From Sordariomycetes sp. S80-01Y (Eukaryota; Ascomycota; Sordariomycetes), in contig JAXQJY010000032.1 in the NCBI GenBank assembly GCA_037042185.1, positions 3,162,001 through 3,226,000 of the forward strand: a DNA stretch of 64,000 nt, read 5' to 3'. Under the pieces are notes generated by a model, which saw nothing but the letters and a program-made list of their open reading frames with translations, ran no database searches and had not been told where the DNA came from. Position 1 is the first letter of the stretch, and each line of letters starts with the position of its first letter. Shown one piece after another: positions 1 through 64,000 of this stretch. The position numbers were made by a program, and so were the translations under genes.

Positions 1-369
1 GGAGGTCTCAAGAGTCCGAAGGCCGAGGCCAACACTGTAAACCTTAAAAACTGCGATTCTTCTTACATTTGGGCCGGATTGCTTGTTTTAAGTAGCTCCA
101 TCATTTGATCTTCAGTTCCTGGAATTCACTCGTCACATCAGTGGTTTGGCTTACTCGGCATCTGCAAGGCTGCTCCTTTATCAATACGGAGCCAGTGAAT
201 GTGTGCGTGCAAGCCAAATGAGGAAGTCAATCTAAGGCGTACGTTAGGAACTTCCGCTATGATTGTAAATGTTCGAACCCTCCACGTGCTTTAGAGCCAA
301 CGTCTACTGCACGCTACAAGCCCACTAAGATACACGTTGCGTTGATTCCACTTGGGTTATGGCACCGCT
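1..369. other. Left edge, no gene seen
   Basis: No open frame here resembles a protein and no RNA gene was recognised. The stretch lies downstream of the leftward cytochrome b2-type gene and probably holds its 3' untranslated region. A TTCGAAC string near 270 resembles a tRNA B box, but the flanking arms do not pair as a tRNA. Confidence 0.5.
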
Positions 370-2005
370 CTACAGATTCGCCTTAGGCCTCCACTTGGCG
401 TATGGGTGACCAGATCCAGACGGCACGAGATGATCGACATCTGATGTGTTGACCAGCCCTGGGTGTACCTCTGAGAGGTCCTTGATACCGATGAGCTTCA
501 TCACGCTCTCCATCTCATCCTTGAGCACTGCAGTTGGTGTCAGTATCCACACGGGCGTCTCCGCAAATGAATGAGAAGGTACTCACGCTGTACGAGATGC
601 TCAGCACCTTCAGTGCCGTAGTGTAAGGAGTACAGGAACGACCTCCCCAAGCCGACTGCCTTTGCTCCCAAGCACAACGCCTTCAGAATGTCTCCTCCCC
701 TCCTGAACCCACCGTCCACGTAGACCTCCATCTTGTCAAACACCTCCGGGCAGTTCTTGTGCATCTCCAGGAGCAGCAAGATACTCGGCGGTGCGAAATC
801 CAAGTTTCTTCCTCCGTGGTTGCTCAACATGATGCCCTCGACCCCGTGCTCCATCGCCAGCTTCGCATCCTCTGAGCATGTAATCCCCTTCAACACGATC
901 GGCAGGTCCGTGACGCTCCTGATCCAGGCTATGTCCTTCCAGGTCATTCCTTGGTCAATATAGCTGCCCATCATGCGCGTCAGGCCGCCGCCTTTCTTGT
1001 CAGCTTTGGCGCGCTCGCCGGTTACCGGGTTGACGATGACCTCGTCTGTCTTCAGGCGCTCATCCGACTCGCGCTTGCCACGGCCGGCGGCATCGACGGT
1101 GAGGAAGATAGCTTTGATGCCGAGCGAGGCAGCCTTTTTCAGCGCCGCGGCAGACTTGGGTTTCTCTCTGTTGAGGTACAGTTGGAAGAAGAAGGGGTGG
1201 TTGGGGGCTTGGGAGACGATATCTTCGATTGGATGACTGGAGGCGGATGAAATCTGGGTTCGCCGTCAGTAAAAGGCTGCTTTCTCCGGATCAAGTACGT
1301 CTTACGATTTCCAGGATGCCGCTTGACTCGGCGGCACGAGCCAGAGCCTTCTCCCCCTCGGGATTGACCAGTTTGGCCAGGCCGGTCGGACAGATGAAGA
1401 GAGGCATTTTCATGGATATCCCCATGACTCTCGTCGACGTATCAACGCTGGCAACGTTCTTCATCACTCTTGGCCTGAACCAAACCCGCTTGAGCATTCG
1501 CTCGTTCGCGTCCCGCGTCCAGCAGTCGGTCGCTGCTGTTGAGTAGAAGGCGTAGGCCTTCTTCGAGCCCGTAGCTTCCACGGCTTTCTCGAAGTCATAC
1601 AGGTTGATGATCTCATGCAGCTCGGGTTTCTCGTTACTCTGCCCCGGCGCCAGGGCTCGAGGAGCTTGCGGCTGTTCTTGGGCCTTCGTCCATTCTTCTG
1701 TTATGGCTGACCGATCCAAGTTTCCCTTGAAACAGTCGAGCGTGAGCCCTTCCCGTATTATCGAAGGTGCATGAATCTCGCTGTAGGATTCAGTGGCGTC
1801 CCGGCCAGCATACTTCAAAATGACTGCAACTCGTCAGGAAGAGACCAATGAGGAAACAGTGACTGTACTCACTCGCTGCGCCGCCAGGATGTTGCGGTAT
1901 GAAATTTGTCACGTCCCAGACTTCATCACCAACAACGATCCAGCAGTCTTCCGGCGTGTGGTGCTTGAGAACGGCCTGGGGTGAGACCAGCTTCGTCTGT
2001 TCCAT
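370..2005 (-). CDS. Cytochrome b5-FMN 2-hydroxyacid dehydrogenase (cytochrome b2 type), paralogue 1
   Basis: Four exons (2005-1873, 1823-1306, 1253-587, 527-370) joined by 49-59 nt introns encode about 491 residues. An N-terminal cytochrome b5 domain has the haem ligands His39 (in HPGG) and His62, 23 residues apart as in yeast cytochrome b2. The FMN barrel follows, with the active-site string LSNHGGR and the substrate-side LTVDA. The family oxidises L-lactate or related (S)-2-hydroxyacids and passes electrons through FMN and haem b to cytochrome c. There is no mitochondrial presequence before the b5 domain, so I expect a cytosolic or otherwise atypical location; substrate cannot be read from sequence. 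The start is the first ATG giving a complete b5 fold. It shares the 2006-2926 promoter region with CDC6. A second paralogue lies at 10830-12504. Confidence 0.9.
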
Positions 2006-2926
2006 AGTGTTATGTCTGAGCTGAGGGCGCCCAGTCCAAGAGAGTCGTCGGTACAGCGATCCCAAGGTCAGATGGTATGTGAAGGAAGAGAAAATGAAAA
2101 ACAGACACGAACGAACTAAATCACATTCGCCGGAGTGTTCCCCGGACTTGGGTCGGAGACGGTACGGAGGAGCCGATCGCGGGGCAGTCCAATGACAATG
2201 ACGCCTTTGGTAAACGGTTCACCACAATGAACGGCAAAGCGCACTACTTCATGCAATTTTCGGAGATGAGAAGCAATCCCGGCTGTCGACAAAGAGAAGA
2301 GCGCAACAAGACTTCGGACTAGCCCTGCCCGACATTCCATGGGTTGAATGTGATGCGGAGTAGCCCGCGTCGGCTCCGGGTGGGTCCCACAATTACCGGA
2401 GGGCTCCCGCAGTTGCCATGTCGCTGACTTCGCGGAACAAGAGCTAATTGCGGGCAAAAATGTTCTCTAACGGCTTCCATGAGCGACCGGTTGAAACCTC
2501 GAAGCATGTCCCGTCCCCAGTGCGAGCTGTTAGATATCCGTCGAGTCCCAGCCAATCGACGCGCCCTGCCCGCCATCGTCACGCTGTGCACGCGCGAGGC
2601 GACGCACGGACCGTCGCTCTGATGGATCCCGACGCGGTCGGTCGCGTCTCAACGCGTCCCACGACCAGGGATGCAGATTGAAGCGCGCGGCTGGGGTTCG
2701 AATTGAACTCACTTTAATACCTTGCTTAGCTTCTCTGCTCTTTTCCGTCTTTCCAGCTCGACTACCGTCATCTCACCTTCCATCACCCAACCCAACCACG
2801 CATCGGGATACTTCTTGTCATTCATCTGTTGGAAGGAACAAGCCTCGTTTCGCATCCCGCCTGTTTTTTCTAAGCAGACTCATCGATTTGGCATCGCCTG
2901 GGTCGCTCGTGCCCATTTACCACACC
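2006..2926. promoter_or_regulatory. Divergent promoter region, cytochrome b2-type gene / CDC6
   Basis: This 0.9 kb spacer separates two genes transcribed away from each other. It contains an AACGCGTC string (ACGCGT at 2652-2657), the MluI cell-cycle box bound by MBF at G1/S genes in yeasts, 270 nt before the CDC6 start. The CDC6-proximal part is pyrimidine-rich, as is usual before fungal starts. The CDC6 frame stays open upstream to 2678, but that part does not look like protein. Confidence 0.5.
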
Positions 2927-4756
2927 ATGCCTTCGACATTGGGAAAGAGGTCTCGCGCTGCTCTTGCAGACGGTCAGTCGACTCAAGTGGTCTGCAGCGT
3001 CGCATCATCTAACGCGTCTACAGTCGATGTTCCTCAAACTCCTAGTCGTAGGACGCGTCGCACAACCAAACCTGTCGCCTACGATGATGCCGAGAATGTC
3101 GATCCCGAGCTCGACACCGAAGTCCTCGATGTCCTTGAGGAGCTGCCTAACAAGCGCCAAAAGACACAGGCAAGGGTTCCCGTCACGCCCTCGACCCCCC
3201 GTCACCGCGATGTCCTCTCTAGCACTCCGACCAGCACGCCACGGCACGCAGTTATGTCGGCCGGCAAGCTCTTCAAGCGGCTAACGCCCTCGTCGCCCTT
3301 GTCGCCTTCGACAATTCAAACCGTTTACCACTCCGCGCGTCAACTGTTTGCCCATGGCCAGCAAGGAGAGCTGATTGGAAGGGAAGAGGAGAGGCACCAG
3401 CTGACAACCTTTTTGAACCGATGCTCGCCCGAGTCCAGGACGCAAAGCGGGTGTCTGTACGTCAGCGGCCCCCCAGGAACTGGCAAGAGTGCCATGATCA
3501 CCGAGACTCTGCAGCAGTACGAGAAGACGGATGGCGTTCGCTCTGCGTACGTCAACTGCATGAGCATCAAGTCCTCCAAGGACCTCTACAACACTCTGCT
3601 CGGTGCTTTGGGAGAGGGCGAAGATCACTCTGAGGCGGACGCCATGGCGACCCTGCAAGATGCCTTCTGCTCCAAGAAGTCCGCCACGGAGACGACGTAT
3701 CTGGTGACTCTTGATGAGATCGACCACATCCTGACCATGGGATTGGAGAGCTTGTATCGGCTTTTCGAGTGGTCTCTCCAAAAGCCCTCGCGTCTGGTAC
3801 TGGTCGGCATCGCCAATGCCCTCGATCTGACAGACCGCTTTCTACCCAGACTCAAGGCGAAGAACCTGAAGCCCGAGCTTCTGCCCTTTCTTCCGTACAA
3901 CGCGGCCCAGATTAAGAACATCATCACCACCCGACTCAAGTCCTTGATGCCCGCGGGCAACGACAGCTACGTCCCCTTCATCCATCCGGCTGCCATCGAG
4001 CTCTGCTCCCGCAAGGTTTCGAGCCAGACTGGCGATCTACGCAAGGCTTTCGAGATTTGTCGCCGAGCCCTGGATCTGATCGAGTCTCAGACGAGGTCGA
4101 AGCACGAGGATGAGGCGCGCGAGACGCTACTTCAGGCGACGCCAACGAAGAAGCCGCTCGGGGAGAACGTCAATGGACGTTCTGCCGCTGGCCCGAAGAG
4201 TGTTGTCCAGCTCATGGCTGAGACATTGAAGGCTATGACCCCGGAGACAGCGCCCCGAGCTTCCATCGCGCATCTAAACAAGGTCACGGCGGCGGCCTTC
4301 AGCAACGGCACGAGCCAACGCCTCAAGGCCCTCAATCTGCAGCAGAAGGCTGCCCTCTGCGCACTTGTCGCCTACGAGAAGCGGCTCCGAGAGAAGGCGA
4401 AGTCAGCCGAGGGCACCCCGTCGAAAGCCCAGAGCTTGGCGCCCACGGTCAAGGTTCTCTTCGACAACTATCGGCTGCTATGCACACGCGACTCAGTTCT
4501 CCACCCACTCTCGAGCTTCGAGTTCCGGGAGGTCGTCGGGAGTCTGGAGACCTTGGGGTTAGTCAACGCCGTGGACGGAAAGAACGGCAGCTTCGCCAAC
4601 CCTCAGACACCTAGCAAGAGGGGACGCAAGATGATGGCCAGTGGCGATGACCGACGAATCTCGAGTGCCGCCGGCGAGAAGGACTTGGAGTCGATGGTGG
4701 ACGGACTCGGTGCCAGCATTCTCAGGAGCATCTTGAGCGGCGAGGCTCTGGACTGA
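2927..4756 (+). CDS. cdc6: Cdc6/Cdc18 replication licensing ATPase
   Basis: The frame read straight through encodes 609 residues. It is an AAA+ ATPase with Walker A GPPGTGKS near residue 182, Walker B TLDEID near 262, a sensor-1 region GIANALD near 295, and a C-terminal winged-helix part from about residue 500. Cdc6 loads the MCM2-7 helicase with ORC and Cdt1 in G1. The N-terminus carries several Ser/Thr-Pro sites (TPS, TPR), the usual CDK phosphorylation targets, and basic KR strings. I prefer Cdc6 over Orc1 because there is no BAH domain. The ATG at 2927 was chosen although the frame is open upstream. A 51-nt segment, 2973-3023, has GTCAGT, a CTAAC branch site and TACAG, so it is probably an intron; its removal keeps frame and gives 592 residues. 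Confidence 0.92.
   Translation: MPSTLGKRSRAALADGQSTQVVCSVASSNASTVDVPQTPSRRTRRTTKPVAYDDAENVDPELDTEVLDVLEELPNKRQKTQARVPVTPSTPRHRDVLSSTPTSTPRHAVMSAGKLFKRLTPSSPLSPSTIQTVYHSARQLFAHGQQGELIGREEERHQLTTFLNRCSPESRTQSGCLYVSGPPGTGKSAMITETLQQYEKTDGVRSAYVNCMSIKSSKDLYNTLLGALGEGEDHSEADAMATLQDAFCSKKSATETTYLVTLDEIDHILTMGLESLYRLFEWSLQKPSRLVLVGIANALDLTDRFLPRLKAKNLKPELLPFLPYNAAQIKNIITTRLKSLMPAGNDSYVPFIHPAAIELCSRKVSSQTGDLRKAFEICRRALDLIESQTRSKHEDEARETLLQATPTKKPLGENVNGRSAAGPKSVVQLMAETLKAMTPETAPRASIAHLNKVTAAAFSNGTSQRLKALNLQQKAALCALVAYEKRLREKAKSAEGTPSKAQSLAPTVKVLFDNYRLLCTRDSVLHPLSSFEFREVVGSLETLGLVNAVDGKNGSFANPQTPSKRGRKMMASGDDRRISSAAGEKDLESMVDGLGASILRSILSGEALD
2973..3023 (+). other. Probable stop-free 51-nt intron inside the CDC6 frame
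   Basis: The segment starts GTCAGT, has CTAAC 13 nt before its end and finishes TACAG. At 51 nt it is a multiple of three and has no in-frame stop, so both spliced and retained forms encode full-length protein. An ACGCGT string sits inside it at 3012-3017. Confidence 0.65.
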
Positions 4757-5466
4757 TTGATTGATGGATCGGTTGATTAATTCTGTATACGTTTGCATGG
4801 AGTTATTGTTGCATGATGGGATGATTGCATAGCATTACAAGGCGCTGGATTGCATGGGAGCGAGCAGTGGTTCACCTCGACTTCGACGGGTTTGCGTTTT
4901 TAGCATTGGCGCACAGGATGGAATGCATCTGGACGGCGCAAAAGCAGTGTCCTCGGCACGATTGATTTAGCCGTCGAGGATCAAAAAGTCATAGACTACC
5001 TACCTTGGACAATCAAACAGAAAATTTTGTATAAATTATGGTCCTGGTCACGAATGCGCCGTACGGAGGCCTCGGGCGGTCATCCTGCCGAGCCGAATAT
5101 GCCTTATCGAATGCATATCGGTCTTGTCGCCCAGAAGTGTGGCGAGAGGGGCTGACCAGACCCTGCATTGGAGAGGTAGGAAAACAGGGGAAGCACCGTA
5201 GAGCAACCGAGCGTCGGGTGCGAGCGAGCCAGCAGGCCAGCCAGCGCTGCCAGCCCACTGGCAGGCAGCTCAGTGGCAGTGGAGGCTCAGGCTGCTGCCC
5301 AGCGGCTCAGTGGACCGCGTCGTGCGTTTTCCCTCCAATCCGCACACGCGAGACGGGACTGGTAAATGGTAAATGGCCCGACGTGCCTATGCTGAGGTAG
5401 ACTGCAGCGCGCTTCAGCACTGCCAGATCTCGGCAGCCGGGAGCGAGGGCACGGCACGGTTCAGAT

Positions 5467-5510
5467 CCAGGACCCTTCCAGGACCCTTCCAGAGCCCTGC
5501 GAGAGCCCTG
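5467..5510. repeat. 11-nt minisatellite, four copies
   Basis: Two exact copies of CCAGGACCCTT are followed by two variants (CCAGAGCCCTG, CGAGAGCCCTG), all in an 11-nt register. Confidence 0.85.
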
Positions 5511-5609
5511 CCAGCGTGTGTCATCCCATCCCCTTCCCCTCCCCTCCCATCGCGCGGCCAGCTCCTCCAGGAACCGTCGGGCCCAGACACCCCGGACACC
5601 AAGCTTTCC

Positions 5610-6157
5610 CTTGGCGGCCCATCAGTTGCCCTTGGGGCGCCTTGGCACAGACGCAGCGCCGTCCCTGAGGGGCCAAGACTCGCCCGTTTCTGAGGGTCCT
5701 CCCAAGACTCGCCAAGCGGCGTCTGGAGAGGGAGCCCTATGAAGATCCGAGCCTCAAAGGTATTTGGAAACGCCCGAAGATAGCGCACGGGATGCCGGAG
5801 CCGAGACGGAGGACGGGGGGCGGACGATCTTGGGTCTTGGCTCGGGGTCGATTTGCAAGCCGTCCATTTTCCATTGAGCAAAGTTCTTTTTCGTTGCTAT
5901 ATCATGTAGGGACGAGGGCTATTAAGACGTCGCCTCCACCACCCACCGGCCGGTCCATCTGGAACCAATAGTCTGGACTCGAGCACTTACACCGTCATCA
6001 CCGCCAACCGAGCGAGTCGTGCAGTCGTGCCCGTGCCCGTGCCCGAGCCTGTGTCCGTCCAGCTTGCGCCTCAACTGAACCGCTGGCATCACCGTCACGA
6101 ATTTCCCTCCCTCTTCCGCATCCCATCGTTGCTCCCCTCCCTCCTCCCGGGGCCAAG
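5610..6157. promoter_or_regulatory. Cluster of PacC/Rim101-type GCCAAG sites before palF
   Basis: GCCAAG or its complement CTTGGC occurs at 5610, 5641, 5672, 5711, 5836 and 6152. GCCARG is the known core site of PacC, the transcription factor whose activation depends on PalF. Four of the six lie within about 110 nt. Binding is inferred only from the hexamers. Confidence 0.45.
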
Positions 6158-6260
6158 CTTCTCCCCATCAGCCCATCCCGTACCGCCATCCGCCGCCATC
6201 GGGAATTGGAACGCCTCAACCCACCTCACCTGAACTCGCCTCAGGCTCCGGCCGTCCAGC

Positions 6261-6300
6261 ACTGCACTGCGCTGCACCACACCGCACCGCACCGCACTGC
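6261..6300. repeat. Pentamer array in the palF leader
   Basis: Eight imperfect ACYGC/ACCAC pentamers run in register, about 210 nt before the palF start. Confidence 0.75.
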
Positions 6301-6512
6301 AGGGTCCGCCCAGCGTTGGCATCCCATTCCCCCCAGCCTCAGCACCAGCCTCACCTCATCCCAGGCGAGCTCTGGCAGCCACTGCCTCCCCCTCCTCCTC
6401 TCCCTCCCCCCATTGTCAGTCACGTCCTCGAGCGGCGCATCGCCGTAGCATCCCAGCTGCCGCGCAGCACGTCGTCGCGTCCTGCTCGCCCCTGCGCATC
6501 TCACAGCCGGGG

Positions 6513-9150
6513 ATGAAGAACCCCCTCCGCCCATCGTCGTCGCCCTCGCTCCCCAACGCCGACAACACCGCGCCTGCGCCCGCGCCCACGTCTTCCGGCC
6601 CGCCAAGAGAAGACCCGACCGCTACCCCAGCTTCCGAGGGCGCGAATGCGACCCCGACCGCGGCGAGTGCATCGACGCGCGACGACGCCAGCACCAGTGA
6701 CCAAAATACCAGCGACAGGCCGAGCACATCCGCACTATCGAATCCGCCCTCCAAGACCCCGCAGAAGGCCTCGACGTCGGGCGTCAGCTCCCTTCGATCC
6801 AGCTTTCTGTCACGGCTGAGCCTCCCTCTGCCCAACCGCGCGCGGAACCGCCACGTCCTCGAGTTTCACATCAACCCCCATGAGCCGCACAAGAGATACA
6901 GTCCGGGCGACCATGTGCGCGGGTCCGTGCAGGTGGTTGTGGTCAAGCCGTTGCGCCTCACGCACCTGACGGTTGCCCTGGCCGGCTACGTCCGTGTGTT
7001 CAAGGACCCGACGATGCGCGCTCAGGGAGGGTCGATGCAGGATGTCACAGCGCTGCTCCCGCACGGGGAGAGCAAGAAGCCGCAGTATCACGGTAATGGC
7101 TTCGCGAGTCTGTTCCAGGACGAGCAGGTCCTCAGCGGAGACGGGAGGCTGGACGCGGGCAAGTATGAGTTTGGCTTCGACCTGGTCTTCCCGTCCAAGG
7201 GGTTGCCCAGCAGTATCGATGTGAGTCTTCCACGAAGTTGGGGTCCTTGATCAGTGCTGATGAGCGCAGTTTGAACGCGGTACGATATCCTACATAATCT
7301 CGGCGACGTTGACCCGACCGACGTCAATCGCTCCGATGACCACGACCGAGAGGAAGATCATGATGTCGAGCCCTATCGACATTGGACTGGTCAACGTTCC
7401 CTCGCCCAAGACTGTCTTTCTGGAGCCCGTGTCGAAGAAGAAGGGGGGGCGCAAACGGTCCTTCGGGTTTGACAAAGCCGCGCAGCCCGCCCCCGACGTC
7501 AACGATTTGGCCTCGGAAGCCGGTTCGGCAGACCCATCAGTCATCACGGACGGCTCAGGGCAAGACCGAGCCGTGGACCAGCGTGTCATCGACCAGAGCG
7601 ACTTGAGGAGCGAGATCAGCGGCGAGAGCGGGAGAAGCGTTAGCACGGGAGGTCTCAGCAGAGCACAGCTCTCGCAAATCGCTTCAGCTCGGCAGCAAGT
7701 CGTGGACGACAAAACAATCACCGCGACCGTCAGTCTGACCAAGGGCGGCTGTCTGCCGGGAGACACGGTGTCGGTGCGCGTTTTTGTTCAACATATCAAG
7801 CGTCTGAAGAGCATGAACGGCGTGATCGTCACCTTGTTCCGACAGGGCAAGATTGACTCGTCACCAGATGCTTCGTTATTCGACCACATGATGACGAAGG
7901 AGGAGAGGCGGAAGCGTGAGAAGGAAGAATCGTACCCTAGGTCCCGAACGGGCATAGGAGGTCTGTCACTATCGTCAACGAGCTCAACGAGTGTGTTCAG
8001 AAAAGACCTGGACCAGAATACGGCACCGCTGATTGTCGACCCCGTCACGTTGCAGGCGTCGGTCACGGTGCCAGTCAAGGTGCCGGAAAGCACGTTCCCT
8101 ACCATTCGACGCGTGCCAGGAGATATGATCAGATTTGTCTACCAGGTCGAAGTTTTGTTAGATCTTGGTGGCAGGCTGTCAAATCAGTTTAAAGGGGGGC
8201 AAGATTCGAGAGCGAACAACGGGGGTGGCAGCACGTTTGATGGATCTAGCAACAACTACAGCCCACGGCGAGGACCGGCCATCACAGACACGGCGCCGCT
8301 CCGTCGAGAAAAGGGTGTCATTGCGGTCGCAATGGAGACCGTAGTCGGCACCGACGACAGCAACAGGGGGCGCACTCGGCAACGTGTTTCGCCGTCCTCG
8401 CGAACGATCAGGACGACGTTTAGCGATGACGAGGAGCCGCGCTTCACGGAATACGTCCAGCCGGAGGATATGCATTACGGGACGCCTTACGTCAACGGGA
8501 ACCCGTCGAATGGCTACTTCTCGCCTCAAAACAGCAGCCACGCCTACAACAGGCCGCCAAACATGGCTCATCCTTTGACCCCGGGTGGGCCCTCCCAGCC
8601 ATATCCCTACACGATGGCAAACGGAGGCTCAAGCGAGGCTCCCGCGTATATACCGCCGCCGCAGCTACCCGAGCAAACTGGACTGTCCGAAAAGGATATT
8701 ATACGCCAGGCCGAGACGAGGCTGCTGCCGAGTCAGCCTCCAGCTGGACCTTCTGCGCCTCCAGCGTCGGATGAGGAGGGTATATACGATGCGGATGACA
8801 CGCCCCGGCTTCCCCATGCGAACCCAAGCTCACCGCAAGAGCCCGCCGAGGCCGGCCCTTCGGCCCCTACGGCAGATGACCTCGCGCGACCTGGCGGTTC
8901 GGATCCCAGCCAGGACAAGCAGGAGGTCGAGCGCCAGCGGCTCATGGGTGAAGCGAGCGTGCCTCCAGATTTCCCGGACGACATGGACCGCCGTCAGGCG
9001 GGTCCGTCCGCTCCGAACGCTCCCGAAGCAGAGCCCAGTGCGCCAGTGCTGGATGAAGAGGATGAGTTCAGAGGATACGGCGCTGGAGCTGGGCCTTCCA
9101 GCTCCAACACGAGAGGCCACAACGAGCAGCTGCCAGCGTATGAGCGCTGA
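6513..9150 (+). CDS. palF: PalF/Rim8 arrestin-like pH-response protein
   Basis: Two exons (6513-7220, 7270-9150; 49-nt intron) encode 862 residues. The arrestin N-domain (about 100-270) and C-domain (about 380-520) match the fungal PalF/Rim8 pattern, including strings such as LEFHINP, LFQDEQVLSG, CLPGDTV and HIKRLKSMNGVIVTL. PalF binds the plasma-membrane pH sensor PalH, is ubiquitinated in alkaline conditions and recruits ESCRT-I (Vps23), leading to proteolytic activation of PacC. The C-terminal tail holds four PSAP motifs (residues about 730, 766, 815, 825), the classic ESCRT-I UEV ligand, and ends with LPAY (857-860), an LPxY-type WW ligand of Rsp5-class ubiquitin ligases. GCCAAG sites lie upstream. 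I chose PalF over a generic ART arrestin because of the extended sequence pattern. Confidence 0.88.
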
Positions 9151-9426
9151 GCCGGCTCTCGGGTAGAGGTTGGAAAATGCAGGAGATAGGATTTAGATGA
9201 CATCTTAGCGGGCAGCATGGTACGGGCGGTAAGGTCTGATGAGGCGTTATGAAAGCATGGGCGGACAGCCGTGCCCTGTCACGTACGGCGTTACTTTTAC
9301 TTGACTTGATGATGATGAATAAAATTTGCGATGCCATGTGTGATCATACAAATCCTTCTATCTATACAAGCGGGTTCCAGACACATTTCACCCACCCCTC
9401 CGGAAACACCAGACATAGCCAGAGCT

Positions 9427-10227
9427 CTAATGCTGCAGGACGACCGGCTTCCCGGCCTCCCAGTTATCCAGGCTCTCCCTCACGTTAACCCAGTACCTTA
9501 ATCTGACAGCCTCCCGCTTCGCACCCTCGACGTCGTCGCCGGCAAACAAGCGGTCCAGCCGCTCCTCGCTCTCCCTGACCCTCTCCTCATTCACGGCCCT
9601 CAGCTCCTCGATCTGCTCCTCGCCCTCGGCCTCCTCGATCTCCTCCCTCGCCTCGAGCACCATCATGAGCAGCTCCGGCTCCTCGACCTTGAGTGTCTCG
9701 TCGTTGGCGACGTCGACGCCGCGCAGCGACAGGAGGTACTGAGCGCGCGTCAGCGGGTTGGAGAGGGTCTTGTACGCGTCGTTGATGACGGCGCTGTAGG
9801 CCTCGGCCTTCTGCTTGAGGGACGCGGGCGCCAGGTCCGGGTGGTGCTTGGACTGCAGGGCCAGGAACTCCCTGCGCAGCGCGCGCACGTCGATGGGGAA
9901 GTGGCCCTTGGGCGGGGGCCCGTCGGGGAGGGTCTTCGGGAAGAGGTCGTAGTGTGTCCTGGAGGCTGCGGCTTCGGGGTCTTCGGGCGACGGCTCGGAG
10001 AGCAGACGGGGCGCTGTTGAGAAGAGGGCACGCTGTCGTGGCGGGGCTTGCGAGCGGAGGGTGGTGGTGAGGGCTGACGTCCGAGATGTAGGAGCCGGAC
10101 GAGCGGGTTGGAAGCTCGAGATGCGTCGAGCTTGGAGGCGGCAGCGCGCGCAGATGCGGGGCAGCGAATGCCTCGCAGGGCCCGTCGATGATGGTAGCAT
10201 GTTTTGCGACTTGTTCGGCTTTGACAA
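9427..10227 (-). CDS. jac1: Mitochondrial J-type co-chaperone Jac1/HscB
   Basis: A single exon encodes 266 residues, or 257 if translation starts at the second Met (10200). The first 90 or so residues are rich in Arg, Ser, Thr and Ala and poor in acidic residues, fitting a mitochondrial presequence. A short J domain follows (THYDLFP opening, HPD within KHHPDL), then the HscB C-terminal three-helix region with acidic EEIEEAEGEEQ helices and a final VRLRYW segment. Jac1 delivers the scaffold protein Isu to the Hsp70 Ssq1 in mitochondrial iron-sulfur cluster assembly. It converges on palF with 276 nt between stop codons. Confidence 0.9.
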   Translation of the reverse strand: MSKPNKSQNMLPSSTGPARHSLPRICARCRLQARRISSFQPARPAPTSRTSALTTTLRSQAPPRQRALFSTAPRLLSEPSPEDPEAAASRTHYDLFPKTLPDGPPPKGHFPIDVRALRREFLALQSKHHPDLAPASLKQKAEAYSAVINDAYKTLSNPLTRAQYLLSLRGVDVANDETLKVEEPELLMMVLEAREEIEEAEGEEQIEELRAVNEERVRESEERLDRLFAGDDVEGAKREAVRLRYWVNVRESLDNWEAGKPVVLQH

Positions 10228-10829
10228 GAAGTGCTTCTAAAGGAGGCCGTGGTGGGTGCTTCGCGTGTTGCTTGTCGGTGTTCACGGTGGTGCTGCTGCT
10301 GGAGTCGAAAAGTTTCGGCCCATGACGTTATCGCCGCCGTTATCGTTTAAAACCGTGCGGGCCGCCGCTGTAGCACAAACACGCACGGACTCGACTGAGG
10401 TCCAACGCTGGGATCCAAGCACAACGGATTTCACAATTGATAGCTGGTCGAGTCGCCTACCACTTAGAAGCAAACACCGTATCTTGCCATTTGCTGCCGT
10501 CTTCTGTTCTCTGCCTGTCTATGATGCTTCCGTTTTACCGTAGCTTCTAGCTACAGAGCAGACTTGACTCTAACAAATACCTACTCTAAGCGGATACCGA
10601 CGCCGGAGCCTGGCCCGGACACCCTCGCCGAAAAGTTCCCGAAGAGGAAGTCCGTCCTCTCGTCCCCAAAGGCGACGAGCACATCAACCCGCCGGGTTAA
10701 TGTCCGCCGAAGTCCAAGTCTAGACGCCGATTCCTCCAATTCCGACCTCCAATCGTTCTTTCTCCCCCCTCAACAACCTGGTAATTTTCCATTTTGTTCT
10801 TTCACTTCTGTTGGGAGTCAATTGCGAAG
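10228..10829. promoter_or_regulatory. Divergent promoter region, JAC1 / cytochrome b2-type paralogue 2
   Basis: Non-coding spacer between two genes reading outward. The part before 10830 is pyrimidine-rich. No recognised protein or RNA gene. Confidence 0.5.
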
Positions 10830-12504
10830 ATGGCCAAGGTCTTTGACGCGGCCGAGGGTGAGTGACCCTTCCATGTGCTGAGTGAGATGGCGAGACTGAT
10901 ATTAGGAATCCCAGTGGCCAAACACAACACCAAAGACTCCTGCTGGGTGGTTCTCTACGGCAACGTCTACGATGTGACCTCCTTCCTGCCCGAGCATCCG
11001 GGCGGTGCCAAGATCATCCTGTCCCTGGCTGGCAAGGACGCCACCGAGGAGTACGACCCCGTCCATCCTCCCGGCACGCTCGAAGAGAACCTCAAGCCCG
11101 AGGACAAGCTTGGGCGTGTCGATCCCAACTCGATAGTCCAGGAGAAGAAGGAGGCGGTGAAGCCGGATCAGGGGCAGGATGAGGAGGTCAAGGCGCTGCC
11201 CATGGAGCATCTGCTCAACATCGACGACATTGAGGCCCAGGCCACGCGGCTGATCAGCAAGAAGGCGTGGAGCTACTACTTCTCCGCCGGCGACGACCTG
11301 AAGTCCAAGACCCTCAACAACACAGTTTACACAGACATCCTGCTACGGCCGAGGGTCTTCGTCGACTGCACGGCCTGCGACATGAGCACTACGTTCCTGG
11401 GGCATAAGGTCGGGCTGCCTCTCTACGTCTCCCCCGCCGCCATGGCGCGCCTGGCCCACCCAGACGGAGAATGGGGCATCGCGCAGGCCGCCGGCCGCTT
11501 CAACGCCATGCAGATCGTCAGCAACAACGCGAGCATGACGCCCGAGCAGATCGTCCAGGGGGCGAAGCCGGGCCAGGTCTTTGGGTGGCAGATCTACGTG
11601 CAGAACCAGCGGGAGAAGAGCGTGGCCATGCTGAAGAGGATCGGCAAGATGAGGGATCACTTCAAGTTCATCTGCCTGACGCTCGACGCGCCGGTCCCGG
11701 GCAAGCGCGAGCTCGACGAGCGCTCGAGCCTGGAGAAGGCCTCGGTCATCGAGAGCGCGAGCAACGAGAAGGACGACGGCGAGAAGAGGCCCGGCGGCGG
11801 CGGCGTGGGGCAGCAGCTCTTCTTCGGCACGGCGAGCGACCTGACGTGGAAGACGACGCTGCCCTGGCTGGCCGAGCACACGGATCTGCCCATCGTGCTG
11901 AAGGGTCTGCAGACGCACGAGGATGCCTACCTCGCGGCGCAGTACGCTCCCCAGGTCAAGGCGGTCATCCTCTCCAACCACGGCGGCCGCGCGCTCGACA
12001 CGGCACCGCCGGCGGTGCACACCCTGCTCGAGATCCGCAAGTACTGCCCCGAGGTCTTCTCCAAGATCGAGGTTTGGGTCGACGGCGGCATCAAGCGCGG
12101 CACGGACGTCGTCAAGGCCCTGTGCCTCGGTGCCAAGGGCGTCGGAGTCGGTCGCGCTGCGCTGTTTGGCCTCGGGGCCGGGGGGCAGAAGGGCGTCGAG
12201 AGGATGTTTGAGAGTAAGTTTTGTCACAACCCCTTTTTTTCCGTGTTGGTATCACGGGTGCTGACAGGGTCAAGTCCTCGAGCAGGAGACGGCGACGTGC
12301 ATGCGTCTCCTCGGAGCCAAGAATGTGTCCGAGCTGGGACCTAGGTTTGTAAGTCCACCATCCCTCCCCCCAGATTTCCCCATCATTCTCAAGGAACGGG
12401 TTGCTGACTCCAGGCAGATCAACACGAGGAAGGTGGAGAGGGATATCTACGACGGCGATCCGGGGTTGGACAAGAAGGGTCTGTGGGAGCGGGCCAAGCT
12501 ATAG
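10830..12504 (+). CDS. Cytochrome b5-FMN 2-hydroxyacid dehydrogenase (cytochrome b2 type), paralogue 2
   Basis: Four exons (10830-10857, 10906-12213, 12275-12348, 12418-12504) encode 498 residues. The b5 domain has haem ligands His40 (HPGG) and His63. The FMN barrel has [19 protein letters not shown] with the catalytic His-Arg pair, and [15 protein letters not shown] for phosphate binding. The first exon holds only nine codons. Intron 2 falls in the same codon and phase as the last intron of paralogue 1, supporting common descent; the first introns differ. Splicing of intron 2 to AAG (12274) rather than the CAG eight nt upstream is required to keep frame. No mitochondrial presequence is visible. 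Expected reaction: (S)-2-hydroxyacid oxidation, for example of L-lactate, with electron transfer through haem b. Confidence 0.9.
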
Positions 12505-14718
12505 AACCTGCTGTAGCTCGCGGGGGAGATGGGCATGCAGAGATCATGTGCAGCCGAGGCTGAACGTACTATTAGACGTCCAAGAGACACTATGTATTAC
12601 GAGTGCAATGCGTCAAGGTGCATACTTCACCATGCTGGTCTGCAGTCGCACGAGCGGGCGTTATACGTATCATAATCACATGACGATGACAGCCACACGA
12701 CAACTGAACTCACTTATATTGCCAGCCCTGAGACGGGGTGGGCTGTGCAGATCTATTACCTGACTATGCGCCAACACGTCGCATTGTCTGGAGAGGTGAA
12801 ACGTGGATGCCGAAATTCAGGACCCGACCCGCCATTATTTGAGGGGGGGGACCCCTTTTCGCGCGGGGACCACACGAAGTAATTATAGCAAAAATCGCTG
12901 GACCAGCAATCCGCAGGAGGCGATTTCCAATCCCAGCCTGGAGCTGTCCCCGGTGCGGTGCAGCAAGCAACCCGCCGCCCGCCCAAAACCCCATAATCAG
13001 AAAGCAGGGATGATCGGCCGACGTGCCGAGCAGGAGCTGATGCTTGGCGGGACGACGTGCTGCATTGACACATGAAAGACCGCTTTCGCTGCATCGTCGT
13101 CTCGGAGCACTGATGGAATGATGACGGGCGGAGCGTTGGACGTGGGGGGGCACGAGGCGAAAGAGGCTTCCGTAGCGCCGGAAGAGGATGTGGTTTGGAT
13201 TTAGAGCCTCCGAAACGGCGGACGGACGGACGGGCACCTTCCAATTGCAAGTGCACAAGGGGAACCTCACCCTCAGTCGTCGACCCGACACGGTCGACGG
13301 TGTGCCGGGGAGCCGACTGGATGGAGAAGCGTTGTGGCGCCCTCCAGACGGGGGGGAAATTACAGGCGATGGATGCTCCAAGGGTTCAACGGACGTCCGC
13401 ATTGACCTCAACGGGCGAGGGCACAGGCAGGTGATGCAGGTTGCCCAGGAGAAATCCATGCTCAGCTTGGTCGAGCATGTCATTGCCACCGGCAGAGCCA
13501 CTGGCAGAGCAGGGCAGCGAATACGAACAAACGAGACGCAGAACAGGACAGGACAGGACAGGACAGGACAGGACAGGACAGGACAGAGCGCGTCCGCCAC
13601 CTGGCACCGGCTGGTGGCGCTCATCGCTTTCGTGATCAAGTGATCTGTTGCCTCTAACTAACCACAGCAGTCGACGAGCTTTTCTAGACGCGGCGAGCCC
13701 TTCGCCTTCGGCCCTTTTTGCAGTCCCAGCTTCTGCGCTCCCGAGTCCTTTTGCGCCCTGGGGGGAGGGGGGGGTGGCCGTTGTTGCGGCGTCCGTGTAC
13801 AAAAAAGTACGTACTGACCGCCGGGCCACCACCATCTCAGGTCGCCAACCGCTGCTGAGGGAGAACATCAACTAAATAAGCTTAACCGTGCATGCGCCGC
13901 CTCAGAGGGACCAGATCGAGAAGCGCGGCGAGAGGGAAGCGCAGTTGGAGAAGAACAAAAGGTAAGAGACCGACAGAGTCCTCTCTGCGCGGCGCGCGCA
14001 TGTCAATCACAAGCTACCGAGGGAGCCTCCAACGGGGCTGCACACCATCAACGCCGTCCGGACGCCGGGGCCCTGCGGCTGCATCTTCCCAGGTGCGTCT
14101 GCGTCTGCGTATGCGGATGGGTATGTATTATTACAGGGCATCCAATTTTTTATTTTTCTTTCCTTCCCCCAGAGACCCCCATCGGGCCCCTCCAGCCAAT
14201 GCGGGGCCGCGAATCGCAGGACAGCTCGAAAAGTCTGGGGATTGGCGTCTCGGTCACTTTCCCCTTTTGGCTTCCATCGGCCGCGCCTTGGGGGGGCATC
14301 CTGGTCCTTTTTCGCCTCGACTCGACCGGCCCAAGCGCCCCCCCCCGGGCCCCAGCCTGAGATCCCAGGCGGGCGCGGCGCCTGATGCGCTGATCTGCCA
14401 GTCCCAGTCCAGACGCCGGGGCCCTGAGAGATTGACGATGCGTTGCCTGCAGTGGGAATCTCAGCCGTGCGTCGTGGGATCGAATTCTAGGCTGGGGGAG
14501 GAGGGGCGCCATGGGGGGGAGGCCGATGGGCTTCCCACATGCCACACATTCCAGCCGCAATCCCCAGAGCAAGGAGCCAATATAATCCATCCCACCCCGG
14601 TCTTGGTCGTGGTCTGTCCTGGTGCCTACTCGACTCTGTCCGTCCTCGCTCTTTGACGTTGGTGTGCTTTCGACATTCGCAGGGTTTTCCTTCGTTCATA
14701 CTCACACCACCGCCCATC
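12505..14718. other. 2.2 kb gene-free spacer
   Basis: Several open frames exist on both strands but are low-complexity and none resembles a protein; one derives from the ACAGG repeat. The right end, rich in C and T runs, is probably the promoter and leader of the DUF3712 gene. There is a poly-G/poly-C run near 13763-13778 and a run of C near 14340. Confidence 0.6.
13543..13586. repeat. (ACAGG)n microsatellite
   Basis: About 8.8 uninterrupted copies of the pentamer ACAGG. Confidence 0.95.
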
Positions 14719-15903
14719 ATGTCCACCAAGGACGAGACCGTCACCCACGATGTCCGCGCTCCCGGGTCCGGCACGCGCCCTTCCAAGAAGAGAAGATGCG
14801 GCGCTCACTGCAAGAAGTTCTGGTGGGCGTACCTCATCGCCTTCTGCTGCATCGTCGTCCTCGTCGTGTGTCTAGTGTAGGTCCCATCTTGCCCGCTGCT
14901 CGCGTGACCCTTCCCCCCCAGGCTGACTTGTGGCCCAGCATCTTTGTCGGCGTCCCCAACATCGCGCAGGACAAGATCGACGCCGCCAAGCTCGACATCC
15001 AGGGCGTAAACATCCTCGAGACGGAGCCCGATTCCTTCCTCATGGAGGTCAACTCCACCATCACCACCGATGGCAGCATCCACGCCGATGTTGATGGCTT
15101 CGTCGGCGACATGTACCTCGAGGACCTCGAGGGCCACAAGCCCTTCGCCTCCCTCGAGTTCCCCCCCACCACCGCCGCCAAGAACCAGGAGGTCAACGTG
15201 ACCCAGCAGGTCACCATCACCGACATGGACGCTTTCCGCACCTTCAATATCTGGTTCGTCAATAACGAGACGCTCAAGATCACCATCGACGGCAAGACCA
15301 AGGTCAAGCCCAGCGGCCTGGACAGGAAGTACGATGTCGACTTCAAGAAGACCCTTGAGGTCAAGGGTCTGAACCTGTTCAAGGGTACCGAGGTCATCGA
15401 GGAGACGGCCGAGCTGTCGCTTGAAGAAGATGACGAGGGCAAGAACTTCTGGGGCGAGGCCAACATCCCCAACCCCTCCCACTTCACTCTTGATATTGTA
15501 AGTTTCCCTGGCACATGGCCCCCCGCAACGCGTCTGACAGGAACAGGGCAACGTCAGCTTCACCAACTTCGTCGACGACCAGGAGATGGGCACCCTTTAC
15601 ATCGACAACCTCTTCCTGGTCCCCGGAAACAACCGCGTCAACATCAGCGCCCACATGGAGCAGATCCGCATCATCACCCTGCTCCGCTCCGACAAGTACT
15701 GTGAGGACGGCATCATGCCCTTCCACCTGCAGGGCGAGAACGTGACCAACCACGGAGAGGACTTGGAATACTTTGCGGCCGCTTTGGGAAGTGGCAACCA
15801 GACGGTCAACATCGACATCAAGACCATCGTGAAGAACAACCTGAACACCACCATCGAGTGCGGTTCCAGCTCCGGTGGCAGCGACGACGACGAAGACAAC
15901 TAA
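14719..15903 (+). CDS. DUF3712 membrane protein, LEA-like extracellular domain
   Basis: Three exons (14719-14876, 14939-15497, 15547-15903) encode 357 residues. A basic cytosolic tail (SKKRR, HCKKFWW) precedes one membrane segment at about residues 34-55 (LIAFCCIVVLVVCLVIFVGV). The rest should lie outside or in the lumen: beta-rich sequence beginning VPNIAQDKIDAAKL, typical of the fungal DUF3712 family, with several N-glycosylation sequons (NST, NVT, NET, NVS, NQT). The C-terminus is Ser/Gly then acidic (GSDDDEDN). Function is unknown; vacuolar or cell-surface roles are guesses. The intron 1 acceptor at 14938 was chosen because it joins the membrane helix to IFVGVPNIAQ in frame. It converges on the SAP30BP homologue with 188 nt between stops. 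Confidence 0.82.
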
Positions 15904-16091
15904 AGCTGCAGGGGATGACGCTTTCTTTGGTAGTAGGCTGTATATGGTTGTGGTGTGCTTTGTCCATGATACCTCGTGCACGGTTTATAGTTGGGGCCAC
16001 TGGTCACGAATTAATGATGCTGAAATCAACAAATCCTCTAATGCTGAAATCTCTCACCTCGGCCATCGTGTGAAGTACTGCTGAAAGACGC

Positions 16092-16864
16092 TCATCGCTC
16101 ATCCCATTTGCTCTTCCTCTTCTCCCCTCGCGATGCCGAGCTTGTATCGAGGGTTCCGCCGGACACGAAGCCGCTCTTGCTCCCCTCTTTGCCCTTCTCT
16201 TGTCTTTCTTGGCTCCTTCTGAGCTTATCCACGTAGACGCTGTCGGGAAAGATCGCTGGGTCCCAAAGCTCCCTGTCAAGCGTCGTCGCGTACTGGTCCT
16301 TTCCTTCGATGCCAACGAAGCCCATCAGCCTGTCCATCACGCTTGGATTCTTCAAGGCTGCTGAGTTTTCCAGCTTGGCGTTGAAGTGAACCCCTTGTTT
16401 CTTCAAAGTTAGAAACTGCTCGAGCTTTTTGTTGAGTCCCGGGGGCGGCGAGCCCGGTGGCGATGGCGGGATGTCGAGGTCCGGTACCGTGGGGAGTGTG
16501 AGGTCGTGGACGATGTTTCGGGTTGTGGTGTACGGTGAGCCAGGGGCTTCCGACATGTCTATGTTGATGGCCGGTTCCGGAGACGGCTCGGGATAGTGGG
16601 AGCCATTGGGCGGTAGTGAAGGGCCCAGTGGCGCATCATTCTGAGGCTGCGGTCCCACGGCAGGCGTTTCTGCTGCTGAAGTTGAGGCTTGAGGCGCTGG
16701 TCGGTCTTGTGCTTTCGACTTCGACTCTTCGCTGTTTGGTTGAGCCTGCGCTTTTCATTAGCAAGATGTACGCTTCAGTAAAAAGCCAATGAACTCACTG
16801 CCGAGATTTGGGTATCTACCGCCTCATCCTCTTCATCGCTGCTAGCATATCCAACCAAGGCCAT
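16092..16864 (-). CDS. HCNGP/SAP30BP homologue, splicing-associated protein
   Basis: Two exons (16864-16799, 16745-16092) encode 239 residues. It opens MALVGYASSDEEDE, the usual acidic start of this family, and the conserved HCNGP region lies at about 115-200 (LNKKLEQF, GVHFNAKLENSAALKNPS, YATTLDRELWDP, with Y and P residues as in SAP30BP). The C-terminus ends KRKSKWDER, which fits the UHM-ligand motif consensus (basic residues, then Trp-Asp/Glu) seen in SF3B1. Human SAP30BP was first linked to Sin3 repression and later reported to aid RBM17-dependent splicing of short introns. It is divergent from PRP5, with 417 nt between starts, so the two may share a promoter. The splicing role here is inferred. 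Confidence 0.8.
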
Positions 16865-17281
16865 TGTTTGTTCTCGTGTATGTTGCGAGTCGTGGGAGGG
16901 GTGAAGTGAGAACTGAAGCTAGGAGGTGAGATCCCGTTGGGACTAGCGCGACGGAGAGCCTAGGGTGGGCCGGCAAAACTCAGGCTCGGTGACGATATCA
17001 AACTACCTTAGGCCGGTGCAGGCAGCCAAGCCAGTTCAGCCTCGTCCAACTCCGACTTTGTCGCGACTTAACGACTGTCGACTCTATATTTCAAGGCGAC
17101 TCTTTGGCAACTCTGGCCCCTGATCTCGTTATCTCGCGTATCTTCAGCATTTTCGGTGCTCGGATCACGGGCGCCAACTGCGACGCCTCTCATTTGACGA
17201 GAGTGCTGGAAGGGGAGAGAAAAAACGTACTACTCACTCTAGCCTGCTGAGCCCGCGAGGTCTTTACACCAAACCGCAACA
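16865..17281. promoter_or_regulatory. Shared divergent promoter, SAP30BP homologue / PRP5
   Basis: 417 nt separate the two start codons. No gene is visible inside. Both products act in, or are linked to, pre-mRNA splicing. Confidence 0.55.
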
Positions 17282-20200
17282 ATGGCTCGGCCAAGAGACT
17301 CGCGCTCACCAAGTCCCGCAGGTAGCCATCACAGCTCTCGCCGCTACAACCGCAAAGATGACCGCGATGACCGTCCGCGGCGCCGGTCGCGCTCGCGCAG
17401 CCCTGATGTGAGGAGACGCCACCGTGGAAGCTCTGGCGGCGGACTATATTCTGACGACATTGTGAATGAGCAGCGCGATCGATACAGAGGAGGTCGAGAC
17501 CGAGACAGGAGGAGAGACAGGTCGATAGATCGGAGGGACGACGAGTATCACCGCGGCGGGCGTAGAGACCCCAGGGATCGCGATCGAAGGAGGTCCAGAG
17601 ACCGTCGTTACGATGACAGGGCGCGATCACCCGACCGTAGGAGGAACCGAAGCCCCGATGACGACAGAGCCTACCGAAGGCGAGAAGATTCCCGCGACAG
17701 AGGAGCGCGCGCGCGCCGCGAAGGCACTGCCGACTCCTCGGGGCGACGGCGCGATGATTCTGTGCGGACGCCTCTCGGGGCGAACGGCAGAGTCGAAAGC
17801 AAAGATGTACGAATTTTCCGTCAGTGTCAAAAGCTCGTTTCTAACACGGCCAAACAGTCCCCGAAGCCAGCTCCCGATGCGAAATCCGATGCCGACAAGA
17901 AAGCCGAACGACTAGCGAAGCTCGAAGCTTGGAAGAAGAAGAAGGAGAGCGCTGCCCAAAAGCAAAAGGATGTCAATCCGAGTCAGACGAGGAGTCTGCT
18001 TGCAGAGATGGACAAGAAGGCCACGGGCGATACCCCTCCGGCAGGCTCACCTCAGCCTAGCTCTGGAACGGCTTCTCCTGCGACGCCCACGACCCCGTAC
18101 ACTGGCAAGTTCGATCCTAAAGCCATCGCAAAGAAGGCCGCTGCGCGCTCTCACGAAGTACAGTCGGTCTTGGGTTCGGTTGACGGTCAGCCTGAGAAAC
18201 TGGCAGGCCCTGTGAAAGAGGCCACAGCTGGTAAGTCTAGCGACCCCACGAAAGTGCTGAGCGTTACTCATACTGGCTCCACAGCATCTGCTTTGCCTGC
18301 GAACAGGACAAAGACCAGCGCGTTTGGCTTTGGCAAATCGCATGCGGACGACAAGCTGCCATCGAAGCGCAAGCTGGATCTCGATGAAGAGGAGACGACG
18401 AAACGGAAGCTCACTAAACTCCCTGCCTTGCCTGTGGAGGCGGACGACACCCCGTATGCCGACCAAGACGAAGATGAGGACTCAGAAGGGGACAACTTTG
18501 CCGAGACGGAGGAAGAGGCTGCCGCGGCTGCCCGTGCAGCTCACGAAAAGCGTCTACAGGCAGAGGCGGAGAATTCGGAAGACAAGATGGACACTTCTGG
18601 GGGGCAGGAGTCTCAGCAAGAAGAAGCCCAAACGAATGGTGCCGAGCCTGCGAAGGAGGAGCCAAAGCCCACACAGGCAGCTCCAGCGCCCGAAAAGATG
18701 GACGTAGATGAAGCAGATGATGAAGATCCTCTGGATGCCTTCATGAACGACCTCCAGGACACCGAAGACAAGAGGCCTGCGCCGAAAGCCAACAAGAACA
18801 AGTTGAAGGAACCCGAGGCGTATTTCAGCGACGATGAATATGGCTACCAGCAAAGTGACGATGACGGCGCCAAGAAATTCCTCGAGACCGTCAACAAGCG
18901 GAAAAAGAACAAGAAGGATATTCCTACCGTGGACTACAGCAAAATCGACATGAAGCCAATACGGAAGAACTTCTGGGTTGAGCCGTCAGAGCTAAACCAG
19001 CTCACAGAGGCAGATGTGGATGACATTCGACTCGAGCTTGATGGTATCAAGGTGAAGGGCAAGGACGTGCCAAAGCCTGTGCAGAAATGGGCTCAGTGCG
19101 GTCTTTCACGCCAGACATTGGACGTTATCAGCGACTTGGGTTACGACCAGCCAACCCCTATCCAGATGCAAGCGCTGCCAGCGCTCATGTCTGGAAGAGA
19201 TGTCATTGGTGTCGCAAAGACCGGCTCGGGGAAAACAGTCGCATTTCTCCTACCAATGTTCCGACACATCAAAGACCAGCCTCCTGTGAAGGATACGGAC
19301 GGGCCAGTTGGACTCATCATGACCCCGACTCGAGAGTTGGCAGTCCAGATCCACCGCGATTGCAAGCCCTTCCTAAAGATGATGGGTTTGCGCGCTGTGT
19401 GTGCTTACGGTGGTGCTCCTATCAAGGACCAGATCGCTGAGCTAAAACGTGGTGCCGAGATCATAGTCTGCACGCCGGGACGAATGATCGACCTGCTGGC
19501 GGCTAATCAAGGCCGCGTCACGAATCTACGGAGAGTGACCTACGTTGTTCTGGATGAAGCGGACCGTATGTTCGACATGGGTTTCGAACCCCAGGTCATG
19601 AAGATCTTCGCGAACATGCGGCCAGACAAGCAGACCATTCTCTTCTCCGCTACAATGCCCCGGATTGTCGATTCGCTGACCAAAAAGGTTCTCAAGAGCC
19701 CGATCGAGATTACCGTTGGTGGCAGGAGTGTCGTGGCCAAGGAGATTGAGCAGGTTGTTGAGGTCCGTGAGGAGCAATCCAAGTTCGTGCGCGTGCTCGA
19801 ACTCCTGGGTGAGCTCTACGACAGGGACGAGGATGCTCGGACTCTCATCTTCGTTGATCGTCAAGAAAAGGCCGACGATGTGCTCAAGGAGCTAATGATG
19901 AAGGGCTATCCCTGCATGTCGATTCACGGCGGCAAGGACCAGGTCGATCGCGATTCGACTATTTCGGACTTCAAGAAGGGCATCGTCCCGATCCTGGTTG
20001 CCACGTCTGTCGCAGCCCGTGGTCTTGACGTGAAGCAGCTCAAGCTTGTGATCAACTACGACGCGCCAAATCACTTGGAGGACTACGTTCATCGTGCCGG
20101 TCGGACTGGGCGAGCAGGAAACACGGGTGTTGCCGTCACCTTTGTCACCCCCGAGCAAGAGCACTGCGCCCCGGGCATCGCCAAAGCCCTCGAGCAGAGC

Positions 20201-20980
20201 GACCAGCCGGTTCCAGAGGATCTCAATGAGATGCGTAAGGCCCATCGCGAGAAGGTCAAGTCTGGCAAAGCCAAGGACACGTCCGGATTCGGTGGCAAGG
20301 GTCTCGACAAACTGGATGCCGAGCGTGAGGCCGCCCGTATGCGCGAGCGCAAGACGCACAAGGCCGAGGGCGAAGAGGTCGAAGAGGACAAGGACGACAA
20401 GAAGGAGAAGGACGATGACGAGAAGGTGGAGAAGGCCCTCAGCGCTATCCAGAAGGCCGCCTCCGGCGTACAGACCCGCGCCAAAGAGATCGGTGACGAA
20501 CCGCTTGGCGTCGTTAAGCAGGGGCCCGCCCCTGGTTCCGACAAGGACAAGAACAGGAATCGCTTCGACCAGGTCAACACTGCCGCCAGCGCCATCAACA
20601 GCCGCCTGGGCAAGGCTGGTCAGCTGCGCGCCGGGCAGCCCATCGACAACAAGGGTCCCGACGCGGGTGCTTACCATGCCACTCTCGAGATCAACGACTT
20701 CCCTCAGAAGGCGAGATGGGATGTCACGAACCGCACCAACGTGGCCAAGATCCTGGACGCCACCGGTACCTCGATCACCACGAAGGGCATCTTCTACCCG
20801 CCTGGGAAGGAAGTCCCGGCCGGTGGGGAGCCCAAGCTTTATATTCTCATCGAGGGTGACACAGAGGTCGTCGTGAGCTCGGCGCTTACGGAGCTGACGA
20901 GATTGTTGAGAGAGGGCACAATTGCGGCGGCGGATGCTGAGGGTAGGGCGCCTGCTAGTGGGCGATACACGGTGACGTGA
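17282..20980 (+). CDS. prp5: DEAD-box ATPase Prp5 (U2 snRNP remodelling)
   Basis: The open frame encodes 1232 residues; splicing two stop-free introns (17807-17857, 18231-18284) would give 1197. Residues 1-165 are an Arg-Ser/Arg-Asp domain. A DPLDAFM motif near 482 matches the DPLD motif that couples Prp5 to U1 snRNP. The helicase core has the Q motif, motif I AKTGSGKT (about 645), [22 protein letters not shown] (about 758), SATMP (about 788), VAARGLDV and [10 protein letters not shown] (about 936). The C-terminal part (1000-1232) includes a KH-like segment near 1140-1200. Prp5 opens U2 snRNP for branch-site pairing during prespliceosome formation. The long N-terminus, DPLD motif and C-terminal extension distinguish it from other DEAD-box proteins. 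It is divergent from the SAP30BP homologue. Confidence 0.93.
17807..17857 (+). other. Probable stop-free 51-nt intron in PRP5
   Basis: GTACGA donor in phase 0, TCTAAC branch site 15 nt before the end, and AACAG acceptor. Length is 3n with no in-frame stop. Its translation breaks the run from the RS domain into the SPKPAPDAK segment, so it is more likely intron than exon. Confidence 0.6.
18231..18284 (+). other. Probable stop-free 54-nt intron in PRP5
   Basis: GTAAGT donor, branch-like GCTGAG or TTACTCA, and CACAG acceptor. Length 54 nt is 3n with no in-frame stop. The donor matches the strongest fungal consensus. Confidence 0.65.
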
Positions 20981-21230
20981 GGGCCAGCTGTCACAGTACT
21001 ATTTGGGAATCTTGAATCTTTCGAGGCGTTATATCGCGGAATGCCGCAAAAGAGTGGGAAGCTGCGGTTTCTTGATGATGTTGTGTTGAATGTGAAAGAT
21101 ACTGGTTATCTATGTCTTAAAACAACCAAAAACAGCCTGCAACTCCTCGCCTTTGAAATGAAGCCCAGATACGAATGCCACCGCAGAACAAGCCATGATC
21201 AATGCTAGTAACTTCCGGAATACGCCGCCC

Positions 21231-21623
21231 TTAGTCGTACTGCCTCAGCTTGGCGTCCGCGTCGCTCTCCCTCTGCTGCAGGTTCTGCTGGCTCGCCTCG
21301 TTGAGGGTGTCGGTCCTGGTCTGCTTCTTCTGCGCCGCCAGGTTGCTGGCCAGCTTGCCGCCCTTTGCGTTCTTGGCCGTCGCGCGCGCCTCGGCCGCCT
21401 CGGCCGCCTTCCTGCGCGCCTCCTCGGGCGTCTGCTGGTCTGAGCTGCCGCCGCCGAGGGTGCGAGGCGGGCCGCCCACCTTCTGGGCCTTGGTCTTGGA
21501 TGCGCCGGACGCCGCGCTCGGCACTGGGGCTGTTCGCGGGCCCGGAGGGGGTGCGCTGCCGACGGCGCGGCCCGGCGAGGAGAAGTTGTCGGAGGAGGAT
21601 TGCTTGCCGCAGAGGTTGCCCAT
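21231..21623 (-). CDS. Small N-myristoylated, palmitoylable protein of unknown function
   Basis: A single exon encodes 130 residues. It begins MGNLCGKQSSSDNFS: Gly2 followed by a small residue near position 6 suits N-myristoylation, and Cys5 is a likely palmitoylation site, so it should sit on the cytosolic face of a membrane. A Pro/Ser/Gly-rich linker (15-65) precedes an Ala/Arg/Lys-rich helical stretch (EEARRKAAEAAEAR, about 66-90) and a polar tail (NEASQQNLQQRESDADAKLRQYD). I recognise no domain. It looks like a conserved filamentous-fungal hypothetical, but that is from the style of sequence only. It is convergent with PRP5, with 250 nt between stops. Confidence 0.7.
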   Translation of the reverse strand: MGNLCGKQSSSDNFSSPGRAVGSAPPPGPRTAPVPSAASGASKTKAQKVGGPPRTLGGGSSDQQTPEEARRKAAEAAEARATAKNAKGGKLASNLAAQKKQTRTDTLNEASQQNLQQRESDADAKLRQYD

Positions 21624-22908
21624 TGCGAGGATCTGGCTTGGGGGGGAAGAGCTGACGCGCGGCTGTGGGATGATCGAAGGTTTGGGGGAGCGACTGCGGC
21701 GATGACGGTCTGTTCTCGAGGAGCAGACCGCTGCGATCTCAGCGTCTGGTTACGGATGTCGTGCGCGAGGTGCTTCTGGTGTGGACGGATGGTTGTCAAT
21801 GGCAATGTGGTGGTTGGTCGTGGCTCGGTGGAGGGGTTCACGGGATGCGCATCTCTCGGCTCGTGATAGACCGGGGGAGGCGCGCGGTGAACAGACCACC
21901 TCCGTCCGACCAGCTTCTGCCCCACACTGTGAATCGCTGGCAGCGTCGCCGTAACAGCCTCAGCTCCAGGTTGCGGGTTTCTTGCTCAACGTCATTGCTA
22001 TTGTCTTTGGTGAGGCTACATGAGTATCTTGGACGATTGTTCTGATGCATGTCCCGGCGCTCACAGTTCCCGGGGTTGGCACGTCTTTGACACAACGGCA
22101 CACACAAGTTAATGGAGCCTACACGAAGATGAACAACCTCATGGTGAAATGGGCACAATTCTCCCCACTTGCGTACTGTGTAATAGGGTGCGATTATAGA
22201 AGCTCCAGGCTACTGCTGAAGAATTGAGAAACCCTACAGACCGCGACGAAATCACGCCGGTCCAGAGCCTCCCATCATGCCAGTGCTCCAGGGTAGGTAA
22301 GCCCAGGTGTCGTCAAGCTTAGATAATCCAGATCTCGATAAGGCTGCGGCCAAAACGAGACAGTCCCCCTCCATCCCACTTTCGCAATTGTCCATCAAGG
22401 TTCTCAGGCGCGACCCGCTCTTCATCAGCCAGAAGTAGCTCCGCACCAAATTTGGCAGCAATGGTACCTCGCGTCGCATCACACACACCACCACCGTCCA
22501 GCCCGGCCAGAGCGCTCGAGAGGAAGTCCCTGGGCAAAGCGCCGGAGAGGGGACCGATTTGACTCTAATACTTACGAGACTCGACCTCGAGGCTGACAAG
22601 GTCTTTATCAAATCCTCGCTTCAATCAATCTCGCCTCGTTGTGCTGCCTTATCAAGCTTGTCTTCCTACTGCATCTTCACCTCCTCGGTGCTGTAAAACT
22701 AGGCGCGAACCGCCTCACGATCACGAAGTACCGGACAGGCCTCTATCCGCGACAGTACCGAAAAAGCCTCGACTTCCGGGTTCATGGCAGCATATCCGTG
22801 TGCTGCAACCCGCAACAAACTTCGAACCAGCCCGCGCCCCTTGCCCTCAGGGTCCTTATCATCCGGCAGGACCCTGATCGTCAAGCATTTTCCTCCGCAG
22901 CGCTTGTC
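21624..22908. promoter_or_regulatory. Divergent spacer before the myristoylated protein and ZAP1
   Basis: No recognised gene. CAAGGT, the core zinc-response element bound by Aspergillus ZafA, occurs at 22396-22401 and 22597-22602, about 510 and 310 nt before the ZAP1 start. The ZAP1 frame is open back to 22639, but the sequence before 22909 looks like leader. Confidence 0.4.
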
Positions 22909-25348
22909 ATGGCCGGCAAAGACACCTACAGCAGCGTCGGCGAGTGGGACGTCTCCTTTAAGAGCTTCGGCCTCGACTTCGAAGATGCCAAGGACAAGAT
23001 CCAGCAGTCTAAGACGCAGCAGGCCGATCCTACGCCTTACCAGGCTTCATCTGGATACAGCTTCCACAACACTTCTCCCCCCCAACAAGATCCAGGCCAT
23101 TCCGCAAGTGGACCAGGCCACCAATGTACGGAGCAGTGGTGTGGTCCACCGTCAGCCCTCACAAAGTCGTCCAACTCGCATTCCCTAGACAACGCTTTCT
23201 CGACCTCAAGCTCAACATGGAATAAAGGCTCGTCAGTTGCCTTCGGGCAGAACGCTTCTCATCGAACAGGGATCACAGCCGGAGGAAAGCATCGGGAAGC
23301 CGCTCAGGATGATGCCAAATCGGACTGCTCGAGCTGTGTCAACAGCTGCCCAAGCAACTGCGGAGACACAGGGCCGGGCGCCATTTGCTGCGACTCAGAC
23401 AACTGCGAGGAGGAGGGCGTGTGTCCCGAAGATTGCGAGGCAGAGGAACCCTGCGACGAACAGTGCCACGGAAGCGAACCATGCCTTGATCAGCACTGCT
23501 CGGGGGCTAGCGACCCTTGTGACGACGAAGCCTGCTTCACCCAGACATTCCCACAGCCTGCTAAGGGCGATGAGGCTGCGGCTGCGCAGGCACTGACGTC
23601 TTTTGGTGGCCAGGAATCCGCTGGGGCTTTCAATGCGGGAATGGACTTCTTCCAGAACTTTCAGTTTGACGACATCAATGCTGGATTCCTGGAGGGTGGC
23701 GATGGGGGAATGAACTTTGGTGGTGGGAATAGCCAGTTCAGCGACTTCAACTTCCACATGGACACCATGGCCCAGCAACAGTCATTCACCCAGCAGCAGC
23801 CCCTCCCTCAGCAAAACCTGTTGCCCAACCTGCAGTTTCCTGATTTGACTGGTCTTGTCTCGTCTTCCGAATTTTGGAGCCATATTAGAGATTTCCATGA
23901 CCCGGCTCATCAGGGGCACGACCATTCTCAACATATGCGCCCATGCATTGCAGACCACCCATTGGTAATAGGACATTCTTGTCCCTTCACTAGTGCGGAC
24001 ACTGGGGGATCTGGAATCGACACAGGAGGCCAGCAGAGGAACTGTGACTTCACTATACCAGATTTTCCTTCCTTTGCTGAGCATTTGCATACCCACCATG
24101 GGTCTCAGCTGCAGTATCTGGGATGGGACAATGGTAACGCTGGGCAGAGCTCCAACAACTTCGCCCAGGGAGCACATAACTGCGCCCAGATTTTCAACGG
24201 CCAGGACTTCGGGAACAGAAACTTCCACGACCAAGGTATCATGCCTAACCCTAATCTTGGATTTACACAAGCATATCAGCATCCTACACCTGGCTCGGCG
24301 GCTACGGTGCCTTCTCTCGGAAACACACCTCTGCCCACACCGGATTCTCCGATGACATCCCCCTCGGTCGATGCCGTCCAAAGAGTAAACGCTGGGCTGC
24401 AGTTACCCTGTCTGATGAAGAACTCGGAGGATCCACAGCCACCTCAAGCTGTTAACAAACCCGACCAGCAATGTCGGCCTTACGGGCCAGAAGATGCTTT
24501 CAGGTGCTTCTGGAGAGATCACAAAACAGGAGAGCTTTGTCTCCAGAATCATGAGAATAGCGACGATCTGGATGCTCATTGCAAAGCCGCCCACACCAAA
24601 GACCTGGCCAAGGAACGAGGATGTGGTTTCCGTTGCTCGTGGGAAGGTTGTAAGAGGCAGAACGACAAATTCACTACGAGAGCGAAGCTGAACAGACATC
24701 TTCAAACGCACACGGGTTGTGAGTTACACCGATATACTTACGCTGCACAAACTAACTCTTTCTAGACAAACCGATGGTGTGTCCGTACTGCAATTTGAGA
24801 CTCTCTGCAAAGCAGGCTTTAGATCAGCACATCAGGACACACACCGGCGAGCACCCTTATGTGTGCAAGTACGGCTGCGGACAAAAGTTCAAACAGCACA
24901 GCGCACTGAGTAAGAACAGCCTACACCTTTCCATTGAATTTGTGTATTGACCCAAATAGCAATGCACCACCGAGTACACACGAAAGAGAAGCCTCTAGAG
25001 TGCAAGGTCTGCGGCGCCAACTTCACCGAATCCTCAAACCTGAGCAAGCACATGAGGACACACGCGGTCAAGGGCCACTTCAACTGCGAGCTTTGCAGCA
25101 AGAACTTCCATCGTCTAGACCAACTTCGTCGCCATCTCCACGCGAACCACAGGGACCAACCTGAAGCTGTGCAAGGCAATCTTGACCGAGCCCGAGACTG
25201 GAAGAAGAAGGAGTTACGTGAACGTCGAGGTGCGGATGTGCGATCAGAGTCTATGAGCTCCGCTGAGCCCTCTACTGAGATCTCCGGAATGTCACTCAAG
25301 GACGAAATTGCCATCGACGAGAGAGACGACGTAATGGATGATCTTTGA
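22909..25348 (+). CDS. zap1: Zinc-responsive C2H2 transcription factor, Zap1/ZafA family
   Basis: Three exons (22909-24718, 24766-24909, 24960-25348) encode 780 residues. Six C2H2 fingers fill the C-terminal third. The first two have long loops (FRCFWRD..., FRCSWEGC...), then four compact ones with linkers YKP, EHP and EKP; finger five contains FTESSNLSKHMRTH, nearly identical to the Zap1 finger FNESSNLSKH. Residues about 138-210 form a Cys-rich acidic segment with 15 Cys (CSSC, CPSNC, ICC, EPCDEQC), and a degenerate finger lies near 375-400 (CDFTIPDF...HLHTHH). Zap1/ZafA activates zinc uptake genes in zinc shortage and senses zinc through its activation domains. The start is the first ATG in good context followed by conserved-looking sequence. 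CAAGGT sites upstream suggest autoregulation. Confidence 0.88.
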
Positions 25349-26178
25349 CAGGCTCACGCTTGTGATATGCGAGGGCGCGCAGGGAGTCCCAGGGCACCGC
25401 AGCGGTGGTATGTCGCTCTAATTAGGCCTGGACCCTACAAGAGGCTGCCTTGATTTGATTTTAAGCACTGGAGTCCGGCGTATGTTATAGACTTGACAAC
25501 GGGGGGCATTTGCTTGACGGGGAGGATATGAGCTTTTGGGGCGTTGAGGTCGATGCATTATGGCTTACGAACACACGTACATGACAAAGACGACAAACAG
25601 ACAGCCTTACGAGCTTGAAAAGTAATATACGCTCCATGTTTAATTATCCGAGCCGTTCACCATAACTGAATGATCTGTGTTAGCATGATAGCGTGACACC
25701 CGCGCAAGCCGCGGTGGCTTGGATCTGGGCGGAGCAACACACTGCCTTTATCAGAATGTGACAACAGAGAGCGGAACTTGGAGATCGCCTGGAAAGGCAT
25801 CTAAGGTTCTACGATCTGATTGCAAACCGAGGCTGGCTTCACTTCACCAAGTTCCAGGAGCACAAAGACATGATCATGACCTCATATGATTCTTTTTTGA
25901 TCGGCTGCTGCCATAAACCAGGCATGCCTACCATGGACTAAACCCGTCCCAGTCAACGAGGCCAAAACCGGGGCAATAAGTACAAGTCAGACCGAGTGCG
26001 TTTTCCCCCATGAGCCATGCGATGCAGAAAGTTCCTTGGGAAGAAAGTCTTCTCTTTTTTGTTTTGCGTCCGGGATGTCAAAAAGGGATAGAGAAAAAAG
26101 CATGCGCGCCACGCCCCCCTCCAGACCCGTAATCATTCGTCCATACCGTCACTCCTTGTAATCGCAGTGGTTGGGAAT
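25349..26178. other. 830-nt spacer between convergent ZAP1 and RPL35
   Basis: Relatively AT-rich non-coding DNA, probably the two 3' untranslated regions. Nothing else recognised. Confidence 0.6.
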
Positions 26179-26963
26179 TTAAGCAGCCTGCACCGTCCAA
26201 GTCAGCCAAGGGCATTCTACAAGGGAAGAAAATCGGGGACGGGGGCGGTAAGCGTTACCTTGACGGCGAACTTGCGCTGGGGGAAGTGCGTTTGGCGCTT
26301 CTTGGTCTTCTCCAACACGCGGGCCTTGTCCTCTGGCGATAATCTGCGGCGAATGGCGCGGGTCTGCTTGGGGCGGAGGTCGAGAGGGGCGTACTTCTTG
26401 TTCTTGTAGAACAAGCGGAGCTGGGCCCTTTGCTTGGCGTTGATGACGGTCAGGACGCGGGCGATAGACTTGCGGAGGTCGTGGCTGGACGTCTGGGTCA
26501 GTCGCGTGATTCGGCCAAGATGCACTTGTACGCTGGGGGAATCTCACATCTTGTTGAGCTTGGAGCCAGACGAGGCGACCTGCTGGATGCGGAGCTGGCC
26601 GAGCTCAGTCTTGAGCTCACCGAGCTGCTTGGTCAAGTCATCCTTGGACTTGTCCCAGAGCTGAACTGCCTTAACCTTGCCCGACGACTATGAATGGTCA
26701 GCACCTCTGTATCCCTCGAGTCTGAGAAAAGAAAAAGGCTTCGCGATCGGTGACGGCAAATTGTATAGCATCGAAGACGGTCGGGGTTTTGTGTCGTTGC
26801 CCATGCCCTCCTCTTTGGTATCGATGTGCTCCTCACTATCCCCTCCGTTGCAAGCAAAGTCGATCCTCTTACCCCATCAACCCTTCCCCGACCACCGACG
26901 AATTTACCCAATGCACCGTCCACCTGATCGAAAGCGAAGCCGTAGGGGGGTAGCACTCACCAT
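26179..26963 (-). CDS. rpl35: 60S ribosomal protein L35 (uL29)
   Basis: Four exons encode 125 residues. Exon 1 contributes only the ATG (26963-26961), followed by a 273-nt intron, the usual first-intron position of fungal ribosomal protein genes. Exons 2 (26687-26548) and 3 (26484-26259) carry the uL29 sequence (SSGKVKAVQLWDKSK, RKSIARVLTVINAKQR, KYAPLDLRPKQTRAIRRRL, FPQRKFAVK). The last exon is nine nt (26187-26179: Ala-Ala-stop). An alternative acceptor at a nearer TAG would end the protein NALG instead; the Ala-Ala ending suits the family better. It sits at the nascent peptide exit of the large subunit. An AACCCTAA telobox is present about 130 nt upstream. Confidence 0.93.
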
Positions 26964-27314
26964 CTTGAATGGCTTCGATGGGGGTTGCGAAGTGTGTCGT
27001 GGTTGGTGTAGATTGGCGTTGGTAAAGTTGATGCGGTCGTCTTGTCGCCGAGGATGGGGGGAGCCTCAGAATTTCGCGGGCCAGGTCGAGCAAAAACCCT
27101 AAGGGTGTGGGAATCTGTGCGGAAGCAAATTTTGATTGGCGGGTGGAGCCTAGTAGCGGAGTGCGTCACATGATGCTGACTGATCTTGTCCATGTGGCTG
27201 ACGCCAGTAGCGCGAGGCTGCAGATGTGGCTGAGTAGCGTCATTGCGTTGCGGCTTGATCCGAGGAAGGAGGCATCGAACCGGACTGCAACCCTTCAACA
27301 ACATAACCGCGATC
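26964..27314. promoter_or_regulatory. Divergent promoter RPL35 / GOS1 with telobox
   Basis: The 351-nt spacer contains AAACCCTAA at 27094-27102. AACCCTAA-type sites are bound by Tbf1-like factors at ribosomal protein promoters in many ascomycetes. No gene inside. Confidence 0.5.
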
Positions 27315-28107
27315 ATGTCTCAGCCTTCTGGTAACCAGGGCTGGACGCAGCTGCGCCAGCAAGCGCGCAACCTCGAGACGCAAGTGAGTTGAGGCACGAG
27401 CTTTCGCGCCGCCGCAGGGTGCTAACCAAGGCACAGACTCAGAACCACTTCCATACCTATTCACAGTTCGCGAACTCCGCGAACATACCAAAGAAGCCAT
27501 CAGAGGAGGAGCGCGAGACGCAGAGCAAGATCGAAGAGCTCTTGGAAAAGGTACGCGGTCTGCGAAGCTAAGCATACCGTAGCACCCTGCTTACCCCGAA
27601 CAGCGCGACTCGACGATCACCCAGCTCGCCCGACTCCTCGACTCGGACGCCGCCCTCACCTCCTCCGCGGTCAAGCAGAACAACCTCTCACTCCTGCGCG
27701 AGACCCTTGGGAACCACCGTCGTGACTTTGCCCGGCTCCAGGCCAACGTGAAGGAGGCCCGCGATCGATCCAACCTCCTCGGCAGTGTCCGCGATGACAT
27801 AAAGGAGTACCGCGCGAACAACCCCGAGGCGGCCGAGAACGAGTACATGGCCGATGAGGGGACGCACATCGACCGGAGTCACGAGATGACGGACAGCATC
27901 ATCAGCCAGGCCTACGCCATCCAGGACAGCTTCCTGAGTCAGGGAGAGACCATGGCGAGCATTAACCGGAGGATCAACATGGCAGCCAGCAAAGTACCGG
28001 GGATCAACGCCTTGATCGGGAGGATATCGGCAAAGAAGAGGAGAGACGGTATCATTATGGGGTCATTTATCGCCTTCTGCTTCCTTCTGTTCTTCTGGCT
28101 ATCTTGA
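27315..28107 (+). CDS. gos1: Golgi SNARE Gos1 (GS28)
   Basis: Three exons (27315-27383, 27437-27550, 27604-28107; both introns 53 nt) encode 228 residues. The N-terminal helices (WTQLRQQARNLETQ, IEELLEKRDSTITQL) are followed by a Qb SNARE motif at about 130-200, and a C-terminal membrane anchor (IIMGSFIAFCFLLFFWLS) ends the protein, leaving almost nothing outside. Gos1 works with Sed5, Ykt6 and Sft1 in retrograde and intra-Golgi fusion. Length fits the family (223 residues in yeast). Confidence 0.92.
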
Positions 28108-28229
28108 AAGACCGGGGCGATTTTAGCATGCGAAGGCGTTCAGGGGTATCAGCGTGTCTATTTGTACAGTAATAATTTGGGAGGACGTTTTGGGTATGCC
28201 CGGGTTCTAAATCGTTACGATGAGCCAGC

Positions 28230-29372
28230 TCACGAAACATCTACGCCGCCAGACTTGATGTGCTTCCTGCCCACCGGCTTCTCCCTTGCGCTCGCCGGCA
28301 GCTGCGCCTCCTTGCGAATGTCCTCGGACAGCTTGGCGATGCCCTTGTTGAGTCCTTCCAGCTCGAGGGGATGGCCTGATCCGCTGCCCGCCCAGCGTAT
28401 GCGACAGTGCTGGTCAACCAGATATGTGTAGCCGACCTTGCTGTTCAGCAGACCTATCGACTCTCGGATGTGGTCCGAGATGCCCGCCTGGACGAGGAAG
28501 TACTTGTCCCAGTCCTTCTCCGGGAACTTCTTCCTCAGCGAGCCCATGAACAGCTTGATTAGCCACGCTTTGGCCGAGTTGTCCTCGTAGTTGATGTGGA
28601 CTATCTGCGCAACGTCGCTGTTCTCGGCGACGGCCTCGTGCAGCTCTGGGTTCTCCTTCTTGCCGACAAAGGACTGAACCTGGCCCTCGGCCCACTGGCT
28701 GCTGAAGATGGAAACCACCGAGGCCTTGCCCTCTAGCGTCGGCGTGGTGTCTCGGGGCTTCTTGTCGCTCTTGACGAGGGTCGTCCCGTAGAAGTTAGGG
28801 AAGAAGAGGGAGAGTTCGGCTTTGAAGAGTCGAGGCGGCGAGATGAAGGACTTTCCTTCGTGGAACTTGAGGTTGCCCCAGTCGCGGAAGTAGGGCTTGG
28901 CCATTTGTGCTGTCCTGGATGCCGTCAGTACACGCGCGAGATAGCTTGAATCGAACATGGCTTACAGCTCTGACCGCCGCGCAAGATGCTTGTCGTAGTC
29001 CACAAAGTCATCCCTCTTCTGCCTCAACGTCCTGTTGTCAACCCCGGTGTTCTCTCCCGCTTGCGGCGGGTCCTGCATCCCGATAGGCCGTGGGAGCGGC
29101 TTGGGCGTGAACTCGCCATCGATGCGCTTGCCGTAGCTCCTGGGAGCCTCAATCTCGATGCCCTTGACCTTCTCCTTGGGATTCAACTCGGACCCAGCTG
29201 CAGGCTTCGCAGCCCTCAGCACCGTGCTCGAGAAGGGTCGTCGCCGGGAAGCGCAGACGAGACATAGCAGCGGCTGTTGCCTCGAGGTCGCAAACGCGCC
29301 CAGCCGTCGTGTGGATAGCGCGCCGTTCATTTTCGCGGTGGTCGTTGACGCGGTCGCACGTCGTCGCCTCAA
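28230..29372 (-). CDS. atp10: Mitochondrial F1Fo ATP synthase assembly factor Atp10
   Basis: Two exons (29372-28966, 28914-28230) encode 363 residues, or 349 from an internal Met at 29330. The N-terminus is Arg/Ser/Thr/Ala-rich and fits a mitochondrial presequence. The ATP10 domain begins at about 135 (KPYFRDWGNLKFHEGK, SFISPPRLFK) and continues through YFLVQAGISDHIRESIGLLNSKVGYTYLVDQHCRIRWAGSG, here broken for reference as FLVQAGISDHIR and YTYLVDQHCRIRWAGSG. Atp10 chaperones subunit 6 (Atp6) into the Atp9 ring of the Fo sector in the inner membrane. It is divergent from the BCKDH E2 gene, 283 nt between starts, so two nuclear genes for mitochondrial proteins may share a promoter. Confidence 0.92.
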
Positions 29373-29655
29373 ATTTCTTAGGTGGTCCAGGGGACTGGGC
29401 CGATCAACTGGGGTACGGCCACAAACAGCTAGCGTTCAATTGGTGGGGTCACGGTTGACGTTGAGAAAACATCGGGCTTCGAGCTCGGCTAGACGCGGGG
29501 CAGATTCAATGCCGATGAGAGCCTTCGGCTTAGGAAGACCAAGACAAGACCGTCACTGACCTCCGCTTCGACCTGTGATTTTGTTTCTATCCTGGGAATC
29601 ATCTTGTGCAATTGTTACTTCTTCTCAAATTCTTCGACAGATACACCAGGCAATC

Positions 29656-31169
29656 ATGTTTCTCCAGAGAGGCTCGAGAGCGCTGTCGAGGCAATGGCAG
29701 ACCTCCAAAGCAATGGGCAAGATGGCGGCTGCTCGGGGGCCGGCCGTTGGCCCCGCCAGGTGGTTTTCAGAGTCGAGGAGATTGATGGCCGTCAAGCCTG
29801 TGGTGCTGGCCGATATTGGAGAGGGTAAGTCTTTTGCTTGTGCCGCAAGGACAGTGCTAATGGAATTCAAGGAATTGTTGAATGTGAGATCATCCAGTGG
29901 TTCGTCGAGCCCGGCGCGACCGTCGAGGAGTTCTCACCCCTCTGCGAGGTTCAGAGCGACAAAGCCTCCGTCGAGATCACGAGTCGGTTCCCCGGAACGG
30001 TCAAGAAGCTATACTACGAGGCGGGCGACATGGCTCGGGTGGGCAAACCTTTTGTCGACATCGACATCCCCGCCGACGCCAATGCCGCGGATGTCGAGGC
30101 TTTGACGGTCCCCGAAGAAAGTGTGAGCGAGCCTGCGGCTCCGACACCAGCTCCAGCTACCCCTTCGGAATCAGCGGCCCAGGCACAAACACCAGAAGTT
30201 ACCGAGGCGGTGCCGCCTCCACCAAAGGTGAAGGGCAAATGTGCTGCCCTCGCCACCCCGGCGGTTAGGCATCTTTCGAAGACGTTGAAAGTGGACATAA
30301 GCGAGATTGATGGGACCGGAAGAGACGGCAGAGTCCTGAAGGAGGATATCCAGAAGTTCGTGCGAGCACGGGACAACCCTCAGTCACAGCCAGCGTCCCA
30401 AACACCGGCATCCGCATCACAGGCCCCCGCGACTCAGACAGAGACGTCGGTGCCCCTGAGCAACGTCCAACATATGATGTTCAAGTCGATGACTCGGTCA
30501 CTCAACATACCCCACTTCCTGTACACCGACGAAGTCGACTTCTCCTCGCTCGTCGAGCTACGGCAGAGGCTGAACAAGGTCCTGTCGAAATCACCTGCCG
30601 TCGAGGGTCAACCGGGCAAGCTCTCGTACCTACCTTTCATCATCAAAGCCGTCTCGTTGGCCTTGTATCAGTATCCCGTCCTCAACGCCCGGGTCGACAT
30701 GGACGCCACGACTGGCAAGCCAACCCTCGTTCACAGATCGCAGCACAACATTGGGGTGGCCATGGACACACCGCAGGGCCTCCTCGTGCCAGTCATCAAG
30801 GACGTGGCCCGGCTCAACATCCTCGACATCGCGTCCGAGCTCGTGCGTCTTCAGACGCTAGCCCAGCAAGGCAAGCTCTCCCCCCAGGACATGTCTGGGG
30901 GCACCATTACCGTGTCCAACATTGGAAACATTGGCGGCACATACCTCAGTCCTGTAATCGTGGAGAAGGAAGTCGCCATCTTGGGCATTGGACGGATGCG
31001 CACCATCCCTGCCTTCGATGAGAAGGACAATGTTGTGAAGAAGCAAGTCACCAACTTCAGCTGGAGCGCTGATCACAGGGTTGTCGACGGCGCGACAATG
31101 GCTCGTGCGGCGGACATTGTGCGCAGCGTGGTCGAGGAGCCAGACGTCATGGTCATGCACCTCAGGTAG
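29656..31169 (+). CDS. Branched-chain 2-oxoacid dehydrogenase E2 (lipoamide acyltransferase)
   Basis: Two exons (29656-29824, 29872-31169; 47-nt intron) encode 488 residues. A mitochondrial presequence (about 1-45) precedes the lipoyl domain with the lipoyl-lysine in QSDKAS (about residue 87), a Pro/Ala linker, the E1/E3-binding domain (TPAVRHLSKTLKVDISEIDG, about 185-220) and the catalytic acyltransferase domain ending in DHRVVDG with the catalytic His near 458. The single lipoyl domain and string LYTDEVDFSSLVELR favour the branched-chain enzyme over pyruvate dehydrogenase or oxoglutarate dehydrogenase E2. It transfers acyl groups to CoA in valine, leucine and isoleucine breakdown in the matrix. 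Confidence 0.9.
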
Positions 31170-31897
31170 CGATAGACGGGAATAGAAAAAGAAAACGTAC
31201 ATATTGCTTAGATCGACGCTTGACGACTCGCTTCGTGTGCAGCGTTTGTTGGTCTGCGGAATGAGACCGACATGGCTAGAGTGATAATGTATCATGTGCC
31301 GTGTAGCACGTGAGTAGCGAGACGCACCGCGCGCTTGGATGGTCTGGGGATGCGCTCCAGGAGTGACTAGCTGCATTGGTGCTGGGCCCTGGGGAGGTAT
31401 ATGCAAGCTGTATGCATGTAAGTCGTGGACCACCGACCCCGAGGGCAAGCGGGCTCTGGGACAAAGCGCGACGCTCGCCTCACGGATCGTTCGGATGGGG
31501 CAATGCTGGCTCGATCCCGTACCCGAAGAAAATGTAAACGGCGCCTGGAACAGCTGCCGGATGTCCAAAGGGCATTTCTTGGACGCTCATGGGGCCAGTT
31601 CGGTTGGTGCGTTAGCGGCGATGCGGATCTTTCGTAGCAAGTTTATTTGCGTATTTTACACGCACTCTATGTGGTATCGTACAAGAATGTCTTCGATCAA
31701 TGGGTTGTACAAATTCAAATTCCCAAAAGAAGAGCCGTAAACGAGATCTTGATGGCCGACCTCCAAAAAGCCATCGCCGTGGCATGAGAACGCCCCCCGG
31801 TAATCAAAACTCCAGGCTAACTATGATGCAGTTGGTTCTCCGCTATGCTCCGTTCGAGTCTCCTGTTTCCCTCCATGCTCTCCTGCTGATGTCGGCT
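31170..31897. other. 728-nt spacer between convergent E2 and gluconokinase
   Basis: One 133-codon frame on the plus strand (31339-31740) has no recognisable features and lies in the expected 3' regions. Nothing else seen. Confidence 0.55.
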
Positions 31898-32578
31898 TCA
31901 GGCCTTGTCCTCCTCCATGTAGGCCAGAACCTTGTCGCGCGACTCCTTCATCACCTCCTCCATGGTCTTGCTGACGTCCACGCTCATGATGTCCGTCTCA
32001 TCCACCTGCGGCCTTTCCAGGATGCTGAATTGGGAAGACACCATGTTCGCTCCCATGTAATGACCCTTCCTCGCCGCGACGCGCTTCAGGAGAACCTCCT
32101 CGGACGCATCCAGGTACAGGAAGTGAATCTGCATGGTCGGGTTGTTGTAGGCGGCCACGCGAATGACATCGCGGTACTTGCGCTTGAGCGCGGAGCAGGT
32201 GAGGACGACGCCCTCGGCCCCGCCTGCAATGAGCTGCATGGACTCCTGTCGCAGGGCGGTGAGCCAATCCCAGCGGTCCGCGTCGGTCAGCGGGACGCCA
32301 TTGGCCATCTTCTCAATGTTGGCGGGAGGGTGGTAGGAATCGCCCTCGATGTAGGGCATGTCGAGCGCCTTGGACAGATGTTCGGCGACAGTCGTCTTGC
32401 CGCATCCGGCCGGGCCGGTGACGAGCCAGATGTGGTGGTGCTTGTAGGTGGTGGCAGCGTGGCGGCTGGCCGTTGTCGTCGTGCTGGCATCGTTGGCCAT
32501 GAGCGGTGGTATGGAGGCTGTGGCGGGTGCGTCTTTCGATCCCTTGGTGGCGGGCCCCGGGGCGTCGTAGGACAGCAT
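31898..32578 (-). CDS. Gluconokinase (EC 2.7.1.12)
   Basis: A single exon encodes 226 residues. A non-conserved Ser/Thr/Ala-rich leader (1-45) precedes a P-loop kinase fold with Walker A GPAGCGKT (about 55), the gluconokinase signature GDSYHPPANIEKMANGVPLTD and DRWDWL, CSALKRKYRD, and a lid region (RVAARKGHYMGANMVSSQ). The enzyme phosphorylates D-gluconate to 6-phosphogluconate, feeding the pentose phosphate pathway, in the cytosol. A later ATG at residue 27 (MANDAST) is a possible alternative start. Confidence 0.93.
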   Translation of the reverse strand: MLSYDAPGPATKGSKDAPATASIPPLMANDASTTTTASRHAATTYKHHHIWLVTGPAGCGKTTVAEHLSKALDMPYIEGDSYHPPANIEKMANGVPLTDADRWDWLTALRQESMQLIAGGAEGVVLTCSALKRKYRDVIRVAAYNNPTMQIHFLYLDASEEVLLKRVAARKGHYMGANMVSSQFSILERPQVDETDIMSVDVSKTMEEVMKESRDKVLAYMEEDKA

Positions 32579-35436
32579 GGTTCACAAAAGGTACTGGTAG
32601 TCCGGGAAGTGGGCAGACGAAAGGTGAAAAAGGGCGTCGTCAAACAGGCTGGGGAAGCACAGGGACGGGCTTTTTATGGACGGATCGGTCGAGAGGCGCA
32701 AGGCAAGGCATGTAAGGTAGGTCGGGTGGTCGTCTAAGTGCGAGGCAGGGTCACCGTAGCATCTGGTGTAAGTGAGGCGCGAGCGTCGGCGTCGGCGTCA
32801 GCGTCACAGAAGCGGCAGCACAGTATAGTAGCAGGCAGGTAGCACAGGACATGGGCGCGTGAAGGGAGGGGTGGGCGCCCGGCTCGCTAATATATCCTTC
32901 GCAAAAAAAACGTCAGACCCTGGATCGAGCTAGAGGCTATTACGGAGTGCCTTAGTAGTCAGGGGGGGGTGGACACCATAATAATGGCAAATTTCTGGAG
33001 TTGGGCCTGAGTTTACGGCTCACACCGCCGAGTTTCGCTAGGAACGAAGGCCCTTCCCTGGCGCGAGCAGCAGCTCCGGGCTGGCAAAGGGCTGGCAATG
33101 GGCTGTCCCACACGATCCAAAGCGCTATGCGGGGCGGCGAATAGGGGAGGCAAAGGACGCTGAATGGCGGGATTGGGAGACGGCTCGTGTCAAAGGGGGC
33201 CGCAGTCCGCCAGCTTGATGTCATGGTTGTGTCTGGGCGCGGGCCTTGGCTCTGCGGATTGTAGTGCACTGTAACTGCTGTGCTGCGAGCAATCGATGGC
33301 CAGGCTGACAGTCCACCTTCTCCGCCCAGCTGCAGTGCAGCGGCCCGTCACGATCGAGGTCGGTGGCAGCACACAGCGGAGGACTCGCTACTACTAGTAG
33401 TACTTAGTACTTGGTTCCGTGCTGTTGGGACGACACAGTCTGGCCAGGGCCTTTTCTTCTCGAGGAGGAGATGCTTTTGTCCGATGCAAGCACTGATGCG
33501 AGAAAGACGCGAACTTGTATTCCCGGTCGTCACACGGATGCTGCTGGGCATGCCAGCCGGGGAAGTGACCCGATGCTTTCAGCCTGTTTGCGCCGCGGCC
33601 AACGACGACGACGACGTCGACTTACACGGCGCAATTGCACGCCCGACACCGGCCCAATGGCAGCAGCTCATCTTCATCGAAGTCATTCGCGATGGCCTTC
33701 ATCTGCATATACTCACACTCCAGAATTCACCTCCTCTGGCTTAAGGTAGGCATACTTCGTAGTTCTCTCCGGCCTAAGATCGCGTTGGACAAAATGAGAA
33801 AGGGCCGGCGCGGAGTCTCCTGTTGGCACCATGATTGGGAAAATTGTCCCGGCAAATTCTGTGGCGTGCGTGGGGGTACATCTTCGATGCAGTTCTGGAA
33901 TCTCCTTCCAGCCCCCCGGCCCTGGGTCCGAGTCATGGAGGCCCCGCAAATAACGGTCCCAGTCAGGAAGGGTTCGGCGAAAACGGCCTGTCCCCTACGC
34001 GAGTACCATCGAAGGAGCACTCCTCGTCTCGCTTTACTTGCCCATGTTTTGTTTGCTTCTTTCATTCTTCCGAAATCCCGAGACCGACTTGTTCGGAGAA
34101 GGTCGCTTTTGTCGCCTCGTATTTACTCTATTATTCTCTGTCTCTCAGTGCTGCACCTACAAACCCTAATGGCAGTCGTGGCTATTCATCTCCACTCTCT
34201 CCTTAGCGTCTCTCCGCAGCCTGAAGTCTCGCGTGACGCGCAGAAGAGGTCCAGCAGAAACTGCCAAATTGCGCCCCGGCGGCGGTTCTGAGGTGACACC
34301 AAACACCGTCGGGGAAGTTGTCGGGGAACTTCCCCGACGACCCGCTTGCTCACCACAGTGACCGACCTAGCAAAGGTCGACATCGAACCCCCCAAGAAGC
34401 CGGTGTGCCCCGGATGAGATGGCATTAATTAACCATCCGTCCCGATGCTTTTCTGGGAAAGGAAGAAAAGAAAAGAACACGGCTGCCTGACAGCTGCCAC
34501 AAGAGCAGTCCGTCATTTCTGTGGCTCCGTGCCAGCCGCAGAGCTCGAGATCATCCGGCACGACCTCAATGCTGTCTCAGAATGTCGGTCAGTTACTGAT
34601 CATTGGTCGCGACGAATTGTATTCTCGATTCGAAAAAGCCGTGCCACTTGGCACGGCCGTCGAACCCTTCGCTTCGATTTTGTTCGCAGCAAGTCTTGAG
34701 ATATCCAACATTTGCTCGCCAATTTGCGATCGTCAGCGTGCCAGCGGTTATCCCGCGCTACCCCGTTCCTTTGGATCTTCAAAACAGAGGAGGATATAAG
34801 CTCCAAGCACCAGCACGCGAGTACCTGTCAAGCTGGCTAGCTGGCTAGCCTCTGCGTCACCCATGCCCTAAAGAAGACGGTCGAGTGACGACAATGAACC
34901 ACCAGTCGAACCCCGCGGTGCCCAGCTTGCTCGCCTGTGCCCCTCATTGAGGGGTGGTGCCAGTGCCAGAGCCGTCGTGCTACCCTCCCTGCACTCACTG
35001 CAAGGCAACGCTGCACTGGGTCTTGCGCTGACTCTTGAACTATGCTTCCACGAATTTCGGGTTCGATATAGCCTCATTTTCTATTTCTAGTCGTGGCCGA
35101 CGCTACTGCTGACCATGCGCCTTCCATTGATGCATCTCATCATTCCCTCAGTCCTCTTACCAATGCGCAAGGCCGTCATGTGAGATCTGGCTCTAGCCCC
35201 TTCGGGGAGTAAGCACAGGGTACCAGCGCTGTGACTGGCGCTTGCTGACCCAGAAGTTCCCCGCCTCAGGCATTCAGACTCCATGGAGCGCGTTAACGTT
35301 TTGGCGGTCGCCGCCAGCCAAACCGCTAACATTTTGCGGCTTGCCAACGACGACCTGATGCATGGCAGCTGTACCAGCGGCAGTAGCAGCACCCGACAGC
35401 AGTGACTGCTAGGCAAACTCACCTCGACTTCAGGGC
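32579..35436. other. 2.86 kb gene-poor spacer
   Basis: The longest stretch without a gene in the window. Open frames on both strands are short and look non-protein. It lies between the outward-facing gluconokinase and DPP III genes. It contains a TAC/GTA-rich patch near 33389-33412, a palindromic triple repeat at 34308-34338, a telobox-like AAACCCTAA at 34161-34169, and related AACGTTTTGGCGG and AACATTTTGCGG strings near 35294-35340. A long non-coding RNA cannot be excluded. Confidence 0.5.
34308..34338. promoter_or_regulatory. GTCGGGGAA direct and inverted repeat, CGG-N9-CCG palindrome
   Basis: GTCGGGGAA occurs at 34308-34316 and 34320-34328, and its exact complement TTCCCCGAC at 34330-34338 after a single C. 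The second and third copies form a perfect 19-nt palindrome containing CGG-N9-CCG, the layout of zinc-cluster (Zn2Cys6) factor sites. Confidence 0.45.
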
Positions 35437-37840
35437 ATGTCTCTCCTCACGACGCCTTCACTGCTCCTTAGGAGACTGCCGCCCTCACTACGATCTGCAG
35501 CTCTCAGTCCTCAACTCCTGACACGTCGCGCTTTTCCTCGCTTCCGACCCATTGTCGCCTGCCACACCCAGCAACCTCAGAGATTTTCATCAACTATGGA
35601 TGCTTCGGAGCTCACTCACTACTTGGCTGACCAGCCTCCGTCCGTCGTGAGACTGGAGATCGAGAAGCACTTCGAGGCTCTCACCGACAAGCAGAAGCGT
35701 TATGCACACTTCATCAGCAAGTACGTCGGACCCCTTTTCTGGCTTGAAGCCCCAGCGCGTCCTTCCACGACGCTAACACCCCTGCCCGCAGAGCCTCATT
35801 CGCAGGCACGAGGATCGTTCTACGACAGCTATCCCCTGAATCAGAGCCTATCTACGACTTGATTGTCTCCCTCCACAAGAGCTGCAATGGCGATTGGAAC
35901 GCCCTCGGCAAGAAGGCTGGCGTTGAAGAGCAGGAGCTCACTCACTTCCTTGAGTATGCCGCCATGTTCCTCGGCAACACTGGCAATTACAAGAGCTTTG
36001 GTGATTCCAAGTTCATCCCTCGCTGCAAGCCAGAGAGCATCGCTGCTCTAGCGTCGACATCCCCCGAGGCTGCGAAGTTCTTGGAGGCCACCAACGGGGC
36101 CATCTTCAGCGCCCACAACGCGGCGATGCTGCACTTAGGATTCCCGGAAGCTGGACACATGACCACTTACTACCCTGATTCTCCGGACATCACGACGGCT
36201 GAGATCGAGGGCGTTTCCTCTTGGATGGAGAAGAAGGGGCTGCTCCCAGAGAACAACCGCTTGAAGAAGACCAAAGACGGTAACTTTGAAATCCTCATCG
36301 CATCTGCCGTCACCGAGCAGCCAGCTGAGGGAGGCGATATTGGCAAAGAGACCAAGTTCACCGTCGAGGATGGTGCCTTGAAGGGAAAGACCATCTCCCT
36401 CGTGTACGGAGACTACGCGCAGGAGATGAGGAACATCACCGAGTACATTAAGCAAGCGGGCGAGAACGCCGACAACGAGACGCAGCAGAAGATGCACGCT
36501 GCATACGCCAAGTCCTTCGAGACTGGCTCTCTGGAGGCCTTCAAGGACAGCCAGCGCTACTGGATCAAGGACAAGGGCCCAATGGTTGAGAGCAACATTG
36601 GCTTCATCGAGACATACCGTGACCCTGCTGGCGTTCGCGGTGAGTGGGAAGGTTTCGCTTCGATGGTTAACCTCGAGCGCACCCGTGCCTTCGGTGCTCT
36701 TGTCGAGGCTGCTCCCAAGCTGATTCCGCTGCTGCCGTGGGGTGCTGAGTTCGAGAAGGACAAGTTCCTGTCGCCTGACTTTACATCGCTTGAGGTTCTC
36801 ACCTTCGGTGGATCTGGCATTCCCGCAGGTATCAACATCCCCAACTACGACGACATTCGTCAGACGGAAGGTTTCAAGAACGTCTCGCTCGGCAACGTCA
36901 TGAGCGCCAAGGCTCCCAACGAGAAGATCCCCTTCATCCGCGACGAAGACCTCGACGTCTACCGCAAGTATCGCGATGCCTCTTTCGAGGTCCAGGTCGG
37001 CCTTCACGAGCTGACAGGTCACGGCTGCGGCAAGCTTCTCCAGGAGACTTCTCCCGGCAAGTTCAACTTCGACAAGGAGAACCCACCCATCAGCCCTGTC
37101 ACAGGGAAGCCAATCACCACATGGTACAAGCCCGGCCAGACCTGGGGCTCCGTCTTTGGCAGCATTGCTGCCTCATACGAGGAGTGTCGTGCTGAGCTTG
37201 TTGCCATGCACCTAAGCTGCGAATTCCCCGTCCTCAAGATCTTTGACTTTGGCGATGGCTCGGTGGACATTGATGGCGAAGCCGGTGACGTCCTTTATGC
37301 TTCCTATCTGTCCATGGCCCGCGCTGGCCTGGCCTCCCTGGAGATGTGGGATCCCAAGAGCCAGAAATGGGGCCAGGCTCACAGTCAGGCTCGCTTCTCC
37401 ATCCTCAAGTGCTTCCTCGAGGCCGATGACGACTTCTGCAAGCTGGACTACAAGCAGGATGACTTGTCGGACTTGACAATCAAGCTTGACCGCTCAAAGA
37501 TCTTGACTGCCGGTCGCAAGGGTAAGCACCACTCCCAAGGTTTCTCAGTAGACAAGCTAACATAGTTGCAGCCGTTGGTGATTACCTCCAGAAGTTGCAC
37601 GTCTACAAATCCACAGCCGATGTCAAGACCGGCACAGACTTCTACGTCGACATGACGACTGTGGGCTTGGACTTCTGGGGCACAAAGGTGCGCGACGTTG
37701 TTCTTAAGAACAAGCAGCCGCGGAAGGTCTTCGTCCAAGCCAACACCACACTCGACAAGAGCTCAGGCAAGGTAGACATCAAGCACTACGAGCCTTCGTT
37801 GGTTGGCATGGTGGAAAGCTGGGCGGACAGGAACCTGTAA
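35437..37840 (+). CDS. dpp3: Dipeptidyl peptidase III (M49)
   Basis: Three exons (35437-35720, 35792-37521, 37572-37840) encode 760 residues. The zinc site HELTGH (about 500-505, HEXXGH) and EECRAE (about 558-563) define family M49. The enzyme removes dipeptides from the N-terminus of short peptides and is normally cytosolic. The first 53 residues are a strong mitochondrial presequence candidate (many Arg, Leu, Ser, no acidic residue), and a second in-frame ATG at 35596 (MDASELTHYL) lies where the yeast and animal enzymes begin. Two isoforms, mitochondrial and cytosolic, may come from alternative starts. Confidence 0.93.
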
Positions 37841-38250
37841 AATAGTAGCATAATCGCGTGGCGCGACGGTTGCACAACGCCGAGCGTACAGTGAGCACAA
37901 TTGACAGTGCCCCCCCTCTAGGCGTTGACACTCTTACAAGAGATATCTAGTCGTCACAGAGATAAAATTCACTTCCGAAACGTGCGCTCTCCGTGGTTGT
38001 TCATGCTCGTGTTGTTTTGACTGTAAAACCTGATTACAGACGCCAGAATGTGACCGATGCCATCGACTTCCAAATGCAAACCAGCCCAGTGCGGAGACTC
38101 TGCCCGTTCTAACAACACCATTTGTCGTTTAGTTGTGCGCGCCCGAATCCCCTGCTAGCCGTAGCCCGACCAACTGCCATCATCTCGTCATTCGTAGGAA
38201 CGACTACTGTGACTTTGTCCCATGTTCCCATCTCTCCCACGTTCAACCCC
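37841..38250. other. 410-nt spacer between convergent DPP III and RPL6
   Basis: Probable 3' untranslated regions; nothing recognised. Confidence 0.6.
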
Positions 38251-39182
38251 TTACCAGGCCATCTCGTGGGGCTTGTCGCCCTTTCGCAGGCTGAAGTTGC
38301 TGGCGAGGTAGCTGGGGAGGAAGTCGACCTTCTTGATGTTGGCGATGAGGGCCTTGTCAATAGCCTTCTGGTCGGCGGCGCGAATGCTGGTGACCTGCTT
38401 CTTCTGTTTTCCACATGTCAGCAAACCGTCACTGGTTCTCCGTCGTCGGGGTCAATCGTACCTCGGGCTTCTCTCCCTGCTTGAAGAAAGCCTCCTCGCC
38501 GGCCTTCTCCTTGACCTTCTCCGAGGTGAAGTACTTGGGCTGCGAGACCTCCTCGATCTTCTTGGAGTCAAGGCCAGTGACGTCGACCTTCATGGAGGTG
38601 GCGATGACATAGCGGGAGTTGACCCGGCGCAGGGGAACGCCGTTGATCTTGAAGGGGCCGGTGACGAGGAGGACGCCCTGCTCGAGGGTCTTGAGGAGGA
38701 CGACGCGCTTGCCGCGGAAGCGGCCGGCGAGGAGGATCAGGACGGTACCGGGCTGGAGGGAGCTGCGGGGAGCCCAGGAGCGGACGGACTTGCGGACCTG
38801 TGATGTCGCATGTCAGCGCGTTTCTTGAGGGTTCGTTGGGATGATGTGCGGTGTATCCGAGGGCTCGAGTATGCCTTGCCAGTTGTGTCGTCCGTTGCGT
38901 TGAATTCGTGATGTAGTTGCCCGCCTCGAAGGCAGTACACGACGTCTCCAGACAACCACTCGCGCCAGCCATCAATTCTCTTCTCGGGTGATTCCAGCAG
39001 TCCGTCATCTGCGTATACTCGATCCCTGACCAGATACAACCAACACATCATCGCCGCCATCTCGAACTCACCTTCTTGGGCTGAGCCTCATCCTCGGCAG
39101 GGTACCACTTCTGGGCCTTCTGCGCAGGCACCTCCCGCGACGACTTGCCGAAAGTCTTCTTGGTGGTCTGGGGAGCCGACAT
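38251..39182 (-). CDS. rpl6: 60S ribosomal protein L6 (eL6)
   Basis: Three exons (39182-39072, 38797-38462, 38403-38251) encode 199 residues. Exon 1 gives the basic 37-residue N-terminus. A 274-nt intron follows, then the eL6 SH3-like core ([23 protein letters not shown], here recognisable from [40 protein letters not shown]). The last exon ends KPHEMAW. It is a eukaryote-specific large-subunit protein. The ATG at 39182 was chosen over an upstream in-frame one at 39296, which would add a His-rich stretch unlike the family. No snoRNA boxes were found in the long intron. Confidence 0.93.
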
Positions 39183-39698
39183 TGTTGCGGTGGGCGATGA
39201 CCGAATGTAGGGGTTTGGTGTCGGGTGTTGGTGGTGGAAGTGGTTTCGGTGATGGCGACTCAAAAGTCGACGGCTAGAATTGGTTTCTGTGGGCAAAATT
39301 GTGCCCCGAACCCTCTCTCTCGCACTAGGCCGGATTTGTGTGCTGCATTGAAAAGTTGGAGCTGGTGGGCCACCGGCACGTGACTGCTTTTCATCTGCAG
39401 CCTGAGGTGCTTTTACTCTTGACGATCTGATACCGATAAGGACAGATAAGATAAGAGATTCTGAGGAGCGCCGATGGAGGCCGACAGAGCCGGAAGCTAC
39501 GAGAAGAGACCATCATCGACGTGAGGATTCGATGAAGATTCCAGACCGCGTTTAGGTTTGCGACTAGATATTCGCTGTCGCAATTCTTCGGTCACTGCCA
39601 TGTAACTTGATTCTGTAAATTTTCTCGTTCCTTTTTCCTTACAAAAAGCTGCAAAGCCTCTACGCAACCTCCCCGGCGCGCGCAAGCTATCAATCATC
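39183..39698. promoter_or_regulatory. Divergent promoter RPL6 / HSP78
   Basis: 516 nt between starts. An imperfect heat-shock-element-like array, TTC-3-GAA-2-TTC, lies at 39528-39541, about 160 nt before HSP78. No gene inside. Confidence 0.35.
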
Positions 39699-42071
39699 AT
39701 GCAAGCTCGAAAACACCTAATATCGTCGGCCCAGCGCCTCGCCGCTGGGGCCTCGCGACCACCCGTACGACCCATCAACCGAATCCTCACGACTCAAGCT
39801 ACGCGGGCCGCCTCGTTGAGGCTGCTGCCCACCATCGCCGTACGAAACTATGCCAGTGGGCGGGGACCTCATCCGCCAGGCGGTACCCATCGCATGGACA
39901 TGGGCGGCGGCGAGGAGAAGCCTGCGCTGGAACAATTTGGCATCGACCTGACTGCGAAGGCGAAAGATGGAAAGCTCGACCCGGTGATTGGCCGAGACTC
40001 GGAGATTCAAAGGACGATTCAGATTCTGTCACGGCGGACGAAGAACAATCCCGTGCTCATAGGCAATGCTGGTACTGGAAAGACAGCTATCCTCGAAGGG
40101 TTGGCGTTGCGAATCGTACGTGGAGATGTGCCGGAAAGTGTCAAGAACAAGAGGGTCATCAGCCTGGATCTTGGCTCCTTGATCGCTGGCGCCAAGTTCA
40201 GGGGTGACTTCGAAGAAAGGTTGAAGAAAGTCTTGGACGAAGTTCAAAAGGCTGAAGGGAACGTCATCCTCTTCATCGATGAGCTTCATACGCTCCTTGG
40301 ACTTGGCAAGGCTGAAGGCTCTATTGATGCCTCCAACCTCCTCAAGCCGGCATTGGCTCGTGGCGAGCTTCAGTGCTGCGGTGCAACCACTCTCGCCGAA
40401 TACCGACAAATCGAGAAGGACGTGGCGCTGGCGCGACGATTCCAACCCATCGTGGTTGACGAGCCCTCTGTCGAAGATACCATCAGCATCTTGCGCGGTA
40501 TCAAGGACAAGTACGAGGTCCACCACGGTGTGCGAATCACGGACGGCGCTCTCGTGGCAGCGTCCACGTTGTCGAACCGCTACATCACCGACCGCTTTCT
40601 GCCAGACAAGGCGATTGACTTGATGGATGAGGCGTCGAGCCATCTCAAGCTTCAACACGAGTCCAAACCCGAGGACATCATGAAACTCGACCACAAAATC
40701 ATGACTGTCCAGATTGAACTCGAAAGCTTGAGGAAAGAAAAGGATGTTGCCAGCAAGGAGCGCCGCGAGAAGCTCGAGCAGGACCTCAAAAATTACCAAG
40801 AAGAGCTCAACGAGCTCAACACTCGATGGGAGAAGGAAAGAGCTGAGATCGAAGGCGTCAAGAAGGTTCAAGAAGACCTAGATCAAGCTAGGTTCCAGCT
40901 CGAGCAAGCACAGCGCGAGGGTCACTTTGCACGTGCCTCAGAGCTGCGGTTCGGAGTCATCCCGACCCTAGAGCAGAAGTTACCAAAGGAGGGCGAGGCT
41001 CAACCCAAGAGCGATGACTCGTTGGTCCACGACTCGGTCACCGCGGACGACATCGCCAATGTCGTCTCGAGGATCACAGGCATCCCCGTCACGAAGCTCA
41101 CCTCTGGCCACATCGAGAAGCTCGTGCACATGGAGGATACTCTACGAGAAGCGGTCAAGGGCCAGGACGACGCCATCAAGGCTGTCTCGAACGCTGTTCG
41201 CCTGCAACGCGCCGGCCTCAGCGGCGAGAACAAGCCCCTGGCCTCATTCTTCTTCCTCGGTCCTACTGGTGTCGGCAAGACGGAGCTGTGCAAAAAGCTC
41301 GCCAACTTCCTCTTCTCGACCGAGTCGGCCGTCGTCCGCTTCGACATGTCGGAGTTCCAGGAGAAGCACACCATATCCCGCCTCATTGGTGCGCCATCTG
41401 GTTACGTCGGCTACGACGATGCAGGACAGTTAACCGAAGCCGTCCGTCGCAAGCCCTATGCTGTCCTCCTCTTCGACGAGTTCGAGAAGGCGCACCGAGA
41501 CATCTCGGCCCTGCTGCTCCAGGTCCTCGACGAGGGCTACCTGACCGACGCACAGGGCCACAAGGTCGACTTCAAGAACACCATCATCGTCCTGACCTCC
41601 AACCTCGGAGCCGACATACTCGTCGGGCAGAACGCCCAACACCCATACAAGGAGTCCGAGGACGGGGAAATCGACCCCTCCGTCCGCGCCGCCGTCATGG
41701 ACGTTGTCTCTCAGGCCTACCCACCTGAATTCCTCAACCGCATCGATTCCTTCATCATCTTCAAGCGTCTGGCCCTCAGCGCCATCCGAGACATTGTCGA
41801 CATCCGTCTTGCGGAGCTGCAAAAGCGTCTCGACGACAGACGCATCACCCTCCACACCCCGGACCACGTCAAAGACTGGCTCGCAGAGCGTGGCTACGAC
41901 CCCAAGTTCGGTGCTCGCCCTTTGAACAGGCTCATTACCAATGAGATCAGCAATGCACTGGCCGACAAGATCATCCGCGGCGAGCTCAAGATGGGCGAGA
42001 CTGCTGAGGTTAAGATCAGGGATGATCAGGAGGGTCTTGAGGTTGCTCTGGTCGCTACGGCGGCTCCTTGA
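39699..42071 (+). CDS. hsp78: Mitochondrial ClpB-type disaggregase Hsp78
   Basis: A single exon encodes 790 residues. A presequence of about 50 residues, rich in Arg and Ala, leads into NBD1 (Walker A GNAGTGKT near 122; Walker B LFIDELHT near 191), a coiled-coil middle domain (about 320-430, many Glu/Lys/Arg), and NBD2 (GPTGVGKT near 521; [10 protein letters not shown]). The usual ClpB N-domain is absent, as in Hsp78. The hexamer works with mitochondrial Hsp70 to resolubilise aggregates in the matrix. The gene has no intron, common for heat-induced chaperones. Confidence 0.95.
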
Positions 42072-42798
42072 GGGTCCGGCCGTTGTAATGTTTAATGTTG
42101 AACCACATGTATACTCCTCTCTATTTGATACCCAATTTACTTATAGATTTTTCTCTTTTTAATTTAGCACAACATGGGCAGGGGCGCACTCCACCGCCTT
42201 ACCTGGCATATCAAATACGAACCGCTAGTCTTTACTGTTAACACTGTATGCCGCACATTTACACGTAACCGAGGACAATTATAGCCTCGGACGAGTTACA
42301 GTTCCTTCGTCAGTCTTTGCTCGTTGCAATGTCACGTCGACACACGGACTTTGGAGAACGTCGCCTCAGCAGGATAAGGAGAAACGATGGATCGATGATT
42401 CGACTGCTCTTTGTACATAGCCTTTTTGTGTGCACCCCAGCTTTCCCGTGACGCCTCCCGTCCAAGCCCCGTGTTTCTGTACTTGATCTTTCTTAATCTC
42501 TTCCGAAAACGCATAAATTCACGGCTGGCACCAGCGCCCGTTCAGAGAAGGTCGTAAACGTCTTGATCTTAGGGCGCATAGGCCGCTAGAGAGAGAGAGA
42601 GAGAGAGGAAAAGAGAAAGGGTTGAGAGAAAGATGCGACATGGTTTATCAACTAATTTCGATTGCCATTCCCGATAACTTTGCAAATTACAACCGAAGAC
42701 CGAAACCGAAACCGCACCCTCGGCGTGGGAGGGAGAGAGTACGTGGCGGGGAGCAGAAGGGAGGTGTTGCGAACCAGTAGAGGCTTCCAAGTAACCGT
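42072..42798. other. 727-nt spacer between convergent HSP78 and ARF1
   Basis: AT-richer non-coding DNA with a (GA)n run at 42589-42607. Probably 3' untranslated regions. Confidence 0.6.
42589..42607. repeat. (GA)n microsatellite
   Basis: Nine and a half uninterrupted GA units. Confidence 0.95.
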
Positions 42799-44699
<1,901 letters not shown>

Positions 44700-45422
44700 A
44701 TGCGTCTGTTCACAGCGGCAAAGGCCCTGCTGGCCGCAGCCGTCGCTGCCTCGGCGCATAATATTGTTCTGCCTGCCCACGGCGTGGAATGCTTCTACGA
44801 GGACCTGCACAAGGATGACTCGATGACTGTCACGTTCCAGGTGGGCGATCGCGAATTTGGCTCGGCAGGCAACCTTGAGATTGACTTCTGGGTACGTTGG
44901 CAGGAGGAGAGGGGACCGTGGCAGGGAGAGAGACTGACTGGTTGCGCAGATCATCAACCCCTCGACCCAGTACGAGTACAACGAGAAGAGTGTGACATCT
45001 GGCGATTACGCCTTCACAGCCAAGCAGGACGGGAAGTACGGGTACTGCTTTGGAAACCAGCACTGGGGAGCCAACACCAAGGAGGTTTCGTTCAACGTTC
45101 ACGGCGTCGTCTACGTCAACGAGGCCGAGGTCCCTGCCGATCCGCTGGAGAAAGAGAGTACGTTGCCGGCTGTCTGAGGAACTGATCGAAGTATGTTCTT
45201 GCTAACCCAGGTCCAGTCCGCCAACTCTCCGACCTCCTGGCTCAGGTCAAGGACGAGCAGCAATACATCGTCATCCGCGAACGCACCCACCGCAACACCG
45301 CCGAAAGCACCAACGCCCGCGTCAAGTGGTGGAACTTCTTCATCATCGGCCTCGTGATCGGCGAGTCCCTATTCCAAGTCTGGTGGTTGCGTCGCTTCTT
45401 CGAGGTCAAGCGTGTGGTATGA
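44700..45422 (+). CDS. emp24: p24/Emp24 family cargo receptor of COPII vesicles
   Basis: Three exons (44700-44891, 44950-45157, then from 45217 or 45211 to 45422) encode 201 or 203 residues. A signal peptide (about 1-19) precedes the GOLD domain with its disulfide pair (VECFYED and GYCFGN), a coiled-coil (LSDLLAQVKDEQQYIVIRERTHRNT), one membrane helix (WWNFFIIGLVIGESLFQVWWL, about 21 residues) and a short tail RRFFEVKRVV with the FF export motif. The RERTHRNTAEST string is closest to Emp24 (p24-beta). These proteins cycle between ER and Golgi and help sort GPI-anchored proteins. Two acceptors six nt apart both keep frame. Confidence 0.9.
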
Positions 45423-45824
45423 GGGGAGGACGCAGCGAGCGTTTTGTTGACTGGGTCATTTTCACAACTCTTTTGCAGTTGCAGGCGCATCGGTGGATTC
45501 AACGCACATTGGGGAACATGCGGACGCTGGACGGGACATTTAAAAATTGATGCATTTGTAGCAATAGAGCGGTTGAGGGTCTTGTAGCAAAGACATCCCG
45601 AGCGTGCGCAGTGATCTTGAATCTCATTTCACAGGAGGCATTCAGGACAGCGAAGCAAAAGTTGGTAAAGGCGGCTTCGCCGCTTTAATGAATTCGTCAA
45701 GCATGTGCGCCGTCATTTTATGAAAGTCTCAAACTCATGTCCCTTAAGCATGACCAGCAGATATCCCGAATTTCCAAGCCAAACGCCAGTGCCGTATCCA
45801 AACACTCCTAGAATTTGAAACAGC
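45423..45824. other. 402-nt spacer between convergent genes
   Basis: Probable 3' untranslated regions of the p24 gene and the DUF3405 gene. Nothing recognised. Confidence 0.6.
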
Positions 45825-48332
45825 TCATGAAGCAGGGTCAAACTCCGGCTCAGCTAGTTCTTCCTCCTGAACATCCTCAACGGGCAGCTCGACCTCCTTG
45901 ACAGGATGCAGCAGCATTGGCGGTAGGCACATTCGTCCTTCGCCACCGGGCATGTCTCCGACTGAACCGCCTTGCTTGCTCTCGTCGGCAGTCTTCTCAA
46001 ACTCCTCGCCTCCGTCATTGTTGACCTTGAGGCCAAGCCACCTTCTGTACAGATTAGGTCCAAATCCAGAGTTGTAGAACCACGACAGCCCATGCATATT
46101 GTGCTCGCGATCTCCGTAAACACTGTTCCTCGAGCCGCCACTTGAACCGTCGCGGCCACCGTTGTAGGTCTGAGCCATGTACTCAAGAGGCCATTTTCGG
46201 TCGATATAGAGCGGATGGGGAGCAAAGACGGCCTTGAAGCCATGCTGAAGGGCAACTGTAGCAGGCCACATCTCAGGGAAGGCGAACTGCTTCTTGTAGG
46301 CAGTCATTTTATGCATGGTCATCAACAAGCGGCGTGATAGGCGAGACGTGGTGATTATGTTGGCGCGACGAGGGGGGCCGCCTTTCGTGCGGTTGAAGCC
46401 AGTGATATCGTCCTTGAGAAGCCAGGTCGTGCCTTCGGGGTCGAAAATGGGATTGAGTGAGATGTAATCGGCTTCTTCACCAACCCCCCATTCGTAGTGA
46501 TCACGCTCAGGGCCCCCAACAGGAGGGATGGGATCTTCGGCGGGCTGGAACCAGTCGTCGTCATCCTCGGGGCGAACAGGGCCCCATACCGTCCGTCGTG
46601 GCTTCTGCACCTGATCAGGGTCGTCCTTCAGGCCAGGTGCCTTGTCCCAGATGTTGTCGGCATTGACAGTACCCATCTCATTCTGAATTCTCGCCATCTG
46701 AGAGAAGTCTTCCCATGTGCCATGCACTTCGGGGAAGTAGAAACGGGAGTTGCGCTCCCAGAGGCCCTTGCGAGGCTGATTCTTAGACCAGTTCTCTAGT
46801 TTGCTGAAGAGGTCGTAATAGTGGCCAGTGTAGCGGACATCCATCTCCCACTGCCAAAAGTAGTCATACTCAGGGTGCTGGTAGGCAAAGTGCTGCATAG
46901 CCATGGTAAGCCCGCGGTATACGCCATGCACGGGAAGCTCGGGACCCCGACTATAAAGGTCGTAGATGCCCTGGTACAGTGACAGCATCTGAGTCTCCGT
47001 CCACAGGGTCACAAGGCCCTGGAACTCTTGAGGGATGCTGTCACGGATGCGCTTTGCGTACGCGTCGTGGTCGGCCCAGATGGGATGTGCAGCATCGTTC
47101 TTGACTTGAACCAGAAGGTGAATGTCGTAGCGGCCGCCGGAAGCAAGCGACAGCTCCGTTATCATGGAGCGGAGTGAAGCAATGTCATCCTCTCGGAAGA
47201 AGTACTCGTCGTAGCACCTAATGACAACAGCCGTTCGTGACTTCTTTGCGCTCGGTGTAGCAGGCTGAGCAGCGTCCGTAGCATCGTCCGCGACCTTGTC
47301 ATGGACCTGAGATTCCTCAAGCTCCCGCTTCTCCTGCTTGATGGCAGCCTTCGCATCCTGAATGTAGAAGCCATGCTCGACTGGGGTCTTCTCGGGAAGC
47401 TCAGCGTATCGGTGAGCATTCGCGTTGTAGCACCTGCGCTGAACTTCAGCCCAATCGACGTCGCGGAAGTCAACCCTGGTGGTATCCTTCCACACGGCTG
47501 CAGAGCCATCGTTCTCCCCATTTTCGCCCGTACCTAGACCACCACTCTTCAGGGAGTAGCCGAAGCCGTAGGGGCCATAGCGACCAAAGCGTTCGAAACA
47601 AATGTCTTCAGGGAGGGCGAATAAATCGTAAGAGCCGGCAACGTTTCGAGGAAACCCCTTTGGACGACCCTCGAAGTACCGAACCTGCGGCACTCGCACC
47701 TTTCCGGCTGCATCTAGAAAGCATTCCTGAATGTCTTCTTCCTGTGCTCGCCCATCATACTCGCCCCAAGCGTGGCTCAGGGGTACGTCCTTCTTCACCG
47801 GGGCTTCTCCTGCCTGAGACTGGTCGGTCGCTGCGTTCAGGGGAATGATTTGGTTGTCTTGGGGGTACTCAGGCTCGCTTTCGTCGAATCTTGCAAGTGT
47901 CCTGATCCCGCCATAGTATCTTTCTAAGAAGGGGAACCGTTCCCATACTGGAGGCGGTGGGGGCGGCTTCTCGATCTGTCCGTTCGCAACCTTCCAGTTC
48001 TCTACTTGACTCGCTCTTATCAAGCTAACAATCATCAAGAAAAGCACGAAGCCAATTCCAAAACACAGGTACCGCGTGACCTTGGTCGGTAGCCGATAAG
48101 GGTATACACTGGCTATCTTAGGTCGAGTCACGGATCTTCGCTTTGGCAGCATTGGCACACCGCTAGCCATGGACCCCGACGTGTTCCTCGAAGAGCCAGC
48201 TGACCGGCGTGCATCGTATTCGGAGTCGGAGGTGTAGTAGTCTTCATCGTCGGAGTATCGCTCTTTCGTTGGCGACCGATTACGCGCATTGTACACTGGT
48301 AGCCGGTCGTCGCGGCTGCGGAACAGACCCAT
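45825..48332 (-). CDS. DUF3405 type II membrane protein, probable Golgi glycosyltransferase-like
   Basis: A single exon encodes 835 residues from the Met at 48332; the frame is open to 48383, but MGLFRSRDDRLPVYNARNR looks like the true start. A charged cytosolic tail (1-87) precedes one membrane helix (about 88-106) and a large lumenal domain, the topology of Golgi enzymes. The domain contains AVVIRCYDEYFFREDD, HLLVQVKND and the aromatic YDYFWQWEMDVRYTGHYYD segment typical of fungal DUF3405 proteins, including a DxR/DVR acidic string that could bind metal. Activity has not been shown from sequence; a glycosyltransferase role is inference. Confidence 0.8.
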   Translation of the reverse strand: MGLFRSRDDRLPVYNARNRSPTKERYSDDEDYYTSDSEYDARRSAGSSRNTSGSMASGVPMLPKRRSVTRPKIASVYPYRLPTKVTRYLCFGIGFVLFLMIVSLIRASQVENWKVANGQIEKPPPPPPVWERFPFLERYYGGIRTLARFDESEPEYPQDNQIIPLNAATDQSQAGEAPVKKDVPLSHAWGEYDGRAQEEDIQECFLDAAGKVRVPQVRYFEGRPKGFPRNVAGSYDLFALPEDICFERFGRYGPYGFGYSLKSGGLGTGENGENDGSAAVWKDTTRVDFRDVDWAEVQRRCYNANAHRYAELPEKTPVEHGFYIQDAKAAIKQEKRELEESQVHDKVADDATDAAQPATPSAKKSRTAVVIRCYDEYFFREDDIASLRSMITELSLASGGRYDIHLLVQVKNDAAHPIWADHDAYAKRIRDSIPQEFQGLVTLWTETQMLSLYQGIYDLYSRGPELPVHGVYRGLTMAMQHFAYQHPEYDYFWQWEMDVRYTGHYYDLFSKLENWSKNQPRKGLWERNSRFYFPEVHGTWEDFSQMARIQNEMGTVNADNIWDKAPGLKDDPDQVQKPRRTVWGPVRPEDDDDWFQPAEDPIPPVGGPERDHYEWGVGEEADYISLNPIFDPEGTTWLLKDDITGFNRTKGGPPRRANIITTSRLSRRLLMTMHKMTAYKKQFAFPEMWPATVALQHGFKAVFAPHPLYIDRKWPLEYMAQTYNGGRDGSSGGSRNSVYGDREHNMHGLSWFYNSGFGPNLYRRWLGLKVNNDGGEEFEKTADESKQGGSVGDMPGGEGRMCLPPMLLHPVKEVELPVEDVQEEELAEPEFDPAS

Positions 48333-49863
48333 ATTGATAACCTTTCCCGCTGTTAGAACGTGCCGGTTTCCCCATATCAGCAAGCATACCAGTTGTCTTC
48401 AACGTCTCAGCGTGGTGGGTAGTGTCTGTCGCAAGGCGACGGTGAGGAATGTTGTGCGCTCAGCCGCCTGGTAGCTCTAATAGAGTGTTACGACAGTGGA
48501 CGTGGAATTTGTGGTGGATGAAATACGCAAACGAGTCGGGCTCTGGTTTGAAGAGGGGATGAGATAGGGTTTGAGAATTGATTCTTCATCGGATGGAAGA
48601 CAAGCTGGCCAAGCCATCTGCACAAGGGTTGTTGTTGCAGGGGGGCCTGTGGAAGGCCGTTGCGGAGCAACGTCCCATATCTGGCTGTTACAGTCCCTAT
48701 CGATAAGCGCCCAACTTCCTCAAATGCCAAAGCACTCACTGACCAGTACACTGCGGTGAGATCTGTTGTTGGAGCCCGGAAATACAATACTCTACCTATT
48801 CCTAGTAATCTTTAGGGTCATGCAGATGATCAGATTTTCTGCCGAGGTGTTGCAAATTGTGTGCGCTAGCATTGTGAAGTCACGTTCAGAATCACAACAC
48901 GTCAAGAGGACGATCTAACTCGAGATCAATGTTTCGAAAAGACCCGTGACGACATGGCTGGTAAAGAACAAAGCATATATAACCATTGCTCAGGCTAAAG
49001 AGGCATGCAAATAGGATGCGTACCTTAGTCTTTTGAGAAACAGGCGGAGTAAGTGCAGGGTACTCTACTTCCAACAAGCTCACGATGGTGTGTATAAGTC
49101 CCCCCCCCCCAAAAGCTGGCTCTCAGCAGCAACAAACCCAAGCCGTTCCATTGGCCCGCGATACGAGCCTTGCATCGGGATGCAATTGACTTCAGCCAGC
49201 CTACCACATGACCTGACGCCCACCACAGCGCCGCACAACCCCGCTGACCCGACTCGAGTCGAGATCGCCAGCGGCGCGGAGGTCGTGTAAGCTAACCCCC
49301 CAGCACCCATTTACTCGTGTGAGTGACCTCCGTGATGGGCCGGCGTTTGTGCCACTTGAGCTGCCCTAGCACCCAGATATCATTGAGGGTTCTGAAGCCG
49401 ATGTGGTTGCGTCTTCCTACAAGGAGGAATAGCAGGGGACTATTGCCAACAACACAGGTGATGAACAGGCCAGTGATGCCATCCCGTGGCACACCCCCGG
49501 CCCAACCAACGAAGCAGCACGAATCCCTAATGCAGACCCTAGCTGATCGTAATCGGGCAATCGACCGCGCTCAAGCACAATTCCGTCATAATCCTGTAAG
49601 CAGGGCCCTACGTAATGTGGCTTTATCCCTTGAACTTACCGACGGCTCTTAAACCGTGCCTCGCGACAGCATCGGCAGCCAACAGGAGTTTCAAGCCCCC
49701 ACGAATCCGAGGGCACCTGCTGTCAGCTTGGATCACCATGGGGGAGCGTCATATCATTGCATGGCAAATTCATGGGGTACATTAATCGGGGGCCTGCTGT
49801 TGGCCCTCGTGCGCTCCTCGTGAATGCTATTCTTCTCGTGTTTATGTCTCCTCCATCTTCAAC
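48333..49863. other. 1.5 kb divergent spacer
   Basis: An open frame at 49323-49652 (109 codons) and one on the other strand (49292-49492) have no recognised similarity and no splice or promoter context. A C homopolymer run lies near 49101-49110. Confidence 0.45.
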
Positions 49864-50819
49864 ATGTCTGTCGCGATAACGTCGTCTGAAGTCACTCACC
49901 ATGCCGCTATAGAATATGGCCAGGAAGTCAATTACGGTACCTCTGAACCCCCCCTGCAGCTGCCAGAGCAACATCCTCTATCAATAACGTTAGATGGAGG
50001 GCAGCTTGCCCTCGCTGCGGGTTTGCTGATAGGCCTCATACACTTTGGAGGCTCGGTTGCGGCAGTGTTTGTCCTGGGTTCAGTGCCTCTCATGCTCTGG
50101 GTGTACAATGACTTCTTGAACTATCTCGCTCTCGGCCCAGGAGGCACGCCTTCGACCTTCAAGGGATATTTGAAGATATCATGGCTGAGGCTTTGGACTG
50201 TACGCGACCCCTACACAGCGCGACAACCTGATCCAAAACAGGTGCCTTCGAAAGGTATACTTGCCCGCGATCCGCTCCCATATAGAATGGGACCTAAGCC
50301 GCAGGTGGTCGGCATAGCACCTCACAGACAAATTAATCAGCCTGGCTCGGTACATTGCAATGCGGCTTTGAGGAGGACGTTGGAGAAGCTGGCACTGAAG
50401 AACCCAGATAGCTTCGGTACGGAGTGTTCATACATCGAGAAGCACGGTCTTGCCCTGTTCGCACGCCATCCGTTATCGACTACGACTTGCCAAGGGGAGG
50501 TGTGCCATGTCCACGATAGGGACTTCTCAATGCACATGTCGCTGCATCCGGAGGATGCTAGGGAGGTATTGCAAAAGGGTTGGGGTCAAAGACATCCCCT
50601 AGGATGGAAGTGGTGGGTCTTGAAGACACCTGTCACCGCAGACTTTATCATGGTGTACGCACCTAGAGGTAACTAGATAAAGCTCCTCAGCATCAGGTAC
50701 AGACTGACTCTCTTATAGATGAAAGTGAGCTCCGGACGGTGTGTAGGATCATAGAGGGTGCCATTTGGTATGCGACAGCCGAGGAAACCGAGGTTGCGGT
50801 GTATCTCAAGTCATCATGA
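49864..50819 (+). CDS. Luciferase-domain (DUF5519-type) membrane protein, function unknown
   Basis: Two exons (49864-50668, 50719-50819) encode 301 residues. A hydrophobic region at about 40-85 gives one or two membrane segments. From about 175 the sequence fits the family named luciferase domain after a plant and fungal grouping: EVCHVHDRDFSMHMSLHP, EVLQKGWGQRHPLGWKWW and FIMVYAPRDESEL. The name does not imply light emission; the biochemical role is unknown. The gene converges on CUS2 with only 164 nt between stops. Confidence 0.72.
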
Positions 50820-50983
50820 CGTGGAGCAATGCCATAGGTGCTGAAGGAAATTGCAAGCACGGGACATGAGGTTCCAGAGGATATTATTGTAAAGTCGTTT
50901 TTGCTTCGGGGACCTGGTGGAATGAATGGTACTGTTGATAGTTGGACGTAGTGCGCCGCCCGTTCAAGCTCAGAATGACAACC

Positions 50984-52131
50984 TCAGTCGGATTCGTCTC
51001 CGGGCTGCTCCTTGGATGACTTGCTGAACTTCTCCTTGCCAGTCGCTAGGAAGGCTTCCACAACACGGCCGTCGAAACTTCTACCGTGCATGAGCTTGAT
51101 ACAAGCCTGCGCAGACTCGGCGTCCTTGAACTTGACAGAGACGATACCCTCGGGCTCGAGGTCGAAGAGAACCAAGTTTGTCACCGTCCCGAGCTTCTCG
51201 CACTCGTCTCGAATATCTTCCTTGATCTCCAGTAGGGCGGCCGGGTCCTCCTCCAGCTCTTGCAGGGTGAACATATGACTGAGAATCACGGTCTTGTCCC
51301 ATTTGGTGGCTGCTTTTCCTGGTGCCGGGAACGGGCTCTCGTCATCGTCGCTCCAGTCGGCCAGCTTCGCATCAAGCTTCTGGGTCTTCTTGATGATTTT
51401 TTGCCGATCCTTTTGGCTCTTTTGTGGTCGCCTCTCGCCCTTGATCGCTTTCTCGCCCTCTGCTCCATCCTGGTCATATTGAACCTTCTTGTAACTCGAA
51501 TCTGCTCTCTGCACGCGCATACGTCCCTCGCTGGTGCCATTCGCAGTGATTCGAGCATCTGTATCGTCCAAAAGCATGATCGCCAGGTCGACGCTTTGAG
51601 GCTTGAAGAATACCACCAGCGCGTCGCCTTTGAAGTTGCCCTCGGAGTCCGTGTACAGCTTGATGCGCGGCGCGCCGCTGTCGATCTCCTCCGCGATGAC
51701 GCCGCACTTCGATGAAAAAAGCTCGTGAACTTCGTCGACAGTGACATCTAACGGAAGACCGGTGACGTAGACAGCTGTGTTCTCTTTCGGTTTCGGAGGT
51801 GGTTTCTGCTTCTTGTTCGGTCGAGCCTTGTGAGAGCTGTCAGCGATCCGAACTGTGCTCAATTGAACTGGTAATTTACCTGATCTGGACCAGTCTTCCG
51901 TTTCCTCGATCCATCATCGGCTGCTGGGGTCGCTGACGACCTCTCTTCTCCTCCGTACTCATGCGCATTGTCGTCCAGGACGTCTATTGGCACCCATTGC
52001 TTTGCATCCACGTCGAACTCAAATTCAGACCCATCATCGTGAACAGCGATGAATTTGTTGTCAAGCTTTGAAAACGAGATTCGATCGTCTGCGTCAAATT
52101 CTTGTACATCAGTAGGAAATGTAGTGGCCAT
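50984..52131 (-). CDS. cus2: Splicing factor Cus2 / Tat-SF1 homologue
   Basis: Two exons (52131-51880, 51826-50984) encode 364 residues. The acidic N-terminus contains the aromatic FIAVHDDGSEFEFD segment. RRM1 (about 110-185) starts TAVYVTGLPLDVT, and the second RRM (about 245-345) has GRSFDGRVV, the R-x-F loop of a U2AF-homology motif (UHM) domain. The middle is basic. In yeast Cus2 binds U2 snRNP and Hsh155 and is displaced by Prp5; a Prp5 gene lies at 17282-20980 in this window. The intron acceptor is read as CACAAG at 51827, because two earlier CAG sites break frame and one overlaps the branch site. Confidence 0.88.
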
Positions 52132-52824
52132 CGTGTTGGTCGTTGCGAGTGAGGTTGGAAGAAGAGTCCAGTCGCGAGTTAGACGTTGGCGTTCCGTGGG
52201 ACGTGGGGGACAGAAAAAGGTGGGCAGGGGACGGCTATGGGTACATGTGGCAACTTAGACCACCTCTACCTACTTAGTAGTACTACCTCCGTAGAGCACA
52301 TTATCATCACTATCTATGTACCCCGGTAAGCTAAGTAGTAAGGTAATTACTAGAAATTGGAGTCCTGGTGGTACCTAGCATTACGTCTACTAGGGAGTGG
52401 TATTGCCTAGCTTCATTACTTGATGTCAACGTAAGTCGACTCTTGAAATCCATGAACCATAAGCTCTAACGAACGATTTAACGATGATTGAAACCGGTCG
52501 TTAAGGTGTTTCGGAAGCAAGTGCCAATAAACGTTGTTTCCTTCGATTCTACACTTTCTCGCTTCCTGCTGCAACTTTTTATACCTTAATCTATGACCAA
52601 AGTCGGGTTGTGGTGCTCTCCAAGCCAAAGACTTGTAGAGAAAACAGTATGCATTACATTATGACTGCTGACCCTTGCAACTCGGGCTGTGCGGATCGCA
52701 TTGAGCTCCTGACACTGGTGCTTGTTACTCCCTTAGGAAGGTGGTATAGTGTGAGAGGTCCAAGGCCGCCGCCATTACGGCAACTTGGGACGTATAGCTC
52801 CATCCAAATGCACCAGAAGCGCCT
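52132..52824. other. 693-nt AT-rich spacer
   Basis: Contains a TAG/TAC-rich patch (about 52265-52400) resembling the patch near 33390. It spans the CUS2 promoter and the RPN13 3' region. No gene recognised. Confidence 0.5.
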
Positions 52825-54301
52825 TCAGTTCTGCCTCTGTTCCTTGACTGTCCTCTTCACGCCTTCAACAAAAGCTTCCACAGCGAGCCCACCGCCGAGA
52901 GGCATGCTGCCATTCGACATGTAGCCGCCGTTCTCAACCTTGATACCCAGTGCGTCGGCGACGCCAGGGAGACCGCCGTCACGAAGGGCCTGTGTCAACG
53001 TGCCCAGGGCTTGATGAAATTGCGGACTTCTTAACACCTTTTTGAGAAGTGACTTTTTGGCTTCCAATGACAATGAAGCGGCCGCCTCCTCAACAGCCGC
53101 AGCAGATGGTTCATCCTTGCCATTGAAGGCATCTGGATTAGGACCGGATAGAACGATGATTGACCGTGGCAGAAAAGTCAGAAGTGTGTCGATACGTCCT
53201 GGATCGTTGGTAGCAATCACGTCTACCATGGGGACACTGATGGAAGTCGGTAGTAGGTGGCTGAGATGCGGGTATGGTTTGTCCTGAGTTTGTCCTTGAC
53301 CTTGCCCCCCGCTCCCTGCAAGCCCGGGCTGACCCTGTAGCGAGGCTAGAAGATTCCGGACGGCTTCTGATGCATCTGCATTTGCACCAGATGAGGCTCT
53401 AAGAGAAGACATTAGCCTCCGTTTTATACGTGAGCACGGCATATGATGGGCTGATGGGCTTCATCACAGACTGACAAAGCAAGACACTTGTAATACATCT
53501 ATTGTGCCTTTTCTAGACGCCAATTCTTATATTTTGTCGTGCAGTATGCGATGCCCGCGGTCATCATGCAAAGGAAGTTACCTACGCTCGCGCTCCGTCG
53601 GAGCCACCCTCTCTTGACTCTTCGCCTTCGTCTCGGATATCTCCGCCTGTAGCGCCGGCTCCAGCACCACCGCTCCCACTAGGGGGTTGGCGTCGCTGGG
53701 GTTGGGCATCCGCCTCTTCCATATCCTCATCGTCGTCATCGTCTCGGTCGTCGGGGTTGTTTCGGATGCTTTGGAGCTCGCCTTGCACGTCGATCTCCTC
53801 GCCTTGGAGCAAAGAGTTGACCATCTCACCGATCTTGCGATCGCGGTCACTGAAGATTGATGGACTGCTGCCCTGGGGCTTAGACTGGAGCCAAAAGAGG
53901 TAACGATCGGGAGAGCCGCCGAACTTGAGGACGAATACGCGGCCGTTGGTCTTCGCAGATGACTCGGAGCTTTCGTAGGGTACAAATGTGGTGCCGTCCC
54001 CAGGAACCATCACAAGATCCACGTCGGCTTCTTCTAGAGTCTGGGAACGCTTCCGCCAGCAGAAGTGTAGCAAGTCTAATGCTGTCAGCACTTTGCGTCA
54101 TTCTTGTCTTGGGAACTGCGAACGCACCATCGTCGGAGTAGAGGGATATGTAGCCACGCTCTTCTTGAGGCTTGACCTTGTAGGGTTTCGATTCGGTCTA
54201 GATCATCGCAGTCAGATCTGAGAGTAGGCGTGTTGGGGTCGGAAACAAACGTCGAGCTCACACTGGCCGGCCTTGAATGTGATGAGAGGAGACGCAGCCA
54301 T
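52825..54301 (-). CDS. rpn13: Proteasome ubiquitin receptor Rpn13 (ADRM1)
   Basis: Four exons (54301-54251, 54197-54128, 54075-53586, 53398-52825) encode 394 residues. The N-terminal Pru domain (about 1-135: LITFKAGQCELD, RGYISLYSDD, LLHFCWRKR, RVFVLKFGGSPDRYLFWLQSK) binds ubiquitin and Rpn2. An acidic Gly-rich linker follows. The C-terminal DEUBAD domain (about 270-390) would bind and activate the deubiquitinase Uch37; S. cerevisiae Rpn13 lacks it. Intron 1 is best read with a GTTTGT donor and a CTAG acceptor to join CELD to TESKPYKV. Intron 3 is unusually long at 187 nt. Confidence 0.9.
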
Positions 54302-54890
54302 GGTGGGCAAGTGTCTTGTTGGCCCTGGTCGATTCTAAGATCTGGTGACAGATTCGGCGTGTAGAGATGGAAGTGTCAAGTGGAGGGTCAAAGTAGCGAA
54401 CGATACGCGGGTGGTTGTTGCTTGTCAACGAAGATGGCTGTGAAGGCAAGGTAGGTAAAGTAGGCTGCGAGAGCTCTTACGTCGACTAAGCTCCCCGGCC
54501 AGCGTCCCTGTGGGTCGAACTTGCAGTGACGCCGCCGATAGCAGTGGAGCACTTTGGGCTGGGCCAGGCAATGCGGATAGGCGTTGATCCGCTCCGGCAA
54601 TAGCTTTCTGGACCCTTCTTGCTCGCTCGCCTCTTTCCCCTCTTGAATTGGGTATTGCCCCTCCTTTGGAGCAACTTGAAGAGTGGTCGGCGCCTGAGAT
54701 CCACTTGCCTTAGCAAGGTGCCCAGATGCCCGTTCGCACCTGCAAATTTGGTGAAAAATCTCAACCCCACCTTCATTGACCCGACAACCACCGCCCTTTT
54801 TTCTTCCATTTAATCTCCCGTCCTTCGACATCTAAAACAAATCTCTCTCATTGATCCAACATTCCAAGCTTTTCCTCACAAAAAGACAAG
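54302..54890. promoter_or_regulatory. Divergent promoter RPN13 / eEF1-beta
   Basis: 589 nt between starts. The eEF1-beta side is pyrimidine-rich with a TCTCTCTCA string before the leader. No gene inside; open frames look like shadows. Confidence 0.45.
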
Positions 54891-55907
54891 ATGGGTTTCA
54901 CTGATCTTCTCACCGACGCTGGAGCTACCAGTATGTTCTGCCGCCGTTGCATTTGAAGGCGCATTTCCGCAGTCAGGACAGACACTGACCGTTGACTCAG
55001 TGCTCAACAGCTGGTTGACCACCCGTTCCTACATCACTGGGTATGTAAAGCGCTCTCTCGCGACTCCTGTTGCCCTCTCCACGATCTTTACATGATGAGA
55101 AACATTGGTCCGTGTTTCAGAGGCGGCTTAAGACCCCGCTACTTGACGAAGCAACAAGCACTCTGTGCACCTCTGATCATGATCGTGAATGGGCTGCCGT
55201 TGTCCTTGATCCTGGAATCCAGGTGTTTGCTAACGCGCGTCATAGCTTCGCTCCTTCGCAGGCCGATGTTGCCGTTTTCAAGGCTCTCAGCTCCAGCCCC
55301 GACGCCGAGAAGTTCCCCCATGCCGCCCGCTGGTACTCTCACATCTCGACCTTCGAGAGCGAGTTCGCCACCCTCCCCGGCGATGCTTCCAAGGCCTTCA
55401 GCGCCTACGGCCCTGAGGCTGGCGACCTGACCCTGAACCCTGCCAAGGCTCCCGAGACGGCTGAGGATGACGACGACGTCGATCTGTTCGGCTCCGATGA
55501 CGAGGAGGAGGATGCTGAGGCTGCCAGGGTTCGCGAGGAGCGTCTGGAGGCCTACCGCAAGAAGAAGGAGAACAAGCCCAAGACCATTGCCAAGTCCGTT
55601 GTCACTATGGATGTCAAGCCTTGGGGTAAGTCTCTGCTGATAACAAAGGGATTAGAATTGGATGCTAACGTTCGCAGACGATGAGACCGATATGGCTGCC
55701 CTTGAGGCCGCTGTCCGCGCCATCGAAAAGGACGGTCTCGTCTGGGGTGCTTCCAAGCTTGTTCCCGTCGGTTTCGGTATCAAGAAGCTCCAGATCAACC
55801 TGGTTGTCGAAGACGAGAAGGTCTCCACTACCGACCTTCAGGAGGAGATCGAGGGACTCGAGGATTACGTCCAGTCCTCTGACGTCGCTGCCATGCAGAA
55901 GCTCTAA
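54891..55907 (+). CDS. Translation elongation factor 1-beta (eEF1B-alpha), GDP/GTP exchange subunit
   Basis: Four exons (54891-54930, 55001-55040, 55246-55625, 55678-55907) encode 229 residues. A GST-like N-terminal segment ([19 protein letters not shown]) with [11 protein letters not shown] is followed by an acidic stretch ([17 protein letters not shown]) and the C-terminal exchange domain ([35 protein letters not shown]), which reloads eEF1A with GTP. Intron 2 (55041-55245, 205 nt) hosts a U18-type snoRNA, as the EFB1 intron does in S. cerevisiae. Confidence 0.95.
55080..55187 (+). ncRNA. snR18: Box C/D snoRNA U18/snR18, intronic
   Basis: Inside eEF1-beta intron 2. Box C ATGATGA (55092-55098) and box D CTGA (55173-55176) are enclosed by a seven-base-pair terminal stem, CACGATC (55080-55086) with GATCGTG (55181-55187). 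The guide TTGGTCCGTGTTTCA (55105-55119) is complementary over 15 nt to the universal LSU rRNA string TGAAACACGGACCAA. Reading CAGA (55118-55121) as box D', the fifth base upstream pairs with the A of AAACACGG, the equivalent of yeast 25S A649, a known snR18 target. A C'-like TGACGA lies at 55144-55149. Mature ends are approximate. Confidence 0.88.
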
Positions 55908-56415
55908 GTGGGCGAATTGATGTTGCGGATTGATTTATGAAGCATGATGGGAAGGAATATGATGATGCCATGAGGTTAAAGGTTCTTGCATGAGTCGTGA
56001 GGGATCGATCTCATTATGAAAAGCAACGCTCCCTACTTGATTTCCTTACGATAGACCTGATCTCGAATCCCAAAACAACATTTTATAATGAGACCTGTCA
56101 GTGAGGCTGTGTCATGAGTGCTCTAGTTTAAGTGTTATACATCTCCAGTTTTACGACCACTTGAGCTAGACTTTGATCCTGGTTACCGTCGCAATGGATG
56201 CATCGTTGGTGTCACTGTGTCCAGAGAGCTTCACAACGAGGGGTTGCCCTCCCCCACCCAGACTGGTTCATTTTGGCGGGGTAATCCTGCGTGTCGCGTC
56301 GACGCGATCCAAACCATTAAGAGGTGCCCACATCCCTGAACCGACTACTGCTTCAACTTGTTGAGCTGCAAAACGCAAGGCCCGGAGAAGATCGTTGACT
56401 TCACTACGCGGCAAA
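55908..56415. promoter_or_regulatory. eEF1-beta 3' region and PSF1 promoter with MCB-like palindrome
   Basis: TCGCGTCGACGCGA at 56294-56307 is a perfect 14-nt palindrome carrying two GACGCGA cores head to head, about 110 nt before the PSF1 start. Such ACGCG cores are bound by MBF at G1/S genes in yeasts. No gene inside. Confidence 0.45.
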
Positions 56416-57133
56416 ATGTATGGCGATATGGGAATCAAGCTGGTAGGTGTACCTTGATCCTTACTGTGCGCTGCTGATTCGCGTGCGCTAGGTGCAACAC
56501 GCCAAACGGACGCAAAACCTCTCCCACCTCCCATCCTACCAAGCCGAACTTGTCCGCGCCGTGACTCGCGAAGTTCGCGATCTCGATAAAGACGTTTCCG
56601 AGCTTCTCGAACCCTTCCAAGGCTCCTTCGACCCCTCCGCCGATCAAGCTGTCGCGACGACCCTCCTCGTAAACCACCTCTCTATGCGCCGGAATAAGCG
56701 CTGTCTCCTGGCGTACCACCGCGTGCGAACCGATAAGCTGGAAGAGCTGGTATGGAAGGGAGCGGACGTAGTCGATCTCTCCGGGCAGCAGCAGGCCGCG
56801 AGTGATGATCCGACGAGTAGCCTGAGCCCACAGGAAGAGGAGTACGTGAGGCAGTATGGGGATTTGTTGGCGGCATACAAGGGGCAGTGGACGGACATTG
56901 ATCTGACGGGGAGTTTGGAGCCACCAAAGGATTTATTCATCGACGTACGAGTTCTCAAGGATGCGGGCGAGATTCAGACAGAATATGGGTGAGTGCTGCG
57001 TCGGGAAACCTGTCTGAGGCCAATGCTAATCGACTCTAGGGCTATAACTTTGACCAAGAACAGCCAGTTCTATGTTAGGCAAGGTGATGTTGAGAGACTC
57101 ATTGCTCAGGGCTATCTACAGAAACTTAGCTGA
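56416..57133 (+). CDS. psf1: GINS complex subunit Psf1
   Basis: Three exons (56416-56442, 56492-56988, 57040-57133) encode 205 residues. It opens MYGDMGIKLVQHAKRT, the conserved Psf1 start, and the helical A domain contains LVRAVTREVRDLD and HLSMRRNKRCLLAYHRVRTDKLEEL. The small B domain follows a linker (DLFIDVRVLKDAGEI, LTKNSQFYVRQGDVERLI). GINS joins Cdc45 and MCM2-7 into the CMG replicative helicase. The first exon has only nine codons, preceded by an MCB-like palindrome. Confidence 0.92.
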
Positions 57134-58430
57134 AGCCCAGTGTCCTCAGCACCTTGGCTGCGAGGCTTCAGCCGGACTCGACCATGCGGAAAGGCCTGTA
57201 CGGCAGCCACCTTCATGATAGTTAGGCGTCCTCCTCATGTGAGCTCCAGACCGCAGAGAGCTGGACAGAGCTGTGGCCGGTGCAAGCAGCGATAGAAAAG
57301 CCCTGACGCTCAACACCGAACCGTCGCGTACCGAGAAAACAGCGGGGATGTCGGACGGATCAGCGCAACCGCCAAGGTCGCGTACATAACGTGGTTGCAC
57401 AGCGCGCCATAACAAGCCTCAAAACTCTGGTCGGCTCAGTATGTCTCGACGACGCAATTCTAGCTGGCCTTCTCACAATGCCCTTTGCAATTATTGAGCT
57501 GGAAGCAGGACCACAAGCGATTTCGACCTAAGGAAGACATCACTTCAATACGTTCAATGCAGCAATACGAGCCACATCAGCGTTTTAGTTGGCACGAAGA
57601 AAACTTCGTGCTCGGGATTCCGTGATAGATAAGGTAGTGAGCAAGACAATGGCTTCGGGGTGGTACCACGCCTCGCCCCGCGTCTCAAGGCGGCTCAACC
57701 GGATCATGCGCGAGGAAAAAAGGAATCAAAAGCAAAAATTGCATCGTGCAGCTTCAACGTTGTGGCGTGCATGATGACTTACACGAGCATGCCATGCCTC
57801 GCAATCAGAAGCCAATGGAGCACTGTAAATCTGTAAATCCCACGTTGACGGGCCGCTCTTTGATCTCCATGCCAGCGAAAGCCATTGTCCGGCAATGAGC
57901 GAGCAAATAACACAATAGTTGCATGCCATTGCAACAACAAAAACAAGTCCCGGGGGCGACGGATCAAAATGCCGGGTCGCGAATAGACCAGGATCTCGGC
58001 CATGCGTGCTGCAAGAACTTGCATATTAACGCCGCGAACGTCTTTTGGAGGGGCCAATCTGATTTCCTGGTGTCGTCAGATGCTTGGGAGAAAAGCCTTC
58101 GCAGCAGGTGGTTTTCCATCCTCCACAACCAACTAACTTCCACTCGACACCAGCCGTACGGTGACGGGCCGAAAATTTACCTTCATACTACATATTTGTC
58201 TTCGTCTTGTCCGTGGTTCATTCTGTTTGCTCTGCGTTATCTTGTGCTCTATTGTACGTATCGCGCCTTACTCAACAGGGTCCACCATCGTTTCGCCCTA
58301 AATCGTCACCTTATCGCTTCTTCGCCATACACCTCGACTTCAGCGCACGCGAGCGATTCGTCCCCCATGCGGCGTTCATAGCTGAGCATCACTTTGCTCG
58401 CGAGCCTCGGAGCTCCCTCAACCCTTCAAT
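57134..58430. other. 1.3 kb spacer
   Basis: No gene recognised. The right part is probably the promoter and leader of the SulP-type transporter. An ATGATGA string near 57768 lacks a matching box D and was not called a snoRNA. Confidence 0.5.
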
Positions 58431-61400
58431 ATGTCTTCACCAATACCAGGCTTTTCTCCGTGGAGGAGGAGAGCCTCGAGTATCTCTTCAACGCCGGTAG
58501 AGCGGCAACGCTCCGATTCCACAGAGATCCCGAGTTCGCCGCCAGGTCATGATGCGATGTCAATTGGACACCCTAACCGGTTATCGACTTCGATTGGCTC
58601 TTTGCCGGGGCAGAGAGAACCCATACGCTCGTTCATACATGGTTCTGTAAGGGACCGATTAGGTACGGCCGGAGGGAATGGATCACCCGGGTGACTGCTA
58701 ACTCTGATAGCACCCATTGACAGCGTACAAGCTGCAAGAACCGTTCGCGAAGATACCGCCGAGCTGGCAAGCTACTTTCTATCCGACCGAAAGGACAAAG
58801 GTAGCCCTGCGTTTCTAAACCGCGGGAGACCCTCCATCTCGGATGCCTTCGCCACGCCAGAGCCTACCGAGCACGAATCGACGGAGCCGACAACCCGAGA
58901 CCGAGACACGATTCATGAGGTCTCTGAACCTCCGTCTCCGGAGCATGGCGAGTCTGACTCCGAGGAAGAGGGTCCCTCAGCACTGGCGAACATGCTGCGA
59001 AAATCACCTCCCCAATCCGTAACGCCAGAACCGCCGCAGAGAACATCAGAAGCAAAGCCGCCAAGGCCGAAGAAGAGTCGCGAAGAAGAAGAGCGCGTCG
59101 CGCGAGGCGAGACTTCTCGAGCGCCCGTTAAAAGGACATCAGAGCCAGTGCAAGATGCTACGGAGCGTACTCCTCTGCTCAGCGGAGAACCCTCTGAAGG
59201 AGATTCTGCTAGTGAGGATCTCGAGAGTCAGAAAGCTCAGCCGCGGAAGAACTGGTTGGTCGCGACGGCCGATGGATTGCACGATCTTGGACAGCGTGTA
59301 GTTGTCGTCGCGAATCCCAAAAGTTGGAACGCCAAGGCTGTCTGGCAGACGGCCTTTGTTACACCAGCGTCATGTCTGCCTGCGGTATGCGTAGGTCTGC
59401 TGCTAAACATCCTGGATGCGCTGTCGTACGGGATGATTCTATTTCCGCTCGGAAAGCCGATCTTTTCGCACTTGGGCCCCGCTGGCATCTCCATATTCTA
59501 CGTGAGCACGATTGTGTCACAGTTGACGTTCTCCACCGGAAGCATATTCAAGGGCTCAGTCGGCTCAGAACTAATCGAGGTTGTGCCTTTCTTTCACAAT
59601 ATGGCACAGAAAATTACGGATATCGTTGGATCTGAGAACCCAGATGCGGTCATTGCTACGACCATTGTCTCATACTCGATGAGCTCAATGATTACTGGTC
59701 TTGTGTTCTACTTGATGGGCAAGTTCAAGTTTGGCTTCATGGTTGGCTTCATTCCAAGGCACATATTGATTGGGTGCATTGGAGGAGTCGGTTGGTTCCT
59801 GATCGCGACTGGGTTCGAGGTTTCCGCACGCCTTGAGGGCAGCCTCGAGTATGACTTGGACACGCTGCACAAGCTGACCCGGCCAGAGACGCTACCGCAG
59901 TGGATCTTTCCCCTTGTCCTGGCTGTGGTTCTCTTCTATGGCCAAGCAAAGATCAAGTCAAAGTACTTCCTACCGTTGTACATCTTGACGATACCACTGA
60001 TCTTCTATCTCTTCGTTCTGGCTTTAGATGTGCTGGATGCCGACAGCCTGAGGGACAAGGGATGGATCTTCGACGGGCCACCGGCTGATGAGCCATGGTG
60101 GTACTTTTATACCCTTTTCAAATTCAGGCTCGTCCGCTGGGACGCCGTCGCCGAATGTATACCAGCAATGTTCGCCTTGACGTTTTTCGGTATCCTTCAC
60201 GTACCGATCAACGTCCCTGCGCTGGCCCTTCAATGCGGCGAGGACAACGCCGATCTTGACAAGGAACTCCGACTACACGGGTACTCCAATTTTTTGTCTG
60301 GCTGCCTTGGAAGCATCCAGAACTACCTGGTTTACGCCAATACCGTGTTTTTCATGCGCTCTGGTGGCGACACGAGGTTAGCAGGGTACATGCTCGCGGG
60401 CCTGACGTTTGCCGTCATGGTGGTTGGCCCATCTCTTGTGGGCTTCATTCCCGTGATGATGGTGGGAACCTTGATCTTTGATCTTGGGTTCGAGCTGCTG
60501 CTCGAGGCCGTTTGGTTGCCGCGCAAAAAGTTGAAGTTGGCTGAGTACTTGACCGTCATCGCGATCGTCCTCGTCATGGGCATTTACGACTTTGTTATTG
60601 GCATCGGCGTAGGTATCCTGCTCGCCTTTGTCTCCTTGATTGTACAGACTTCGAGGGTGTCAGCCATCCGGGGTACATTTGCCGGCGACACAGTCACGTC
60701 AACCGTTCGACGAAACCCGTCGCAGCACCACTACCTCCAGCGTGTCGGTGGCCAGATCTACATCATGAAGCTCACGGGATACCTCTTCTTCGGCACCATT
60801 GTGAGCGTGGAGGACAAGATCCGGACACTTCTCGATTTCAAGACTTTTGCCGAAAAGCCAATCAAATTCCTCGTTCTCGACCTTTGGTACGTCACCGGAC
60901 TGGACTACTCAGCTGGTGAGGTCTTCAACACAATCAGCCGACTCCTCGACAAGAAGGGCGTCATTTTCGTCCTTAGTGGTGTCGATCCTGAGAGCCAGCT
61001 TGGAAGAAATCTCCGCGCGGTCGGGTTAGGTAACAATGGCATCGAAGTCACCATGCTGCCGGATTTGAACTCAGCTCTTGAAAGCTGCGAGAACGACTTG
61101 CTTAAGACGCTGTACGCTCGCCAAGAAGAGATGAACCAGACGAAGCGCGTCGCAACGACGAGCCTGGACGTGCCCAAGCAGACCGACTCGAGCTTCTCTT
61201 CATTCGAGCCGCCCTTCAACTCACCGCGCCAAACTCACCTTGTCGAAGCTGCCAGCGACGCCTTACAAACAGTAGAGGTGCAGCGCCCGAAGAAGTGGCA
61301 ATCTTTCAAGGAGCCTCTTCGGCTCATGCTGCAGATCTTCCAGGGACTCTCCGACAAGAATGAGGACTTTTGGTTCCAAGCAACGCATTACTTCCAACGC

Positions 61401-61754
61401 CGCGAAGTCCCGGCGGGGACCGTCCTTTTCCGCCGCGGCGAGGAGGCCAACGGCTTCTACCTCGTCGAGCGCGGAATCTTGCGCGTCGAGTACGACCTGC
61501 CTCAGGGCTGGCTTTGCGAAAGCATCATGCCCGGGACGACGTGTGGCGAGTTGCCATTCTTTTCCGAGACGGACAGGACGGCCACAGCGCAAGTCGAGCG
61601 GGATAGCGTGGTTTGGCTGATGGATCGCCATGGCTGGTCGAAGCTGCAGACGGAGGAACCCGAAATCTCAAGGGAATTGCTGAGGGTATCATTGAAGTTG
61701 ACGAGTGAGAGGATGAGCTCGATTACTTCCTACATACTCACGATGGCGGGATGA
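58431..61754 (+). CDS. SulP-STAS transporter with cyclic-nucleotide-binding-like domain (Vsb1/YGR125W type)
   Basis: Two exons (58431-58662, 58711-61754; 48-nt intron) encode 1091 residues. A long phosphorylatable Ser/Pro/Glu-rich cytosolic N-terminus (1-300) precedes a SulP/SLC26-like membrane domain of 10-14 helices (about 300-740; LPAVCVGLLLNILDALSYG, PIFSHLGPAGISIFYVSTI as markers). A STAS domain follows (about 760-880) and then a cNMP-binding-like beta-roll near 960-1060 (FRRGEEANGFYLVERGILRV, CGELPFFSE). This SulP-STAS-cNMP architecture matches yeast YGR125W/Vsb1, implicated in vacuolar basic amino acid storage, rather than plasma-membrane sulfate permeases. Substrate here is unknown. 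Confidence 0.85.
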
Positions 61755-62270
61755 TCTCAAAGCTTCTGTATGTTTGGGTGGTAAAATATTCCTTGTGTCT
61801 GAAAAAAGTTGGGCGGTACAGCGATCGTTTCGGCGGCTACATGGCTTTGTACAATGAAGGGTTCAATCCTAGCCAATCTTTTCCTGCACAAAGATTATAA
61901 GAGAATAGGTTCCTGATTCAAGGAGTGCCGATGTAGAGCTCTGGAGACGGGGGCCGTTAGTAAGCAATGACCACAAGGGCGCACTCGCCAACGACGTTGG
62001 ATTATCTTCATCGTCCTCGGCATCCTTAATCAGCAGCAACTGACTCATGGATCCCAAGAGCAACTTTGTATAATAGTAGCCGGATACATACTTCTTCTCA
62101 GTTGACATCATCCGTCTCTACTTTAGCTGTCGAACGCAGCTTTAATCCCACATGGCCGCTTTGGGCTAGTCTCACATTTGCCACTTACACGACGGCCTCA
62201 TCTAACGCCCGCGATTTTCTCACCCGACATCTACGGCAACAAGCTTCTTCCCTGTGCAGGGGTCTTCATC
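61755..62270. other. 516-nt spacer
   Basis: Holds the 3' region of the transporter and the STK19 promoter. Nothing recognised. Confidence 0.5.
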
Positions 62271-63401
62271 ATGCCACAGAGTCTTCACAAGATTCTCGGG
62301 AAATCATCGCGAGTGAGGAAACCCTCCAGGCAGACGTCTTCTCAGTCGCCCTCGCCCCAAAAACGACCTCAACCCAGCTCTGCGCAGTCACCATCTCCTC
62401 AGAAGCGCCAGAAGAAACCAAACCACCAAAAAGAGGATCCCTTGTTCGACGAACAGCTCGACGATGTCGGCTCCGCAACGGCACTATCAGAGAGCCTCAT
62501 CCTGCGAGATGTCCCGCAAGCCATGCGCTACGTCAGATCCCACATGTTCAGCCCGGTTCCCGAACGGGGGTTCACATCCACCCGGACCACGGAACTGCTG
62601 AACCAGAGGGCTGTGTTTCCTGGGATAGTCACTTTGGGACACTTGCACGCCATCCTGGATTCACCGACCGGGATAGAGCGGGAGGTCGCGGAGTTGACGA
62701 GCAAGGGCGTGTTGAGAAAGGTGAGAATTGCACGGAGAGGGGGCATGGGGGAGGCGTTGATCGAAGCGGGCGACTACGATGCCATGATGGACAGAACCAA
62801 CTTGAACGAGGAAACCAAGAGCAGGTACAAGACCTATCTCCGAGAAAATCCCACTGCTTCTACAATCCCGGACGACGTCCTCTCCACCGCTCAAGCAGAT
62901 GCCCTGATCCGACACGGCTTCCTCACAACCCACCTCCAAAACGACCCCTTTTCAACCCTGTCCATCCGCCCGGAGGACCGCACGACACTGACGTCAATAC
63001 AACGCATCGCCAAAAACGCATCTGGCTCACTTTCCGCCGTCGGCGGTTCCAACGTAATCCACCTCTCGGGCGGCGGATCCGGGGCTCCAACCCTCACACA
63101 CGCCTCATCTTCCTTCTCCCAAGATCTCAAGATAGCAATACCAGGTCATGGCAGGTATTTGAAACTTGCAGCTGCGGGCGTAGCCTGGCTAAGGGACATG
63201 TTGAGCAGGACAAAGTGGGGAGAGTGCCCGGAGAGCTGGCTCGAGGAGAGGTTCGAGGGCGGAGGGCTGTACGGACCGCGATGGAAAGATTTCTGGGGCG
63301 TAGAGTGGAGTTGGATTCTGGGAGAGGCGGTTGGGCTGGGCGTGGTGGAGGTCTTTGAGACGAGAAGCGTGGGAAAGGGTGTGAGGGCTCTGGGAGGGTG
63401 A
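62271..63401 (+). CDS. stk19: STK19 homologue, tandem winged-helix nuclear protein
   Basis: A single exon encodes 376 residues from the Met at 62271; the frame is open to 62178. A basic Ser/Pro/Gln-rich tail (1-55, repeated QSPSPQKR) precedes the Stk19 region, with helices resembling winged-helix units (RAVFPGIVTLGHLHAILD, GIEREVAELTSKGVLRKVRI) and the family signature IPGHGRYLKLAAAGVAWLRDML, which parallels VPGAGRFIKYFVKGRQAVLSMV in human STK19. Despite its name, human STK19 is now regarded as a DNA-binding factor in transcription-coupled repair rather than a kinase, and no kinase motif is visible here. It converges on the P-type ATPase gene. Confidence 0.82.
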   Translation: MPQSLHKILGKSSRVRKPSRQTSSQSPSPQKRPQPSSAQSPSPQKRQKKPNHQKEDPLFDEQLDDVGSATALSESLILRDVPQAMRYVRSHMFSPVPERGFTSTRTTELLNQRAVFPGIVTLGHLHAILDSPTGIEREVAELTSKGVLRKVRIARRGGMGEALIEAGDYDAMMDRTNLNEETKSRYKTYLRENPTASTIPDDVLSTAQADALIRHGFLTTHLQNDPFSTLSIRPEDRTTLTSIQRIAKNASGSLSAVGGSNVIHLSGGGSGAPTLTHASSSFSQDLKIAIPGHGRYLKLAAAGVAWLRDMLSRTKWGECPESWLEERFEGGGLYGPRWKDFWGVEWSWILGEAVGLGVVEVFETRSVGKGVRALGG

Positions 63402-63508
63402 TTGAACCGGGAGAACGGCGGCACGTAGAATTCTTCAACGTCTAAGAACTGTTTGACGACAAAGATACTCTTCGAGTCTTCGAGGCGATGCTTCCACAAT
63501 CTATGAGG

Positions 63509-64000
63509 CTACAGTGACCGGGAAAGAGGGGTTCGTCTCCTTGCAGAGCGACTAAATAACATGGTCCCGCCAGCCAAAATGACAGGCAAAACGCTCACAA
63601 GCTCTCCCAGCCCAGCGAACTGTGGCGGAATCCGGACCTTGTCATTGCCAGTGGCGGCAAACAAGCCACTAGCCAAGAGGATGGCAAGGGTGTTGTAGGC
63701 GATAGCCCAGGCAAAGTTGAACAGAATCCGTCGAAAGGCGCAGCGGCTCAAGTGCAGCATATACGGAACACCCTTGAGCCCACTAAACAGGACAACGTCG
63801 GCTGCGTCGCAAGTGATGTCGCTCGAGGAGAGGGATCCTCCCACATGCACGCCTACATCGGCACGGCTCACGGCGCCCGCGTCGTTGGCCCCGTCGCCGC
63901 AGAACATCACCACTTTGCCTTGCTCTTGCAGACGGGTAACGTAAGTCACCTTGTCGGTTAGAGACCGCTTCGAGGCTACGTTGCCGTCGGGTATGCCCGC
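63509..64000 (-). CDS. Heavy-metal (P1B-type) ATPase, C-terminal part, cut by window edge
   Basis: The frame enters from the right edge and ends at 63509, so only the last 163 codons are present. They include the P-domain hinge motif GDGANDAGAV (GDGxNDxP-like in P-type ATPases), the following SRADVGVHVG, and two closing membrane helices (ILFNFAWAIAYNTLAILLA; ELVSVLPVILAGGTML). The order P-domain then two helices near the C-terminus, with AADVVL, fits P1B metal pumps of the Cu/Cd type. Metal specificity cannot be judged from this fragment; the N-terminal metal-binding domains lie outside. Confidence 0.85.
   Translation of the reverse strand, partial: AGIPDGNVASKRSLTDKVTYVTRLQEQGKVVMFCGDGANDAGAVSRADVGVHVGGSLSSSDITCDAADVVLFSGLKGVPYMLHLSRCAFRRILFNFAWAIAYNTLAILLASGLFAATGNDKVRIPPQFAGLGELVSVLPVILAGGTMLFSRSARRRTPLSRSL

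Follow-up and report, generated by a model that had tools for sequence, protein, structure and literature searches.

In Saccharomyces cerevisiae, snR18 sits in the intron of EFB1/TEF5, as stated in passages of PMC3938493 and PMC2705663 and as the original prediction on this DNA had said, and in Candida albicans tiling arrays place snR18 in the EFB1 intron as well (passages of PMC2926782). In the filamentous fungus Neurospora crassa, two intronic U18 homologues of 89 nt, CD46A and CD46B, were identified via northern blot and reverse transcription, with 26S-Am635 as the target (passages of PMC2780460). A table in PMC3511168 counts U18 among the conserved modification sites that Arabidopsis, human and yeast share, at Am660, Am1313 and Am647, respectively, and the same source assigns both RF00093 (SNORD18) and the plant family RF01159 to clan CL00047. 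The yeast snR18 sites are numbered both 647/648 and 649/650 within the passages of PMC3938493. The U18/EFB1 pairing in budding yeasts and a U18 snoRNA in a filamentous fungus are, in other words, already known. No eEF1-beta gene was named as the U18 host of a filamentous fungus in the literature passages covered by a non-exhaustive search, and the passages taken from PMC3596301, PMC12309372, PMC5033589, PMC6171561, PMC4644070 and PMC7994747 hold nothing on a U18 host (PMC5033589: snR189c only).

Based on analyses of a 64-kb stretch of DNA (the whole stretch analysed, hereafter the window), we propose that intron 2 of an eEF1-beta gene encodes a box C/D snoRNA of U18/snR18 type, a reading to which we assign a probability of about 0.95 on the strength of sequence features. 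The original prediction of such an RNA in this intron was right in substance, as the top local Rfam match (SNORD18), the guide, the boxes and the host gene all agree. The features are collected in Table 1.

Table 1 Features of the eEF1-beta gene and of the putative U18-type snoRNA in its second intron (window coordinates).
Feature	Position	Strand	Remarks
eEF1B beta-type (eEF1-beta) host gene	54891..55907	+	exons 54891-54930, 55001-55040, 55246-55625, 55678-55907; 229 aa
Host intron 2, GTATGT...TAG	55041..55245	+	phase 2, after 80 coding nt; from sequence and frame
5' arm of 7-pair stem, CACGATC	55080..55086	+	likely outside the mature RNA
Probable mature snoRNA, about 94 nt	55087..55180	+	ends taken as 4-5 nt beyond the two boxes C and D
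Box C, ATGATGA	55092..55098	+	aligned with AUGAUGA of RF00093
D' antisense guide TTGGTCCGTGTTTCA	55105..55119	+	complements LSU rRNA around yeast A649
Box D', CAGA (variant of CUGA)	55118..55121	+	from sequence
Candidate box C', TTGACGA	55143..55149	+	weak candidate, read from sequence
Box D, CTGA	55173..55176	+	from sequence
3' arm of 7-pair stem, GATCGTG	55181..55187	+	perfect complement of the 5' arm
Probable branch point, CTAAC	55230..55234	+	by consensus; branch A = 55233

The host gene model was derived from splice signals and reading frame. Its four exons join into an open frame of 690 nt including the stop codon, and the 3' splice site TAG at 55243-55245 keeps the reading of exons 2 and 3 joined in frame. 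The predicted product carries the EF-1 guanine nucleotide exchange domain (Pfam EF1_GNE, E 3.2e-34) and an acidic region (Pfam EF-1_beta_acid, E 3.1e-13), and its relatives in the PDB include both beta and delta chains of eEF1, among them yeast eEF1BA (1f60_B, E 1.4e-34), which bears out the eEF1-beta identity claimed for the host. Within the intron, box C lies 51 nt and the likely start of the RNA 46 nt from the intron start, while the branch A follows box D by 57 nt and the intron ends 69 nt beyond box D. For the snoRNAs of N. crassa, a distance of 41-60 nt to the 5' splice site predominates (passages of PMC2780460), which counts in favour of a U18-type snoRNA in eEF1-beta intron 2. A perfect short hairpin, CCTGGAATCCAGG, is also present at 55211-55223 (+), 3' of the snoRNA and 5' of the probable branch point.

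Other genes were noted in the neighbourhood. One long open frame at 58695-61754 (+) combines sulfate permease, STAS and cyclic nucleotide-binding domains, adjoining pieces at 52825-54097 (-) belong to an Rpn13-type proteasome receptor with Pru and UCH-binding domains, and an open frame at 56492-56992 (+) holds a GINS helical-bundle domain of the Sld5 family with a weak PSF1 C-terminal match.

The two boxes that characterize this snoRNA class, box C (RUGAUGA) and box D (CUGA), are both present as had been claimed, in the form of ATGATGA and CTGA. The flanking stem requires a more differentiated view. Its seven pairs, described in the original prediction as a terminal stem, are indeed perfect, but they begin 5 nt outside box C and 4 nt outside box D, and inspection of the flanking nucleotides gave no helix directly adjoining the two boxes. 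Hence, the stem is more likely external, probably serving in processing, with the mature RNA spanning the interval given in Table 1. In snoRNAs without a terminal stem, such an external stem is a device that holds the boxes together. On the 3' side, a small GCAC/GTGC hairpin occupies nucleotides 5' of box D and the C' candidate is weak, and the D side is for these reasons probably without a guide role, so that a single guide, that of D', is likely. Eukaryotic rRNA, sought in viral contigs for comparison with the D-side guide, gave no match there.

The detached stem, the variant D' box CAGA (the variant named in the original prediction) and an Rfam score below threshold could together be taken as signs of a U18-type guide relic, i.e. 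a pseudogene in which the boxes persist although the RNA is no longer made, the terminal stem having decayed and D' having changed. Such decay would, however, have spared box C, box D and the 15-nt guide, which are all intact, and a stem of seven pairs just outside the boxes is rare by chance. Moreover, CAGA also stands behind the same guide core in four archaeal loci (see below), so that this variant need not mean decay. We therefore regard a relic as very improbable.

The rRNA target was defined using letters derived from the DNAzymes directed against yeast 25S A649 in passages of PMC3938493, and the pairing described here is accordingly with the rRNA of yeast rather than that of the host species. 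The guide TTGGTCCGTGTTTCA, the last two of whose 15 nt overlap box D', pairs without interruption with 15 nt of yeast 25S rRNA (positions 643-657), i.e. the claimed LSU rRNA complementarity around A649 is exact. Following the D'+5 rule, U55113, the fifth nucleotide upstream of the CAGA box, faces A649, the adenosine methylated by snR18, again as foreseen. The guide-target duplex reaches -26.7 kcal/mol, as compared to -19.7 kcal/mol for the best among 2000 shuffled guides.

In a local 3-kb Rfam scan, SNORD18 (RF00093) was the top family with 31.3 bits (E 0.0035), in an alignment that joins box C and the guide GGUCCGUGUUUC of the model to the intron RNA, whereas the model has CUGA where the intron RNA has the D' box CAGA, and its second half is skipped. 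The check proposed with the original prediction, a search with Infernal and the SNORD18 model, thus returned the expected family as the best of the local scan, but at a score under the gathering cut-off of 41 bits, and the locus is therefore not filed as a formal RF00093 match. A scan of the 64-kb window at gathering thresholds reported nothing. When permissive settings were applied to the whole window, SNORD18 obtained the most bits (E 0.074), next to a match of snoU82P elsewhere (E 0.067). The latter, a sub-threshold match at 28660-28707 (+) with 23.9 of 42 bits, is probably due to chance, as a clear box C/D frame was not seen by eye. We consider the Rfam model suggestive and not sufficient; the identification rests on the guide, the boxes, the host and the literature together. 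The intron is also one case in which a likely U18 is overlooked when Rfam is applied at gathering level.

The same stretch is also matched by RF01168 (18.6 bits, E 2.8), which might point to a SNORD126-type guide that methylates a neighbouring adenosine instead of A649. This match arises because the guide letters of RF01168 overlap those of the U18-type guide; it is 12.7 bits weaker than that of SNORD18, and the D' box CAGA at 55118 sets the +5 position on A649, making a SNORD126-type function exceedingly unlikely.

How far a U18-type signal could arise by accident was assessed in several ways. With up to two mismatches allowed, the guide 15-mer is matched only once in the window, by a stretch free of mismatches, whereas 15 of 100 window shuffles gave at least one match at this tolerance (mean 0.18). 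Assuming an rRNA length of 3400, exact 15-nt rRNA matches are expected 0.0006 times per 205-nt intron and 0.40 times per whole window, both strands included, and because of the latter value the 15-mer is not decisive by itself. The arrangement of a box C-box D frame with at least seven flanking pairs (contiguous Watson-Crick pairs starting no more than 6 nt from both boxes) occurs once on the plus strand of the window and not at all on the minus strand; first-order Markov sequences gave it about 0.03 times per random window (100 windows, both strands), and of 20,000 random introns a single one contained it. An ordinary intron with a chance resemblance to U18 might be argued for from the shortness of the motifs, the lack of a gathering-level Rfam match and the 0.40 rRNA matches expected per window. 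It would, however, have to bring together in one place the frame with its stem (1/20,000), the exact guide (0.0006 expected) and a host known from yeasts, a coincidence that we find scarcely credible.

Folding of the naked RNA adds little in terms of stability, which is unremarkable for both the snoRNA region (z -1.54) and the whole intron (z -0.75). In the minimum-energy fold, the box C region pairs with sequence 3' of box D, and protein would consequently need to compete with this fold for a kink-turn to form. The outer seven pairs persist in the computed fold when the boxes and the guide are held open. For a U18-type snoRNA of this kind, we envisage the following maturation. The host pre-mRNA would be spliced and the intron debranched, whereupon the flanking 7-pair stem could bring boxes C and D together during assembly of Snu13, Nop56, Nop58 and fibrillarin. 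Exonucleases would then trim the intron RNA to approximately 55087-55180, and the resulting particle would presumably 2'-O-methylate the equivalent of A649.

The guide core was also sought beyond fungi by scanning viral and prokaryote contigs for box C (TGATGA) followed by the core. This gave 16 stretches in viral contigs and at least 116 in prokaryote contigs; as about 194 chance matches are expected for so loose a pattern, most of them are uninformative. CTGA or CAGA stands close behind the guide in 8 of 132 loci among the matches listed (L007, L017, L050, L063, L064, L065, L100 and L106). A compact C-D'-C'-guide-D layout is seen in the Pyrodictiaceae/Pyrodictium loci L050, L063, L064 and L067 and also in L100, with CAGA as the box behind the guide in L050, L063, L064 and L100 and CGGA in L067. 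Such a box is absent in L035 and L045, the two other archaeal records among the matches listed. In L050, positions 3560-3613 resemble a box C/D sRNA gene whose last guide includes GGTCCGTGTTTC, identical to the 12-nt core of the fungal U18, and L063, L064, L067, L100 and L153 (1464-1515) likewise have this core in the last guide of an sRNA-like gene. With a stricter pattern, matches were obtained in 3 of 197 genomes of the class. Three of the 30 genomes of the order contain the guide core and none the exact target; of their loci, L139 coincides with L050, the guide of L153 is followed by CTGA, and L154 has neither CTGA nor CAGA.

The archaeal counterpart of the target is less clear. Scanned with Rfam, the five loci L050, L063, L064, L067 and L100 yielded no gathering-level match, and a forward exact match to the rRNA target was found in none of the 5, 16 or 30 archaeal genomes searched. 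With one mismatch allowed, matches in the 5 genomes occurred only at the level of the reversed-pattern control. A 23S match is absent in 4 of these 5 genomes, and in the fifth (G001) bases 215000-217500, before the recovered part of the 23S gene, read N. Within that recovered part, complete pairing with the guide is seen at C30:217986 when G-U pairs are allowed, and pairing with a single mismatch at C30:218105, so that another 23S target is possible, which speaks against the use of the same site. Judged from these sequences, the site equivalent to A649 may be methylated in archaea too, by descent or convergence, or the guide may serve another 23S position.

As for the history of host and guest, we consider it an even bet that U18 and this eEF1-beta intron have been together since before the split of filamentous and budding ascomycetes, the intron being kept for its guest, and that the guide site is also targeted by some archaea via the same 12-nt core. 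Intron 2 of eEF1-beta follows 80 coding nt in phase 2, and the intron of S. cerevisiae EFB1, behind an exon 1 of 80 coding nt, may sit at the same position. In that case, one and the same intron would have housed U18 from the time at which the two lineages parted. U18 in the eEF1-beta intron fits the view, argued for RPL7 and NOG2 in passages of PMC8476143, that certain introns persist on account of the snoRNA genes inside them.

Compared to the described systems, the putative RNA of eEF1-beta intron 2 has the host gene and the target site in common with snR18 of S. cerevisiae, but passages of PMC3938493 give A649 and C650 for the latter, whereas the D' register in the eEF1-beta intron gives A649 only. 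The C. albicans system combines the same host (EFB1) with the same guest, a likeness that is drawn from the description in passages of PMC2926782. With CD46A and CD46B the RNA shares what appears to be its occurrence in a filamentous fungus, the intronic location, the D' guide and a similar length (89 nt in N. crassa, about 94 nt here as judged from the likely ends); N. crassa differs in having two copies, whose hosts are not named in the passages of PMC2780460. eEF1-beta intron 2 hence appears to unite U18 and an eEF1-beta host in an apparently filamentous fungus, a combination that we do not claim to be unpublished. It extends a known snoRNA-host pairing to this apparent filamentous fungus and represents an ordinary example of a known arrangement.
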